DNA of 64,000 nucleotides, from assembly GCF_023715655.1 (NCBI RefSeq), contig NZ_JAMBON010000003.1:1-64000 (forward strand), read 5' to 3'. This stretch comes from Oceanobacillus luteolus (GTDB taxonomy: Bacteria; Bacillota; Bacilli; Bacillales; Amphibacillaceae). Of this stretch, positions 1 to 64,000 are shown in pieces. Positions within the stretch are counted from its first letter, which is position 1. The number at the start of each line of letters is the position of its first letter. The notes under the pieces were generated by a model that worked only from the letters and a program-made list of their open reading frames with translations, had not been told where the DNA came from and did not search any database. A program made the position numbers and the translations under genes.

Positions 1-2
1 AT

Positions 3-791
3 ACCATTGAAGAACACTTTTTTGAACTGCCGGATCATATTGTGGCGGACGCAGGATACGGTAGCGAACAGAATTATGAAGATATTATCGAAAATCGAAA
101 TAGAATTCCACTTATTACGTACAATCAGTATCGAAAGGAGAAGAAAAAGAAACACAAAGAGAATGCTTTTCATGTAGACAACTGGGAATACGACGAAGAA
201 GAGGATGCATATCTATGTCCAAACGGAAGAAAAGTACGATTTAGCCACCATTCGAAACGAACAGATAGATACGGATTCAAACGAGAATTTAAAGTCTACG
301 AATGTGAGGACTGTTCAGGTTGTCCACTCCGCAATCTATGCACGAAAGCAAAAGAAGGAAACAACCGAAAAGTCTTCATCAATGAAAAGTGGGAGTCTCA
401 AAAAGAATATGTACGTACCAAGCTTTCAGACGAAAAAACTGGTGAAATTTACGGGAAACGCAAAATAGACGTGGAACCAGTGTTCGGATTTCTGAAGGCT
501 AATTTGGGTTTCACTCGTTTTTCCGTCAGGGGAAAACAGAAGGTGACCAATGAATTAGGCTTTGCATTGATGGCGGTGAACTTGAGAAAGTTCACCGCCA
601 ACAACCCCAATCTAAAGACCGATAATGATAAATTTGACTCAAAAAAGGATCCTAGCAAAGTTTTGATTGCTTGGATCCTTTTTAATTACTGTTTTCGGCT
701 AGTTATGTCCCAGCCTCTTTTTATCTCTTACTCAGCTTTCCAATGCTTTTCAATAAACTCATCTCTGCCAGACTTCGCTCGGTCCTCTTGA
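3..791 (+). CDS. IS1182-family DDE transposase, C-terminal part (5' end outside window)
   Basis: The frame is open from the first bases of the window, so this is the C-terminal part of a transposase. The motif VADAGYGS carries the second catalytic aspartate and DVEPVFG carries the catalytic glutamate of the DDE triad; between them is a Cys-rich stretch ([13 protein letters not shown]), as in the DDE_Tnp_1_6 domain. The frame does not stop inside the element. It runs through the terminator-like hairpin and the terminal repeat and stops at 789-791, inside the antisense 3' end of msrA, so the last 25 or so residues are host-derived. Whether the transposase is active cannot be judged without the 5' part. 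Confidence 0.85.
572..599. repeat. Perfect 12-bp stem-loop inside the transposase gene
   Basis: GGCGGTGAACTT (572-583) and AAGTTCACCGCC (588-599) are exact inverted copies around a GAGA tetraloop. No T-run follows, so it is not a terminator. It lies within the sense reading frame (AVNLRKFTA). Confidence 0.7.
641..683 (+). terminator. Terminator-like hairpin near the IS right end
   Basis: AAAAAGGATCC (about 642-652) pairs with GGATCCTTTTT (673-683), with additional pairing of GCAA and TTGC inside, followed by T-rich sequence. The stem is symmetrical and could terminate in both directions. The transposase frame reads through it. Confidence 0.6.
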
Positions 792-1255
792 TAGTACTCT
801 GATTCTTTTTTATAAAAATCTTGATGGTACTCTTCTGCGGGATAAAAGACAGTAGCAGGAAGGATTTCAGTAACAATCGGTTTGGTGAACTTACCACTTG
901 CGGCAAGTTCTGCTTTGGAGGCTTCCGCTTTTTCCTTTTGTTCCTGTGTTGTATAGAAAATTGCAGCCCGATATTGACTTCCACGATCTTGGAATTGACC
1001 ATCAGGATCAGTCGGGTCCACTTGTTGCCAATAAACATCGAGAATGGTTTCGTAACTAATAATTTCAGGATCATAAATGATTTCAACCGCTTCATAATGC
1101 CCTGTTTCGCCAGTTTTTACTTGCTCGTACGTCGGATTTTCAACATGACCGCCGGTATAGCCTGAGATTACTTGATGCACTCCATCCCACGTATCGAAAG
1201 GTTGTACCATACACCAGAAACATCCACCTGCAAATATTGCTTTCTCTGTCGCCAT
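728..1255 (-). CDS. msrA: Peptide-methionine (S)-S-oxide reductase MsrA
   Basis: This cytosolic repair enzyme reduces methionine-S-sulfoxide in proteins, with thioredoxin normally regenerating it. The signature GGCFWC lies at residues 10-15, with Cys12 as the expected catalytic residue, followed by the family blocks GYTGG and GHYEAVE. At 175 aa it is a full single-domain MsrA; no MsrB domain is fused. The start is supported by GGAGGGG seven bases upstream on the minus strand. It is monocistronic here, running toward the IS end; the IS boundary sits about ten bases beyond the stop, so the coding sequence is intact. Confidence 0.95.
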
Positions 1256-1342
1256 AATTTCCCCTCCATATGTATCTGTTTCATTCTTTAAATAATTAAA
1301 GTAGAATAAGAACTATAATATCATGGAGAAGCAGGTGAAACA

Positions 1343-2059
1343 ATGGAAGAGCACGAGCCTCATCTACATAAACTATTTATCGGGAAGGTAAAACAAGCTG
1401 GAAAAGAGAATGCGAAACATCCACTAGAAAGAAAGTGGGAAAGTGGGATGTTTAAAAATGAAGCCACTGGAGAAGTGTGGCTTAGTGAGACAGGTCTTGT
1501 CGGCGATGAAGTGGCTGATAAGAAAAACCATGGCGGGCCGGAAAAGGCGATTTTTTGTTATCCAATTAAACATTACACGTTTTGGCAAGAAAAGTATGAA
1601 CGGGAAGATATCACGATGGGCGGTATGGGTGAGAACTTTGTTGTTCTGGAGATGGATGAGTTTAGTGTATGTATCGGGGATACATACGAGGTGGGAGACG
1701 CGGTCATCCAAGTTTCACAGCCAAGGCAACCATGCTGGAAACCAGCGAGACGTTTTGACATTCTAGATCTTGCTTTACAAATTCAAAACACCGGAAGGAC
1801 AGGCTGGTATTTCCGTGTGTTAAAGGAAGGTTATGTGAAAGCGGATAGTCCAATCCATTTAATTGAACGGCCGTATCCACAGTGGTCTATCCAAGCTGCT
1901 AATGAGGTGATGCATTTTCATAAAGACGATTTACTTATGGCAGATGAATTGGCCTCTTGTGAATTGCTAGCTGAAAGTTGGGTAAGACGGTTGAAAAAAC
2001 GCTTGCGTGGCCAGGAGTCAGCGATTGATGATCGTGTTTTTGGTCCGAACAAAGAATAA
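1343..2059 (+). CDS. MOSC domain protein (YiiM/YflK-like)
   Basis: MOSC domains are the sulfur-carrier domains of molybdenum-cofactor sulfurases; stand-alone YiiM-type members are linked to reduction of N-hydroxylated compounds in E. coli. The family blocks KNHGGPEKAIFCYP (residues about 61-74), GGMGENF and QPRQPCWK are present, with the conserved cysteine at about residue 131. The length of 238 aa is a little longer than the typical 220-225. It is divergent from msrA, with a TATAAT-like hexamer at 1314-1319 as the only visible promoter candidate. Family assignment is firm; the substrate is unknown. Confidence 0.85.
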   Translation: MEEHEPHLHKLFIGKVKQAGKENAKHPLERKWESGMFKNEATGEVWLSETGLVGDEVADKKNHGGPEKAIFCYPIKHYTFWQEKYEREDITMGGMGENFVVLEMDEFSVCIGDTYEVGDAVIQVSQPRQPCWKPARRFDILDLALQIQNTGRTGWYFRVLKEGYVKADSPIHLIERPYPQWSIQAANEVMHFHKDDLLMADELASCELLAESWVRRLKKRLRGQESAIDDRVFGPNKE

Positions 2060-2089
2060 CTGGGTCATTCCATAACAAGGAGTGGGGTA

Positions 2090-2380
2090 ATGATGGAAAT
2101 CCATATTAATGATTTGATAATAGATGATGTGAGTAATTTTCGAGAACAAGTACTAGATAGTGAAAATGGTGGGCGAAGATTGATTCAGTTTGATTTTAAA
2201 GTTCACAGTGATGATTACCATCGTATTACAACGGAGTTATATAAAAATGAATTTTTAGTTAGAGTACCTGAATACAATTTGGAATTTAATGCAGTCATCC
2301 AGAATTATTACACTTCAATTACTGATTTATATGTAGAAGATGCGATTGGTGAATTCTCTTTGGCATTAGTGGAAAAGTAA
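2090..2380 (+). CDS. DUF3219 family protein (YkvR-like)
   Basis: This small soluble protein of 96 aa resembles the Bacillus YkvR/DUF3219 family, which is a beta-rich domain of unknown function. No signal peptide or membrane segment is visible. AAGGAG lies seven bases before the first ATG; a second ATG follows immediately. It sits 30 bases after the MOSC gene and could be co-transcribed with it. I can offer no function. Confidence 0.7.
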   Translation: MMEIHINDLIIDDVSNFREQVLDSENGGRRLIQFDFKVHSDDYHRITTELYKNEFLVRVPEYNLEFNAVIQNYYTSITDLYVEDAIGEFSLALVEK

Positions 2381-2451
2381 CATCAGATCCATTGATTATC
2401 GTTGTTTCATTCCATATATAGAAGGGGAATCATGAAACAGGAGGGATTATT

Positions 2452-3054
2452 TTGCTCGAAAATGCTTTTATCATGATAGCAATTATATTTGCGATTAACG
2501 TAATTTACGTTTCTATGTTCACGGTAAGGATGATCCTTACATTAAAGGGAAGGCGTTATATCGCTGCTCTTGTCAGTACGATTGAAGTGGTCATTTATGT
2601 CGTCGGTCTCGGACTCGTACTTGATAATCTAAATGAAATACAAAATTTAATCGCCTATGCACTCGGGTATGGACTTGGGGTCATTGTAGGTTCCATTATT
2701 GAAGAAAAGCTTGCGCTCGGTTATATCGTTGTCAATGTCACTTCTTCCAACCCAGACATAAAGTTCACCCAACAAATTCGGGAGAAAGGATTTGGTGTAA
2801 CAAGCTGGTTTTCTTATGGGATGGATGGAGATCGTTTATCCATGCAAATCCTTACCCCGAGAAAGTATGAACTTTCCTTGTACGAATTGATTCAAGAAAT
2901 TGATCCAAAAGCATTTATTATCTCTTATGAGCCGAAACAAATTCATGGTGGATTCTGGGTTAAACAAGTACGGAAGAGTAAAATCCGGAAACATCATGAA
3001 GAACTGATTGAAGAACAGGCTATGGAAGAGAAAAGAGAGAGTGAATCCCAATAA
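2452..3054 (+). CDS. UPF0316 membrane protein with DUF2179 domain (YebE-like)
   Basis: Three hydrophobic segments in roughly the first 100 residues are followed by a soluble C-terminal DUF2179 domain (about residues 105-170) and a charged tail. In B. subtilis yebE occupies the same position upstream of purE, so the locus is syntenic. The start is TTG with GGAGGG six bases upstream; no better ATG exists. The role is unknown. The inverted repeat just downstream (3123-3162) followed by T-runs may also act as its terminator while providing the PurBoxes of the next operon. Confidence 0.8.
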
Positions 3055-3118
3055 GTATTGAACGATGAACGATGGATTTGACTACCGTTGTGTCTTAGTA
3101 AATCTAGTAAACTACCTA

Positions 3119-3162
3119 AAATCCGAACGATTACAAGAATTATTATTGTATCGTTCGATTTT
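3119..3162 (+). promoter_or_regulatory. Tandem inverted PurBoxes (PurR operator)
   Basis: AAATCCGAACGAT at 3119-3131 matches the PurBox consensus AWWWCCGAACWWT at 12 of 13 positions. An inverted copy reads AAAATCGAACGAT on the minus strand at 3150-3162. The 18-bp spacing and position just upstream of the -35 resemble the B. subtilis pur control region, where PurR represses and PRPP relieves. The two arms also form a hairpin followed by a T-run, so a terminator for the upstream gene is an overlapping reading. Confidence 0.75.
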
Positions 3163-3165
3163 TTA

Positions 3166-3194
3166 TTGATTTTTTATCTCTGTTTTGATATGCT
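3166..3194 (+). promoter_or_regulatory. Sigma-A promoter of the pur operon
   Basis: TTGATT (3166-3171) and TATGCT (3189-3194) are separated by 17 bases, directly downstream of the PurBoxes and upstream of the riboswitch. Confidence 0.6.
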
Positions 3195-3216
3195 TAACCC
3201 AGAAAATTAAATTAGT

Positions 3217-3289
3217 TCCTCATATATTTCATGGAGAATATGGCTCCGAAGTTTCTACCCTAAGACCGTAAATTTTAGGACTATGAGGG
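3217..3289 (+). promoter_or_regulatory. Purine riboswitch, guanine/hypoxanthine class
   Basis: The aptamer has a P1 stem CCTCATA/TATGAGG (3218-3224 and 3282-3288), the ATATGGC and GTTTCTACC segments, the CCGTAAA loop, and the J3/1 sequence GGACTATG. The specificity base (equivalent of position 74 in xpt) is C, which selects guanine over adenine. It lies about 130 bases before purE, with the expression platform at 3345-3392. Confidence 0.93.
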
Positions 3290-3344
3290 AAGATGCATCA
3301 GATTATTTTACTTGTGAAATATCTTGATGAATGTTGTCTATCCT

Positions 3345-3392
3345 AAGTCTATCATCTTCTCTCAAAGCCATGAGAAAGGTATAGACTTTTTT
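3345..3392 (+). terminator. Riboswitch-controlled intrinsic terminator of the pur leader
   Basis: AAGTCTAT (3345-3352) pairs with ATAGACTT and CTTCTC with GAGAAAG across a small internal loop, followed by six T residues. CATCTTCTCTC (3353-3363), in the ascending arm, is complementary with one G-T pair to GAGGGAAGATG (3285-3295), which overlaps the 3' strand of riboswitch P1. Ligand binding should therefore free the terminator, while the apo form should form the antiterminator. Confidence 0.88.
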
Positions 3393-3419
3393 AAACTTAA
3401 CAGAAATGAGGGATTTTTA

Positions 3420-3911
3420 ATGTCTCAAGTTGGGGTTATTATGGGAAGCATTTCCGATTGGGAAACCATGGAGCATGCATGTAAAGTACTTGAAGAGTTG
3501 AATGTTTCTTATGAAAAAGAAGTGATATCGGCCCACCGGACACCGGATGACATGTTTGATTATGCAAAGAATGCCCGTAATCGTGGTCTCAAGGTGATCA
3601 TCGCCGGTGCAGGAGGAGCTGCACATTTACCTGGAATGGTTGCTTCTCAAACGAACCTCCCTGTAATTGGTGTTCCAGTGCAAAGTAAAGCATTGAATGG
3701 CTTGGATTCATTATTATCGATCGTCCAGATGCCAGGTGGAGTACCTACCGCAACTGTTGCAATTGGGAAAGCCGGGGCAACGAATGCAGGAATTTTGGCT
3801 GCACAAATAATTGGAACATTTGATGAAGAAATAGCTGATAATTTGGAGAAATACCGTAAAAATATGAAAGAAAAAGTCGCAGAAATGAGGGAAGACCTTG
3901 CAAACAAATAA
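3420..3911 (+). CDS. purE: N5-carboxyaminoimidazole ribonucleotide mutase PurE
   Basis: PurE converts N5-CAIR, made by PurK, to CAIR in de novo purine synthesis. The 163-aa product has the class I signature GSxSDW, the SAHRTP loop and [11 protein letters not shown]. The frame is open upstream to 3324, but the start at 3420 is chosen because [10 protein letters not shown] is the usual N-terminus and GAGGG lies eight bases before it; the upstream extension overlaps the terminator. It is the first gene of the pur operon and overlaps purK by 14 bases. Confidence 0.95.
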
Positions 3912-5025
3912 TGTGATTTTACCACCAAAAACAATTGGAATTATCGGCGGCGGTCAATTAGGAAGAATGATGGCTATCGCAGCAAGATATATGGGTTATA
4001 AAATCGCAGTTCTTGATCCAACTCCCGACTGTCCTACCGCTCAAGTGGCAGATGTACAAATTACTGCTGATTATGATGATATGAATGCCATTAAAGAACT
4101 GACTAAAATCAGTGACGTTGTAACGTATGAATTTGAGAATGTCGATCTTGATGCAGCAACGTATATTGAAGCTCAAGGGAAACTTCCTCAAGGAGCTTTT
4201 GCTTTGGAAGTTACCCAAAATCGAGAAAAAGAAAAATCAACGATAAGAGATTTGGGGCTTCCAGTACCGAACTTTTCCATCGTGAAAAATGGGGAAGAAG
4301 CAGAGATTGCACTGCAGGATGTGAGACTTCCAGCGGTTATTAAAACTTGTCGCGGTGGGTATGATGGGAAAGGGCAACTGAAAATAGAAACAGACGCGGA
4401 TAAGGCAGATGCGGTTAAATTTGCCGAGGAGCAAGGCCATTGCATTATTGAAGAATGGATTACCTTCGACAAAGAAATTTCAGTCGTATTCTCCCGTTCG
4501 TTACAAGGAGATATCGCCTTCTTCCCGATTTCTGAGAACGAACATCGTGATCATATCTTATACAAAACGACAGTACCTGCAAATGTGAGTGAAGCTGTAC
4601 AGGAAAAAGCTTATCAAGCAGCTCGTCTTCTCGGGGAGAAAATGAAGATTGTCGGAACTTTTGCCATTGAAATGTTTGTTCGTGGTGATGAGATTTATTT
4701 AAATGAAATGGCGCCACGCCCTCATAATTCAGGGCATTATAGTATTGAAGCTTGTAACGTTTCACAATTTGATCAACATGTCCTTGCAATTTGTGGTCTG
4801 CCTTTAAAACCAATTGAACTTTTACAGCCTGCAATTATGGTGAATATTTTAGGTGAAGATATAGATGATTTACTAGATTATGTGAAAACAAATCCTTATG
4901 GACATAGCCACCTGTATGGAAAGGCTGCCGCGAAAGTGAAAAGAAAAATGGGTCATATTACGTTTGTCGGCAAAGATATGGAAGACGTATTAAGCCAAGT
5001 TGAGCAATATGAAAAATCTAAATAA
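3898..5025 (+). CDS. purK: 5-(carboxyamino)imidazole ribonucleotide synthase PurK
   Basis: This ATP-grasp enzyme carboxylates AIR to N5-CAIR for Pur[13 protein letters not shown] at the N-terminus, [12 protein letters not shown] in the ATP-binding loop and [12 protein letters not shown] near the C-terminus are the family blocks. The 375-aa length is normal. The start is a TTG inside the purE tail with GAGGGA five bases upstream; a GTG at 3913 is the alternative. In B. subtilis purB follows; here purL follows after only 30 bases. Confidence 0.93.
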
Positions 5026-5055
5026 TAAAATTTCCAAACACGGAGGGAAAAGCGA

Positions 5056-7278
5056 ATGAGCATGAACCCAATCAATCCAGAGCAAATTGAAACTGAAAAA
5101 ATTTATCAAGAAATGGGTTTAACGGATGAAGAATTTAAGCTTATTAAAGAAAAGATGAATCGTCTTCCGAACTATATTGAGACTGGAATATTCTCAGCTA
5201 TGTGGTCGGAACATTGCAGTTACAAAACATCTAAGCCTCTGCTACGAAAATTCCCAACCGAAGGATCTCATGTTCTTCAAGGTCCTGGTGAAGGTGCTGG
5301 AGTTGTCGATATCGGTGACAATCAAGCGGTCGTATTTAAAATCGAAAGCCATAACAGCCCTTCCTATGTAGAACCATTTGAAGGTTCTGCTACAGGGATA
5401 GGCGGAATCTTACGTGATGTCTTTTCCATGGGTGCAAAGCCAATTGCTGCACTTAACTCTTTACGCTTTGGCAACCTAGATACAGATCGGACAAAATGGT
5501 TGTTTTCCGAAGCAGTTCGTGGAATCGCAAGCTATGGTAATACAATTGAAGTTCCAACGGTTGGTGGGGAAGTCCAGTTTGATAAGACTTATGAGGAGAA
5601 CCCACTTGTAAACGCAATGGTTGTTGGACTTGTCAATCACGAAGATGTACAAAAAGGTGTGGCTGAAGGCACTGGAAATACCGTCATTTATGCTGGTGGT
5701 AAAACAGGCAGAGACGGTATTGGCGGTGCAGCTTTTTCCTCTGATGTTGTAGAAGCGGAAGAAGATAATAAATCCGCTGTTGCAATTGGTGACCCTCATA
5801 TGGGTAAAAAGCTAGTCGCTGCATGTCTTGAAGTCATCCACTCGGATGCATTAGTCGGTATTCAAGATATGGGTGCAGCTGGTCTTACTTCTTCTGCCAG
5901 TGAAATGGCAAGTAAAGCCGGAACGGGAATGGAGCTAGTTCTTGACCATGTTCCGCAACGAGAAGAAAACATGAACGCCTATGAAATGATGCTTTCCGAA
6001 TCACAAGAAAGAATGCTCCTCGTCGTGAAAAAAGGCAGGGAACAGGAAATTCTTGATATTTTCGAAAAACACGATGTAGAAGCTGTCGCTATCGGTGAGG
6101 TCATTGAAGAAAAAGTATTCCGCATTAAGCATCAAGGTGAAGTTCAAGCAGAAATTCCAGTGGATGCTTTGACTGACGATGCTCCGGTTTACGAATTACC
6201 TGCAGAAGAGGCTAAGTATTATCAAGAGTTTCAGGCAAAAGAAAAATCTGTGCCAGCTGTGGAGAATCATCAGGAAATGCTTCGTACGTTACTGCAGCAG
6301 CCGACAATTGCAAGTAAAGAATGGGCGTACAAGCAATACGATTCGGAAGCTCAAGGAAATACCTTAGTCGGACCGGGAAGTGACGCTGCAGTTGTGAAAA
6401 TTGAAGGAACGGATAAAGCTATTGCAATCACTACAGACTGTAACTCCCGTTATCTATACTTAGATCCAAAAGTTGGCGGTAAGATTGCAGTTGCAGAAGC
6501 GAGCCGTAACTTGATTTGTACAGGAGCGAAACCACTTGCGATTACGGATGGCCTAAATTACGGTAATCCGACAAATCCTGAAACTTTCTGGCAAATGGAA
6601 CAGAGTATTGATGGAATCCGTGAAGCTTGCCTGAAATTAGAAACTCCAGTAATCAGTGGTAATGTTTCGCTTTACAATGAGTCGGAGGGGCAAGCGATTA
6701 TGCCAACACCAATCATCGGTATGGTTGGATTGCTTGAGTCGACAGATTATGTAACTGCCAATACGTTCCAAAACGAAGGTGACCTCGTCTATCTTGTAGG
6801 TGAAACAAAACCTGAATTTGGTGGAAGTGAATTACAAAATGTTCTCGAAGGTTCCTACTCTGGAAAAGCACCGGAAATCAACCTGGAGACAGAAACAACA
6901 CGCCAACAACAAATCCTGGAAGCAATCCGAGCAGGTGTGGTTGAATCTGCCCATGACCTAGCGGAAGGCGGATTCGCTGTTGCCCTTTCTGAATCTACTT
7001 TTAACGATAAAGGCTTAGGTGTTGCGGTAGAGCTGGAAGGCGATCCGACAACGGTACTATTCAGTGAAACGCAATCCCGTTTCCTCCTATCTGTTAAAGA
7101 AGAAAACAAAGCAAAATTTGAAGAAATCGTTCAAGATGCAACTCATATCGGTACCGTTACTGCTGATAGAAAAATCAACGTACAAATCAACGGAGAATCT
7201 GTCATTGAAGATGAAATCGAACAACTCAATAAGCTATGGAAGGAAGCAATTCCACAGCTTTTGAAATCTAAAGCTTAA
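5056..7278 (+). CDS. purL: Phosphoribosylformylglycinamidine synthase subunit PurL (small type), motif substitution
   Basis: Small PurL is the synthetase subunit that makes FGAM from FGAR and ATP, using ammonia delivered by the PurQ glutaminase with PurS as bridge. At 740 aa it is full length, with SEHCSYK (His53), [31 protein letters not shown], the second-half block [13 protein letters not shown], and SAHDLAEGG. One oddity is that the motif normally reading ESHNHPS is ESHNSPS here, so the second histidine is Ser101 (codon 5356-5358). Neither purS nor purQ is present in this operon. GGAGGG stands nine bases before the ATG. The frame shows no sign of pseudogene decay. Confidence 0.93.
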
Positions 7279-7292
7279 AAGAGGAATGTCTT

Positions 7293-8660
7293 ATGTTTGG
7301 AATATGGGGACATACGCATGCTGCCGAGCTTTCCTATTATGGACTCCACGCTCAGCAGCATCGTGGACAAGAAGGTGCGGGCGTTGTAGTAAGTGATGGA
7401 GAAGAACTGAAACTTCATAAAGGTCTAGGTCTTGTAAATGATGTTTTCAAGCACGCTGGTTTTAAAGAATTAAAAGGAACTGCAGCGATCGCACATGTAA
7501 GATATTCGAAGCATGGCGATAAGCGACGGGCAGTAGACAGTGTCGAGCCGCTCGTCTTCCGGACAAGAAAAACCAGCCTCGCCATCAGCCATAGCGGAAA
7601 TATCGTCAATGGAGAAAAGCTGCGGGATGTGTTAGAAGATAACGGCAGTATTTTACAGACCTCCACCGATTCAGAGCTACTTGCCCATTTGATAAAACGT
7701 TGTAAGGAAAATACAAACGAGGACGCGATTATTCAAGCTCTTCAGCAACTTGAAGGTGCATTTACCTTCTTGATTTTAGATAAAGAGAATATGTATGCTG
7801 CAGCAGATCCGCACGGTATTCGTCCTCTATCCATTGGAAAACTTGGTGATGCTTATGTTGTAGCATCTGAAACAAGTGCTTTTGATCTCATCGGGGCGAC
7901 TTTTGAACGTGAAGTTCTGCCAGGTGAATTGATTGTAATCAATGATCAAGGATTGAAATCCGTCCGGTTTGCCATGAGGGAGCAACGTCGACTTTGCGCA
8001 ATGGAATACGTCTATTTCTCCAGACCAGACAGTGATATGAATCAAGTGAATGTTCATGCTTCGAGGAAGCGTATGGGTATCGAGCTTGCAAAAGAAGCTC
8101 CCGTAGAAGCTGATGTGGTGACGGGTGTTCCAGATTCAAGTATATCAGCAGCCATCGGCTATGCAGAACAATCCGGTCTGCCTTATGAAATGGGGATTAT
8201 TAAAAATCGTTACATCGGACGTACATTTATTCAGCCTTCCCAAGAGCTGCGGGAACAAGGTGTGAAGATGAAACTTTCCCCTGTACGTGGGATTGTAGAA
8301 GGAAAACGCGTTGTAATGATTGACGATTCTATCGTAAGAGGAACGACCTCCCGGCATATTGTACGGCTATTGAAGGAAGCAGGAGCGAAAGAAGTCCATG
8401 TCCGGATTGCCTCTCCTGCCATTCAAGACCCATGTTATTACGGGATTGATATGTCAACAAAGGAAGAATTGATTGCTGCGAATCATTCACCAGAAGAAAT
8501 ACGTGAACTGATCGAGGCAGACAGTATTGCATATTTATCAGTGGAAGGCATGAAGCAGGCAATCGTCCAAGAACGATCGATTCATCAAGGAATTTGCCAT
8601 GCTTGTATGACGGGAGAATATCCAGTACCTATATTGGATAATAGAGAAGACCCCTCCTAA
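7293..8660 (+). CDS. purF: Amidophosphoribosyltransferase PurF lacking the N-terminal catalytic cysteine
   Basis: PurF makes phosphoribosylamine from PRPP and glutamine, the first committed purine step. The phosphoribosyltransferase half is intact: the PRPP loop VVMIDDSIVRGTTS, VTGVPDSSISAA, and the four cluster cysteines (RRLC, DPCYYG, GICHAC) as in B. subtilis PurF. The Ntn-glutaminase half is not. Translation starts at MFGIWGH, whereas B. subtilis PurF begins MLAEIKGLNEECGVFGIWGH, so the propeptide and the nucleophilic cysteine are absent. In addition RYATAG is RYSKHG, and the oxyanion AHNGN is SHSGN (Ser101). No upstream start is possible because TAA lies in frame at 7269-7271 and no start codon intervenes. 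AGAGG is eight bases before the ATG. Glutamine-dependent activity is unlikely; ammonia-dependent activity is possible. Confidence 0.9.
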   Translation: MFGIWGHTHAAELSYYGLHAQQHRGQEGAGVVVSDGEELKLHKGLGLVNDVFKHAGFKELKGTAAIAHVRYSKHGDKRRAVDSVEPLVFRTRKTSLAISHSGNIVNGEKLRDVLEDNGSILQTSTDSELLAHLIKRCKENTNEDAIIQALQQLEGAFTFLILDKENMYAAADPHGIRPLSIGKLGDAYVVASETSAFDLIGATFEREVLPGELIVINDQGLKSVRFAMREQRRLCAMEYVYFSRPDSDMNQVNVHASRKRMGIELAKEAPVEADVVTGVPDSSISAAIGYAEQSGLPYEMGIIKNRYIGRTFIQPSQELREQGVKMKLSPVRGIVEGKRVVMIDDSIVRGTTSRHIVRLLKEAGAKEVHVRIASPAIQDPCYYGIDMSTKEELIAANHSPEEIRELIEADSIAYLSVEGMKQAIVQERSIHQGICHACMTGEYPVPILDNREDPS

Positions 8661-8684
8661 AAAAGTATAAGAGGATGTGTAACC

Positions 8685-9701
8685 ATGTCAGATGTATATA
8701 AAAAAGCAGGTGTCGATGTCGAAGCCGGCTACGAAGCCGTTGAACGGATGAAAAAGCATATTAATAAAACAACCCGTCCGGAGGTTTTAGGTGGTATCGG
8801 TTCTTTTGCAGGGTTGTTTGATTTATCAAGTTTCTCCTACAAAGAACCAGTTATGGTTTCGGGAACAGATGGTGTCGGTACGAAATTAAAACTCGCTTTC
8901 CAAATGGACAAGCATGATACGGTTGGCATCGATCTTGTCGCAATGTGTGCGAATGATATTGTCGCTCAAGGAGCTCAACCGCTATTCTTCCTCGATTATA
9001 TTGCTTGCGGGAAAAATGAGCCTGCAAAAATTGAACAGATTGTAGCAGGAGTTGCAAATGGTTGTGTGGATGCTGGTGCTGCTTTAATTGGTGGGGAAAC
9101 TGCAGAAATGCCGGGAATGTACAGCGACGATGAATATGACCTTGCAGGATTTGTTGTCGGTATCGCGGAAAAATCGAAACTCATTACTGGACAGACGATA
9201 GAGGAAGGTAATGTGTTGATCGGTCTTCCATCCAGCGGAGTCCATTCAAATGGCTACTCTCTTGTACGTAAAGTTGTGGAAGACTTGGATTATGCAGAAC
9301 AATATGAAGGACTTTCAAAGCCCTTAGGAGAAGTTCTCTTAACACCAACGAAAATCTATGCGAAGCAAGTAGCGAAAGTATTAGAAAAAGTTGATGTTAA
9401 AGGAATTTCCCACGTAACGGGTGGAGGATTTTATGAAAACCTTCCGAGAATGCTTCCTGAAGGACTCGGCGTTGAAGTGCAAAAAGGAAGCTGGAATATC
9501 CCAGAAATCTTTACCTTCTTACAAACGAAAGGCGACATTCCTGAAGATGAAATGTACGGTGTATTTAATATGGGGGTTGGAATGGTGCTTGTAGTGAAAG
9601 AAGAAGATGCTGAGGATACCATCTCTATTTTGAAGGAAGCGGGAGAGGAAGCTTCCATCATCGGTAAAGTTACAAATTCTGAAGGAGTGCAGTTTTCCTA
9701 A
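8685..9701 (+). CDS. purM: Phosphoribosylformylglycinamidine cyclo-ligase PurM
   Basis: PurM closes the imidazole ring, turning FGAM to AIR with ATP. At 338 aa it is normal length. Family blocks are [57 protein letters not shown] and [15 protein letters not shown]. All recognised active-site blocks look intact, unlike its neighbours PurF and PurL. It overlaps purN by one base and lies 24 bases after purF. Confidence 0.96.
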
Positions 9702-10264
9702 TGGCTAAGGTGAAGGCAGCGGTTTTTGCATCTGGCACAGGTTCTAATTTTCAAGCGATTATCGACGATACGAACTTGCCTTGTGATATTTCGCTTTTAA
9801 TATGTGACAAGCCGAATGCAGCAGTAATTGATAAAGCGAAAGAAGCAAAAATTGAAACCTTTGTTTTTTCTGCAAAGGATTATGAGAATAAAGCAGCATA
9901 TGAACAAGAAATAGTGGATATTTTAAAAGATAAAGAGATTGAATGGATTTTTCTTGCAGGATATATGCGTTTAGTAGGTGAAACATTACTTGGCGCATTT
10001 CAAGGCAAAATCCTAAATATCCACCCTTCCCTGCTTCCGGCGTTCCCAGGTATGGATGCAATCGGACAGGCTTACGAAGCAGGAGTGAAAGTAACAGGAG
10101 TCACGGTTCATTATGTGGATGAAGGAATGGATACAGGTCCTATCATCTCGCAAGAAGCAGTGTCGGTTTTTGAAGACGATACGAAAGAAACATTACAACA
10201 ACGAATTCAAGAAGTGGAGCATCGTTTATATCCACAAGTCATTAAAGAGCTTATAAAGAAGTGA
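9701..10264 (+). CDS. purN: Phosphoribosylglycinamide formyltransferase PurN
   Basis: This is the folate-dependent transformylase that converts GAR to FGAR. The 187-aa product has the phosphate loop ASGTGSNFQA, the catalytic block ILNIHPSLLPAFPG (Asn and His) and the distal aspartate in VDEGMDTGPII. The start overlaps the purM stop by one base (TAATG), which implies translational coupling. Confidence 0.96.
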   Translation: MAKVKAAVFASGTGSNFQAIIDDTNLPCDISLLICDKPNAAVIDKAKEAKIETFVFSAKDYENKAAYEQEIVDILKDKEIEWIFLAGYMRLVGETLLGAFQGKILNIHPSLLPAFPGMDAIGQAYEAGVKVTGVTVHYVDEGMDTGPIISQEAVSVFEDDTKETLQQRIQEVEHRLYPQVIKELIKK

Positions 10265-10276
10265 GGGATTTTCAAG

Positions 10277-11806
10277 GTGAAAAGAGCGTTAATAAGTGTC
10301 TCCAATAAAAATAATATTACAGATTTTGCTAAAGGTTTAAGTGAGTTAGGGATTGAAGTCATTTCTACTGGAGGTACATTAAAATCCCTTCAAGAATCAG
10401 GTGTAGATGCGGTAGCTATCGATGAAGTGACGGGGTTCCCTGAAATTATGGACGGTCGTGTAAAAACACTTCATCCAAAAGTGCATGGTGGCTTGCTAGG
10501 TAAGCGTTCAAACCCAGACCATATGAAACAGATGGAAGAGAACGACATTCAACCGATTGATATCGTAGTCGTCAACTTATATCCGTTCAAGGAAACGTTA
10601 CAGAAAGCCGGCGTTTCTAAAGAGGAAATCATTGAAAATATTGACATTGGTGGACCGACGATGCTTCGTTCGGCAGCGAAGAACTTTGAAGATGTTCTTG
10701 TTATTGTTGATCCGGAAGATTACCCTAGAGTACTAGAAGCACTAAAAGAAGACAATGTTTCTCTGGAATTACGTCAGCAATTGGCAGCAAAAGTATTCCG
10801 TCACACAGCAAATTATGATGCGATGATTGCAGGTTACTTTGCTGGTGAAACAGGAGAAGAGTTCCCTGAAACTTACACCGTTACATATGAAAAAGTTCAA
10901 GATTTACGTTATGGAGAGAACCCGCACCAAGCGGCAGCCTTCTATCGTGCTCCACTTTCAACTGGTTTAAGTTTAGCTAGGGCGAAACAACTTCATGGAA
11001 AAGAGCTCTCTTATAACAATATTCAAGACGCAAATGCTGCACTTGAAATTGTTGAAGAATATAGTGAGCCAGCAGCAGTTGCAGTGAAGCATATGAATCC
11101 ATGCGGAATTGGTGTAGCTGACAGTTTATCGCAAGCATTCCAATCTGCTTATGATGCCGATCCAGTTTCGATTTTCGGTGGGATTATTGCATTGAATCGT
11201 GAAGTAGACGCAGCTACAGCTGAGATTTTGAGTGGTATTTTCTTGGAGATTGTCGTAGCACCTGGCTTTACAAACGAAGCACTAGAAATCCTAACACAGA
11301 AGAAAAACATTCGTCTGCTTGAAGTTGATATGACTCAGACGAAAGAGGTAACTCATAAACTTACAAGCGTTAGTGGTGGAGTGCTTATTCAACATCAAGA
11401 CGCTGGACGAGTGACAGCAGATGACATAAAAGTAGTGACAAAACGTCAGCCTACCGAAAAAGAAATTGCTGATTTATTATTTGCATGGAAAGCAGTAAAA
11501 CATGTGAAATCGAATGCGATTGTGCTTGCAAAAGATAATCAGACAATCGGTATCGGTGCAGGACAAATGAACCGTGTCGGCTCCGCAAAAATTGCAATTG
11601 AACAAGCTGGAGAAAAAGCCCAAGGTTCTGTTCTTGCATCGGATGCATTTTTCCCGATGCCTGATACAGTGGAAAATGCGATTAAAGCAGGAGTAACAGC
11701 AATTATCCAACCAGGTGGCTCGAATCGTGACCAAGATTCCATCGATGTCTGTGATGAGCATGGCATCGCAATGGTTTATACAAATATGCGTCATTTCAAA
11801 CATTAA
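10277..11806 (+). CDS. purH: Bifunctional AICAR transformylase/IMP cyclohydrolase PurH
   Basis: PurH performs the last two steps to IMP. The N-terminal cyclohydrolase (about 1-190) has STGGT and [19 protein letters not shown]; the C-terminal transformylase has [10 protein letters not shown], the KHMNPCG catalytic Lys-His and [11 protein letters not shown]. The length of 509 aa is normal. The start is GTG with GTGAGGG upstream. It is 12 bases after purN. Its frame and active sites appear intact. PurH's substrate AICAR would normally come from PurB, which is missing here, or from histidine synthesis. Confidence 0.96.
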
Positions 11807-11826
11807 TCGACAAAGGGAGAATAGCG

Positions 11827-13071
11827 ATGAACGTTTTAGTAGTTGGCCGTGGTGGTCGTGAACATAGCATCGTAACAAAGCTTGGAGAAAGTAAACAAGT
11901 GTCAAAAATATTCGCAGCACCTGGAAATGCAGGAATTGCGAAATCTGCTGAGTGCGTTGCCATTGATGAAATGGATATTGATGGACTTGTCGCTTTTGCA
12001 AAAGAGCAAGAAATTGATTTGACAGTTGTCGGTCCTGAGAATCCTTTGAATGCAGGAATCGCTGATCGTTTTCAAGAAGCAGGATTGAAAATCTTCGCAC
12101 CGAGTGAGAAAGCTGCCTTGTTGGAGGGAAGCAAAAGCTATGCGAAAGAATTTATGCAGAAGTATGATGTTCCCACTGCAGCTTATGCCGTTTTTTCCGA
12201 TCCTGAAGAAGCTAAAGCCTATATTCGAAAACAAGGTGCTCCAATCGTTGTTAAGGCGGATGGACTCGCAGCCGGTAAAGGTGTTATTGTCGCTTTAACA
12301 GAAGAGGAGGCGCTTGATGCAGTAGATGATATGCTCGTCTCTAAAGCTTTCGCAGAAGCAGGTGCCACTGTTGTTATTGAAGAATTTTTAGATGGTAAGG
12401 AATTCTCTTTGATGGCTTTTGTTCATGAGGATAAAGTATTCCCAATGGTTACAGCTCGTGATCATAAACGTGCATTTGATAATGATGAAGGCCCAAACAC
12501 TGGCGGCATGGGTGCATTTGCTCCAGCAGATGATGTTACCCAAGCTGACTTGGATTTTGCGATGGAGAATATTTTGTTGCGAACCGCAAATGGAATGATA
12601 AAAGAAGGTCGTCCATTCACAGGAATTCTTTATGCGGGACTCATTATGACTGCGCAAGGTCCGAAAGTGATTGAGTTCAATACAAGGTTTGGTGACCCAG
12701 AAACGCAGGTCGTGCTGCCTTTGTTAAAAAATGATTTATATCAAGTGTTTCATGATGTACTCGACGGTAATGACCCAGAATTAGTATGGGAGGATGCCGC
12801 TTCACTTGGTGTTGTCATCGCTTCTCAAGGATATCCTGGTTCTTATAAGAAAGGGGTACAGCTGCCAGAATTACCAGAAGGATCTAATCCACTCACCGTT
12901 CATGCAGGGACAAAACTAGAGAATGGTGAACTCGTTTCTGACGGGGGACGTGTACTTCTCGTTGGTGCTGTGGCAGCAACAAGAGAAGAAGCAGCAGGAA
13001 AAGTTTACGATGCTTTGAAAATATTTGATGATACGAACGACTTCTTCTATCGTAAAGATATTGGTAAATAA
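11827..13071 (+). CDS. purD: Phosphoribosylamine-glycine ligase PurD
   Basis: This ATP-grasp enzyme joins glycine to phosphoribosylamine, the product of PurF. GRGGREHSI at the N-terminus, KADGLAAGKGV in the ATP loop, DHKRAFDNDEGPNTGGMGA and EFNTRFGDPETQ are typical. At 414 aa it is a little shorter than B. subtilis PurD, ending directly after FFYRKDIGK. It is the last gene of the operon, with a strong terminator 11 bases on. Confidence 0.95.
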   Translation: MNVLVVGRGGREHSIVTKLGESKQVSKIFAAPGNAGIAKSAECVAIDEMDIDGLVAFAKEQEIDLTVVGPENPLNAGIADRFQEAGLKIFAPSEKAALLEGSKSYAKEFMQKYDVPTAAYAVFSDPEEAKAYIRKQGAPIVVKADGLAAGKGVIVALTEEEALDAVDDMLVSKAFAEAGATVVIEEFLDGKEFSLMAFVHEDKVFPMVTARDHKRAFDNDEGPNTGGMGAFAPADDVTQADLDFAMENILLRTANGMIKEGRPFTGILYAGLIMTAQGPKVIEFNTRFGDPETQVVLPLLKNDLYQVFHDVLDGNDPELVWEDAASLGVVIASQGYPGSYKKGVQLPELPEGSNPLTVHAGTKLENGELVSDGGRVLLVGAVAATREEAAGKVYDALKIFDDTNDFFYRKDIGK

Positions 13072-13082
13072 TTGAGATGATG

Positions 13083-13130
13083 AAACCATCTAATTTGGCT
13101 GATTACAGCCAAATTAGTTGGTTTCTTTTT
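13083..13130 (+). terminator. Terminator of the pur operon
   Basis: A long stem (AAACCATCTAATTTGGCTG pairing with CAGCCAAATTAGTTGGTTT, one mismatch region) is followed by a CTTTTT run, directly after purD. Confidence 0.93.
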
Positions 13131-13141
13131 CGTTTAACAGG

Positions 13142-13409
13142 GCGAGGCATGAGGATTTTTCTTGCGTTACTTCTTTCGGTGACAATTCTCCTAGTGAGAG
13201 GGTAAATGAGTTATTCTCACGTTCCCTTTATCGATGAAAAATCAGTTGAGATTCTCACGTACCCTTTATTGGATAAAAACCGGTTGAGAGGGCATGTGAG
13301 CCATTCTCATGTACTCTTTATCGATGAAAAGCCAGTTAAGAGGGCATGTAAGACTCTCTTACGTTTCCTCTATCGATTAAAATCCAATTAAGATGGCATA
13401 TAAGCTACC
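13142..13409. repeat. 52-bp palindrome-bearing tandem repeat
   Basis: Three copies are exactly 52 bp (13196-13247, 13286-13337, 13338-13389). One is a 38-bp shortened copy (13248-13285), one is a diverged copy before them (about 13142-13194), and one is a partial copy after (13390-13409). Each full copy has a hairpin core such as ATGAG...TCTCA or GTAAG...CTTAC, followed by a CCCTTTATCGATGAAAA-like segment. No protein-coding content is supported; a 61-codon frame through the array is an artefact of the period. Confidence 0.85.
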
Positions 13410-13630
13410 ATTAATACAATAAACTCACAGAACACAATGCTAACTTATAAAAATATCCTAATTATATACTTTTAGCTTTACAGCATTAAAGTGATAAAGT
13501 AGTATATTATACAGAGCGATCTTGATGAATTTGCTCGATAAATTATTCAAAAATAGGATGTGCAGCATTTTACCCAAAGCGTATAATGAAAGTAAATAAG
13601 AAAATACGCTAATAGAAAGATGTGGGGATT

Positions 13631-14689
13631 ATGAAAAAAATACTTGGTGGCTTATTATTTTTAGCTATACTGTTAGTGGCTTGTTCGAAAGATGAAGATC
13701 AAACTACAGACCATGAGGAAAAAGATATAGGAAAAGAACCAAAAGAAGAGATAGAAGTGGAAGTTGAAGGAGAAAACCGTTATCCTTTAACAGGGTTATA
13801 TACAAATGATTCTGTTGATAATCGTATAATCGGAGTCATGGTTAATAACCATAGTGAAGCACGTCCGCAATCAGGATTATCCAAGGCAGATATTGTCTTT
13901 GAAATATTGGCAGAAGGAAAGATCACCCGATTTCTTGCTCTATTCCAAAGTGAAATTCCTGATGTGATTGGTCCAGTACGTAGTGCGAGGGAATATTATT
14001 TTGACTTAGCAGACCGATACAATGCGCTGTATGTCTATCACGGTGCCGCAGACTTTGTCGACCAAATGATCATTAATCAAGGGATTTCTTTCTTAAACGG
14101 ATCAACCTATGACAATGATGGGAAATTATTTAAACGGGAATCATTCCGAAAAGCGCCGCATAATTCTTATGTACTGACTGATGCGGTATATGGCGTAGCC
14201 GAAGGAAAAGGGTATGAAACAACTGTGGATTATGAACCCCTTCCATTCTTGGAAGAGGAAGAAATAGAAGGTATTGCAGGCGAACCGGCACAGCATGTAG
14301 AGATAGTATACAGTGAAAACCCGATGGAAATTGTGGAATTTTCTTTTGATGAAGCAAACGGTTCGTATAAAAGATATAACGACCGTGAGCAGACCGTGGA
14401 GATGGATACAGGAACGCCAATTGAGGTAAAGAATGTTTTTATTATAGAAGCCTTTCATCAAGTAATCGATGACCAAGGAAGAAGAGCAATTGACCTTGAC
14501 TCTGGAGGAAACGCTTATTTGCTTCAAGATGGAAAAGTGCAGCAACTTCAATGGGAAAATGAAGGTGGTAGACTTATTCCAGTCAAGGATGGGAAGAAAA
14601 TTGGGTTTGTGCCAGGTAAAACTTGGATAAATGTGGTTCCGACAAATCCGAGTATAGAGGAAAGTGTCACGATATCCAATCCGGAATAA
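13631..14689 (+). CDS. yerB: DUF3048 lipoprotein YerB
   Basis: This predicted lipoprotein has a signal peptide and a lipobox LVAC with Cys18 as the lipidation site. An acidic linker (about 20-45) leads to the DUF3048 domain, with YPLTGLYT, GVMVNNHSEARPQSGL and GPVRSAREYY as recognisable blocks. Function is unknown; it is exported and membrane-anchored. The in-frame GTG at 13622 is rejected as start because it overlaps the GTGGGG ribosome-binding region that serves the ATG at 13631. The order yerB-yerC-pcrB-pcrA-ligA matches B. subtilis. Confidence 0.9.
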   Translation: MKKILGGLLFLAILLVACSKDEDQTTDHEEKDIGKEPKEEIEVEVEGENRYPLTGLYTNDSVDNRIIGVMVNNHSEARPQSGLSKADIVFEILAEGKITRFLALFQSEIPDVIGPVRSAREYYFDLADRYNALYVYHGAADFVDQMIINQGISFLNGSTYDNDGKLFKRESFRKAPHNSYVLTDAVYGVAEGKGYETTVDYEPLPFLEEEEIEGIAGEPAQHVEIVYSENPMEIVEFSFDEANGSYKRYNDREQTVEMDTGTPIEVKNVFIIEAFHQVIDDQGRRAIDLDSGGNAYLLQDGKVQQLQWENEGGRLIPVKDGKKIGFVPGKTWINVVPTNPSIEESVTISNPE

Positions 14690-14719
14690 GTATGTGAAAT
14701 AAAGCAGGAGGTTAATAAA

Positions 14720-15013
14720 TTGCAAATTGATAAACTACGAGGAGAACAATTAGATCAATTATTTGATGCTATTTTATCGCTGAAAAACCGCGAAGAATGC
14801 TATCAGTTTTTTGATGATTTGGCAACGATGTCGGAAATACAATCTTTTGCCCAGCGTTTACAGGTTGCAAAAATGCTTCTAGAAGGAGCAACATATAGTG
14901 CCATCGAAAATGACACGAATGCATCTACAGCAACAATTTCCAGAGTTCGCAGATGCATCAATTTTGGAAGTGATGGTTATAAATTGGTCGTCGATCGTTT
15001 GAAAGAAGAATAA
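14720..15013 (+). CDS. yerC: TrpR-like regulator YerC/YecD
   Basis: A 97-aa protein of the TrpR/YerC/YecD family, a small all-helical putative DNA-binding protein. The segment LLEGATYSAIENDTNASTATISRVRRC (about residues 53-79) is the helix-turn-helix region. The start is TTG with AGGAGG eight bases upstream; no ATG is available. It follows yerB by 30 bases, as in B. subtilis. The regulated target is unknown. Confidence 0.9.
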   Translation: MQIDKLRGEQLDQLFDAILSLKNREECYQFFDDLATMSEIQSFAQRLQVAKMLLEGATYSAIENDTNASTATISRVRRCINFGSDGYKLVVDRLKEE

Positions 15014-15022
15014 TTGCAATAT

Positions 15023-15059
15023 AAAAAACAGCAAGAGCACCTGCTCCTTGCTGTTTTTT
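15023..15059 (+). terminator. Terminator after yerC
   Basis: AAAAAACAGCAAG pairs with CTTGCTGTTTTTT around a short loop. The stem is symmetrical and ends in a T-run. Confidence 0.9.
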
Positions 15060-15283
15060 ACTGCTAATTTTGAGCAGCGTTGCTACTTTCAAAACAGTAG
15101 CTTCCGTTTTATCTAGGATTTTTTCCAATTAAAAATCATGCCATTATTTTTCAAAAAACATTATAATAGTTACCTATTTTCCATTCCATAAATCATCCCG
15201 AAAAACGTTAATATTAGCCTTATTTTAACACCACAACATTTCCCCAATAATTCCACATCAATTTCCTAAATTCCTCTAGCGTT

Positions 15284-15295
15284 TTTTGTTATAAT
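15284..15295 (+). promoter_or_regulatory. Extended -10 promoter candidate for pcrB-pcrA-ligA
   Basis: TGTTATAAT provides a TGn extended -10 with a perfect TATAAT (15290-15295), about 20 bases before the ribosome-binding site. No good -35 is visible. The rest of 15060-15320 is AT-rich with nothing else recognisable. Confidence 0.5.
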
Positions 15296-15330
15296 AAACA
15301 AATGGAAGAACATAATGGAGGATGGAACGG

Positions 15331-16035
15331 TTGACTATACAAGCAAATCAATTAAAAGAATGGAAACATATATTCAAATTGGACCCGGCAAAGGAAATCT
15401 CGGATGAGGACTTGGACGCTGTCTGTGAGTCAGGGACAGATGCGGTCATTATTGGCGGTACGGATAACGTCACATTGGACGGTGTTTTAGATTTATTGTC
15501 AAGAATCCGCAGGAACCATCTTGTGCCTTGTATTCTTGAGGTTTCTGAGGAAGAGACATTAACTCCCGGATTTGATTATTACTTTGTACCAATGGTGCTC
15601 AATTCCAAGGAAAAGAAGTATATGATGGATGTGCAGCATCAGGCTATTAAGCAGTATATTGATATGATGGAATATAGTGAGATTTACTTTGAAGGATATT
15701 GCATCTTAAATGAAGACGCGAAAGCTTTTACATATACGAATTGCTATTTACCAGATGCGGAAGATGTGAAGGCGTATGCCTATATGGCGGAGCATGTTTT
15801 CCACTTGCCGATTTTCTACGTGGAATATAGCGGCACGTACGGTGACCCGCAACTCGTGAAGGAAGTTAGTGATGTACTTGAAGATACGTTGCTCTTTTAT
15901 GGAGGCGGAATCGAAACGAAGGAACAGGCAATCGAGATGAAGGAACATGCAGATGTCATCATTGTCGGAAATAGTATTTATACGAATTTGAAAGAAGCAC
16001 TTAAAACAGTAGAAGCAGTAAAAGAAGAAGGGTAA
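15331..16035 (+). CDS. pcrB: Heptaprenylglyceryl phosphate synthase PcrB
   Basis: PcrB is a TIM-barrel prenyltransferase that joins heptaprenyl diphosphate to sn-glycerol-1-phosphate. The blocks WKHIFKLDPAKE, CESGTDAVIIGGTDNVT, YVEYSGTYGDP and LLFYGGGIETKEQA are characteristic. The TTG at 15331 is chosen because GGAGG lies nine bases upstream; the in-frame ATG at 15322 directly abuts the same GGAGG and is too close. The stop is 12 bases before pcrA, so the two are an operon. Confidence 0.93.
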   Translation: MTIQANQLKEWKHIFKLDPAKEISDEDLDAVCESGTDAVIIGGTDNVTLDGVLDLLSRIRRNHLVPCILEVSEEETLTPGFDYYFVPMVLNSKEKKYMMDVQHQAIKQYIDMMEYSEIYFEGYCILNEDAKAFTYTNCYLPDAEDVKAYAYMAEHVFHLPIFYVEYSGTYGDPQLVKEVSDVLEDTLLFYGGGIETKEQAIEMKEHADVIIVGNSIYTNLKEALKTVEAVKEEG

Positions 16036-16047
16036 GGTGTTGGAAAA

Positions 16048-20282
<4,235 letters not shown>

Positions 20283-20288
20283 TGGGGA

Positions 20289-21407
20289 ATGAAAAAATTA
20301 CAGATACTATTTTTAAGTGCACTCCTATTGCTTGCTGGTTGTGCGCCATCAATAAATGATGATGAAGTCTTACAACATGAAGATGACTCAGAGGTAGAAA
20401 CATCGATTGTACCGGGAAATCGCTTAGGAGAAAGTAATTATCGGATGATTCTTCCTTATCGCACAAGCGAGGCGCGTGGAGTTATCACTCGACAGGTTGC
20501 AAATCGTGTGGATATCGACGAAATGGAAGAAGGGTTAAGAAGGCATTCACTTGATGTTTTCAATCCGGAAAAATATTTCTTCCAAGAAGGAAGATATTTA
20601 ACAGAATCAACAATTATTAATTTAATCGAAGAACTTAACCCAGGGACGCGTGATGAAAGAAGGAGTTGGGACCGTGAAAAACATGAGAACAATCCACGGA
20701 TCTTCTCCCATATCTTAGAGCAGAACTATCTTCTTCCTGGCGAAGGCAATTCGGTCCATGTTGCAGGCATTTCGATTGGAATTGCCTTGAAGTCAGTGTA
20801 TCGCTATCAGGTTGAGGTTGGAGGACCGTCCTTCAATTACGATATTTCCATGAATGAAATGTTGGCTAAAGGATATGAAGTTGCTGATACTATAGTACAA
20901 GAATTAAGGGAAATGGAAGATGTGCCTGATGTACCAATTATGGTCGCACTCTATCGTGAAGAATCGCAGTCTTCACCAGTACCAGGAAATTACGTTACAA
21001 GGACGATTGTTCCGAGTGGCAGCAGTTCCATTGATGGTTGGGAAGATATTGATGAGGAATATATTTTATTTCCATCGAAAGAAGCGGAAGATAAGTATTT
21101 AACTGACTTCGAAAACTTTAATCGATTTGGAAATGAAATTGCGAAGTTCTTCCCTAACTATGTTGGAGCAATTGGTGAAGGATTTTATGTGAATGGTGAA
21201 TTAAAAAGATTAACGATAGAAGTACCTATTCAGTTCTATGGAAAAGCAGAGGTAATTGGATTCACCCAGCATGTGTATGAAAAAATTGGGGAAATTTTCC
21301 AAAATCATTATGATCTCGAAATAAATGTCACATCTAGTGATAAAGTAGAAAGTCTCGTTTACCGTAAGGCTGGGGAGGAACAACCAGACGTTCATATATA
21401 CCATTAA
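20289..21407 (+). CDS. CamS family sex-pheromone-precursor lipoprotein (YerH)
   Basis: This 372-aa lipoprotein has the lipobox LLAGC (Cys18). The CamS family covers lipoproteins whose signal peptides are the source of the cAM373-type pheromone in enterococci and staphylococci; the lipoprotein body itself has no settled function. Blocks such as GVITRQVANRVD and LYREESQSSPVPGNYV are conserved in YerH. It ends the pcrB-pcrA-ligA-yerH run, as in B. subtilis, and a strong terminator follows. Confidence 0.9.
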   Translation: MKKLQILFLSALLLLAGCAPSINDDEVLQHEDDSEVETSIVPGNRLGESNYRMILPYRTSEARGVITRQVANRVDIDEMEEGLRRHSLDVFNPEKYFFQEGRYLTESTIINLIEELNPGTRDERRSWDREKHENNPRIFSHILEQNYLLPGEGNSVHVAGISIGIALKSVYRYQVEVGGPSFNYDISMNEMLAKGYEVADTIVQELREMEDVPDVPIMVALYREESQSSPVPGNYVTRTIVPSGSSSIDGWEDIDEEYILFPSKEAEDKYLTDFENFNRFGNEIAKFFPNYVGAIGEGFYVNGELKRLTIEVPIQFYGKAEVIGFTQHVYEKIGEIFQNHYDLEINVTSSDKVESLVYRKAGEEQPDVHIYH

Positions 21408-21420
21408 TAGCCCATAAGTG

Positions 21421-21467
21421 AAAAACCGTTTCATAACAGATGATTATACTGTTATGAAACGGTTTTT
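21421..21467 (+). terminator. Terminator after camS/yerH
   Basis: AAAAACCGTTTCATAACAG and CTGTTATGAAACGGTTTTT are perfect inverted copies around a 9-base loop. Confidence 0.95.
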
Positions 21468-21498
21468 CAAATTTACAAATATATCAACCTATTAATAT

Positions 21499-21527
21499 TT
21501 GAACCGCTTTCATATTTTCGTTACAAT
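21499..21527 (+). promoter_or_regulatory. Sigma-A promoter of rocA
   Basis: TTGAAC (21499-21504) and TACAAT (21522-21527) are 17 bases apart. A near-palindrome TGAAAGCGGTTCA on the minus strand overlaps the -35, reminiscent of but one base shorter than a CcpA cre site. Confidence 0.65.
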
Positions 21528-21588
21528 GGAATTTGAGATTCATATACAAGGTTAATTTGATTGTATAACATTTTAAGGAGGTTTTTTC

Positions 21589-23136
21589 ATGGTAGTACCT
21601 TACACACATGAACCATTCACAGATTTTTCTGTAGAAGAGAACCGAAAGAAAATGGAGGAAGCTTTGAAAAATATCGAAGCTGAATTCGGTAAAGAATATC
21701 CACTAGTTATAGGTGGCGAAAGAATAACGACCGAAGATAAAATCAAAGTTGTAAACCCTTCTAATAAAACGGAGATCCTAGGGTATGTATCTAAATCAAA
21801 TAAAGACCTTGCTGAAAAGGCTATACAAGTTGCTGATGAGACGTTTAATACTTGGAGAAAAACAGATCCAAAATTCCGTGCTGGTGTATTATTCCGTGCA
21901 GCAGCAATTATCCGCCGACGTAAGTTCGAGTTTAATGCCCATCTCGTTAAAGAAGGTGGTAAACCTTGGAAAGAAGCGGATGCGGATACTGCAGAAGCAA
22001 TCGATTTCCTAGAATACTATGGCCGACAAATGTTGAAGATTAAAGATGGTGTGGAAGTAAACAGTCGACCAATTGAACATAATCAATTCCATTACATTCC
22101 ACTAGGTGTTGGATTAGTTATTTCACCTTGGAATTTCTTGTTTGCGATAATGGCAGGTACAACAGTTGCGTCTATGGTGACTGGAAATACCGTTTTACTT
22201 AAACCGGCAAGTACTACACCAATTATTGCGTATAAGTTTATTGAGGTTCTAGAAGAAGCTGGTATGCCTAAAGGGGTGGTCAACTACATTCCAGGTCCAG
22301 GAAGTGAAGTTGGCGACTATCTCGTTGAACATCCACGTACCCGCTTTATCAGCTTTACGGGCTCCCGTGAGGTAGGTACTAGAATTTTTGAAAAAGCGGC
22401 GGTCATCCAAGAAGGACAAAAGTGGCTTAAACGTACCATCCTTGAAATGGGTGGAAAAGATACCATCGTAGTGGACAATGAAGCAGACCTTGAATTAGCT
22501 GCGCAATCCATCGTTCAATCTGCTTTTGGCTTTTCCGGACAAAAATGTTCAGCATGTTCACGAGCAGTTATTCATGAAGATGTCTACGATCAAGTGAAAG
22601 ACCGTGTAGTGGAGCTGACAAATGAGTTGACCGTTGGAGATCCTGCTGACCAAAATCATTTTATGGGACCGGTAATTGACCAAGCAGCTTATGATAAAAT
22701 CTTGAAGTATATTGAAATTGGGAAAGAAGAAGGAGAGCTTCTAACTGGTGGGGAAGGAGACGACAGTAAAGGCTGGTTCTTGAAACCAACTGTATTTGCT
22801 GATGTCGATCCTCAGGCACGTATTATGCAAGAAGAAATCTTTGGTCCAGTAGTTGCACTGACAAAAGCGAAGGATTTCGATGAAGCAATTGAAATTGCTA
22901 ATAACACAGAATACGGGTTGACTGGTGCAGTAATTACGAATAATCGTGAGCATCTGGAACAGGCTCGTGAAGATTTCCATGTTGGAAACCTTTACTTTAA
23001 CCGTGGCTGTACTGCAGCTATCGTCGGTTACCAGCCGTTTGGCGGCTTTAATATGTCAGGTACTGACTCTAAAGCTGGTGGACCTGATTACCTCATCCAG
23101 CATATGCAAGGAAAAACTACTTCGGAAATGCTTTAA
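21589..23136 (+). CDS. rocA: L-glutamate gamma-semialdehyde (1-pyrroline-5-carboxylate) dehydrogenase
   Basis: This aldehyde dehydrogenase oxidises glutamate semialdehyde to glutamate in arginine and proline breakdown. At 515 aa it matches the RocA/PutC size. The general-base Glu286 (TILEMGGKD) and catalytic Cys320 ([10 protein letters not shown]) are in the expected positions; SFTGSREVG is the NAD-binding loop. AGGAGG precedes the ATG. It is monocistronic, with its own promoter and terminator. Confidence 0.94.
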
Positions 23137-23155
23137 AATAGCTTTCTAAAATGAT

Positions 23156-23204
23156 AAAATACCATCTTTATTGGCTTTAAAGAGCAAATAAGGGTGGTAT
23201 TTTC
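23156..23204 (+). terminator. Terminator after rocA
   Basis: AAAATACCATCTTTATT pairs, with G-T wobbles, with AATAAGGGTGGTATTTT, followed by a short T-run. Confidence 0.8.
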
Positions 23205-23356
23205 TTGTGAGAGGAAAATTCGAAACATTTAACCCCGATAATCGACCTTAAAAGACATGATTTTCCCAATATGAATTTTTTGAAATTATGCTATACTAGA
23301 AATATAGCAAATATAGACGAGAATAGTATTACAGTAGAGATTGCAGGGTGACTTTG

Positions 23357-24625
23357 ATGATTGAAATCGGCTCATTCATAAAGATGCAGCGTACAAAACA
23401 GAAAATGACTTTGGGTGAGCTTGCGGAGGGAATTGTATCCGTTTCTTATTTATCAAAAATCGAGAATCTGAAAACAGAAGCAAGCCCACACATCATTCAA
23501 CTCTTATGTAATCGGCTTGGGATTGAACTTGATCGCAACATGGATGATGTCATCGAGGAAAAATGTGAAAAATGGTTTGTCATGCTTCTAGATAAGCAAG
23601 ACGGAAATGAAATCAAAGAATTATACAATGAATTACAGGAATTATTAGATAGTAATTTATCTGATCGTGTACTATTATTCGAGATTCATAAAATCAGATA
23701 TTTCCTATATCTCGACGAAGAAAAATTAGCATTGGACCAAATCAATAAATTGAATAAAATGGCTAGTTCCTTCGATACGAGAGAACTCTATTACTGGTTT
23801 AAATTCCGTGGAAACTATAATTCTCAAGTTGGAGAAGATACTACCGCGATTGAAAGATACAAAAAAGCAGAAGAATTATCACGTAATCTGGATATACCCG
23901 AAGATGAAATTGCAGATTTGCAGTATACTATGTCGATAGCATACAGCCAAGTCAGAAATACGCTTGAAGCTATTGCTTATGCGAATTATTCTTTGGATAT
24001 CTATATGAAAAAATATAATTTCCTCCACTGTGCTAAATGTCATATTGTACTTGGAATATCATATCGCCGGCTTAAAATGTATGATAAAGCGATTGAAAAT
24101 TATAATCTCGCAAAACATCTTGCCGGATTGAATAGCAACCAAGAACTTATTCAGCTAACTAACCAAAACCTTGGTTACCTATATGCCACATTAGGAAAAA
24201 ATAAAGAAGCAATCAAATTTTATTTGGAAATCGTAGAGGATAAAAATGTAAATAAACAGGTTAAAGTTGGTGCAATAACCGATTTAGTCAAAGTTTACTA
24301 TGTTACAGAGGAATTTACGAAAGCCAAAGAAATGATTGATGAAGCGTTAAAATTATTAGATCAAATTCCACAGAATAACGCTTATGATTTTTATTACCAT
24401 GTCATACATACCTATTATTATTCCATCACGAATCAGGCAAATAAATTTGTGACTCTTGTGAAAAATAAATTTATTCCTTTACTAATAAAACGTAAAGACC
24501 ATGCGAATACGGTGATTTTCGCATCTATGCTTGCCAAACATTACGAAGGCATCCATAAGTATAAGGATGCAACTAAATATTATAAACTCGCTAATAGTTC
24601 ATATAGAGAGTTATCAAACCTTTAA
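23357..24625 (+). CDS. RRNPP-type HTH/TPR transcriptional regulator
   Basis: An XRE-type helix-turn-helix occupies about residues 3-60 (IGSFIKMQRTKQKMTLGELA). It is followed by a long alpha-helical array with TPR-like units (for example AIERYKKAEELSR, AIENYNLAKHLAG, EAIKFYLEIVED) to the end at 422 aa. This is the layout of peptide-sensing RRNPP regulators such as PlcR and NprR. The ATG at 23357 is preferred over GTG 23348 because AGGGTG sits six bases before it. A small secreted-peptide gene starts 15 bases after the stop. A TATACT -10 candidate is at 23292-23297. The peptide-sensing role is inferred from architecture and neighbour. Confidence 0.85.
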   Translation: MIEIGSFIKMQRTKQKMTLGELAEGIVSVSYLSKIENLKTEASPHIIQLLCNRLGIELDRNMDDVIEEKCEKWFVMLLDKQDGNEIKELYNELQELLDSNLSDRVLLFEIHKIRYFLYLDEEKLALDQINKLNKMASSFDTRELYYWFKFRGNYNSQVGEDTTAIERYKKAEELSRNLDIPEDEIADLQYTMSIAYSQVRNTLEAIAYANYSLDIYMKKYNFLHCAKCHIVLGISYRRLKMYDKAIENYNLAKHLAGLNSNQELIQLTNQNLGYLYATLGKNKEAIKFYLEIVEDKNVNKQVKVGAITDLVKVYYVTEEFTKAKEMIDEALKLLDQIPQNNAYDFYYHVIHTYYYSITNQANKFVTLVKNKFIPLLIKRKDHANTVIFASMLAKHYEGIHKYKDATKYYKLANSSYRELSNL

Positions 24626-24639
24626 AGGAGGGATGAAAA

Positions 24640-24789
24640 ATGAAAAAACTATTTGCTGGTATTACCTTAGCTGCAGTAATCGTTTCAGGAGTATTTTTCG
24701 CAGTCAACTCAGATCCAATTGAGACAACTTGGGGTGAAAGACACCCACCTATTGTAAAATCACCATGGAACCTTGATTCTGATTATTAA
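24640..24789 (+). CDS. Small secreted propeptide, candidate RRNPP signalling peptide
   Basis: A 49-codon gene with AAGGAGGG seven to nine bases before the ATG, 15 bases behind the HTH/TPR regulator. The N-terminus (MKKLFAGITLAAVIVSGVFF) is a signal-peptide-like segment; the remaining 25 or so residues are polar and include WGERHPPIV. Size, topology and position match the pro-peptide genes that pair with PlcR, NprR and Rap-type receptors. Similarity of HPPIV to the NprX peptide (SKPDIVG) is suggestive only. A terminator follows about 30 bases later. Confidence 0.75.
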   Translation: MKKLFAGITLAAVIVSGVFFAVNSDPIETTWGERHPPIVKSPWNLDSDY

Positions 24790-24821
24790 GTATTTTATTA
24801 TCCCCAATAATGAATACATTT

Positions 24822-24858
24822 TTCCTGGAGTAGACCATCTGCTTCAGGATTTTTTTTA
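24822..24858 (+). terminator. Terminator after the regulator/peptide pair
   Basis: TCCTGGAG pairs with CTTCAGGA (one G-T pair) and is followed by eight T residues. Confidence 0.8.
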
Positions 24859-24916
24859 TGAATGATTAAAAATCTTGATATTTGTATAGGCTTTTATATC
24901 TAGATGGTATATTCTG

Positions 24917-25228
24917 CTTTTGGCTGACGTCTAGCTTCAGCGACCAGGGGCTGCCTGAACTTCCTGCGCTTTCAGTCGATAAGTCAACATCGGCTCGTTC
25001 CTCACCGTGTTTCCTTTATCTCCCTGCACCGCAGTTTAGTTCGGAAGCCCCTAAACGGTCGCTTTCGCTTTTGGTTGATGTCTAGCTTCAGCGACCAGGG
25101 GCTGCCCGAACTTCCTGCGGTTTCAGTCGATAAGTCAACATCGGCTCGTTCCTCGCCGTGTTTCCTTTATCTCCCTGCACCGCAGTTCAGTTCGGAAGCC
25201 CCTAAACGGTCGCTTCCGCTTTTGGTTG
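24917..25228. repeat. Two tandem copies of a 151-bp palindromic intergenic element
   Basis: The motif GTCTAGCTTCAGCGACCAGG recurs with a period of 151 bp (CTAGC at 24931 and 25082), and the two copies differ at only a few positions. Each copy is itself a long imperfect palindrome: AGCGACC-AGGGGCT near its left end pairs with AGCCCCT-AAAC-GGTCGCT near its right end, with inner CTGCGG/CCGCAG pairing in copy 2. It resembles the family of dispersed GTCTAGC-type intergenic elements of Bacillaceae. Frames through it are not genes. Confidence 0.85.
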
Positions 25229-25269
25229 ATAATTTGCTTACAGCGAGGCTTCTCTGCTATCATCAATAG

Positions 25270-25278
25270 TGTTATAAT
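25270..25278 (+). promoter_or_regulatory. Extended -10 promoter candidate for gatCAB
   Basis: TGTTATAAT gives a TGn motif and a perfect TATAAT at 25273-25278, about 50 bases upstream of gatC and immediately after the repeat pair. A -35 is not convincing. Confidence 0.5.
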
Positions 25279-25329
25279 AAAAAAATGAAATAAATGGTTT
25301 TTAGTTGATAATGCTAGGAGGTTCAAATA

Positions 25330-25626
25330 ATGGGAAACGTTATTTCAAAAGAAAAAGTGATGCATGTCGCTGAATTAGCTAGACTTCACATCACTGACGA
25401 AGAAGCTGAAAAGCTAACGGATGAATTGAAGTCGATTATTGAGCATGCTCAACTGCTAAATGAATTAGATACATCGGACGTAGAACCTACAACCCATGTA
25501 TTGAAATTGACGAATGTCATGAGGAAAGACGAACCTAAGGAATGGATAACCCAAGAGGAAGCTGTAAAAAATGCTCCTGATCAGAAAGACGGTCAATTCC
25601 GAGTTCCATCTATTCTCTCTGAATAA
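25330..25626 (+). CDS. gatC: Asp-tRNA(Asn)/Glu-tRNA(Gln) amidotransferase subunit C
   Basis: GatC is the 98-aa stabilising subunit of the GatCAB complex that converts Glu-tRNA(Gln) to Gln-tRNA(Gln). The helical block [18 protein letters not shown] and the C-terminal belt [18 protein letters not shown] are typical. AGGAGG lies eight bases before the ATG. It is first in the gatCAB operon. Confidence 0.95.
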
Positions 25627-25660
25627 AAGCTATAAGAACATTTAATAAGGAGGAAACTTC

Positions 25661-27127
25661 ATGTCATTATTTGACCACTCGATTAAGGAGCTTGAAGAGA
25701 AATTACATAATAAAGAAATTTCCGTTCAAGACCTAGTGAAAACTTCATTAGATCGTATTAACGAAGTAGAAGATAAAATTCAAGCATTTATCACCATAGA
25801 TGAAGAAAACGCGATGAAACAAGCTAAAGAGTTGGACGAAAACCCAGAAGAAAAGGCTCTTTTTGGACTTCCAATTGGTATAAAAGATAATATTGTCACA
25901 AAAGGCTTACGTACTACTTGTGCCAGCCTGATGTTAGATAACTTCAATGATCCGCTTTATGATGCAAATGTCGTAGAAAAGTTAAAGGATCAAAAGTCAG
26001 TAACGATTGGTAAATTAAACATGGACGAGTTCGCAATGGGCTCTGGTACAGAGTTTTCTTATTATAAATCGACAAAAAATCCATGGAATACAGATTATGT
26101 CCCTGGAGGATCAAGTGGTGGTTCTGCCGCTGCAGTAGCAGCTGGAGAAGTTCTGTTCGCTCTTGGTTCAGATACTGGTGGATCAATTCGTCAACCGGCT
26201 GCATTTTGTGGCGTGGTTGGTATGAAACCAACATACGGCCGAGTGTCTCGTTTTGGTTTAGTTGCTTTTGCGTCTTCTTTAGACCAAGTTGGTCCAATCA
26301 CTCGAACTGTTGAAGATAATGCAAGAGTTTTAGAAGTGATTGCTGGACATGACGAACGTGATTCTACTAGTGCAAATCTTGAAGTTCCTGCTTACACGGA
26401 GACTCTTACAAACGATGTAAAAGGTCTTAAAATTGCCGTTCCGAAAGAGTATTTCGGTGAAGGCGTTACGGAAGAAGTGAAAGAAGCTGTCAAGTCAGCT
26501 CTAAAAGTATACGAATCACTTGGTGCAACATGGGAAGAAGTATCGTTACCACATTCTAAGTATGCATTATCTGCATACTATTTACTTGCGTCTGCTGAGG
26601 CATCTGCGAGTCTTGCACGTTACGATGGAGTCCGTTATGGATACCGTTCGGAAACAGGAAAAAACATGATCGATATGTACAAGTACTCCAGAAGTGAAGG
26701 CTTTGGAGAAGAGGTAAAACGTCGTATCATGCTTGGAACCTTCGTATTAAGCTCAGGCTATTACGATGCTTATTATAAAAAAGCACAAAAAGTCCGTACG
26801 TTGATCAAAAATGACTTTGAAAAGATTTTTGAGGAATTTGATGTTGTTATGGGACCTACAACACCAACAACAGCGTTTAAGATTGGTGAAGAAGTTGATG
26901 ACCCAATGACGATGTATGCGAATGATATCTTGACGATTCCAGTGAACCTAGCTGGTGTACCAGGATTATCATTACCATGTGGATTCTCTAAGGAAGGTCT
27001 GCCAATCGGTTTACAAGTCATCGGTAAACATTTTGATGAGGCTACAGTTTATCGTGTGGCGCATGCTTTTGAACAAGCAACAGACTTCCATAAACAACGC
27101 CCCAATATTGGAGGTGCAGCAAAATGA
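25661..27127 (+). CDS. gatA: Asp-tRNA(Asn)/Glu-tRNA(Gln) amidotransferase subunit A
   Basis: GatA is the glutaminase subunit of the amidase-signature family. The Ser-cisSer-Lys triad is visible as Lys75 (GIKDN), a serine in VPGGSSGGS (about 151-152) and Ser175 ([10 protein letters not shown]). Length 488 aa is normal. It overlaps gatB by four bases (ATGA), so the two are translationally coupled. Confidence 0.96.
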
Positions 27128-28554
27128 ACTTTGAAACGGTAATTGGTTTAGAAGTGCACGTTGAATTAAAAACAAAATCTAAAGTTTTCAGCCCGAGTGT
27201 GAATGCATTTGGTGACAAGCCGAATAGTAATGTGAATCCGATTGATTTGGCTTACCCAGGAACACTTCCTGTCATCAATGAAGAAGCGGTGAACTATGCA
27301 ATGAAAGCTGCGATGGCTTTGAATTGTGAAATCGCGACACATATGACATTCGACCGAAAAAATTATTTTTACCCGGATAATCCGAAAGCTTACCAAATTA
27401 CTCAGGATGAAACTCCGATCGGCAGAAACGGTTGGATCGAAATTGAAGTGGGCGGTAAGAAGAAAAAAATCGGTATTACTCGTGTCCATATGGAAGAGGA
27501 CGCAGGTAAATTAATCCACGGTGACGACGGATATTCGTATGTCGACTTCAACCGTGCAGGTTCGCCACTTATTGAAATTGTATCGGAACCAGACATGCGT
27601 ACACCAGAAGAAGCTTATGCTTATCTTGAAAAATTAAAGAACATTATTCAATATACTGGTGTTTCCGACGTGAAGATGGAGGAAGGTTCTCTACGTTGTG
27701 ATGCGAATATTTCCCTTCGTCCGATTGGTCAAGAGAAATTCGGAACAAAAGCGGAGCTAAAAAACTTAAACTCTTTCTCATTTGTCCAAAAAGGACTAGA
27801 GTTTGAAGAGAAACGTCAGGAAAAAATCTTGCTTGCTGGTGGAGAAATTCATCAGGAAACTCGTCGTTATGATGAGAAAACAAAAGAAACGATTCTCATG
27901 CGTGTGAAAGAAGCAGCGGATGATTACCGCTACTTCCCAGAACCGGACCTTGTGGCATTATATGTTGACGATGCTTGGATGGAAAGAGTTAGAAACGAAA
28001 TTCCAGAACTTCCGGATGCACGCCGTATACGTTATGTGAAAGAACTTGGACTTTCTGAGTATGATGCAAATGTCCTAACAAGCTCGAAGGAAATGGCTGA
28101 TTTCTTTGAAGCGACAATTGCTGAAGGAGCAGATACGAAACAAGCATCCAACTGGTTGATGGGTGAAGTATCCGCATATATGAACAAGCATCTAAAGGAA
28201 CTTCCTGAGCTTGCGATTACTCCAGAATCCCTGGCGAAAATGATTAAACTGATTGAAGATGGTACGATTTCTTCTAAAATCGCTAAGAAAGTTTTCGCAG
28301 AAATTGTAGAAAAAGGTGGAGATCCAGAAGAGATTGTAGAAGCAAAAGGACTTGTACAGCTCTCAGATCCTGTGAAACTGAAAGAAATCATCAACCAAGT
28401 ACTGGATGAAAATGAACAATCCATCATTGATTATAAAGAAGGTAAAGGCCGTGCGTTAGGTTTCCTTGTTGGTCAAACGATGAAAGCAACAAAAGGACAA
28501 GCTAACCCGCCGATGGTTAATAAAATCCTTAAAGAAGAAATTGAAAAACGTTAA
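27124..28554 (+). CDS. gatB: Asp-tRNA(Asn)/Glu-tRNA(Gln) amidotransferase subunit B
   Basis: GatB is the kinase subunit that activates misacylated tRNA for transamidation. The N-terminal block [16 protein letters not shown], the [17 protein letters not shown] segment and [12 protein letters not shown] are the family signatures, and a C-terminal YqeY-like helical tail (about 330-476) is present. At 476 aa it is complete. A terminator follows. Confidence 0.96.
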
Positions 28555-28563
28555 TGAAATTAC

Positions 28564-28594
28564 GAGAATCCCAATTAATGGGATTCTCTTTTTT
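28564..28594 (+). terminator. Terminator after gatCAB
   Basis: GAGAATCCC and GGGATTCTC form a perfect stem around AATTAAT, followed by six T residues. Confidence 0.93.
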
Positions 28595-28708
28595 ACGACA
28601 AATTTATACATGCATATAGCTCGGGCTTTTAAAATTGAGTAAAAAAGCTTATGATGAATGGTAGAGATTAACCAAAGATGCCCTTACATTCATTAGGGAG
28701 GATGTTCA

Positions 28709-29620
28709 ATGAAAAGAGCACGATTAATTTATAATCCAACTGCAGGAAAAGAAGCAGTAAAACGTGAACTTCCATTTATCCTGGAAACACTTGAGAAAGC
28801 TGGTTATGAAACGTCAGCACATGCAACAACAGGTGAAGGGGATGCTACAGAGGAAGCAAGGCGTGCAGTGGAACGAAAACATGAACTTGTAGTTGTTGCG
28901 GGCGGGGACGGTACAATTAACGAAGTGATCAACGGTATCGCTGAACAGGAGTATCGACCAAAACTGGGTATCATCCCAGCTGGAACAACTAATGACTTTG
29001 CGAGGGCGTTACATATTCCTCGTGATATAAAAAAGGCAGTAGAAATCATTGCTGCTGACCAATCAATGCATTTAGATATCGGAAAGGTAAATGAGCAATA
29101 CTTCATTAATATAGCTGGTGGCGGTAGATTGACTGAACTGACGTATGACGTTCCAATCAAACTAAAGACGGTCCTTGGTCAACTTGCCTACTATATTAAA
29201 GGTATAGAAATGCTTCCTTCACTAAAACCGTCAAGAGCAAGAATCGAGTATGATGGCGAGATAATTGAAGAGGATATTATGTTGTTTTTAGTATCTAATT
29301 CCAACTCAGTTGGTGGTTTTGAAAAGCTCGCTCCTGATGCTAAATTGAATGATGGTTATTTTGACTTGCTTATTTTAAAAAAGGTTAATTTAGCTGAGTT
29401 CATTCATATTGCGAGCCTCGCTTTAAGAGGGGCGCACTTAAATAGTGATGATGTTTTTTATGCGAGGGCAAAAAATATTAAAGTAACACCTTCAGAGAAG
29501 ATGCAAATAAATATTGATGGTGAATATGGGGGATTACTGCCTGGGGAATTCTCCAATTTGAAGCAGCATGTTGAAATCATCGTCCCAACTGTATTCATCG
29601 AACAACAAAATGAAAATTAG
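28709..29620 (+). CDS. dgkB: Diacylglycerol kinase DgkB
   Basis: This soluble lipid kinase returns diacylglycerol to phosphatidic acid during lipoteichoic acid turnover. The N-terminal kinase domain has NPTAGKE and the nucleotide-binding GGDGTINEVING (about residues 67-78), followed by GIIPAGTTNDFARAL. Length 303 aa agrees with DgkB/YerQ. GGAGG is upstream of the ATG. The B. subtilis order gatB...yerQ-yefA is kept, without the yerO and swerC/swrC genes that lie between them in B. subtilis. Confidence 0.93.
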   Translation: MKRARLIYNPTAGKEAVKRELPFILETLEKAGYETSAHATTGEGDATEEARRAVERKHELVVVAGGDGTINEVINGIAEQEYRPKLGIIPAGTTNDFARALHIPRDIKKAVEIIAADQSMHLDIGKVNEQYFINIAGGGRLTELTYDVPIKLKTVLGQLAYYIKGIEMLPSLKPSRARIEYDGEIIEEDIMLFLVSNSNSVGGFEKLAPDAKLNDGYFDLLILKKVNLAEFIHIASLALRGAHLNSDDVFYARAKNIKVTPSEKMQINIDGEYGGLLPGEFSNLKQHVEIIVPTVFIEQQNEN

Positions 29621-29628
29621 CTATTTTG

Positions 29629-29664
29629 AAACCTTCAACTCCATCATCAGTTGAAGGTTTTGTT
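29629..29664 (+). terminator. Terminator after dgkB
   Basis: AAACCTTCAACT and AGTTGAAGGTTT pair around CCATCATC, followed by a short T-rich run. Confidence 0.85.
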
Positions 29665-29743
29665 ATTTATTCGGACAGCCTGCATGAGATGACCAAGATA
29701 TGGTAAGATAAGGTTTATATACAAGAAAAAAAGGAAGATAATA

Positions 29744-31123
29744 ATGGCAAAATCAACAGCTCCGGTAAAGAAAAATGAATATATCGATTTAAAGTTTGAG
29801 GATTTGACCCACGAAGGAAATGGAGTGGGTAAAATAAATGGCTATCCTATATTTGTACCCTATGGGTTACCCGGGGAAGATGCAGTTGTCAAAGTAATTA
29901 AGGTTAATAAAAACTTTGGCTTTGGTAAACTGATTGAATTGAAGAAAGAAAGCAAGGAAAGAGTGGAACCCCCTTGTAATGTGTATTATAAATGTGGCGG
30001 ATGTCAGCTCCAGCATATGAGTTATGACCTCCAGCTCTTTATGAAACAAAATCAAGTAAAAAATGTATTGCGGAAAATTGCTCATCTGGATCATGTCCCC
30101 GTACACCCGACGATTGGTCTTGAGGATCCTTGGCGTTACCGCAACAAAGTCCAAATCCCTGTCGGAGAAAAGGATGGGGAATTGATAACAGGCTTCTACC
30201 GCATGCGCAGTCACGATATTATTGAGGATATGGAAACTTGCGTCATTCAAGATGAAGTTAATGACCGAATGGTCCATGCTGTCCGTCGTATCGCGAATCG
30301 TATAGGAATTGAGGCATATGATGAAAAAAGCCATCGCGGTGTACTTCGGCATATTATGGTGCGTACAGGCAGAGAAACACAGGAAATCATGATTGTTCTT
30401 ATTACTCGAACAGAAAAATTACCACACGCTGACAAGTTGATTCGAGAATTAACAGAGACATTCCCAAATATCAAGTCCATTGTGCATAACATCAATAACA
30501 AGCGGACAAATGTCATATTCGGTAATAAAACAAAGACGATTTGGGGAGAAGATTATATATATGACACCATTGGGGATATCCGGTTTGCGATATCGCCCCG
30601 CTCTTTCTATCAAGTGAATCCAGTACAGACAAAAGTTCTCTATGAAAAAGCATTGGAGTATGCACAGATTGATGAGAATGATGTGGTTATCGATGCTTAC
30701 TGTGGAATTGGTACAATTTCCCTATTCCTTGCTCAAAAAGCAAAGAAGGTATATGGAATTGAAATAGTACCAGATGCCATACGCGATGCCAAGATGAATG
30801 CTGAACTCAATGGCATAACAAATGCGGAATTTGTAGTAGGGGAAGCGGAGAAGGTAATGCCGAAATGGAAGAACGAAGGCTTTACTCCAGATGTGATCGT
30901 TGTAGATCCCCCGCGTAAAGGCTGTGAAGTAGACTTCCTCCAGGCGATGATTGAAATGGAGCCAAAGCGGATTGTTTACGTATCTTGTAACCCCTCAACC
31001 TTAGCAAGGGATTTAGTTATCTTAGAAGAAGGCGGATATGAAACGAAAGAAGTCCAGCCAGTCGACATGTTTAGCCAGACAAATCATATTGAGGCAGTTT
31101 GTTTGTTGGAGAGGAAGTTGTAG
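29744..31123 (+). CDS. rlmCD: 23S rRNA (uracil-C5)-methyltransferase RlmCD-like
   Basis: This protein belongs to the RumA/RlmCD family that methylates two uracils of 23S rRNA in Gram-positives. A TRAM domain lies at about 10-70, iron-sulfur ligands at [14 protein letters not shown] and METCVIQ, the SAM site at [14 protein letters not shown], and the catalytic cysteine in [12 protein letters not shown]. At 459 aa it is complete. B. subtilis has two paralogues, so the exact target site is inferred from synteny with yefA. Confidence 0.92.
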
Positions 31124-31188
31124 ATCTCCATTAAACTTATGCCAACTTCAACACAAATTCAGTTTAAAAGGAAGAAGAGTTGTTTTTA

Positions 31189-31611
31189 ATGATTTTAGGT
31201 GTACATCCTTATATTAGAACGAATGGAAATGGTCAAGAAGTTGTAAAGTTTTATGAAAATGCATTGGAAGCAGAGGTTTTAGGTGTTCAAACTTATGGTG
31301 ATTTTCCTGAGAACCCTGAATTTCCTCTATCTGATGAAATGAAAGCTTTAGTTGCACATGCGCAATTGAAAATTGGTGAATCGTATTTGATGATATCAGA
31401 TAATTTTCCAGAAGAGCCATATCAAATTGGAGAACAATTAAACATTGCTCTTTTATTTAAAGATGTAGAAAAAGTAAAAGTTATTTTCGAAAAACTGCAA
31501 GATGGTGGAGAAGTCATATTGCCATTGCAGGAAACTCCTTTTAGTCCAGCATATGGGCAAGTAAAAGATAAATATAGCATTACTTGGCAAATTTCAACCG
31601 TTGGAGAATAA
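31189..31611 (+). CDS. VOC-family (PhnB/glyoxalase-like) protein
   Basis: The product has a PhnB-type vicinal-oxygen-chelate fold: VHPYIRTNGNGQEVVKFYENAL at the N-terminus and GQVKDKYSITWQIS at the C-terminus, where the family has a DxFGxxW-type end. At 140 aa it is a single-domain member. ATG 31189 is chosen; a TTG at 31180 (MFL extension) has the better-spaced AAGGA and cannot be excluded. Substrate unknown. Confidence 0.8.
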   Translation: MILGVHPYIRTNGNGQEVVKFYENALEAEVLGVQTYGDFPENPEFPLSDEMKALVAHAQLKIGESYLMISDNFPEEPYQIGEQLNIALLFKDVEKVKVIFEKLQDGGEVILPLQETPFSPAYGQVKDKYSITWQISTVGE

Positions 31612-31632
31612 GCCTTGTATTTAAGAATCAAT

Positions 31633-31670
31633 CAGCAGTGGGAAATGCTCCACTGCTGTTCTTTATTTTG
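31633..31670 (+). terminator. Terminator after the VOC gene
   Basis: CAGCAGTGG and CCACTGCTG form a perfect stem followed by TTCTTTATTTT. The following stretch to about 31900 is AT-rich with an AGGAGGGG-like sequence near 31813 but no supported gene. Confidence 0.8.
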
Positions 31671-31919
31671 TTTTCTTTTATTGTATGGTTTATTTAGCAA
31701 GAGTTTTTTTATCGGACTTGTTTTAAATCAAAAAGTGGAATGATCTTCTACTTAATATTTGTAATTGTTTAACAAAAGTTTATGGTTTACAATTTAATAT
31801 ATAAAAGATACCCAGGAGGGGATCATATTCATTGGGAAGGATATTAACCATAATTAGAGATGTCAGATGATAAATGGCGGAAGTTACTTTGGTTACTATG
31901 CTTAAAAGAGGGACGAAGA

Positions 31920-32063
31920 ATGAATATATTACGAGCAAATCAATTAGTGAGGTTATATGGGAATGTAGGAGATGCTGGTGCTACAAAACCTTTAGACGGT
32001 ATCAGCCTCTCAATTACAATGGATAGTCTGGCGGTCTTAGGGGGAGAAAGCTATGACATTTAA
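31920..32063 (+). pseudogene. Remnant of a BceA-type ABC transporter ATPase (large internal deletion)
   Basis: The frame starts MNILRANQLVRLYG, which fits the first residues of BceA-type ATPases. After about 35 residues (LDGISLSI) it jumps directly to MDSLAVLGGESYDI, which fits the conserved C-terminal end of the same family. About 200 residues, including Walker A, the signature motif and Walker B, are missing, yet the frame is kept and the stop overlaps the start of the permease gene by 11 bases, as in bceAB operons. The product cannot hydrolyse ATP. The reading as an in-frame internal deletion is inference from the two ends. Confidence 0.75.
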
Positions 32064-34065
32064 GCAACTTGTGTGGAAAATGGCAAAGGTAAATAAAAGG
32101 AAATATATCTTTTATTTTTTATGCAAAAGCTTTACTGTCATGGTTTTCTTTATGTTTTCAACGGTATTCTTTAATAATGAAATTATTGATAATCCGCAAA
32201 TTCAGCACGGGATGAATGAAATACTAATGATTCCAGCAATCGCTTTACTTATTTTTACAGTATTCTTCATTAGTTATGCTCACTCTATTTTCATTAAAAG
32301 AAGGAAAAAAGAATTTGGTTTATTTATGACCTTAGGAATGACTAATCGTGATCTTATAAAATTAATATTAATCGAAAATGTAGGGATTGCACTGGTTTCT
32401 ATTGGAACAGGGATTCTATCAGGAATTGTATTTTCACGTTTATTTTTTCATATTTTAATGAGTAATGTGGGGATAACAGATATTCCTTTTTATCTCAATG
32501 AAAAGATGTTTCTTTATACTATCGGGATATTTCTTCTTGTTTTAATAGTTGCGATAGGTAAATCGTTGATTCTGATGCAGATCACTGAACTTGTGAAAAT
32601 CTTGAAGTGGGATCGTATCTCGGAGAGTAAGCCCCATAAAAATCCAATTTTAGGTGTAGTGGGAATAGGAATTATTATATTTTCTATGTCAACTCTCTAT
32701 ATATTTACTTATGAAAAGAAATTCAACTTAGATCAGACATTTTTTAAATATATATACGAGTTGGGAGAAGGCACACTTTTTATTTTATGTACAATTAGTC
32801 TAATCCTTGGTTTATATTTGGCTGTTTCCCGATTTGGTAGTTTTTTACTCAAGTATACTAAAAAGTATCCAAACATCTATTATCGTAGACTCTTAGTTTT
32901 TACGAACATCGACTATAAAATTAAGCAACTTAATTCAACGTTCATGCTCATTATTATTATGGCAATGGTGACTATTTTTTATAGTACAATGACCTTAAAT
33001 TTTTACTCTAATGCAGAATATATTGCAGAAGAACTTCCATACGATGTAGCTTTTGTCCAAACAGAAACAAAAAATAAAATCTCCTTAGATGAGGCATCTG
33101 AAATATTTAATAGTAACAATCAAGTGATACTTGAGCATCTTCTTATAGAAACACTTGATTATTTCGAGTACCACCCCCAATGGAATTTTATGTATAGGTA
33201 TACGTTTATTCCAGTAGAAAGTTTTAATAAAATTTCAGAAACACAGCTTCATATTAGTGAAGGACAGTATATTTATTTGATAAGTTCTGATACTTCAGAG
33301 GAGAACAGGGATTATACAAAAGGATTTAAATTTGACAATGGAGAGAAAAACATCTCGTTAGCTTTACAGGATATGGTGTTTGAACCGATATTTGATTATC
33401 GTTTTCATTATTATAATCCAGATTTTATTTTAGTGAATGAGAAGGATTACGAGATGTTGAGAAATTCCCTAGATGTTTATCCTGCCGAGATACATTGGCT
33501 AAATTTGACTAACTGGAAACAATCAGCTGAAGCGGTTAATGAATTAAAGCAAAAATTACATGAAAGCAATCAATTAACTCCTAAAATTGATGAGTATCCT
33601 ATTGGGCAAATCTCCCCATGTTCTGAAGAGGAGTTATTGGATCCTGTTTCAAAAATAAATGAATATAATATGAGTAGAATAGATGGCGGGATTATATTCT
33701 TTGTATCCACTTTTTTAAGTATCTTATTTTTCTTTGCGACGTTTATTCTATTATACTTGAATTTATTTACGGATATTGAACAGGAAAGAATAAAATACAG
33801 GAAGTTATATAAGATAGGGATTACAAAAAAAGAGGTCAAAAAGATGGTTACAAACGAACTTAGGATTTTGTTCTTTTTGGCACCAATTATTGGAATCATC
33901 TTAAGCGCTATATATGTGATAACTATTGTACAAGATAGTGGTGGTATCATGTCTGAACCTATTCTAATTGTAAACTTTCTAACAATTGGCGGTTTATATC
34001 TACTCTTTCAAACCATTTACTATTTCTTTGCGACGAGGAAGTTTTTAAAGGAGATAGTAAGCTAG
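32053..34065 (+). CDS. BceB-type FtsX-like ABC permease
   Basis: A 670-aa membrane protein with the layout of antimicrobial-peptide resistance or sensing permeases: an N-terminal membrane segment, FtsX-type groups of segments (about 60-310), a large extracellular domain (about 315-545), and a final group of three segments (about 555-665). RRKKEFGLFMTLGMTNRDL is the cytoplasmic coupling-type motif. These permeases need a cognate ATPase and usually a BceRS two-component system; the adjacent ATPase is only a remnant and no sensor/regulator genes are in the window. It may be orphaned or served by an ATPase elsewhere. Confidence 0.88.
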   Translation: MTFKQLVWKMAKVNKRKYIFYFLCKSFTVMVFFMFSTVFFNNEIIDNPQIQHGMNEILMIPAIALLIFTVFFISYAHSIFIKRRKKEFGLFMTLGMTNRDLIKLILIENVGIALVSIGTGILSGIVFSRLFFHILMSNVGITDIPFYLNEKMFLYTIGIFLLVLIVAIGKSLILMQITELVKILKWDRISESKPHKNPILGVVGIGIIIFSMSTLYIFTYEKKFNLDQTFFKYIYELGEGTLFILCTISLILGLYLAVSRFGSFLLKYTKKYPNIYYRRLLVFTNIDYKIKQLNSTFMLIIIMAMVTIFYSTMTLNFYSNAEYIAEELPYDVAFVQTETKNKISLDEASEIFNSNNQVILEHLLIETLDYFEYHPQWNFMYRYTFIPVESFNKISETQLHISEGQYIYLISSDTSEENRDYTKGFKFDNGEKNISLALQDMVFEPIFDYRFHYYNPDFILVNEKDYEMLRNSLDVYPAEIHWLNLTNWKQSAEAVNELKQKLHESNQLTPKIDEYPIGQISPCSEEELLDPVSKINEYNMSRIDGGIIFFVSTFLSILFFFATFILLYLNLFTDIEQERIKYRKLYKIGITKKEVKKMVTNELRILFFLAPIIGIILSAIYVITIVQDSGGIMSEPILIVNFLTIGGLYLLFQTIYYFFATRKFLKEIVS

Positions 34066-34168
34066 ATATTCTTATTATCTAACATGCAAAATAAACTTTA
34101 ATAGAGATGATCTAACACTACTTAACAAAGGAATCCAAAGCGGAGAAGAGGTATGGAAGGAGAATAAT

Positions 34169-35059
34169 ATGAAAGAAAAGAGTCCGAGTGAAAGCCCTCG
34201 GATAGGAACGTTTGTTGACAAGGAAGCTGAGGAAGAGTTTCTTAAAGTATATGATGATGTAATGAGACAATGGCCGAATTCGCGTGAGGAAATGAATTTG
34301 GAAACTAGTTTCGGCCCGACACATGTTTATGCCTATGGAAATAAACAGGGAGACCCAATAGTATTACTGCATGGAGCAAACAGTACTTCTGCATCATGGG
34401 CAAATTTTGTTGTCCCACTTGGTGAGCACCATAGAATATTTGCGGTAGATACAATCGGAGATGCAGGGCGAAGTATTCAAACAGCACCTATTCAGCATGC
34501 TGATGATTATGTGGTTTGGTTAGAAGAAGTCTTTCAGGAGTTGAAATTAGAAGCAGTACATTTAGTAGGTGCCTCCTATGGTGGCTGGATTACTTTAAAC
34601 CAGGCAATACATTCTCCTAGGTCACTTCAATCGATTACACTTCTCGATCCGGCACGTGCACTAGCCGGTATTTCGTATAAGGCTTGGCCATTTATGTTAT
34701 GGGCAAGCCTAGTTGGACCAGATTCCATACGACGTGGATTTATCCGATGGACTGGAGCGGGCTCCTTACCAAGTAATACGCAGACTGATTTAGTAATAGC
34801 AGCGATGCGTGATTACAAGATGCAACGTATACCTCCACAATATGTTAGCGATGAAGAACTCCAATCAGTAAAGATATCAACGCTCCTGCTTCTAGGAGAA
34901 AAAAGCCCTATGCATAATTCCAGACGGGCTGCTGCCCGAGCAAAGAATCTATTACATGATGTTGAAGTAAAGATTATTCCAAAGGCAGGCCATCAGTTGC
35001 CTGCCGATGTAGTGAATGATTTAATTTTGAAGTTCATAGAAAGTCGAAAGAAAAAATGA
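34169..35059 (+). CDS. Alpha/beta hydrolase (carboxylesterase-like)
   Basis: The 296-aa protein has the oxyanion block VLLHGANSTSASW, the nucleophile elbow GASYGGW and a C-terminal histidine in KAGHQLP. Together with the DTIGDAGRS segment it resembles Bacillus carboxylesterase NP-type enzymes. AAGGAG precedes the ATG. It appears monocistronic. The ester substrate is not predictable. Confidence 0.85.
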   Translation: MKEKSPSESPRIGTFVDKEAEEEFLKVYDDVMRQWPNSREEMNLETSFGPTHVYAYGNKQGDPIVLLHGANSTSASWANFVVPLGEHHRIFAVDTIGDAGRSIQTAPIQHADDYVVWLEEVFQELKLEAVHLVGASYGGWITLNQAIHSPRSLQSITLLDPARALAGISYKAWPFMLWASLVGPDSIRRGFIRWTGAGSLPSNTQTDLVIAAMRDYKMQRIPPQYVSDEELQSVKISTLLLLGEKSPMHNSRRAAARAKNLLHDVEVKIIPKAGHQLPADVVNDLILKFIESRKKK

Positions 35060-35066
35060 GATGGAT

Positions 35067-35098
35067 TAAAGAGGGAGATATAACTATCCCCCTCTTAG
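35067..35098. terminator. Hairpin between convergent genes
   Basis: AAGAGGGAGATA and TATCCCCCTCTT pair around TAAC between the hydrolase and the minus-strand membrane gene. The T-run is weak on both strands. Confidence 0.5.
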
Positions 35099-35099
35099 A

Positions 35100-35315
35100 T
35101 TATTTCGCACTTCTCGGTGAATTTTTCATGGATAATAAACCAATAATCCCTCCTATTACAATCAATAAAATATCCATCCCGATTTCCCAACCTTGAAATA
35201 CATCCATATAATTTACCAAAAACCAACTTTTTCCGCCATCAGTCAGATGATTGATTAAACCTCCTACTCCTTGAATCAGGAAAAGTAAACTAATTCCGCT
35301 AATAATTTCTTTCAT
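35100..35315 (-). CDS. Small two-segment membrane protein
   Basis: A 71-aa hydrophobic protein with membrane segments at about 3-22 and 46-62 and a basic tail. GAGGTG is seven bases before the ATG. It lies 22 bases after the GAP-family gene on the same strand and is probably co-transcribed under TetR control. I do not recognise the family. Confidence 0.65.
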   Translation of the reverse strand: MKEIISGISLLFLIQGVGGLINHLTDGGKSWFLVNYMDVFQGWEIGMDILLIVIGGIIGLLSMKNSPRSAK

Positions 35316-35337
35316 GTTTTACACCTCATTTATATTA

Positions 35338-36051
35338 TTAATTTAAAATACCTCTGATACCGATATTGAAAAAGACTGCACCAACTAGGCCGATTGCTAC
35401 TAACAGTGAAGAAACCGGTGCTTCATTCAGTTTTGATTTTATGTTATTCAGGAAATGCTGCAGTTTATTTCTAAGCACCATATTAATTCCCAGCAATAAT
35501 AGGGAAGGGAACACCATGACAAGATTGTAGCCTAATATGATAAAGACAGAAGAAGCTTGATTAATGGTTAGATGATTTAATAGAAAGATCGAGTAGAAGT
35601 ACGGGAGTGCCGTTATAAATTCAATTAGGAACACGATAATTCCTAGAATAATCATTCCTTTAATTGATGTTTGTCTCGGGATCCATGATGTGAGACGATC
35701 TTTTGTGCTTTCCTTTGGCTTTATAAAACTAATTAGAACAAGAAGTGTTCCAATAACTGTATAGAGCCAATTGATTACATCAAAGCTAGATAACTGGTCA
35801 ATTAAGTCCAATAATGTATCTCCACCAAAGTATAATAACAGTCCAATCATGAAATAACCCGACTGAATAACGAGCAAAAATACAAATAGTCGTGATGATA
35901 ATTGATTTGGTTGTGTCAGTAGTAAATAGCCGGTAACAGCAAGCACCCCAGGGCTTAACACATCAATTACGGCACAGATGGATATAATTATCAGGGCTAC
36001 AGGAAGGTCTATTGATGAAGATGGCATCATTGTTTCGATGATTTCAATCAA
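35338..36051 (-). CDS. GAP/SapB-like multi-pass membrane protein
   Basis: This protein of about 237 aa has six predicted membrane segments. The opening IDLPVALIIISICAVIDVLSP resembles the Sap/GAP (DUF2910) family found in mycobacterial glycolipid export. The frame is open further upstream to 36204, but that part crosses the operator region and the divergent regulator; the TTG at 36051 with GGGAG ten bases upstream is the best start, and the ATG pair at about 36028 is an alternative. It is divergent from a TetR gene with a palindromic operator between them, so it is the probable regulated target. Cargo unknown. Confidence 0.75.
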   Translation of the reverse strand: MIEIIETMMPSSSIDLPVALIIISICAVIDVLSPGVLAVTGYLLLTQPNQLSSRLFVFLLVIQSGYFMIGLLLYFGGDTLLDLIDQLSSFDVINWLYTVIGTLLVLISFIKPKESTKDRLTSWIPRQTSIKGMIILGIIVFLIEFITALPYFYSIFLLNHLTINQASSVFIILGYNLVMVFPSLLLLGINMVLRNKLQHFLNNIKSKLNEAPVSSLLVAIGLVGAVFFNIGIRGILN

Positions 36052-36090
36052 AAGATTAGTTCTCCCTTCGTGTAATGTGGTATTATTTTT

Positions 36091-36131
36091 ATAACACATC
36101 GTGCTAAAATTATAATAACACACTGTGTTAT
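36091..36131. promoter_or_regulatory. TetR-type operators in the divergent promoter region
   Basis: ATAACACACTGTGTTAT (36115-36131) is a 17-bp palindrome with perfect 8-bp arms. A weaker copy, ATAACACATCGTGCTAA, starts at 36091. Both lie between the membrane-protein gene and the TetR gene. Confidence 0.75.
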
Positions 36132-36149
36132 AAAAAGGAAGTGATTTTT

Positions 36150-36746
36150 TTGCCAAAAATAGTGAATCATGATCAAAAACGTAAATTAATTGCGGAAGCT
36201 GCATGGAAGATAATTAAAAACGAGGGAATTGAAAAAGCATCGATACGAAGGGTTGCAGCAGAAGCCGGCATGTCTTCTGGTGCTTTAAGACATTACTTCT
36301 CAACTCAAGATGAAATGCTTTTGTTTATTATGGACTATTTCTTTGATGCAGGTAAAAAACGCTCTGATGATAAAGAATGGTCAGAAGATCCTTTAAAGGC
36401 AGTGGAGGAAGTGTTACTGGAGCTTGTACCAATCGATGAAGAAAAGAAAATTGAAACGAGTGTCTGGTGGATTTTTGCACTCCGTTCCCTTACGAGTCAT
36501 GCATTAAAGGAGAAGAAAGACGAATTGACTGATGGTACATATGAATTAGCAAATTCAATGATCGAGATACTAACTCTAAAAGGGATTTTATCCGATTCAG
36601 TTAACGTAGAATTAGAAAGAATTCGGTTATCCGCATTGATTGAAGGGCTGTCATTCCATGCTTTGTTAAGACCAGATGTCTATACTCCAGAAAAGGTGAG
36701 AGAAGTAATCAGTTACCATTTAAAAACACTATGTAATAATGAATAA
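36150..36746 (+). CDS. TetR/AcrR family transcriptional regulator
   Basis: The 198-aa protein begins MPKIVNHDQKRKLIAEAAW and has the TetR helix-turn-helix at about 20-55 (ASIRRVAAEAGMSSGALRHYF). The C-terminal domain is of the BetI/TetR_C_6 type. TTG 36150 is preferred over GTG 36141 because AAGGAAGTG lies at the right distance and because MPKIV is the common start. It most likely represses the divergent membrane genes and itself through the palindrome at 36115-36131. Confidence 0.88.
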   Translation: MPKIVNHDQKRKLIAEAAWKIIKNEGIEKASIRRVAAEAGMSSGALRHYFSTQDEMLLFIMDYFFDAGKKRSDDKEWSEDPLKAVEEVLLELVPIDEEKKIETSVWWIFALRSLTSHALKEKKDELTDGTYELANSMIEILTLKGILSDSVNVELERIRLSALIEGLSFHALLRPDVYTPEKVREVISYHLKTLCNNE

Positions 36747-36848
36747 GTACTTGGAAATATTTTAATTGGTTACCGTTAAGGATATAGTTGCCATGACGAA
36801 TAATTTCAATTACTAACCAATTTTTATAAGGAAAAAGGAGATAAAGGT

Positions 36849-37418
36849 ATGGCAATGAATGACAAAACAAGAAAAGTCATTTTAGATTTAGCAGTTACTT
36901 TAGATGGATTTATTGAAGGACCGAATGGAGAAGTTGACTGGTGCATAATGGATCCTGATATGGATTTTGCTAAATTCTTAAATCAAATTGATACCATTCT
37001 ATATGGTAGAAAGAGCTACGATATATGGGGGCAATACATTCCTAAAAACGAAGAATCGGATACTGAAAAAGAAATTTGGGAACAGGTTCATAGTAAAGAG
37101 AAATATGTATTTTCCAGAACACTAAAAGAGATTAATCATACTGCGAATTTAATTAACGATAACATTGTTGAAGAAGTGAATAAATTAAAGAAAAAGCCTG
37201 GTAAAGACATCTGGCTATATGGTGGGTCAAGTCTTATTACGACTTTCATAAATAAAGGTTTGGTTGATGAATTTAGGCTATCGGTTCACCCTGTTGTATT
37301 AGGGGAGGGTAAACCTTTATTTACTGATATAGAGGGAAGAGTGAATCTGAGACTAATTGATACAAAGAGTTTTTCTTCGGGTGTTGTCCAACTTATCTAC
37401 CATCACAATAAAAACTAG
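36849..37418 (+). CDS. Dihydrofolate reductase-like (RibD C-terminal domain) protein
   Basis: The 189-aa protein has the RibD_C/YyaP layout: VILDLAVTLDGFIEGPNGEVDW, ILYGRKSYDIWGQY, the glycine loop DIWLYGGSSLITTF and HPVVLGEGKPLF. These stand-alone reductase-fold proteins are widespread in Bacillaceae and usually have no assigned substrate. AAGGAG lies about eight bases before the ATG. No operon partner is evident. Confidence 0.88.
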   Translation: MAMNDKTRKVILDLAVTLDGFIEGPNGEVDWCIMDPDMDFAKFLNQIDTILYGRKSYDIWGQYIPKNEESDTEKEIWEQVHSKEKYVFSRTLKEINHTANLINDNIVEEVNKLKKKPGKDIWLYGGSSLITTFINKGLVDEFRLSVHPVVLGEGKPLFTDIEGRVNLRLIDTKSFSSGVVQLIYHHNKN

Positions 37419-37489
37419 AAAAATGAATATGATGCTGGTAGTTCATTGGAAAAAAACAGCTTAATTAATGGCGATGAAGGGATGATAAT

Positions 37490-37921
37490 ATGGTCATCAG
37501 AAAATACAATAAAACTGAAGTTAATACACTACTAAAAATATGGTATGAAGGTTCTGTAATCGCTCATGACTTTATTGATAAAGATTATTGGAAATCAAAG
37601 CAGACGGATATGAGGGAAGCTTATCTCCCTATGTCTGAAACATATGTGATAAGTAACGAAAAAGAAATCAATGGCTTTATATCCATGGTCGATGATTATT
37701 TGGCTGCACTGTTTATTGATGTTAAGCATCAAGGCGAAGGGTACGGAAAAAGATTATTAAATTTTATAAAGGATCGCAGGAAGAATATACAACTGAAAGT
37801 CTACAAGAAAAATAGGAACGCCGTTGATTTTTATCTGAGAAATGGTTTTGTAATAAAAGAGGAATTGATAGATGAACAGACTGCTGAGGAAGAGTTTCTT
37901 ATGGAGTGGGAAAGAGTATAA
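37490..37921 (+). CDS. GNAT family N-acetyltransferase
   Basis: A 143-aa single-domain acetyltransferase. The acetyl-CoA pyrophosphate loop is HQGEGYGKRLLNF, and NAVDFYLRNGFV is motif B. The N-terminal WYEGSVIAHDFI resembles the YjaB/PhnO-like subgroup. The substrate is unknown. It stands alone; a GTTTAGGGGGAG hairpin follows at about 37935. Confidence 0.85.
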   Translation: MVIRKYNKTEVNTLLKIWYEGSVIAHDFIDKDYWKSKQTDMREAYLPMSETYVISNEKEINGFISMVDDYLAALFIDVKHQGEGYGKRLLNFIKDRRKNIQLKVYKKNRNAVDFYLRNGFVIKEELIDEQTAEEEFLMEWERV

Positions 37922-38028
37922 GTGGAACAGATATGTTTAGGGGGAGAAATTAATCTCCCTTCTAAACTTCTAGTTCTAATCAATCGAAGAAAATAAACCA
38001 AATAACTAGTTTTTTGATATAAGCCCTT

Positions 38029-38526
38029 TTATGTCCAATCGACTCCACCCCATGAGGATTGCAACTTACGCAACAGTACAATTTGGCCGATATGATACGT
38101 ATCGTGCATGATGATATTGCTGAGTAACCGCTCAATAGAGCAGCTGTTAGCTGTATATGGAGTTTTTAACTTTTCATCGTCAAGATCTGCAATGGTCGTT
38201 TTTAATTTATTCATAACTTCATTAAGGCGCTGCACAGTCTGGGTCCATCCAACTTCGTCTTCTGGATCCCCAGGATGTCCAAAGGTTTCCTCATTGTTTT
38301 CTGCCTTATCCGGGTTCTCTATGCCTTTGATTCGATGGATTATGTCTTCGTTCCAAAATATTAAGTGATTGACAATCTGCCAAATCGAATTGCTTGTCCC
38401 CGAACTAGTCCAGGCTGCCTCTGCTGCGGTGGCTCCATGAAGCGCCTGATCCATAGATGCAAACCACTCATTCTCATAGCAATGCATGTGGTGTTGTTCT
38501 AAAAACAATTTGGTTATATTTTGCAT
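38029..38526 (-). CDS. DinB-family metal-binding protein
   Basis: A four-helix-bundle DinB/YfiT-like protein of 165 aa. The three metal-ligand histidines are visible in VNHLIFWNE and HDTYHIGQ. Such proteins are often thiol (bacillithiol)-dependent transferases, but this one cannot be assigned a reaction. It stands alone on the minus strand. Confidence 0.85.
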   Translation of the reverse strand: MQNITKLFLEQHHMHCYENEWFASMDQALHGATAAEAAWTSSGTSNSIWQIVNHLIFWNEDIIHRIKGIENPDKAENNEETFGHPGDPEDEVGWTQTVQRLNEVMNKLKTTIADLDDEKLKTPYTANSCSIERLLSNIIMHDTYHIGQIVLLRKLQSSWGGVDWT

Positions 38527-38783
38527 AAAACCAACCCCTCACTATTTAGTGTGACCTTACATAGTTAAAAGACAACCAAAATCTGAGTGTTACAAGGCAG
38601 GTATAGCTTCCAGTTTTTTGGAAGACAACAAAATCACACTCCCTCTAACTTATTCGGCTCATCCAGCATAAATACCTTCTCATGTTTCTATCTGTCATTG
38701 ATTTTATTTGAATCTGGAATATTTATTGATATCTAATGAAAAACTGAAGGGATAAGTCAATAAATTTCATAGGAGGTAATAAT

Positions 38784-39194
38784 ATGGCATTTAAATCTAA
38801 GCACATCTTTATCAATTTATCTGTAAAAGACGTGAACAGATCCACTAATTTCTTCAAGGAGCTTGGTTTTGAGATTAATCCACAGTTCTCTGATGAATCA
38901 ACATCTTGTATTATAATTAGTGAAAATATCTTTGCTATGATCATGAGCGAAGAACGATTCAAAGAGTTTACTAAGAAGGAAATCGTGGATACAACCACTT
39001 CTGCGGAGTCCATCTTCGCCCTTTCAGCAAAAAGCAGAGAACAAGTGGATAAGATAGTGAATAAGGCATTGTCATCGGGTGGTAAAAGGTTCAATGAACC
39101 GCAAGATCATGGATTCATGTACATTTGGGGATTTGAAGACTTGGACGGTCATTTATGGGAAGTTGCTTATTTGGATGATAGTAATATGGAATAA
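38784..39194 (+). CDS. VOC-family (glyoxalase-like) protein
   Basis: A 136-aa vicinal-oxygen-chelate protein: HIFINLSVKDVNRSTNFFKELGF at the start and FEDLDGHLWEVAYLD at the end carry the expected ligand positions (His and Glu). It resembles lactoylglutathione lyase-like proteins of the YycE group. AGGAGG is upstream. Substrate unknown. Confidence 0.87.
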   Translation: MAFKSKHIFINLSVKDVNRSTNFFKELGFEINPQFSDESTSCIIISENIFAMIMSEERFKEFTKKEIVDTTTSAESIFALSAKSREQVDKIVNKALSSGGKRFNEPQDHGFMYIWGFEDLDGHLWEVAYLDDSNME

Positions 39195-39204
39195 ATGTTG
39201 CTAT

Positions 39205-39245
39205 CCTAAAAGGATGATGCCTTTGAAGGTATCATCCTTTTTAGG
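39205..39245. terminator. Bidirectional terminator between VOC gene and opp operon
   Basis: CCTAAAAGGATGAT pairs with ATCATCCTTTTTAGG around CTTTGAAG. T-runs occur on both strands, so it can serve the plus-strand VOC gene and the minus-strand opp operon. Confidence 0.88.
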
Positions 39246-39264
39246 AGTTTCCTTTATTTCCCCA

Positions 39265-40182
39265 TCATCTTTGATTACTGCGCGGGTCAAATGCATCCCT
39301 TAAACCATCGCCGATAAAGTTAATTGCAAGCACCGTAATCAAAATACCTAAACCCGGAGGAATCCATGCTTCTGGATTGTTCCGTAAAATTCTTATGTTC
39401 TGAGCTTCGGAAATCATGTTCCCCCACGTTGGTGTAGGCTGAGGGATACCGAACCCGATAAAGCTTAGTGCAGATTCAATAATGATATAGGTAGCCATCA
39501 TTAATGTAGCGTTTACAACAATTGGGCCAATTGCGTTTGGAATAAAATGCTTGGCAATAATTCGGAAATCACTGGCACCGATTGCCTGTGCACTAAGTAT
39601 AAATTCTTGTTCACGTAATGATAAATAAGAACCGCGAATGATACGGGTTAAATTTGGCCATGACGTTAAGGCGATAATTGAAACGAATAATCCAATGGTT
39701 ACTTTATCTACAATAGCCATGATCGTAAGTACAAGTACAAGAAATGGCAACATCAGCATAATATCGGTGGCACGCATAATGATGTTATCGATTTTTCCAC
39801 CATAGTAACCGGCAAGCGATCCTAATAAGACACCAATGACAAGCGTGAAGAACATAGCACTAAAACCGACGATTAACGAAATTCGACCACCATACAAAAG
39901 ACGTGAAAAGTTGTCCTGCCCTAGCCCATTTGTTCCCAGAATATGCTCCTCGCTTGGCCCTTTCTCAATAAGGAGCAGATTAGTTTCTTCAGGATTTATA
40001 TCAGTAAATACCGGGGCGAGTATACATATGATGATGATGGCCAGTAAGACAAACACACTAATTACAGCCATTTTATTTCTTGTAAATCGGTGCATGGCTA
40101 TTTGAAAGGGACTCTTGTTCTTTTCCATGGAGTTATTCTTATCTGGTTGGTTGTAGATTGTTTCATCTGTTTTAGTAGTCAT
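39265..40182 (-). CDS. oppC: Oligopeptide ABC transporter permease OppC
   Basis: This 305-aa inner-membrane permease has an N-terminal OppC_N segment, then the BPD_transp_1 domain with six membrane segments. The coupling motif EFILSAQAIGASDFRIIAKHFIPNA (EAA-type loop) would contact the ATPases OppD/F. GAGGTGA precedes the ATG. It is the last gene of the minus-strand oppDFABC operon. Whether the substrate is a peptide, nickel or a dipeptide is not decided by sequence. Confidence 0.9.
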   Translation of the reverse strand: MTTKTDETIYNQPDKNNSMEKNKSPFQIAMHRFTRNKMAVISVFVLLAIIIICILAPVFTDINPEETNLLLIEKGPSEEHILGTNGLGQDNFSRLLYGGRISLIVGFSAMFFTLVIGVLLGSLAGYYGGKIDNIIMRATDIMLMLPFLVLVLTIMAIVDKVTIGLFVSIIALTSWPNLTRIIRGSYLSLREQEFILSAQAIGASDFRIIAKHFIPNAIGPIVVNATLMMATYIIIESALSFIGFGIPQPTPTWGNMISEAQNIRILRNNPEAWIPPGLGILITVLAINFIGDGLRDAFDPRSNQR

Positions 40183-40193
40183 ATTATTTCACC

Positions 40194-41162
40194 TCAATCA
40201 TATCGAATTCTCGGATCAACAATACTGTAAAAAATATCGGCAAGTAAATTACCTATAAGAATAAGAACTCCGAGTATCATGGCAATTGCCATTACGACTG
40301 GATAGTCCCGATTAGTGACGGAACTTAAAAACAATGTTCCAAGCCCGGGATACTGAAATACTTGCTCCGTTATCACTGCACCACTTAACAGTACACCGAT
40401 TTCAAACCCCATTAATGTAATGATGGGAATAAGTGCATTGCGGAGTGTATGTTTATATAGTACATTCCTCTCGGACATACCCTTTGCTCTTGCTGTTCGT
40501 ATATAGTCACTGCCAAGTACGTCAAGAACTTCCGATCTCATGTAGCGCATATAAGTTGCTGTACCAGCTAAGCCGAGTGTAATTCCAGGTAAAAACATAT
40601 GATGAAGTCGATTGAAGAATGCTTCCCACCCAGTTAATCCAGGAGTAGACATTGTACCTTGTGCAGGGAACCAGCCAAGTTTGATTGATAGAAAATAGAT
40701 TGCCATGAGGCCGAAGAAGAAGTTGGGAATGGATAATCCGAAAAAACCAAAACCAGTTGCACCATAATCTAATAATGAGTAGGGATGTCTGGCGGAATAG
40801 ATACCGATTGGAATGGCAACGATGATCGTGATTGCTAATGAAAATAAACCTAAATAGAGTGTATTGGCAAATCGTGCTTCAATTAACTCCGCTACGGATC
40901 GTCCGTTAAAAACCATTGAATTACCGAAGTCTCCTTGTACAGCGGCACTGATCCACCGAAAATATTGAACAGGTATCGGATCATTTAAGCCTAATGCTTC
41001 CCTTTGTTGTTCATATACTTCAGGGTCGACGTTCGGATCAGCGAGTGATTGACCGGTTAAGGCATCTCCAGGAGCTAAGAGGGCAAGTCCGAATACAATG
41101 ACCGTCAGTGCAAAAAGCATTGGAATAAAAACAAGAACTCGTCGAATGATATACTTGTACAT
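40194..41162 (-). CDS. oppB: Oligopeptide ABC transporter permease OppB
   Basis: A 323-aa permease with the OppB N-terminal segment YIIRRVLVFIPMLFALTVIVF, the periplasmic insert (about 40-100) and the EAA loop DYIRTARAKGMSERNVLYKHTLRNA. The start is one of two adjacent ATGs (41165 or 41162); the second has GGAGG seven bases upstream. The longer frame to 41225 runs into the hairpin and is rejected. It is 11 bases ahead of oppC. Confidence 0.9.
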   Translation of the reverse strand: MYKYIIRRVLVFIPMLFALTVIVFGLALLAPGDALTGQSLADPNVDPEVYEQQREALGLNDPIPVQYFRWISAAVQGDFGNSMVFNGRSVAELIEARFANTLYLGLFSLAITIIVAIPIGIYSARHPYSLLDYGATGFGFFGLSIPNFFFGLMAIYFLSIKLGWFPAQGTMSTPGLTGWEAFFNRLHHMFLPGITLGLAGTATYMRYMRSEVLDVLGSDYIRTARAKGMSERNVLYKHTLRNALIPIITLMGFEIGVLLSGAVITEQVFQYPGLGTLFLSSVTNRDYPVVMAIAMILGVLILIGNLLADIFYSIVDPRIRYD

Positions 41163-41201
41163 CATTTTCCCTCCCAATTTAATTTTCTTTATGTATATGT
41201 T

Positions 41202-41236
41202 GGAAAAAGAACGTGTGCCGCACACGCTCTTTTTCC
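41202..41236 (-). terminator. Intercistronic hairpin between oppA and oppB
   Basis: GGAAAAAGAACGTGTG and CACACGCTCTTTTTCC form a 16-bp stem with one G-T wobble around CCG. On the minus strand it lies just after the oppA stop and before oppB, ending in a T-rich arm. It probably attenuates read-through or stabilises oppA mRNA so that the binding protein is made in excess. Confidence 0.75.
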
Positions 41237-41242
41237 ATCAGC

Positions 41243-43054
41243 CTACTCTGATACCCACCATAAATGTGGATCGTTATTAAAGCTGTATGGCATCGGATTG
41301 ACTCCGTTCAGACGTTCATTGAAGCCGTAAATTTTATTTTGTGCATAGAGAAGGACAGCAGGTAGATCCTCAGAGAAGAGGCCTTGCCACTCACTATATT
41401 TTTCCTCACGGTAACTTTGTTCGAATGCTTCTGGAGCCTTCATGGCATCAAGCATTAATTGATCAGAATCAGGATTGTTCCAGCGACCGAAGTTATAAGC
41501 AGCATCCGACTTCCATAATCCAGATGGATCTGGATCTCCACTACCTAAGCTCCAGCCAATTAGATAAAGATCCCAATCTGTGTTATCATTTGTCAACTCT
41601 TCCACATAAGCGGTCATTTCTTTTGGTTGTCTTAAATCAATTTTAATTCCAACTGCTTCTAAGAATTGAGCTAGAATCGGGGCAGAGGCTTCACGCAGTT
41701 TGTTGCCTGTAGGATAGTTCAAATTGACAATCCATTCTTCACCATCAGGCGTTTCCCTGAATCCATCATCATTTGTATCGACATAGCCTGCTTCATCAAG
41801 AAGGGCATTTGCCTTTTCTGGATCGTATTCATACGCGGTGGTGGCACTTTCATCATACGCCCAGAACTGTTGGGCAACTGGAGCGTTGATGACGGAACCA
41901 TGCCCGTACAATAGGTTATCTACGATCGCCTGCCGATCGATTGCATAGGCCATTGCCTGCCTGATGAGTTGGACACTCATATCTTCATTTGGAACCCAGT
42001 TGTCTGGATTGAGTGCACCACTCTCCACATCGGCATCTGTTCGATGGTTCATCTTAAAGCCCATTAGCTGATATCCGAAGTCGGTTTGTTCGATAATCTT
42101 AACATGGTCAAGTGCTTCTACTGTTTCAAAATCAGCTGCAGGAACACCGTTAGGATCTGCGATAAAGTCAATCTCCCCATTTTCTAAAAGCCCGAGCATG
42201 ACAGATTGATCGACAACCCGCCAAACAATCTGATCTAAATACGGTTCACCATTCCAGTAATCGGCATGCTTCGTTAAAACATATTGTTCACGTTCCAACA
42301 TTTCTGTGAATTGAAACGGTCCTGTACCGATGACTTCTCCTGCATTAAGAGTAGCTGGGTGTGAAGGAATTTCTGCTATAGGGACATCACCAAAAATATG
42401 TTCCGGTATGATTGAGAATGACACATCCTTTAAAATAGTCACGTTTGGCTCGGCAAATTTAAAGGTAACTGTCAAATCATCTTCAGCAACTACACCTTCA
42501 AATTCATCTGTCTCTCCACTATTAAACGCTTCATAACCTAACAAGCGGACAGCGTAATCTGTACGGATCCCCCCGGCTTCTACATATCCTGGGGAAGAGA
42601 TTGCTTTATAGGTGAAGACTACATCCTCAGCGGTAAAAGGTTCCCCGTCATGCCAGGTGACTCCTTCTTCCAGTTTTAATGTAATTTCTGTCTGGTCCTC
42701 GTTTATCGTCCATTCTTTCGCCAGATTTGGTTCGAATCCAAGTTCTTCGTTCTGACTTACAAGTCCTTCGTGTGTGAAGTCTAAAATATTGGCTTCATAT
42801 GCTTCTTGATAGAAAATCGGGTTGAACACACCGGCCGGTGCTGTATCCATTGCTCCTGTTAGTGTTCCACCCATTTGCGGACCTTCGTCTGCAGGTTCTT
42901 CCTCGCTTTCATCCGTTTCAGCTGGTTCCTCGGTTTCCTCAGGCTCTTCCGGTTCAGGATCGGTTGTTTCACTATTGCACGCAGCCATTAGAATACCTAA
43001 TAAGAACAATAGGATTAAAAGTGTAATTCCTAATTTAACTCGTTTAAACAACAT
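41243..43054 (-). CDS. oppA: Peptide ABC transporter substrate-binding lipoprotein
   Basis: A 603-aa extracytoplasmic SBP_bac_5 protein. The lipobox is LMAAC with Cys26; a very acidic Glu-rich linker (about 30-58) follows, and the domain starts at MGGTLTGAMD. The family signatures WHDGEPFTAEDVVFTYKA and RQAMAYAIDRQAIVDNLL are present, plus an Asp-rich DTNDDGFRETPDG loop. The permeases and ATPases of the same system flank it. The peptide specificity is unknown. Confidence 0.92.
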   Translation of the reverse strand: MLFKRVKLGITLLILLFLLGILMAACNSETTDPEPEEPEETEEPAETDESEEEPADEGPQMGGTLTGAMDTAPAGVFNPIFYQEAYEANILDFTHEGLVSQNEELGFEPNLAKEWTINEDQTEITLKLEEGVTWHDGEPFTAEDVVFTYKAISSPGYVEAGGIRTDYAVRLLGYEAFNSGETDEFEGVVAEDDLTVTFKFAEPNVTILKDVSFSIIPEHIFGDVPIAEIPSHPATLNAGEVIGTGPFQFTEMLEREQYVLTKHADYWNGEPYLDQIVWRVVDQSVMLGLLENGEIDFIADPNGVPAADFETVEALDHVKIIEQTDFGYQLMGFKMNHRTDADVESGALNPDNWVPNEDMSVQLIRQAMAYAIDRQAIVDNLLYGHGSVINAPVAQQFWAYDESATTAYEYDPEKANALLDEAGYVDTNDDGFRETPDGEEWIVNLNYPTGNKLREASAPILAQFLEAVGIKIDLRQPKEMTAYVEELTNDNTDWDLYLIGWSLGSGDPDPSGLWKSDAAYNFGRWNNPDSDQLMLDAMKAPEAFEQSYREEKYSEWQGLFSEDLPAVLLYAQNKIYGFNERLNGVNPMPYSFNNDPHLWWVSE

Positions 43055-43139
43055 AATTCCCCCTTGTATTTCCTTATTGACGATCGAATTATTGCTTAAT
43101 ATATTTCTGTCAGTGTATCACCTCCTATAAATCTTAGAT

Positions 43140-44144
43140 TTACTTGTCATATAAATGACAGGCAACGAAATGACCTTTTTCTTTCTCGATTAATTCTGGT
43201 CGTTCCACTTTACAGCGTTCATGAGCGAAAGGACATCTTGTGCGAAAAGAACATCCGGATGGAGGATTTGCAGGACTTGGTATATCACCAGTCAAGGTGA
43301 TTTTTTCTTTCTTTGCTTTTGTAGCCTCACCTGTATCGATAATCGGTATCGATGCAAGTAATGCTTGACTATATGGATGAAGTGGCTCTTCGTACAAATC
43401 TTTTTTATTGGTTATCTCAACGATACGACCTAAGTACATCACCGCGATGCGGTCACTGATATGCTTTACGACACTTAAATCATGGGCGATGAATAAGTAA
43501 GTGAGATTAAATTCTTCCTGTAAATCTTTCATTAAATTCAATACTTGTGCTTGAATCGAAACATCCAGCGCGGAGACGGGTTCATCACAAATGACGAATT
43601 TTGGCCTTGTAATGAGAGCCCTTGCTATACTGATTCGTTGTCTTTGTCCTCCTGAGAATTCATGTGGGTATTTTAATCGGTCCTTTGCTCGTAATCCGAC
43701 TTGTTCAATCATTTCGATTGCCTTTGCTCTTCTTTCCGATTTCGTTAGTTTTGTTTGTACAAGTAGTGGTTCTTCCACTAACTCTGCTACACTCATTTTC
43801 GAATTAAGCGAGGCAAACGGGTCTTGGAAGACAATTTGCATATCTCGGCGATGTGGACGTATTTCTCTTCTTTTTAGATGGGATATATCTATACCATTAA
43901 AATGGATGCTTCCTTCTGTCGGATCAAGGAGTCGCAGCATCACCCTGCCTAACGTTGATTTACCAGATCCGGATTCCCCGACTATACCAAGTGTTTCCCC
44001 TTTATTTATGGAGAAGGAGACATCATCCACCGCTTTTACATGACCGATGGTTCGCTTCAAGACACCTCCCTTGATTGGAAAGTATTTTTTTACGTTTTTT
44101 ACATGTATAAGTGCGTCGTTTTTTGTATTCTGTTCTGTATTCAT
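43140..44144 (-). CDS. oppF: Oligopeptide ABC transporter ATP-binding protein OppF
   Basis: A 334-aa ATPase with Walker A GESGSGKST, signature FSGGQRQRI and Walker B KFVICDEPVSALD. The C-terminal oligopeptide-transporter domain ends with the cysteine cluster CSFRTRCPFAHERC, a probable iron-sulfur site in this family. It overlaps oppD by four bases and pairs with it as the ATPase heterodimer. Confidence 0.93.
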   Translation of the reverse strand: MNTEQNTKNDALIHVKNVKKYFPIKGGVLKRTIGHVKAVDDVSFSINKGETLGIVGESGSGKSTLGRVMLRLLDPTEGSIHFNGIDISHLKRREIRPHRRDMQIVFQDPFASLNSKMSVAELVEEPLLVQTKLTKSERRAKAIEMIEQVGLRAKDRLKYPHEFSGGQRQRISIARALITRPKFVICDEPVSALDVSIQAQVLNLMKDLQEEFNLTYLFIAHDLSVVKHISDRIAVMYLGRIVEITNKKDLYEEPLHPYSQALLASIPIIDTGEATKAKKEKITLTGDIPSPANPPSGCSFRTRCPFAHERCKVERPELIEKEKGHFVACHLYDK

Positions 44145-45130
44145 GATTCATCACCTGCATTTTCATATAAATGACAACGAACAAAATGATCGGTGTCTAT
44201 TTCGGTTAATTCCGGGTTGCTTACCTTGCATTTATCCATGACAAAAGGACAACGGGATGAAAAACGACAGCCGGCTGGAAAGTTATATGCTGGCGGGACC
44301 ATTCCTTTAATCGTTCCTAAGCGATCCACATCCTCATCCAATTTCGGTAAACTTTGCATTAATCCTTGGGTATAAGGATGTTTGGTATGTCGTAATAGTT
44401 CTTTCGTTTTTGCTTGCTCTACAATTTGTCCTCCGTACATGACAAGCACACGGTCTGCATACTCCGACACGACACCCAAATCATGGGTGATTAACAGTAA
44501 TGCCATATGGAACTTCTCTTTCATTTCCAGCATAAGGTCTAGGATTTGTGCTTGGATTGTTACATCCAATGCAGTAGTAGGCTCGTCTGCAATTAGTAAT
44601 TTAGGGTCACAGGAAATGGCCATTGCAATCATCACACGTTGTCGCATACCACCAGATAATTGATGAGGATATTCATGGATGATTTCTTCTGCTCGAGGAA
44701 TTCCAACCGTTTTTAGTAAATGGATTGCTTTAGCTTGTGCATCTTTTTTGTTCATTTTTTTATGCTTCCTAAGGATTTCAGTAATCTGATTTCCGATGGT
44801 GAAGACTGGATTCAATGCAGTCATCGGTTCTTGGAATATCATTGCGATGTCATTTCCTCGAATTCCTGTCATCTGTTTTTCTGATAAGGCTTGCATTTCT
44901 TTTCCGTTGAGAGCTATTTCCCCATTTACTATCCGACCGGGTTTATTAATCAGTTTCATAATGGAGAGAGCTGTAATACTCTTTCCGCTACCAGATTCTC
45001 CCACGATCGCTACCGTTTCTCCTGGTGATATGGATAATGAAACACCGTCAACTGCCTTTGCAACTTGACCATTGTTTAAATAAAAATATGTCTTCAGCTG
45101 AGCTACATCCAATACAGCATGTTTCTTCAT
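44141..45130 (-). CDS. oppD: Oligopeptide ABC transporter ATP-binding protein OppD
   Basis: A 329-aa ATPase and the first gene of the operon. Walker A is GESGSGKSI, signature LSGGMRQRV, Walker B LLIADEPTTALD, and the C-terminal cysteines CRFSSRCPFVMDKC are present. The start is placed at the ATG at 45130 (MKKHAVLDV), which has GGAGTG close upstream; the longer frame to 45154 is unlikely. It overlaps oppF by four bases. Confidence 0.92.
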   Translation of the reverse strand: MKKHAVLDVAQLKTYFYLNNGQVAKAVDGVSLSISPGETVAIVGESGSGKSITALSIMKLINKPGRIVNGEIALNGKEMQALSEKQMTGIRGNDIAMIFQEPMTALNPVFTIGNQITEILRKHKKMNKKDAQAKAIHLLKTVGIPRAEEIIHEYPHQLSGGMRQRVMIAMAISCDPKLLIADEPTTALDVTIQAQILDLMLEMKEKFHMALLLITHDLGVVSEYADRVLVMYGGQIVEQAKTKELLRHTKHPYTQGLMQSLPKLDEDVDRLGTIKGMVPPAYNFPAGCRFSSRCPFVMDKCKVSNPELTEIDTDHFVRCHLYENAGDES

Positions 45131-45377
45131 ATGAACACTCCATTCAAGGTTCATTTGTTAAGTGAAAATTGTATTAGGTATTCGTCCATATATGCTTATG
45201 AAATGAATTTGTAATGTATTCGTAAAATTGTACGTGCCGATAGAAAATAAGTTTGAGTAGAGTCGGTTCATGCTTGCTCTTTGTATGATTAAACGCTTAA
45301 GTACGCTGTATAGAAGTGCGATAGTTTAGAGAGTTGATAGTTAACTGCTATAAAATGCTTTGTTGAAGAGTATTTTT
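45131..45377. other. Divergent intergenic region between opp and ars operons
   Basis: This AT-rich stretch must hold the oppD promoter on the minus strand. I see no clear sigma-A pair for it, no gene and no terminator here. Confidence 0.5.
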
Positions 45378-45406
45378 TTGTTGAGTATATAAGCAAATAG
45401 TTATAT
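45378..45406 (+). promoter_or_regulatory. ars promoter with overlapping ArsR-type dyad
   Basis: TTGTTG (45378-45383) and TTATAT (45401-45406) are 17 bases apart. The dyad ATATAA-N8-TTATAT (45387-45406) covers the spacer and -10, a typical place for an ArsR/SmtB repressor site. Confidence 0.65.
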
Positions 45407-45439
45407 GATTATCTAGTCACTCTATAAGGGGGAATCGAG

Positions 45440-45784
45440 ATGTTGGAACGTGTAATAGAAGTGGATAAAGCAGCGCATATTTTAAAATTGCTTGGTGACC
45501 AGAAACGTTTGACGATGTTGAAATTAATGGATAATCATGCTTGTTGTGTATGTGACTTTGTGAAGATTTTTCAAATTAGCCAGCCAGCGGTGAGCCAACA
45601 CTTACGGAAATTGAAAGATCTCGGTCTTGTTTATGAAGAGCGACGAGGTCAGTGGATCTTTTATTCGATAGATAAGGAGCATGAATATTATTCATTTGTT
45701 CACTTGGTTTTGGAACAGTTACCGAGTCAAGATGATAAATTTAAGAAATTGGAAGAAGAAGGTATACGAACTTCTTGTTGTTAA
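45440..45784 (+). CDS. arsR: ArsR-family arsenic/metalloid-responsive repressor
   Basis: A 114-aa winged-helix repressor. The metal-sensing CCVCD motif sits in the alpha-3/alpha-4 region, followed by the recognition helix ISQPAVSQHLRKLKDLG and the beta-wing YEERRGQWIFYSI; a second Cys pair ends the protein (TSCC). It heads an arsRBC operon. Arsenite binding to the cysteines would release it from the dyad at 45387-45406. Confidence 0.92.
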   Translation: MLERVIEVDKAAHILKLLGDQKRLTMLKLMDNHACCVCDFVKIFQISQPAVSQHLRKLKDLGLVYEERRGQWIFYSIDKEHEYYSFVHLVLEQLPSQDDKFKKLEEEGIRTSCC

Positions 45785-45799
45785 ATTGGAGGAATTATT

Positions 45800-47098
45800 T
45801 TGCAGGCAACACTTATACTCGCAATATTAATATTTATAGCAACTCTAGTATTTGTCATATGGCAGCCAAAAGGGTTAAATATTGGTTGGTCGGCAATAGG
45901 CGGGGCAGTCGTTGCCTTATTAACGGGAGTTGTAGGATTTAGTGACGTCATTGAAGTGACGGAAATTGTATGGAACGCAACGCTTGCTTTTGTCGCTATC
46001 ATACTTATCTCATTAATTTTAGATGAAGTAGGATTGTTTGAATGGGCTGCTTTACATATGGCTCGATTTGCAAAGGGCAACGGAATCAAAATGTTTGTCT
46101 ATATTAGTATATTAGGTGCCATTGTTGCTGCCTTATTCGCCAACGACGGTGCTGCATTAATTCTTACGCCAATCGTACTGGCGATGGTACGGAATTTAAA
46201 CTTTAAAGATCAAATGATATTTCCATTTGTCATGGCGAGTGGATTTATTGCTGATACAACTTCATTACCATTTATCGTTAGTAACTTAGTAAATATCGTG
46301 TCTGCAGACTTCTTTGGAATTGGATTTGCAGAGTATGCTTCACGGATGGTGATACCGAATCTATTTTCACTCATTGCAACCATTTCAGTGCTACTAATTT
46401 ATTTTAGAAAAACTATTCCAAGCTCCTATGATGTTACAAAACTGGACGAACCAAAGAAAGCGATTAAGGATCAAAAAATGTTTCGCTTATCATGGTATGC
46501 CCTAGGTCTATTAGTGATTGGTTACTTTACTAGTGAATTGATTAATATCCCGGTTTCAATCATTGCAGGAACTATCGCTATCTTCTTTATCTTGATAGGT
46601 AGACAGAGTTCTGTAGTGGATACGAAAAAAGCGATAAAAGGTGCACCGTGGGATATTGTATTCTTTTCCATCGGAATGTATGTCGTCGTATATGGACTTG
46701 GAAATGCAGGTCTTACATCTGCACTCGCAAGTGTCATTCAAACTATTGCTGTGGAAGGCTTATTCTTTGCTACAATTGGTATGGGATTCATTGCTGCATT
46801 TCTATCATCAATTATGAATAATATGCCGACTGTGATGATTGATGCCTTGGCAATTGCGGAAACAAACACTTCAGGTGTGTTAAGGGAGGCACTTGTTTAT
46901 GCTAACGTTGTAGGATCTGATCTGGGTCCTAAAATTACACCTATAGGTTCACTGGCAACATTAGTTTGGCTGCATGTGTTATCGAGGAAAGGGATCAAGA
47001 TTTCTTGGGGTACCTATTTCAAAACAGGAATAATACTAACAATACCAATTCTCTTTATTACATTGTTTGGTTTATATTTAACATTAATTATTCTATAA
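45800..47098 (+). CDS. arsB: Arsenite efflux membrane protein ArsB
   Basis: A 432-aa ion-transporter superfamily protein with about 11-12 membrane segments, the expected size of the ArsB arsenite pump. The blocks [17 protein letters not shown] and [16 protein letters not shown] are characteristic. The start is TTG with GGAGG eight bases upstream and follows arsR by 15 bases. No arsA ATPase is present, so efflux would be driven by membrane potential. Confidence 0.93.
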
Positions 47099-47111
47099 GA
47101 GGTGATTCGAT

Positions 47112-47531
47112 ATGGGTAAAAAGACAATTTATTTTTTATGCACTGGTAACTCTTGCAGAAGTCAGATGGCAGAAGGATGGGCGAAAAAACTTCTTGGAGG
47201 AGACTGGGAAGTCAGAAGTGCTGGAATTGAGGCACATGGTTTGAATCCAAAAGCTGTCAAAGCAATGAATGAGGTGGGAATAGATATTTCTCAGCAACAC
47301 TCTGAAACGATTGATATAGATTTTCTGAACAAAGCAACACTTGCCGTAACACTATGTGGTGATGCAGCTGATCGTTGTCCTGTAACGCCACCACATGTGA
47401 AACGAGAACATTGGGGATTTGATGATCCGGCAAAAGCAGAAGGTACAGAAGAAGAGATTTGGGCAGTGTTTCAACGTGTTCGTGATGAAATTGGTGAACG
47501 TATCAGCCAATTTGCTGAAACAGGAGAATAA
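47112..47531 (+). CDS. arsC: Thioredoxin-coupled arsenate reductase ArsC
   Basis: ArsC reduces arsenate to arsenite for export by ArsB. It belongs to the low-molecular-weight phosphatase-like type of Staphylococcus pI258. The anion loop is CTGNSCRS (Cys10, Cys15), and the redox pair is Cys82 and Cys89 (LCGDAADRC), at the same numbers as pI258 ArsC. Length 139 aa is normal. It closes the arsRBC operon. Confidence 0.95.
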
Positions 47532-47565
47532 CAAATAAATTTACTTATTATATTTGATATAAATT

Positions 47566-47604
47566 AACGCATGGAATCAAGTTAGGAGATTCCATGCGTT
47601 TTCT
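47566..47604. terminator. Terminator between arsC and convergent dehydrogenase gene
   Basis: AACGCATGGAATC pairs with GATTCCATGCGTT around AAGTTAGGA, followed by TTTC on the plus strand. Confidence 0.85.
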
Positions 47605-47608
47605 ATAA

Positions 47609-48385
47609 TTATTGAGCAGTATAACCGCCATCAATAACAATTGCTTGTCCGGTAACACTTCTAGCTTTATCACTCGCTAAGAATAATGCATAGTCTGCAA
47701 TTTCACTGACGTCTAATAGTTTCTTTTGTGGTACTTGAGAGAGAATTGCTTCATCAAGTGCTCGGTCTTCCGGAATATTACGTGTTTTCGCCAAGTCGGC
47801 AATTTGTCCACGTACAAGCGGGGTATCTACATATCCTGGAGCAAGAGCATTCACCGTGATACCATCTGAAGCACCTTCTAGAGCGGCAACTTTTGTTAGA
47901 CCAATTACACCATGTTTTGCACTATTGTAAGCAGCTTTACCAGCAAATCCAATTAATCCATTGATTGACGCAACGTTGATAATTCGGCCCCACCCCTGTT
48001 CTTTCATGATTGGGAATACGAGTTTTGTAAGAATGAACGGTGCCGTCAACATGATTTTCTGCATCATTTCAAATTTTTCTGTCGGGAAATCCTCAATTGG
48101 GGAGACATGCTGTAATCCTGCATTGTTAATAAGAATGTCTACAGTACCGTATGTTTCTTTTGTTATGTTCACCAGATTTTGCAGCTCTGTTTCACTTGTC
48201 ACGTCTGCTTTAACTCCAATTGATTCAAATCCACGTTTTTGCAGTTCTTCAGCAGAGGCCTTTACGCCTTCTTCATTTATATCGGAGAGAACAACCTTAG
48301 CTCCTGCTTGGGCAAAATGCTCGCCAATTTCGAATCCAATCCCACGTGCGGAACCTGTAATAATAACGACTTTATTTTTTACCAT
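47609..48385 (-). CDS. 3-hydroxybutyrate dehydrogenase (short-chain dehydrogenase)
   Basis: A 258-aa classical SDR: NAD-binding GSARGIG at the N-terminus, NNAG, the catalytic Ser (VASING) and YNSAKHG (Tyr-x3-Lys). The QHVSPIEDFPTEKF segment and the C-terminal VTGQAIVIDGGYTAQ are typical of D-beta-hydroxybutyrate dehydrogenases. AGGAGG precedes the ATG. The gene directly upstream is a GntP-family permease, as in other hydroxybutyrate loci, but here it is frameshifted. Confidence 0.88.
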   Translation of the reverse strand: MVKNKVVIITGSARGIGFEIGEHFAQAGAKVVLSDINEEGVKASAEELQKRGFESIGVKADVTSETELQNLVNITKETYGTVDILINNAGLQHVSPIEDFPTEKFEMMQKIMLTAPFILTKLVFPIMKEQGWGRIINVASINGLIGFAGKAAYNSAKHGVIGLTKVAALEGASDGITVNALAPGYVDTPLVRGQIADLAKTRNIPEDRALDEAILSQVPQKKLLDVSEIADYALFLASDKARSVTGQAIVIDGGYTAQ

Positions 48386-48420
48386 TTTATTCCTCCTCTT
48401 ATTCTATAAATTTATTTATC

Positions 48421-49723
48421 TTAAACCAGTCCGATCGCACCCATAATAACTCCTACAACTAATGCGATGGTTGGTATGACAAACGCAACGACGAATACAT
48501 CTTTATACGTGTCTCGAAGACTTACCCCAGTTACAGCAATAAGTGTTAACAAGGCTCCATTATTAGGGAATATCGATGCTCCGGATGCCACTGCGGCAAT
48601 ACGGTGGAACACATCTGGACTAATCCCTGTTGTTTGTGAGAGCTCTACAAATGTATCACCTAGCGTGCTCAAGGCAATCCCTAGTCCACCAGAAGCAGAA
48701 CCGGTAATGATTGCCATGACCTGAACGGCAAGACCTTCAGCGACTAATGGATTGTCGGAAATATTTAACAACCAAGAAGTAATGTCCTCAAAAGCTGGAA
48801 CAATGGCGATGACAGCCCCAAAACCTACGGCTGCACTTGTGTTGAGAATCGCCATTACACTTCCTTTTGAACCATCATTGATGGACGGTATGAATCTTTT
48901 ATAATCTTGCACATTCAGAATCATTATTGCGATAACCCCAATGAGAAGGGACCATAATGGTTCCAACTTTACGAGATTAAGCAATATGACGACAATCGCG
49001 AGCGGAATGAGGGAGATAATCCAGTTTGGATCCTTCTCTTCAACACCCTCATCCTCATCCGGTTTTTTTTGATCGTCGGGTTCCGTAAACACATCCCCTT
49101 TAGCAGCCATTTTCTTTCCTCGATATGCCAGCCAAAAATATCCACCAACTGCCATGATTAAAGTAGTAACAATACCGATGATGGGCCCTGCCATTGGTGT
49201 GGTGCCGAAATAATCCATCGGTATTAGGTTTTGAATTTGGGGTGTGCCTGGTGTGGAAGTCATGGTGAAAGTAAACGCCCCTAGAGCAAATGTCGGGACA
49301 AGCAATTTTCTAGAAATATTTGCTTCAACGAAATAATTCAAGTGCGATTGGATATAAGGCAAATACAACAACGAACAAGCTCACTCCACCATAAGTCAGT
49401 AACGCAGCAGCTATTAAAACGCCAAGAATGGCACGTTTTTCCCCGATTAATTGGGTCACTTTTTTAGCGACTGATCTAGCTGCACCCGTCTTTTCCATTA
49501 ATTTCCCAAATACAGCACCTAATAAGAAAATCGGAAACCAGCTCTTGACGAAATCGACCAAACCTTCCATATAAGGTCCTGTATATGTTTCATAAACATC
49601 TAAGCCGCTTAGTAAAGCAACGACCCCAGCCGCTAAAGGTGCCACCCAAATAATGGACCATCCCAGATAGGCTAAAGCCATCAACATTACTAAGCCAATC
49701 AGAATACTTAACACATGAGTCAA
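48421..49723 (-). pseudogene. GntP-family permease split by a +1 frameshift
   Basis: Two overlapping minus-strand frames encode one protein. The N-terminal part (49325-49723) ends at ...VVFALYPIALELFR and the C-terminal part resumes at EANISRKLLVPTFALGAFTF, with the expected TPGTPQIQNLIP block of GntP transporters. The frame breaks in TTTCGTTGAAGC (minus strand); dropping one T (plus-strand A at 49327-49328) restores LELFREANISRK. The joined product would be about 430 aa, full length for the family. Probable role: uptake of 3-hydroxybutyrate or a related organic acid for the neighbouring dehydrogenase. Either a true mutation or a sequencing error. Confidence 0.85.
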
Positions 49724-50137
49724 CCCTTTCTTAAGTTGTTAGTGAATAGCATTTGTAGAGGGTGTATTAAATTAACCTAATCACTTCCTTCACTCCTGCA
49801 TGAATGGATTAAATATTATTACTTCATTAATTTGATTCAGGTAATCCTTCAAATAAAGTTTATTTCTCAATTATTCAGTAGGACATTTTCCCTGTAATCT
49901 AGCTGTTAAACATGGGAGTGTACTGATTAGGGCCCTATCCAATGGCAATTAGAAGGAGGGAGGAGTGTAAAAGTCCTCAAGTGGCTTAGGTGATTTTTGT
50001 AGCTGTTGCGTTTTATTTTCATCAATTTATTGTTGAGAGGATCTCTTGGCATCTTGGATTTACAAAGATAGGCCCTCACCTATATCTTTATAACGAATAT
50101 CCTATTGATAAAGCCTTTTTAACAAGGAGGGAGTTTC
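49724..50137 (+). other. Intergenic region with an orphan Shine-Dalgarno and possible gene remnant
   Basis: AAGGAGGGAGGAG at about 49950-49965 is a strong ribosome-binding site with no intact gene behind it. Reading on gives KVLKWLR in one frame and then IFVAVAFYFHQFIVERI in the next from a GTG at 49990, resembling the start of a short membrane protein broken by a frameshift. Evidence is weak and I assign no function. The rest is unremarkable AT-rich sequence. Confidence 0.35.
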
Positions 50138-50917
50138 ATGGGGTATTTTGTAACTGTAGAATCGGATGTAGATTTATATGTGGAAGATTTAAACCCAAAA
50201 GGGAGTAAGACAATCGTATTTTTACATGGCTGGCCGCTGAGTCATGAACAATTTGAGTATCAGTTCAATGTCCTTCCTGCCATGGGATATCGTTGTATTG
50301 GCGTTGACTGGAGAGGGTTTGGAAAATCGGATAAACCATTTGAGGGATATACCTTTGACAGGCTTGCAGATGATATTCGAGTCTTAGTTGACGCACTTCA
50401 ATTAAACAATTTCACACTCCTTGGTCATTCTACTGGTGGTGCAATTGCTATTCGATACATGTCCCGTCACAGTGGATTTGGTGTTTCGAAGTTAGTTCTT
50501 GTAGATGCTGCTGCTCCAATAGGCTTCACAGCTGGAACTGCAGATGATTTTTTAAAAGAAGTGCTAAATGATCGTCCGAAAATGATGCAGACCGTTACAG
50601 ACGGTTTCTTCTTTCAATATATAACTAAACCATTTTCTGACTGGTTTATGCAAATGGGTTTTCGAGCGGCCAGTTGGTCGACTGCTGCGATAATTAATAC
50701 ATTAAGAGATGAGAAATTATACTCAGATCTTCCATTTATTCATGTGCCTACTCTTATCATTCATGGTATCCATGATAAGGTTATCCCTTTTGATCAGGCT
50801 CGGGAGCTCAACCAAAAAATAATGAGTTCACAACTAGTTCCTTTTCAATATAGTGGACATGGCGCTTTCTGGGAAGAACGAGATAAGTTTAATCAATTAC
50901 TTGCTCAATTTGTTTAG
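50138..50917 (+). CDS. Alpha/beta hydrolase (chloroperoxidase/perhydrolase-like)
   Basis: A 259-aa hydrolase-fold protein with the oxyanion block FLHGWPLS, the nucleophile elbow GHSTGG, the acid residue in HGIHDKVIPF and the histidine in YSGHGAFWEE. The set resembles non-heme chloroperoxidase-like esterases. AAGGAGGG stands just before the ATG. It has no operon partner. Substrate unknown. Confidence 0.88.
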   Translation: MGYFVTVESDVDLYVEDLNPKGSKTIVFLHGWPLSHEQFEYQFNVLPAMGYRCIGVDWRGFGKSDKPFEGYTFDRLADDIRVLVDALQLNNFTLLGHSTGGAIAIRYMSRHSGFGVSKLVLVDAAAPIGFTAGTADDFLKEVLNDRPKMMQTVTDGFFFQYITKPFSDWFMQMGFRAASWSTAAIINTLRDEKLYSDLPFIHVPTLIIHGIHDKVIPFDQARELNQKIMSSQLVPFQYSGHGAFWEERDKFNQLLAQFV

Positions 50918-50988
50918 TGAAGATGATTATTTTAAGAACAATGAAATTAATATAGGCTTTCTTCATACTATATTTTGGAGGTGTAAAT

Positions 50989-51429
50989 ATGGCGAGAGTT
51001 AAGTATCGAGATGCAGATGTCGATTTAATGGCAAGGATGATGCGGGCTGAGGCCGAGGGTGAAGGAAAACAAGGGATGTTATATGTTGGCAATGTAATAG
51101 TGAATCGTGCCGTGGCAGACTGTTTAGACTTTACTGATGTAAGGACTATTGAAGATGTCATTTTTCAGGTACAAGGAGGAAACTTTTCGTTTGAAGCGGT
51201 TCAAAAAGGAAATATGTTTTATCAACGAGCGAGAGACACGGAAAGAAGGTTAGCTAGACAAAATTTGGAATTTTGGAGAGATCATCCAGCATATTATGCT
51301 TTATGGTATTTTAATCCATATGCTCCATGTCCTCCGACTTGGTATGGTCAACCACATACTGGTCAATTTAAAAGCCATTGTTTTTATGAGCCACAACCGG
51401 GAACATGCGATAGTGTATACATGGGCTAG
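50989..51429 (+). CDS. cwlJ: Spore cortex-lytic cell wall hydrolase CwlJ-like
   Basis: A 146-aa Hydrolase_2 protein closely resembling B. subtilis CwlJ over its whole length: DVDLMARMMRAEAEGEGKQGM with the catalytic glutamate region, YQRARDTER, LWYFNPYAPCPPTWYGQP and KSHCFYEP. CwlJ acts on muramic-lactam-containing cortex during germination and needs GerQ, which is not adjacent here. No signal peptide is present, as expected for CwlJ. It shows that the organism forms spores. Confidence 0.9.
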   Translation: MARVKYRDADVDLMARMMRAEAEGEGKQGMLYVGNVIVNRAVADCLDFTDVRTIEDVIFQVQGGNFSFEAVQKGNMFYQRARDTERRLARQNLEFWRDHPAYYALWYFNPYAPCPPTWYGQPHTGQFKSHCFYEPQPGTCDSVYMG

Positions 51430-51493
51430 ATTGACGGATAAGTAGCGATTAAATAAATAATCTATATGTCATGAAAAGACAATTACCATATGG

Positions 51494-51524
51494 AAGAGGC
51501 GGGTCTAGTTCAACGCCTCTTTTA
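51494..51524 (+). terminator. Terminator after cwlJ
   Basis: AGAGGCG and CGCCTCT form a stem around a 12-base loop, followed by TTTT. Confidence 0.75.
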
Positions 51525-51574
51525 GCTTTGGAAGAATTATAGAATTAGTTTTCATAAGTGAGGACAAAGATTTC

Positions 51575-51620
51575 AAAAAATAAAAAATGACATGAACAAA
51601 GGATTCATCCTGTTCATGTC
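51575..51620 (-). terminator. Terminator of the hxlR-type gene (minus strand)
   Basis: GACATGAACA and TGTTCATGTC form a perfect stem; on the minus strand it is followed by TTTTTTATTTTTT. Confidence 0.85.
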
Positions 51621-51636
51621 TATTTTAATTAAAAAT

Positions 51637-51963
51637 TTAAGATGAAGTTGATTCTTCCTGAACCCACTGCTTCGACCATCTTTCAATATCCCGTATGACA
51701 GGTTCGATTGATCGACCTTTTTCAGTCAAGGAATATTCGATGATGACTGGTGTTTCTGGAATAACCTCACGTTTAACTATATTTTTCTCCTCTAAATCCT
51801 TCAAGGGATCAGAAAGAACTTTCCCGCTTATGCCAATTGCTGATTGAATCTCTGAAAAACGTTGTGTGCCGGATAGCAACTGATAAATAACTAATGCGGT
51901 CCATTTCTGACTTAATAATGATACCGCCTTCTCAAATTTTGGGCATATAGCTGGTTGCTTCAT
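51637..51963 (-). CDS. HxlR-family regulator, YodB/CatR-like
   Basis: A 108-aa winged-helix protein. The N-terminal ICPKFEKAVSLLSQKWTALVI carries the conserved cysteine (about Cys7) that senses quinones and electrophiles in YodB and CatR; VLSDPLKDLEEKNIV is the recognition-helix region and EYSLTEKG the wing. The ATG at 51963 is chosen for GGTGAAGG upstream; the longer frame to 52038 covers the divergent promoter. It is divergent from doxX and most likely represses it. The same operator recurs before the LLM gene at 61646. Confidence 0.88.
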   Translation of the reverse strand: MKQPAICPKFEKAVSLLSQKWTALVIYQLLSGTQRFSEIQSAIGISGKVLSDPLKDLEEKNIVKREVIPETPVIIEYSLTEKGRSIEPVIRDIERWSKQWVQEESTSS

Positions 51964-52031
51964 TTCCTTCACCTCTCTCCATTTTATTATAACATAAAAT
52001 ATTACTGATTTATAAAAATGAATTTGGTTAC

Positions 52032-52077
52032 TTGACAAAATATAATAACTAACATAAATTAACTTACGTAAAGTAAC
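52032..52077 (+). promoter_or_regulatory. doxX promoter with HxlR-type operator
   Basis: TTGACA (52032-52037), 17-base spacer, TAAATT (52055-52060), then TTAACTTACGTAAAGTAAC covering the start-site region (TTAC at 52064). TTACGTAAAGTAA is an imperfect palindrome. The whole promoter, including its distance to the ATG, is repeated at 61577. Confidence 0.75.
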
Positions 52078-52100
52078 TAGATAAGGAAAGGAGGATTCAA

Positions 52101-52502
52101 ATGAATATGAATGAAATTGGAAAAGTTATCTTGAGAGTCGTACTAGGACTGACATTCTTTATTCATGGTTTAGATAAATTCCAAGGAGGAATTGCGAATA
52201 CGGCTGGATATTTTGATAGTCTTGGGATACCAGGTTTTCTAGCATATGTAGTAGCTGCGATTGAGCTTATAGGAGGAATTGCCCTTATTTTAGGAATTGG
52301 TACGAGAATTATTAGTATACTATTGGCTCTAATCATGCTAGGGGCTATTTTTACAGCGAAACTTTCATTAGGCTTCCTAGTCAACGGGCAAATGGCCGGT
52401 TATGAACTTGACTTGGCACTGTTGGCAATGTCGGTTTACTTTATTTTAGCTGATAAAACAATTCTTTCTTTGGATAGCAAACTAGCTAACCAAAATAACT
52501 AA
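52101..52502 (+). CDS. DoxX-family membrane oxidoreductase-like protein (CatD/MhqP type)
   Basis: A 133-aa protein with four membrane segments and the DoxX signature IHGLDKFQGGIANTAGYFDSLGIP near the N-terminus. In B. subtilis related DoxX proteins (CatD, MhqP) belong to quinone- and thiol-stress regulons controlled by YodB/CatR or MhqR. Here it is divergent from a YodB/CatR-like regulator with an operator between. Exact chemistry unknown. Confidence 0.88.
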   Translation: MNMNEIGKVILRVVLGLTFFIHGLDKFQGGIANTAGYFDSLGIPGFLAYVVAAIELIGGIALILGIGTRIISILLALIMLGAIFTAKLSLGFLVNGQMAGYELDLALLAMSVYFILADKTILSLDSKLANQNN

Positions 52503-52574
52503 TAGACAAGCTTTTGAATAATGGATAAAAGTTTCGTCACACTTTTATTAATGATCTTACTGATATTAAGTTCT

Positions 52575-52614
52575 ACCAGTCCCATTGATTTGATTAATGG
52601 GACTGGTTTTATTT
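52575..52614 (+). terminator. Terminator after doxX
   Basis: ACCAGTCCCATT pairs with AATGGGACTGGT, followed by TTTATTT. Confidence 0.88.
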
Positions 52615-52641
52615 AAAAGACAGTAGCTATTACTTTGTCAT

Positions 52642-52674
52642 AACTGTATCACTAAGCCGATACAGTTTTTTTAT
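52642..52674 (+). terminator. Second terminator downstream of doxX
   Basis: AACTGTATC and GATACAGTT form a perfect stem around ACTAAGCC, followed by seven T residues. Confidence 0.85.
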
Positions 52675-52694
52675 TATTTTGTTGTAAAGGGGCC

Positions 52695-52723
52695 TTGACG
52701 TTAAGTTAACTTTACTTTATTAT
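52695..52723 (+). promoter_or_regulatory. Sigma-A promoter of the XRE/membrane protein pair
   Basis: TTGACG (52695-52700) and TATTAT (52718-52723) with a 17-base spacer. A GTTAAC palindrome within AAGTTAACTT lies inside the spacer and could be an operator. Confidence 0.7.
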
Positions 52724-52753
52724 TTGGTGTAACTTACCAAGGAAGTGAAAAGA

Positions 52754-52957
52754 TTGAAAAATAATCTTAAAGATTATCGTGAAAAGGGAAATTACTCTCA
52801 GGAACGTTTAGCTAAAGAACTAGGTGTTTCAAGGCAAACCATCATATCCATCGAAAAAGGAAGGTATAATCCATCATTGCCATTGGCTTTGCACATTGCA
52901 AAAATATTCAATGTCTATGTGGAAGATATTTTTATTTTGGAAGAGGGGGATGAATGA
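52754..52957 (+). CDS. Small XRE-family transcriptional regulator
   Basis: A 67-aa single-domain Cro/CI-type protein: [38 protein letters not shown] is a complete helix-turn-helix, typical of the YvaO/YozG-like small regulators. TTG 52754 is preferred to GTG 52745 because GGAAG lies eight bases before it. The last codons overlap the start of a membrane-protein gene, the usual pair for this regulator type. Confidence 0.88.
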
Positions 52958-53333
52958 CGTGAATGATCGTATAACTTATGCTGTAATGGGTGGAGGCTTT
53001 TTATTATTGGGGATCTTTTTAATTTTTGTAGCTGTTATGGCGAATAGCGCTCCCGTACCATTCACTTATATCGCATTTGCTATAGCTATCATGTGTTTAT
53101 GTATTAGCTATCTAGTACCTGAATTCTTTCATAAGGATGAAAGAATGCAACTGATTAAGCAAAAAGGTATGTTTTACAGCTATTTTGCCTTTTTATTTTA
53201 CTCCATAGTTTTACAAACTCTATTACAGTTTGAAATAATTAACATATCAGCACTAGCAGCGATTAATATTCTAACTGGACTGATGATTAGTACCGTATTT
53301 ATTTCATTTGTTATATTAGCACGGGTTTATTAG
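52950..53333 (+). CDS. Four-segment membrane protein paired with the XRE regulator
   Basis: A 127-aa hydrophobic protein with four predicted membrane segments (about 10-30, 36-55, 70-92, 100-122). The ATG at 52950 overlaps the regulator's last eight bases; GTG 52959 is the alternative. XRE plus small DUF-type membrane protein pairs are common in Bacillaceae and some affect cell physiology or secretion, but I do not recognise the family. Confidence 0.75.
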
Positions 53334-53458
53334 GGCGGAAAAGAATAAAAGATTTGCTAGAATAGAGGTTTATAGATTACTAGTTTTCCTTACGCCTTAG
53401 GAATCATAACAATCCTAGTGAACTTAATTTTATTTATCAATTAATTGGAGGCGATTTC

Positions 53459-54012
53459 ATGAAGCTTGTCTATTTGGTCCTCAGGCAGTGGGGAAAATGA
53501 CAGTAGGCCAGGAATTGGAGAAAATAACCGGTTTGAAGTTATTTCATAACCATATGACGATTGATTTAGTCGCACCAATATTAGGATTTACCCCGGAAAT
53601 GTGGAAATTAGTGAATAATTTTCGGATGGAAATGTTTAAAGTTGTGGCAAAGAGTGATTTGGATGGATTGATCTTTACTTTCGTATGGGCTTTTAATTTA
53701 CAATCCGATTGGGATTATGTTGAACAAGTATGTGAGATTTTTGAAACCAATGGTGGTACGGTCTATTTTGTAGAACATACTGCAACGTTGGATGAAAGGA
53801 TCGAGAGAAATAAAAGTCCCAATAGACTTGAACACAAACCTACGAAAAGAAATGTGGAATGGTCCGAAAAGGAACTGAAGGAATCAATGAAAAAACATCG
53901 ATTGAATTCTTTTGATGGAGAGATAAAGAAAGATAAATATATTAAGATTGACAACACAAATTTAAGTGCGAAAGAAGTAGCTGAAATGATTAAGGAGAGA
54001 TTTAAAGTATAA
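53459..54012 (+). pseudogene. Shikimate-kinase-like P-loop protein with a frameshift in Walker A
   Basis: The intended start is ATG 53459 behind GGAGG; it reads MKLVY and then loses frame. One base is missing in TATTTGGTCCT (about 53474-53475), and the next frame continues with GPQAVGKMTVGQELEKITG, which contains the Walker A motif GPQAVGKM. The remaining 174 codons from 53488 are intact and resemble AAA_33/shikimate-kinase-like proteins (HNHMTIDLV, a lid region about 105-140). Without the 5' part the P-loop glycine and strand 1 would be lost. Mutation or sequencing error cannot be separated here. Confidence 0.8.
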
Positions 54013-54070
54013 ACGAAGCTGCAATATGCAGTTTCCCTCATACGTGATATTCAATAAAGATAGATTTCAT

Positions 54071-54106
54071 AGGATGCTTTCCAAAAAGAGGAAATGCATC
54101 CTTTTT
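54071..54106 (+). terminator. Terminator after the kinase-like gene
   Basis: AGGATGCTTTCC pairs with GGAAATGCATCC (one bulge), followed by five T residues. Confidence 0.8.
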
Positions 54107-54153
54107 GTCGAATTAATGATGGAGATGCTTGTCCGGATATTTGGTGAGGTTCA

Positions 54154-55029
54154 ATGGCAAGGAGTGGTTTGTTGAGTTATACCGAGCGATCTATAGCAAT
54201 TATAAGGTTTGCAGAAATGGAAGCGGAAAAGACGACTGGCATCGTTTATCCTATCCATTTATTGTTAGGTTTGCTGAAAATTAGAACCGAAACAGTAGCT
54301 GAATTGTATATTAATTATCCAAATCTTCCGGATATACTCTATGATGAAGTGAAAAAGACAAAATTTGATAAGGGAGAGTCAGGGATTTCTTATCAACCTT
54401 TCTCCATTCCTATATCAGAAACGACTAAGTTAGTAATGGAGAAGGCGAAGGAACGGATGAACCATTACGGTCAAGTGTATTTGAACGAAGGTTATATTAT
54501 TGAGGCGATATGTAAAGTCGACGAGTGTCTAACAAAAGCGATGTTGCGCAGAGTAGATATTGATCAGATTCTTCATAGTGTAGCTTATCCAAGAGATATG
54601 ATTGTTTCTTTGAGGGATTATTCGTTTCCAGCTATATCGGTGAGTAAAATAATTTTAAAAAAAGCAAAACGAAGCGACGCAGTAGAATTGAAAAGCTTTG
54701 TGAAGGGAGAATTTGGGGAAGGGTGGCTAACTGCTATTGAGAATGGACTTAGTCAGGATAATATTCCAATTTACCTTGCATGGGAAGACGAGCAAATCAT
54801 GGGATTCGCTTGCTATGATGTTGTTAGGAAAAAGAAAGGTTTATTCGGTCCAATGGGCATTTCATTATTAAATAGAATTCAGGGAATAGGGTATGCTCTG
54901 CTTCACTATAGTTTATATGAAATGAAGGCAAAAGGCTATGAGTATGCGGTAATTGGAGAAGCTGGTCCTCTTGAATTTTATGAAAAGCTTGTAATGCAGT
55001 CGTTATACCGAAAAAGTTTAAAGTTTTAA
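54154..55029 (+). CDS. Clp N-domain/GNAT acetyltransferase fusion protein
   Basis: Residues about 5-145 look like a double Clp N (ClpA/ClpC N-terminal) domain: YTERSIAIIRFAEMEAEKTTGIVYPIHLLLGLLK and the second repeat VMEKAKERMNHYGQVYLNEGYIIEAI. Residues about 165-291 form a GNAT domain with the acetyl-CoA loop RIQGIGYALLHYSL. There is no AAA+ module, so it is not an unfoldase. The Clp N part may bind peptide, adaptor or arginine-phosphorylated substrates, with the acetyltransferase acting on them; that is inference. ATG 54154 has GAGGT close upstream. It appears monocistronic. Confidence 0.82.
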   Translation: MARSGLLSYTERSIAIIRFAEMEAEKTTGIVYPIHLLLGLLKIRTETVAELYINYPNLPDILYDEVKKTKFDKGESGISYQPFSIPISETTKLVMEKAKERMNHYGQVYLNEGYIIEAICKVDECLTKAMLRRVDIDQILHSVAYPRDMIVSLRDYSFPAISVSKIILKKAKRSDAVELKSFVKGEFGEGWLTAIENGLSQDNIPIYLAWEDEQIMGFACYDVVRKKKGLFGPMGISLLNRIQGIGYALLHYSLYEMKAKGYEYAVIGEAGPLEFYEKLVMQSLYRKSLKF

Positions 55030-55091
55030 ATGATGTTGTTCAGTAACTATGATTGAATGAATCTCAGCAATAACAATTAAAGGGAGGACTT

Positions 55092-56315
55092 ATGAATCCG
55101 TCTATACTAAAAAATCGCTCGTTCGTAGCTACATGGTTAGGAAATGGAATTTCCGAACTTGGTGGGGCATTTGGTACGTTTTGTAACTCTATATTAGTTT
55201 ATCAACTCACGGGCTCAACATTGGCTTTAGGCAGTATGTGGCTCTTATATTTTATCCCTTCACTGATTCTGCAGCTTTTTATCGGTCCTTACATCGACCG
55301 TTGGAGCAGAAAGTGGATTATGATATTTTCTCAATGGATGAGGGGAGCTATTTTTCTTGTTCCGTTGGTTGCATTACTAACAGGAACCCTTGAAGTTTGG
55401 CAGATTTACGCAGTTCAATGCATTGTTGGTTTAATCACTCCATTGTATGTGCCTGCAAACCAAGCGATTACACCAACAATTGTAACTAAAGATCAATTAC
55501 AATCCGCGAATGCGTACATAGATGGAACTGTTCGTCTCATGACCTTTTTATCTCCATTGGTAGCTGGAGTTGTAATTGAATATACTGGTGTCCACATCAC
55601 TCTTATCCTTGTAAGCACTTTACTGATCCTCAGTGGATGTACATTACTTTTTATCAGGGAAAAGAGAAATAACATAAAAGAAAGAAAAACATGGATTGCG
55701 GATTTCACCGAAGGAATATCATTTTTCTTCACTCAGAAAATTATTGTTTGGTTAGGAGTCTTTTTGGCATTTGTTCAATTTGGGGTAGGGGTGACGATGG
55801 TTACAACTCTTCCCTATATTACCGAAGAGCTGGGTGGTACATATGCTGAATATGGTTATTTCATGGCAGGATTTCCAATCGGATACATAATTGGTGCAAT
55901 GCTAGTGACAAGAATAAAATACAAAAGCCGTAGATATCTCATGCTTGGATCACTATTCATAGGAGGTCTGACTTTTATTGCACTTTGCTTCAACTATAGT
56001 ATCATTTTAGCGTTGACAACAGAAGTCATCGGAGGAATCGCGATGGCCGTCTTCAGCATTCATAATACGACAATTTGCCAGCAAACTGTCCCTAATCATC
56101 TTATGGGCAAAGTATTTTCCGTTCGTTTGCTCATTATTAGGGGAGCCATGCCACTGGGAGTACTTGTTGGAGGTGCATTAAGTGAAGCGTTTGGCGTGCG
56201 GCCATTATATTTATTGATTGGATTATTAATCAGTGTCATGTCTTTAGTTGGTATATGTTTACCGTACTTTAAATTCATTGATGAGAAGACAAGGAAAGAA
56301 AAAATGGTTTCATAG
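55092..56315 (+). CDS. MFS transporter (MFS_3-type exporter)
   Basis: A 407-aa major-facilitator protein with 12 predicted membrane segments. The opening SILKNRSFVATWLGNGISELGGAFG and DRWSRKWIMIFSQWMRG (motif A-like loop between segments 2 and 3) are typical of the enterobactin-exporter/macrolide-efflux-like MFS_3 group. GGGAGG precedes the ATG. It is followed after 14 bases by two acetyltransferase genes and may form an operon with them. Substrate unknown. Confidence 0.88.
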   Translation: MNPSILKNRSFVATWLGNGISELGGAFGTFCNSILVYQLTGSTLALGSMWLLYFIPSLILQLFIGPYIDRWSRKWIMIFSQWMRGAIFLVPLVALLTGTLEVWQIYAVQCIVGLITPLYVPANQAITPTIVTKDQLQSANAYIDGTVRLMTFLSPLVAGVVIEYTGVHITLILVSTLLILSGCTLLFIREKRNNIKERKTWIADFTEGISFFFTQKIIVWLGVFLAFVQFGVGVTMVTTLPYITEELGGTYAEYGYFMAGFPIGYIIGAMLVTRIKYKSRRYLMLGSLFIGGLTFIALCFNYSIILALTTEVIGGIAMAVFSIHNTTICQQTVPNHLMGKVFSVRLLIIRGAMPLGVLVGGALSEAFGVRPLYLLIGLLISVMSLVGICLPYFKFIDEKTRKEKMVS

Positions 56316-56329
56316 ATAAGGAGAATCAG

Positions 56330-56782
56330 ATGGAAATAAGGTTATTAAGAATAGATGAAATGCCTCCAATGGATTTGCTGCTTTTAGCGGATCCCTCCCG
56401 TGAAATAGTAGAAGAGTATGTGAAAAGGGGAGAATGTTTCCTAGCTGAAATGGAATCTGAGATTGTTGGTGTGTATGTATTGTTACCGACAAGGCCTGAA
56501 ACAGTAGAGTTGGTTAATGTTGCTGTTGCAGAAGAATTTCACGGTCAGGGCATAGGGAAGAAGCTGGTTAAGCATGCTATTCAAACAGCTAAAGATAAAG
56601 GATATCAAACTATTGAAGTAGGTACTGGAAATTCAAGTATAGGACAGCTCGCACTTTATCAAAAGTGCGGATTTAGAATAAGTGGTGTCGATAGAGACTT
56701 TTTCATAAGACATTATGAGGAAGAGATTTTTGAAAATGGAATACAGTGTGTTGATATGATTCGACTGTCACAGGATCTATGA
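56330..56782 (+). CDS. GNAT family N-acetyltransferase
   Basis: A 150-aa single-domain acetyltransferase: VNVAVAEEFHGQGIGKKLVKHAI is the acetyl-CoA binding motif and ALYQKCGFRISGVDRDFFIRHY the C-terminal block, resembling the YvbK-like group. It starts 14 bases after the MFS gene and overlaps the next gene by four bases (ATGA). The acceptor is unknown. Confidence 0.87.
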   Translation: MEIRLLRIDEMPPMDLLLLADPSREIVEEYVKRGECFLAEMESEIVGVYVLLPTRPETVELVNVAVAEEFHGQGIGKKLVKHAIQTAKDKGYQTIEVGTGNSSIGQLALYQKCGFRISGVDRDFFIRHYEEEIFENGIQCVDMIRLSQDL

Positions 56783-57375
56783 AGGAATTGTATAGACAGG
56801 AGATGTTTTTAATAGAAAATGTTAACCTTTCTAGCGGAAAATTGTTATTAAGAGAGCTTGCTGAGAGCGATTGGAGCGATGTTCATCAATACGCTTCACA
56901 AGATATCGTAAGCGAATATCAAACCTGGGGTCCGAATACGGAAGAAGAATCCAAGAATTATGTCTTAAAAGGAATGGAAGATTCAAGCAGAAGACCGAGA
57001 ACAAGATTCGTTTTGGCAATCATATATGAAGAGGTTATGGTCGGAGCAGTAGAGCTTAACATAAGAGATATCTCAAATAAAGTTGGTGAAATTTCCTATA
57101 TTATAAGCCCGAACTATTGGGGGAATGGTATAGCTACAGAAGCTGGCAATCTATTAATAAATTTTGGATTTGAAGAAATAAAACTACATCGCATTTTTGC
57201 TACTTGTGATCCAAGAAATGTCGGCTCATCTAGAGTATTAGAAAAACTTGGATTGAAGAAAGAAGGTGTAATCCGAGAACATCCTTTAGCCAAGGATGGT
57301 TGGAGGGATTCTTTACTGTATAGTATTCTGGAACAGGAATGGGCAAAATGCATGGAGGATTCTAGTATAGAGTAA
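56779..57375 (+). CDS. GNAT family N-acetyltransferase, RimJ/RimL type
   Basis: A 198-aa protein of the RimJ/RimL (Acetyltransf_3) type: LLLRELAESDWSDVHQYAS at the N-terminus, YWGNGIATEAGNLLINFGFEE as the acetyl-CoA loop, and NVGSSRVLEKLGLKKEGVIR as the conserved end. Its ATG overlaps the previous stop, so it is translationally coupled. Bacillus relatives modify ribosomal proteins or small amines; the target here is unknown. Confidence 0.88.
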   Translation: MKELYRQEMFLIENVNLSSGKLLLRELAESDWSDVHQYASQDIVSEYQTWGPNTEEESKNYVLKGMEDSSRRPRTRFVLAIIYEEVMVGAVELNIRDISNKVGEISYIISPNYWGNGIATEAGNLLINFGFEEIKLHRIFATCDPRNVGSSRVLEKLGLKKEGVIREHPLAKDGWRDSLLYSILEQEWAKCMEDSSIE

Positions 57376-57440
57376 GGCCTTGTAAATGAATAAGTGTTGT
57401 AATAAACTGAAAATAGTAAATGTTCAATGTGGATGTTGAG

Positions 57441-57454
57441 TGAACGTTCGTTCA
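57441..57454 (+). promoter_or_regulatory. TGAACG-TT-CGTTCA operator palindrome
   Basis: A perfect 6-bp-arm palindrome lies about 10 bases before the GGAGGGG of the next gene. The sequence class is typical of TetR-family repressor sites. No TetR gene is adjacent. Confidence 0.55.
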
Positions 57455-57475
57455 AGTATATAGGAGGGGAAGCAG

Positions 57476-58480
57476 ATGAAAGCTATTGTCTTAAGAGAAG
57501 TCGGCGGTCCTGATAAAGTAAGTTATGAAGAGGTTGATGTTCCAAGTCCGAAAGCAAATGAAGTGTTGGTGCGACTCAAATATGCTGCACTAAATCGGAG
57601 AGATTTATTTATCACTTACGGTATGTACCCGGGTATGAATCTTCCGTCCATCTTAGGAGCAGACGGAGCAGGTGAGGTAGTTGAAGTTGGGGAAGGAGTC
57701 TCTAATATTAACATTGGAAGCTCGGTGATCATTAATCCAGCTTTGGAATGGGGAGAAAACAGGGCTTACTCTGGACCAGACCACCGGATAATAGGGATGC
57801 CTTCTGATGGTACATATGCTGAATATATAATTGTTCCGGCAGAAAATATCGCTCCAAAACCGGAATTTTTATCTTGGGAGGAAGCGGCCGCCCTTCCTTT
57901 GGCTGGGGTGACTGCTTTCCGTTCATTAATGTACAGAGGGAATCTCAACAAAGGAGAAACGGTTTTAATTCCGGGTATCGGGAGCGGTGTTGCACTGTTT
58001 GCCCTTCAAATTGCTGTTGCACATGGGGCAAATGTATATGTGACATCCAGCAGTGACGAGAAGCTTGTGAAGGCACAAGAGTTAGGTGCAAAAGGTGGGG
58101 TCAATTACCGAAACGAAAATTGGGCGAAAGAACTGAAACAAGAAATGGGTGGAGCAGATCTTGTTATTGACGGTGTTGGAGGAGATACGTTCAAAGATCT
58201 CATCTATCTATGTAACCCAGCAGGCCGAATTGTAAGTTTTGGAGCAACTAGAGGCCCGGTTAAAGAGTTGGTGCTTCCACATGTATTTTTCAAACAAATC
58301 GATATAAAAGGGACAACGATGGGTAGCCCTGAAGATTTTCAAGATATGGTCGATTTCTTTGAAGAACATAAAATTTCGCCATACGTTGATAAAACTTATT
58401 CGCTTAGTGAAGCTGCAGATGCCTTGAAGTATATGGAAGAAGGAAAAAATTTTGGGAAGATTACGTTGCAGATTGGATAA
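57476..58480 (+). CDS. Zinc-type alcohol dehydrogenase-like/quinone oxidoreductase-like protein
   Basis: A 334-aa medium-chain dehydrogenase/reductase. The GroES-like part (about 1-130) has VRLKYAALNRRDLFITYGMYPG and GADGAGEVVEVGEGV; the Rossmann part has PGIGSGVALFALQIAVAHGA and the distal FGKITL end. The catalytic zinc cysteine is absent, so it is of the NADPH:quinone-reductase type, close to B. subtilis YogA. AGGAGGGG precedes the ATG. Confidence 0.87.
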   Translation: MKAIVLREVGGPDKVSYEEVDVPSPKANEVLVRLKYAALNRRDLFITYGMYPGMNLPSILGADGAGEVVEVGEGVSNINIGSSVIINPALEWGENRAYSGPDHRIIGMPSDGTYAEYIIVPAENIAPKPEFLSWEEAAALPLAGVTAFRSLMYRGNLNKGETVLIPGIGSGVALFALQIAVAHGANVYVTSSSDEKLVKAQELGAKGGVNYRNENWAKELKQEMGGADLVIDGVGGDTFKDLIYLCNPAGRIVSFGATRGPVKELVLPHVFFKQIDIKGTTMGSPEDFQDMVDFFEEHKISPYVDKTYSLSEAADALKYMEEGKNFGKITLQIG

Positions 58481-58489
58481 TTCTGAGTA

Positions 58490-58528
58490 AAGCTGCCAGT
58501 GAGCTACTATCTGGCAGCTTAATTTTTA
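58490..58528 (+). terminator. Terminator after the MDR gene
   Basis: AAGCTGCCAG and CTGGCAGCTT form a perfect stem around a loop of 11, followed by AATTTTT. Confidence 0.9.
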
Positions 58529-58584
58529 CTGGTGAAATTACCTCAAATGTTTATAAAAAATACATTTAATTTTAGGGGGAAGTA

Positions 58585-59104
58585 ATGGAATTCTGGGATA
58601 TTTATGATATGGATAGAATCAAACAGAATAGGGTTATTCGTCGCGGGGATGAATTTTCAGAAGGTGAATATCATGTCGTTGTGCGTCTGCATTTTTAATT
58701 CGGCAGGGGAAATGCTGATTCAACAAAGGCAGCCTTTTAAGGATAGCTGGCCAAATCAATGGGACTTATCTGTTGGAGGAAGTGCTGTGACAGGTGACAG
58801 TAGTCAAGAAGCCGCAGAGAGGGAGACAGAAGAGGAATTAGGGCTAAAAATAAACCTGAAAAATGTAAGGCCCCATCTTACAATTAATTTTGAAACAGGA
58901 TTTGATGATATTTACTTAATTGAAAAAGAAGTTAACATAGAGAACTTAAAGCTGCAACAAGAAGAAGTACAATCAGTCAAATGGGCTTCGAAGGAAGAAA
59001 TCCTTTCTATGATCAAGAAAAGAGAATTTATTCCGTATTATCCAAGCCTGATACATCTTTTGTTTGATATTCGCAAAAAGTATGGGAGTCATCAGAAAGT
59101 GTAA
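58585..59104 (+). pseudogene. NUDIX (YfcD/IDI-like) hydrolase split by a 2-base deletion
   Basis: ATG 58585, behind AGGGGGAAG, opens a frame MEFWDIYDMDRIKQNRVIRR...EYHVVV that ends at 58699. The following frame carries the conserved continuation VCIFNSAGEMLIQQRQPF...WDLSVGGSAVTGDSSQEAAERE...EEELG, containing the NUDIX box. The relatives I recall read YHVVVHVCIFN across this point; the sequence GTGCGTCTGC lacks two bases between 58684 and 58685. The joined gene would be about 173 codons, the normal size. The separate ORF that starts ATTTGGATAG-like at 58604 is not a likely natural start. Confidence 0.82.
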
Positions 59105-59121
59105 TGTATTAAATACCTTTT

Positions 59122-59147
59122 AAAAGTGTTTTTACGTTCACTTTTTA
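59122..59147 (+). terminator. Weak terminator after the NUDIX pseudogene
   Basis: AAAAGTG pairs with CACTTTT, followed by TTAATT. Short stem. Confidence 0.45.
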
Positions 59148-59224
59148 ATTACTTAATAATCGGGTATGACTAAATAGTAGTTAGCCAATAAAAGTAAAGA
59201 CAGTTTAAGGAGTAGAACAAAAGC

Positions 59225-60178
59225 ATGGCATATATACTATTGATTATTGGTTTTGGATTGTTGATAAAGGGTGCCGATCTCTTTGTAGACGGATCTTCTA
59301 ATATTGCTAAATTGCTGCGGGTTCCGACTATGTTAATCGGGTTGACCATTGTAGCATTGGGGACAAGTTCACCCGAAGCGACTGTCAGTATTATAGCTGC
59401 ATTGGAAGGAAGTGCAGATGTTTCACTGGGAAACGTGGTTGGAAGCAATATCTTTAATATTACCCTTGTTGTAGGTTTGGCAGCCTTTATCTACCCTTTG
59501 AAAGTTGAGAATGAGACGATTAGAAAGGAAATTCCTTTTACCTTACTTGCAAGTGTTGCATTGCTCATTCTAATGAGTGATATGGCACTGCAGGGAGCCA
59601 ATATGAATTTGCTTACACGTAGTGACGGGCTTATATTTTTATTGTTCTTATCTATTTTTATGTACTATGTGATCGAAATTGGACTAAAAAATCGAAAAGA
59701 TACAGCTGGAGATCCTATACCTGAAGACCTCAAATGGGGGAAAAATATACTGATCACTATATTAGGTTTAGCTGCAATCATATTTGGAGGAGATTTGGTC
59801 GTTGATAATGGTACAGAAATTGCCTACTCCCTTGGAATGAGTGAAACTCTGGTGGGGTTAACGATTATTGCGATTGGAACGTCTCTTCCTGAACTGGTCA
59901 CTTCCGTTACTGCGGCGTTGAAACAAGAAAGCGAAATCGCACTTGGTAATATTGTTGGAAGTAATATCTTTAATATCTTATTTGTACTCGGCGCCTCTGC
60001 AACGATTTCTCCATTACAAGCAAACGATAAAATATTTATTGATGTTATACTTATGATAGTACTGACTGTCATATTATTGGCTTTCTCCAGGACCAGCTTC
60101 AGGGTTGGGAAGCGGGAAGGTTTAGTGCTTGTTGGTGCCTATCTGATTTACTTAGTTTATATCATCATACGGAATTAA
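59225..60178 (+). CDS. Calcium/sodium antiporter of the CaCA family (YrbG-like)
   Basis: A 317-aa membrane protein with about ten segments and the two inverted alpha repeats: GTSSPEATVSIIAALEGSADVSLGNVVGSNIFN and GTSLPELVTSVTAALKQESEIALGNIVGSNIFN. Both cation-site glutamates (PEA, PEL) are present. The family exchanges Ca2+ for Na+ or H+; a halotolerance or calcium role is plausible but not shown. The ribosome-binding AAGGAG lies 12 bases before the ATG, rather far. Confidence 0.9.
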   Translation: MAYILLIIGFGLLIKGADLFVDGSSNIAKLLRVPTMLIGLTIVALGTSSPEATVSIIAALEGSADVSLGNVVGSNIFNITLVVGLAAFIYPLKVENETIRKEIPFTLLASVALLILMSDMALQGANMNLLTRSDGLIFLLFLSIFMYYVIEIGLKNRKDTAGDPIPEDLKWGKNILITILGLAAIIFGGDLVVDNGTEIAYSLGMSETLVGLTIIAIGTSLPELVTSVTAALKQESEIALGNIVGSNIFNILFVLGASATISPLQANDKIFIDVILMIVLTVILLAFSRTSFRVGKREGLVLVGAYLIYLVYIIIRN

Positions 60179-60217
60179 AGTTAAAGAAATAAAATAAACA
60201 GTGAGTAGGTGACCAAC

Positions 60218-60595
60218 ATGATAGAAATTAAAACATCCTCATTAAGCGATGGAGAATTCAATCGAGGAGTATTCGCAACATGTGATATTAAAAAAGGAGA
60301 GTTATTACATGCAGCGCCCGTGATTTCCTATCCTAATGATCAGCATCAACATATTGAGAAGACGTTGTTAGCGGACTACGCATTTGAGTATGGAATCAAT
60401 CATACGGCAATACTTCTTGGTTATGGAATGTTGTTCAATCATTCATATGAACCGAATGCGAATTATGAAATTGATTTCGAGGGGCATACATTCAACTTCT
60501 ATGCTTTCACCGATATAAAAGCAGGAGATGAGATTCTGATCAATTATAATGGTGATGTTGATATCAAAGATGCATTATGGTTTAATGAAGACTAA
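60218..60595 (+). CDS. Stand-alone SET-domain protein
   Basis: A 125-aa protein that is almost entirely a SET domain: RGVFATCDIKKGELL near the start, the NHS-x2-PN substrate/cofactor motif (MLFNHSYEPNANYEID), and DEILINYNGD as the C-terminal pseudoknot strand. SET domains normally methylate lysine with S-adenosylmethionine; bacterial free-standing members are rare and poorly characterised. ATG 60218 is chosen over GTG 60209 because AGGTG lies six bases upstream. No operon partner. Confidence 0.85.
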   Translation: MIEIKTSSLSDGEFNRGVFATCDIKKGELLHAAPVISYPNDQHQHIEKTLLADYAFEYGINHTAILLGYGMLFNHSYEPNANYEIDFEGHTFNFYAFTDIKAGDEILINYNGDVDIKDALWFNED

Positions 60596-60614
60596 ATTTA
60601 ATGAATGAAGTTAG

Positions 60615-60655
60615 AAATATGCGATTATCCTTCATGGATTTTCGCATATTTTTTC
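60615..60655 (+). terminator. Terminator after the SET gene
   Basis: AAATATGCGA and TCGCATATTT pair around a 17-base loop, followed by TTTTTC. Confidence 0.8.
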
Positions 60656-60800
60656 GTGTTAACACTGGTTAAAAAGTAATTCCTTTTTTTATTGATTATT
60701 ACAAGTATATTTTTCAATAAATATTAAATAATATTAAACAAATACTTTACTTTATTTATTTTTATGTTAAAATTAAAGTAAATAATGAGGGGTGAAGAAA

Positions 60801-61100
60801 ATGGATGCTAATAATGTGCCTGCCTGGATATTATCTTTGGAAGAAGAAGACGTAGAGTTCGTGAAAAACTTTGTGCTTAATTCAGGTTCTCTGAAAGAAA
60901 TCGCAAAAATTTATGAGGTCTCTTATCCAACCGTGAGGATAAGATTAGATCGACTCATTGAAAAGATAAAATTAAATGATGCAGCAGATAATGAAGAATT
61001 TATCAAGTTCATCAAACAGCTTTCCATTGACGATCGTATAAATCTTGAGGAAGCTAAATTGATAATTGAAAAATACAAGAAAGAAAGGAGTGGAAAGTAA
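60801..61100 (+). CDS. DUF2089-family helix-turn-helix protein
   Basis: A 99-aa protein: VPAWILSLEEEDVEFVKNFVLNSGSLKEIAKIYEVSYPTVRIRLDRLIEKI carries a sigma-70 region-4-like helix-turn-helix, the DUF2089 pattern. The C-terminal half is charged and helical. GAGGGG is at the right distance from ATG 60801. It overlaps the next membrane-protein gene by one base (TAATG). It is probably a small regulator of the pair. Confidence 0.82.
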   Translation: MDANNVPAWILSLEEEDVEFVKNFVLNSGSLKEIAKIYEVSYPTVRIRLDRLIEKIKLNDAADNEEFIKFIKQLSIDDRINLEEAKLIIEKYKKERSGK

Positions 61101-61390
61101 TGTTTGGCTTTGGTATATACGATGCACTCATCATTGCTGGGTTCTTGGGATTACAATTCTTTTTATCAGCTAGAAATAGTGCGTATTGGGGGGCTATCAT
61201 TCCCGTTCTTTTCATTTCTTGGTTAACTTGGTTGCTAGTATCTGGTGAAATTAAAAGCATCCTAGCATATTTATTAATTTTATCCATAGGCTTTATTGTT
61301 CTTCTCCTCGAATGGTCGGAAGGTCGGAAAGCTCTTCGTAATAGAAGAGAAAAGGAATTGGCGAAGATGAGGTCATATGACATGAATTAA
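61100..61390 (+). CDS. Small membrane protein coupled to the DUF2089 gene
   Basis: A 96-aa protein with three predicted membrane segments (about 7-24, 31-49, 55-72) and a basic, helical C-terminal tail (SEGRKALRNRREKELAKM). The ATG overlaps the stop of the DUF2089 gene, so translation is coupled. Such DUF2089/membrane pairs recur in Bacillaceae; function unknown. Confidence 0.75.
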   Translation: MFGFGIYDALIIAGFLGLQFFLSARNSAYWGAIIPVLFISWLTWLLVSGEIKSILAYLLILSIGFIVLLLEWSEGRKALRNRREKELAKMRSYDMN

Positions 61391-61414
61391 TTCCTTCTAA
61401 TATTTTACTTCATA

Positions 61415-61449
61415 AAAGGTTTGGAGATATTAACTCCAAACCTTTTTTT
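61415..61449 (+). terminator. Terminator after the DUF2089 pair
   Basis: AAAGGTTTGGAG and CTCCAAACCTTT form a perfect stem around ATATTAA, followed by T residues. Confidence 0.92.
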
Positions 61450-61576
61450 AGTGTGTTCTATTCACCGGCAATATATTTTGAAGAATTCCGTTCAAGCAGA
61501 ATGGATGAAAAGTTTTAATGATAATTTTCTTCAATACTGAATATACATAAACACGGATGCTGAAGATAAAATGTAC

Positions 61577-61622
61577 TTGACATAGTTGAGTTATGATAAT
61601 AAACTAAGTTACATAAAGTAAC
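61577..61622 (+). promoter_or_regulatory. LLM-oxidoreductase promoter with HxlR-type operator
   Basis: TTGACA (61577-61582), a 17-base spacer, TAAACT (61600-61605), and AAGTTACATAAAGTAAC directly after. TTAC of the operator is 32 bases from the start of TTGACA and the ATG is 69 bases from it, exactly as at the doxX gene (52032). Confidence 0.75.
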
Positions 61623-61645
61623 AAGATAACGAAGGGAAAGAAAAT

Positions 61646-62704
61646 ATGACTAATTTTGAAGTTGGTATATACACTTTAGCTGATATGGGGCCTGATCCTT
61701 TAACAGGGAAAGCAATTTCAGCAAAACAACGAATGGATGAGATTGTTCAGGCCGCACAACTTGCTGATGAGGCAGGTCTTGATATTTTTGGCGTCGGTGA
61801 GCATCACCGATTGGATTATGTTGTTTCTTCTCCTGCAGTCGTATTAGCAGCGATAGCTCAAGTGACGAAACAAATCAAATTAACGAGCACCACAATTGTG
61901 TTAAGTACACTTGATCCAGTCCGCTTATTCGAAGATTTTGCTTCATTGGATATCTTGTCAGGAGGGCGTGCTGAAATTCTTGCTGGTAGAGGTGCGTTTA
62001 TCGAATCTTTCCCATTATTCGGTTATGATCTCAATGATTATAACGAACTTTTTGAAGAGCATATGAATCTACTTTTAAAAGCAAATAAAAATGAAGTGGT
62101 TTCGTGGAATGGTAAGTTCCGTCCATCCTTCCAGGAGGGTCAAATCGCTCCTCGTCCATTACAAGAACAGCTACCTATTTGGATTGGCGTTGGCGGGACA
62201 CCTGATAGTGCTGCTAGGGCCGGAAGATTAGGAGTAGGTATGGCTCTAGCAATACTTGGAGGAGACCCGATGCGCTTTAAACCACTCGTTGATATCTATC
62301 ACGAAGCGGGTGAGCAGGCAGGACATCATCCTGATATATTAAAAGTTGCAGTAACAGGACATACGTATGTTGGGGAAACGACAGAAAAAGCAAAAGAAGA
62401 ATTTTACCCATACTATTCGAATTACTGGAATTATATAAGTAAACAACGCGGTTCCTATATGAGGATGAGTCGAGAAGATTTTGAAGCCGCAGCAGCTCCT
62501 TCAACTGCTTTATTTGTAGGAAGCTCAGACCAAGTGGTGGAGAAGATTCTCAAACAACATGAGCTATTTGGTCATACTCGATTTATTGCACAAGTGGACA
62601 TCGGCGGACTGCCGTTTGATAAAGTCGCAAAGAATATTGAAAGAATAGCGACTGAAGTGATGCCTAAATTAAAAAAATATATTGGAGCTGAAAAAGCACG
62701 CTAA
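61646..62704 (+). CDS. LLM-class (luciferase-like) flavin-dependent monooxygenase
   Basis: A 352-aa TIM-barrel flavin oxidoreductase: GVGEHHRLDYVVSSPAVVLAAIAQ at the N-terminus, RLFEDFASLDILSGGRAEILAGRGAF, and PIWIGVGGTPDSAARAGRLG. It resembles the bacterial luciferase/alkanal monooxygenase-like group that is often electrophile-responsive in Bacillus. The shared promoter suggests control by the HxlR regulator at 51637. Substrate unknown. Confidence 0.9.
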   Translation: MTNFEVGIYTLADMGPDPLTGKAISAKQRMDEIVQAAQLADEAGLDIFGVGEHHRLDYVVSSPAVVLAAIAQVTKQIKLTSTTIVLSTLDPVRLFEDFASLDILSGGRAEILAGRGAFIESFPLFGYDLNDYNELFEEHMNLLLKANKNEVVSWNGKFRPSFQEGQIAPRPLQEQLPIWIGVGGTPDSAARAGRLGVGMALAILGGDPMRFKPLVDIYHEAGEQAGHHPDILKVAVTGHTYVGETTEKAKEEFYPYYSNYWNYISKQRGSYMRMSREDFEAAAAPSTALFVGSSDQVVEKILKQHELFGHTRFIAQVDIGGLPFDKVAKNIERIATEVMPKLKKYIGAEKAR

Positions 62705-62732
62705 TTTCTCCCCAGAAATTAGTGTGTTTTTT
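62697..62732 (+). terminator. Terminator overlapping the LLM stop codon
   Basis: CACGCTAATTTCT pairs with AGAAATTAGTGTG around CCCC, followed by six T residues. The stem begins in the last codons of the gene. Confidence 0.9.
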
Positions 62733-62787
62733 ATTAACATTGTGATTGAATGGATGTAAGCGATAAATGTACTGGGGGAGTATGTGT

Positions 62788-63282
62788 ATGGAGATGGATA
62801 TTTTTATTGACTTTAAAAATTATTCGCGAGAGTCTTCAGTATTCAAGAGAACTGCAGCCCGGGCAATCATTTCGAAAGAGGAAAAGTATCTACTGCTCAC
62901 AAGTAAGTTCGGTGATTGTAAATTTCCTGGTGGCGGTGTAGAAGAAGGGGAAACACTGATAGATACATTAATCCGGGAAGTCCGTGAAGAAACAGGATTT
63001 CAAATATTGACAGATTCAATCAGGAAGTATGGAGTTACATTGGAAAAAAGAAGAGGAAAACAAGCAGATGTGATGATAATGGATTCTCATTATTACTTTT
63101 GTAGGATTGGTCATGATGTGGTAGAAAAAATGCTTGATCCATATGAAGAGGAGTACGACTATCAGAACGAATGGATGCCACTGGAGGAAGCGTTAGTAAG
63201 GAATAAACAAAAAGTAGATTTGGACGCTTGTCCATGGATTGTTCGAGATATCGAAGTAATGGAGAGATTATTACAAAAGTAG
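62788..63282 (+). CDS. NUDIX hydrolase
   Basis: A 164-aa NUDIX protein. The NUDIX box FPGGGVEEGETLIDTLIREVREETGFQ has all the GX5EX7REVxEEXGX positions. Start ATG 62788 has GGGGGAG seven bases upstream; the longer frame to 62767 is less likely. NUDIX enzymes hydrolyse nucleoside diphosphates linked to another group; the substrate here is unknown. It is monocistronic. Confidence 0.88.
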   Translation: MEMDIFIDFKNYSRESSVFKRTAARAIISKEEKYLLLTSKFGDCKFPGGGVEEGETLIDTLIREVREETGFQILTDSIRKYGVTLEKRRGKQADVMIMDSHYYFCRIGHDVVEKMLDPYEEEYDYQNEWMPLEEALVRNKQKVDLDACPWIVRDIEVMERLLQK

Positions 63283-63299
63283 AAAATAATTATCATTCC

Positions 63300-63324
63300 G
63301 TTTAGAAATTTCTTATCTGGGAAT
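63300..63324 (+). promoter_or_regulatory. Sigma-B-type promoter of the general stress gene
   Basis: GTTTAG (63300-63305) and GGGAAT (63319-63324) with a 13-base spacer match the sigma-B consensus GTTTAA-N12-15-GGGTAT well. Confidence 0.72.
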
Positions 63325-63386
63325 ATAACCTACACGCACCACACTGAGTATATCTCAGTTAGATCAATCTAACAGGAGGTTATATC

Positions 63387-64000
63387 ATGGCTAAGAAAGT
63401 TATCGGTATTTATGATACAGAAGCAGAAGTGATGGACGTCGTAAGTAAATTGGAGAATGCGGGATATGCACCTGAAGATATTACTTTGATTGCGAAAAAT
63501 AGTGAACAGTCTTCCTGGTTATGGAACGAGACGAATTATGATACAACAACGACAGATGATTTATCATCTTATGGTAAAGAGGATTCTTTTTGGGAAAAAG
63601 TCAAAGACTTCTTTAAGGGTGACCTCACAGAAGATAATTACAATGAAGCCGGTGGATTTGTAGACCGTTTCACCGGTTATGGTCTGTCTGATACAGAAGC
63701 GGAAAAGTATAATGATGAAGTGCAACTCGGCAGGATTATTGTTCTTGCTCCAGATGATTATAATGAAACATTGAACACTACTGGTGTAACAAGTGACTTC
63801 AACTCAGATGTGGAGCGAAACACGGAGCGTAAGATGAAACTGCGTGAAGAAGAACTCGATATTGACAAACGGGAAGTATCCGCTGGAGAAGTGGAAGTTA
63901 AAAAAGAAGTGCACGAAGATATTCAGCAAGTTGATGTTCCAGTAACTCGGGAAGAGATTTACGTGGAAAGAAAACCTGTTAATGAAGAGGATCCATTTGA
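63387..64000 (+). CDS. General stress protein 17M/DUF2382 protein (3' end outside window)
   Basis: The visible 204 codons start with a YflT/GSP17M-like domain (KKVIGIYDTEAEVMDVVSKLENAGYAPEDITLI, about 1-125). They continue with the DUF2382 (YsnF-like) repeat: MKLREEELDIDKREVSAGEVEV and QQVDVPVTREEIYVERKPV. AGGAGG lies seven bases before the ATG. The sigma-B-type promoter at 63300 fits a general stress role. The protein continues past base 64000. Confidence 0.88.
   Translation, partial: MAKKVIGIYDTEAEVMDVVSKLENAGYAPEDITLIAKNSEQSSWLWNETNYDTTTTDDLSSYGKEDSFWEKVKDFFKGDLTEDNYNEAGGFVDRFTGYGLSDTEAEKYNDEVQLGRIIVLAPDDYNETLNTTGVTSDFNSDVERNTERKMKLREEELDIDKREVSAGEVEVKKEVHEDIQQVDVPVTREEIYVERKPVNEEDPF

Follow-up and report, generated by a model that had tools for sequence, protein, structure and literature searches.

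A candidate chromosomal quorum-sensing pair of the NprR-like kind in Oceanobacillus luteolus

The NprR-NprX system of the Bacillus cereus group, a member of RRNPP clan B, combines an HTH and TPR domain receptor with a propeptide whose gene adjoins the receptor gene, as described in PMC10075063, while the NprX peptide is given as SSKPDIVG (PMC4970707). Among other systems, the Raps of Bacillus are described as lacking a DNA-binding domain (PMC10075063) and PlcR as a five-TPR receptor of clan A (PMC12700828). Propeptides with multiple copies of the pheromone have already been described for NprR and other subfamilies (PMC9765709, PMC11343458, PMC5199041), whereby, among NprR propeptides, all 17 that are atypically large are reported as multi-copy with up to six copies (PMC9765709). 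With respect to distribution, Virgibacillus is listed with AimR and NprR genes (PMC9765709) and RRNPP_detector reports two plasmid NprR-NprX systems in Priestia koreensis FS-1 (PMC10075063), while our literature search retrieved no paper combining 'RRNPP' or 'NprR' with 'Oceanobacillus'.

A gene pair of comparable layout is located in the window, the 64,000-nucleotide stretch of O. luteolus contig NZ_JAMBON010000003.1 that was analysed (Table 1). A sequence-only reading had described a 422-aa HTH/TPR regulator and, next to it, a 49-codon ORF that has a strong ribosome-binding site and a signal-like start, with a terminator after the pair. Direct reading of the ORFs and Pfam (HTH_3 1.1e-10, TPR_12 1.3e-12) agree with the first part, with MKKLFAGITLAAVIVSGVFFAVNSDPIETTWGERHPPIVKSPWNLDSDY as the 49-aa peptide and TAAAGGAGGG as its upstream ribosome-binding site, while the intergenic gap, put at 15 bases, is actually 14 nt by direct ORF reading. 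The Shine-Dalgarno sequence AGGGTG at ~23345 fits the ATG of the regulator, with an alternative in-frame GTG start possible at 23348. A terminator-like hairpin with a T-run indeed follows the pair; as one hairpin was found versus 1.3 expected in shuffles of the region, its position, not its existence, is the evidence. The flanking genes, which we take to be rocA and gatC following the earlier reading, distinguish the locus from NprR-NprX; one or the other adjoins the regulator in 81 of 104 orthologs, counted over flanks of varying length. The closest regulators from named species are those of O. alkalisoli (76% identical) and O. indicireducens (74%). In the same neighbourhood, CamS, the sex-pheromone cAM373 precursor lipoprotein, is encoded at 20289-21407, two genes upstream of the regulator, and a direct repeat of 151 nt (24900-25201), whose two copies are 91% identical, fills most of the gap between terminator and gatC.

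Table 1. Coordinates of the two-gene unit, its putative control elements and its neighbours in the window
Feature	Position	Strand	Remarks
rocA	21589-23136		upstream of regulator
Upstream half-site pair TTTTCTTGTGAGAGGAAAA	23200-23218	+	inverted TTTTC..GGAAAA; part of putative autoregulatory operator
Operator box ATTTTCCCAATATGAA (putative)	23260-23275	+	overlaps -35 position
Extended -10 TGC-TATACT	23289-23297	+	without consensus -35; -10 itself 23292-23297
Regulator ORF	23357-24625	+	422 aa; HTH_3 residues 8-59 plus TPR domain; NprR-like RRNPP receptor
Propeptide ORF	24640-24789	+	49 aa; predicted secreted; predicted pheromone core (WG)ERHPPIV(K)
Codons of predicted pheromone core GERHPPIV	24733-24756	+	
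Terminator-like hairpin of two-gene unit	24823-24849	+	hairpin plus T-run
gatC	25330		downstream of two-gene unit

With a probability of about 0.8, we consider the locus to encode an NprR-like RRNPP quorum-sensing pair on the chromosome. Computation shows the gene pair itself, its conservation, coding selection on the peptide, the register of the core, co-variation of receptor and peptide, and a conserved box in the own promoter. The steps that we infer, from secretion, processing and import to binding, multimerisation and the sign of regulation, would be the following. The 49-aa propeptide would be exported by the Sec route and cut by extracellular proteases on both sides of the ERHPPIV core, which would be re-imported by an oligopeptide permease; 13 matches to the oligopeptide-binding family SBP_bac_5 over the cut-off in the genome indicate that candidate import proteins exist. 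Inside the cell the core would bind in the concave groove of the TPR domain and, by analogy to NprX with NprR, lock the TPR superhelix and favour a DNA-binding multimer. This multimer would bind TTTTCCC half-sites at its own promoter, where a box lies over the -35 position of a promoter with an extended -10 only, and would probably activate its own operon in a positive feedback, together with further putative targets.

The small ORF was assessed in 104 orthologs of the regulator with >40% identity, a fetched subset of all matches from which L032 was left out as a duplicate of L003; regulator matches as such occur in 26 of 28 genus genomes and in 125 of 159 genomes in the family search. The detector required a secretion-signal-like ORF, scored by hydrophobicity and a basic N-terminus, together with a ribosome-binding site between -45 and +60 nt from the regulator stop. 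By this one detector a peptide ORF is present at the same place in 94 of the 104 orthologs and missing in 10, versus 11 positives among 1,880 shuffled downstream regions, which argues that the ORF is not there by chance. At the other ORF ends in the window the same detector scored 4 of 70 positive, one of which is CamS. The start of the peptide ORF lies 11-29 nt past the regulator stop in 93 of 94 cases. Across 18 close pairs, some of which have a member in common and one of which is identical, pooled pS is 0.430 and pN 0.097, and third codon positions account for 265 of 439 substitutions; with pS at 0.43 versus pN at 0.10 the ORF evolves as a protein. Sequence comparison thus shows that the small ORF is retained next to the regulator and is subject to purifying selection. 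A second copy of the peptide was not found in its own genome at E up to 10, and all matches of the peptide to Phr, AimP and PhrK models stay below the cut-off, the best being the Phr N-terminal model, while AimP reaches 15.5 of 35 bits. The candidate assignment as RRNPP receptor with secreted propeptide, proposed from the sequence alone, remains the best reading, with NprR and Rap as nearest structures and a conserved ORF under purifying selection.

Concerning the receptor, a sequence search of solved structures places NprR (4gpk) first, with 9.3e-16 for the regulator alone and 2e-27 for a profile of 49 orthologs, and Rap, which shares the TPR fold, next. The AlphaFold (AF2) model of the regulator is of low confidence (pLDDT 61). 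Searched with Foldseek, this weak model retrieves apo NprR on top by E-value and NprR and Rap chains in the first 27 places, with TM-scores by query length of just 0.30-0.38 for NprR and Rap and higher ones for other TPR proteins further down, up to 0.49 for LGN. Among solved structures, NprR is by sequence the nearest characterised relative. In the TPR domain 68 of 346 aligned residues (20%) are identical to NprR. Residues Y223 and F225 of the NprR tetramer correspond to Y220 and F222, identical in 94 of 94 orthologs, while in the sequence alignment the NprR contacts R126, W167, H201, N306 and D309 correspond to D120, D161, Q198, V302 and G305 in the window. As these five contact residues and two of four Spo0F-contact residues are not kept, and as NprR and Rap60 form long branches that meet on the tree, so that NprR is not reliably separable from Rap, the regulator is by its sequence NprR-like with a different pocket and not NprR proper.

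The sequence-only reading had compared the layout to PlcR-PapR and NprR-NprX alike. The resemblance to NprR-NprX holds, while PlcR-PapR was rejected: the weak model shows 18 helices after the HTH, approximately nine pairs versus five TPRs, and the solved-structure sequence searches, which listed 16 and 48 chains, include no PlcR among these. The phage-encoded arbitrium system AimR-AimP was equally set aside, with the AimP model below its cut-off and, at E 1e-5, no match of the regulator to any of 50,697 phage records; viral contigs yielded 207 candidate stretches, of which none was confirmed. The PHROG profile phrog_5208 (function not known) matches the TPR part at 7.7e-25, which indicates that remote phage relatives exist. 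A genome search with ComR_TPR (PF18710) gave no match, and as the control genomes gave none either it is uninformative. An NprR-like pair on a plasmid of P. koreensis FS-1, outside the ortholog group used here, is 32% identical over 98% of the query, possesses an EKEPGPL-core peptide and joins the present family on the tree (95/94). It is presumably one of the two FS-1 systems reported in PMC10075063, and the family may therefore already lie in the NprR cluster of the RRNPP_detector study.

The relationship to NprR raises the alternative of a bifunctional regulator, the apo form of which would also bind Spo0F and delay sporulation until the peptide turns it into a transcription factor. In NprR, alanine at any of D107, Y118, E188 and Y223 abolished the effect on sporulation (PMC4970707). 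Besides NprR being the nearest characterised relative by sequence, two of these four positions are kept, namely E188 (E182 in the window; E in 69 and D in 20 of 94) and Y223 (Y220; 94 of 94). The conservation of Y223 does not speak for Spo0F, though, because this residue is also needed for the tetramer, and D107 is S, N or T in 92 of 94 orthologs (S102 in the window) and Y118 is K, Q or R in 92 of 94 (K112), so that bifunctionality appears distinctly unlikely.

Returning to the reading as a peptide-responsive quorum-sensing regulator, the predicted pheromone has a recognizable core. The pattern P-x-[IV]-[FLVYIS] occurs in 81 of 94 peptides and aligns with HPPIV of the window and KPDIV of NprX, and most orthologs have the conserved core [E/H]-P-x-[I/V]-[F/L]; locus and NprR-NprX thus have the core type [K/E/H]-P-x-[I/V]-[V/F/L] in common. 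In the window a tail of 10 residues follows the core, a difference to NprR-NprX, and the sequence past the core varies among orthologs, which suggests that the mature peptide is probably internal in the propeptide and cleaved on both sides. The conserved core therefore lies where the sequence-only reading had pointed with GERHPPIV, but is internal and not C-terminal.

The core stretch, present as a single copy in the window, is tandemly repeated in 13 orthologs, for example as KDAEPSIFSFELS or EVAMDKHPGVLSSKG units; the script counted 16, of which L039, L041 and L063 were removed by eye as their second match lies in the tail. Multi-copy propeptides are common to this family and the known tandem RRNPPA propeptides, with up to 10 core copies here (L010). 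The propeptides of L010 and L014 comprise 184 and 302 aa, that of L014 being partly N in the assembly, and L105 and L109 have variant tandem units lacking I/V (EPKPTA, LQPGAF). Several related arrangements were encountered. In one genus (genomes G138-G142 and G145; L087, L089, L090, L092-L101 and L105) most genomes harbour several copies of the system and 11 of 15 pairs lack the P-x-[IV]-[FL] core, with for example LQPNPTLNP or RPPSPTFTM in its place, a multi-copy divergence of the pair. L028 has a paralogous propeptide with two VNDEHPD units. On a Mesobacillus foraminis plasmid (L218, 2766-3179) an NprR-like regulator has as its neighbour a tandem EELPPPLAP/EEFPPPLAP propeptide that is annotated as 'hypothetical protein'. 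L002 (G000:C124:36091-37314) is a second receptor-peptide pair in the same genome as the window pair, with a regulator 35% identical, a peptide ending in EEHPKGN, and GGAAAATTTTCC and TTGGGAAAA upstream.

In NprR the peptide lysine stacks on H201 and W167 (PMC4970707), which by sequence alignment correspond to receptor columns 198 and 161. Co-variation was scored in 80 canonical-core pairs, with 14 of 94 left out and with the first core only in tandem peptides. All 63 receptors paired with an E-P peptide have K198, as do 7 of the 17 remaining ones. When columns are ranked by independent tree pairs for co-variation with the residue before the proline, column 198 is second and column 161 sixth of 216. 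The tree sign test with its 8 independent contrasts, approximately 4.9 in the same direction, 0 opposite and 3.1 with no difference, is borderline (median p 0.0625), while the uncorrected Fisher p of 1e-8 is inflated by kinship among the orthologs. Column 176, which was not predicted, ranks first with a stronger co-variation than 198, and the other tabulated NprR contact positions 120, 159, 302 and 305 are not among the eight top columns. With a looser definition of the core (89 rows, five peptides, L087_1, L093, L095, L097 and L100, having no core) column 198 is third of 201 and column 161 is outside the top 12. The window pair itself combines Q198 with His before the proline, while its two nearest relatives combine K198 with the same His.

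These observations bear on whether the peptide is an exported effector, such as a small antimicrobial or wall-active peptide, merely controlled by the regulator and not its signal. Binding of the peptide by the receptor is a prediction, and the peptide family matches lie below the cut-off; on the other hand, the core stretch is multiplied in tandem, the tail is variable, the core co-varies with the receptor groove and the pair resembles NprR-NprX, all of which is evidence against an effector and makes this explanation very improbable.

As a signal receptor the regulator is predicted to act at its own promoter. Of 104 ortholog promoters, 96 contain the box TTTCCCAA no more than 330 nt upstream of the regulator, versus 23 of 2,948 control windows; among 92 promoters measured, 82 have 22 nt and 8 have 23 nt between the end of the box and the extended -10. 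The extended -10, aTGtTATaAT, is conserved in the alignment of the upstream regions; a sigma-70 pattern scan, which requires a -35, did not pick this promoter. When 94 upstream regions are aligned, a TTTTCC..GGAAAA pair further upstream is conserved as well, and TTTTCCTn(4-7)AGGAAAA occurs at the own promoter in 9 of 26 genus genomes. With a conserved box whose spacing to an extended -10 is nearly constant in its own promoter, the regulator is probably autoregulated. The inverted repeat GCTATA..TATAGC over the -10 was dropped as candidate operator, because conservation in the alignment falls on another element. A letter of the operator (ATTTTCCC versus ACTTTCCC) agrees between the half-sites in 83 of 87 promoters, with V29 as the best-following HTH column, weak evidence as the tree provides 2 independent contrasts only. 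At L125/L212 (G000:C194:2872-2944), near a contig end, a promoter-like stretch GGAAAA...TTTTCCCAATATACAA...TATAAT is possibly a broken promoter copy.

The position of the box over the -35 is expected of an activator site and possible for a repressor, and the sign of the regulation could accordingly be the opposite, with the unliganded regulator covering the -35 region and repressing its own promoter until the peptide relieves it. A precedent for a peptide that switches its receptor off is AimP, which inactivates AimR. The location of the box suits a repressor as well as an activator, but the missing consensus -35, the conserved extended -10 and the near-fixed spacing rather resemble an activator-dependent promoter, and the two residues on which the transcriptional activity of NprR depends are present in 94 of 94 orthologs. 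We thus regard repression relieved by the peptide as somewhat unlikely, and activation as the probable sign.

Which promoters are controlled had been left open by the sequence-only reading. As judged from these upstream sequences, the own promoter is the sole target supported, as predicted autoregulation, while across 26 genus genomes no second regulon target was established with the 13-mer, the half-site pair or the inverted repeat. The operator 16-mer has a single exact occurrence in the genome; allowing up to 3 mismatches gives 134 sites versus 60 in the reversed control, an excess which suggests that further targets may exist. The exact 13-mer is present in 16 of 26 genus genomes, and the half-site pair with gap gives 101 versus 50 control matches, own promoters included. 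Some of the half-site-pair matches reappear in close relatives with almost identical sequence. The inverted-repeat form is about equally frequent genome-wide (36 versus 32 in the reversed control). Among candidate target loci inspected, 15 of 20 lie inside an ORF >300 nt, and in the half-site-pair search 14 of 21 non-own loci inspected are under an open frame of at least 450 nt.

Absence of the small ORF in relatives that carry the regulator had been named as an observation that would speak against the pair. The ten absences fall into L019-L025 (7) and L106/L108/L111 (3) and need two changes only on the tree, which argues for loss in two clades rather than general absence; by their sequences, two clades retain the regulator but no longer have the peptide. 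The branch of L019-L025 is long (0.97), and similarity to relatives is 65% in the HTH and 45% in the TPR part, versus 86% and 64% among the peptide-bearing sisters. All 7 keep TTTCCCAA upstream, and all except L022 have, by eye, a hairpin-like sequence within ~100 nt of the stop. In L106/L108/L111, on the other hand, TTTCCCAA is absent and the tetramer residue F222 is L.

Cumulatively, a broader picture can be drawn tentatively, to which we assign slightly less than an even chance: a largely vertical, widespread quorum-sensing system of Oceanobacillus/Virgibacillus-type Bacillaceae, with a specificity code readable from sequence (the residue before the core proline versus positions 198 and 161), a pheromone that was amplified in tandem several times, multiple diverged copies in one genus (g38) and a receptor that was twice independently converted to a pheromone-free regulator, which in one of the two cases would have kept chromosomal place and own-promoter box. 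The findings point to a widespread quorum-sensing circuit for which our literature search found no description in these bacteria. The 94 natural receptor-peptide pairs, 81 of them with a clear core, together with the ten receptors that have no peptide gene, form a ready test set that bears on peptide choice by TPR pheromone receptors and on how such receptors become signal-independent.
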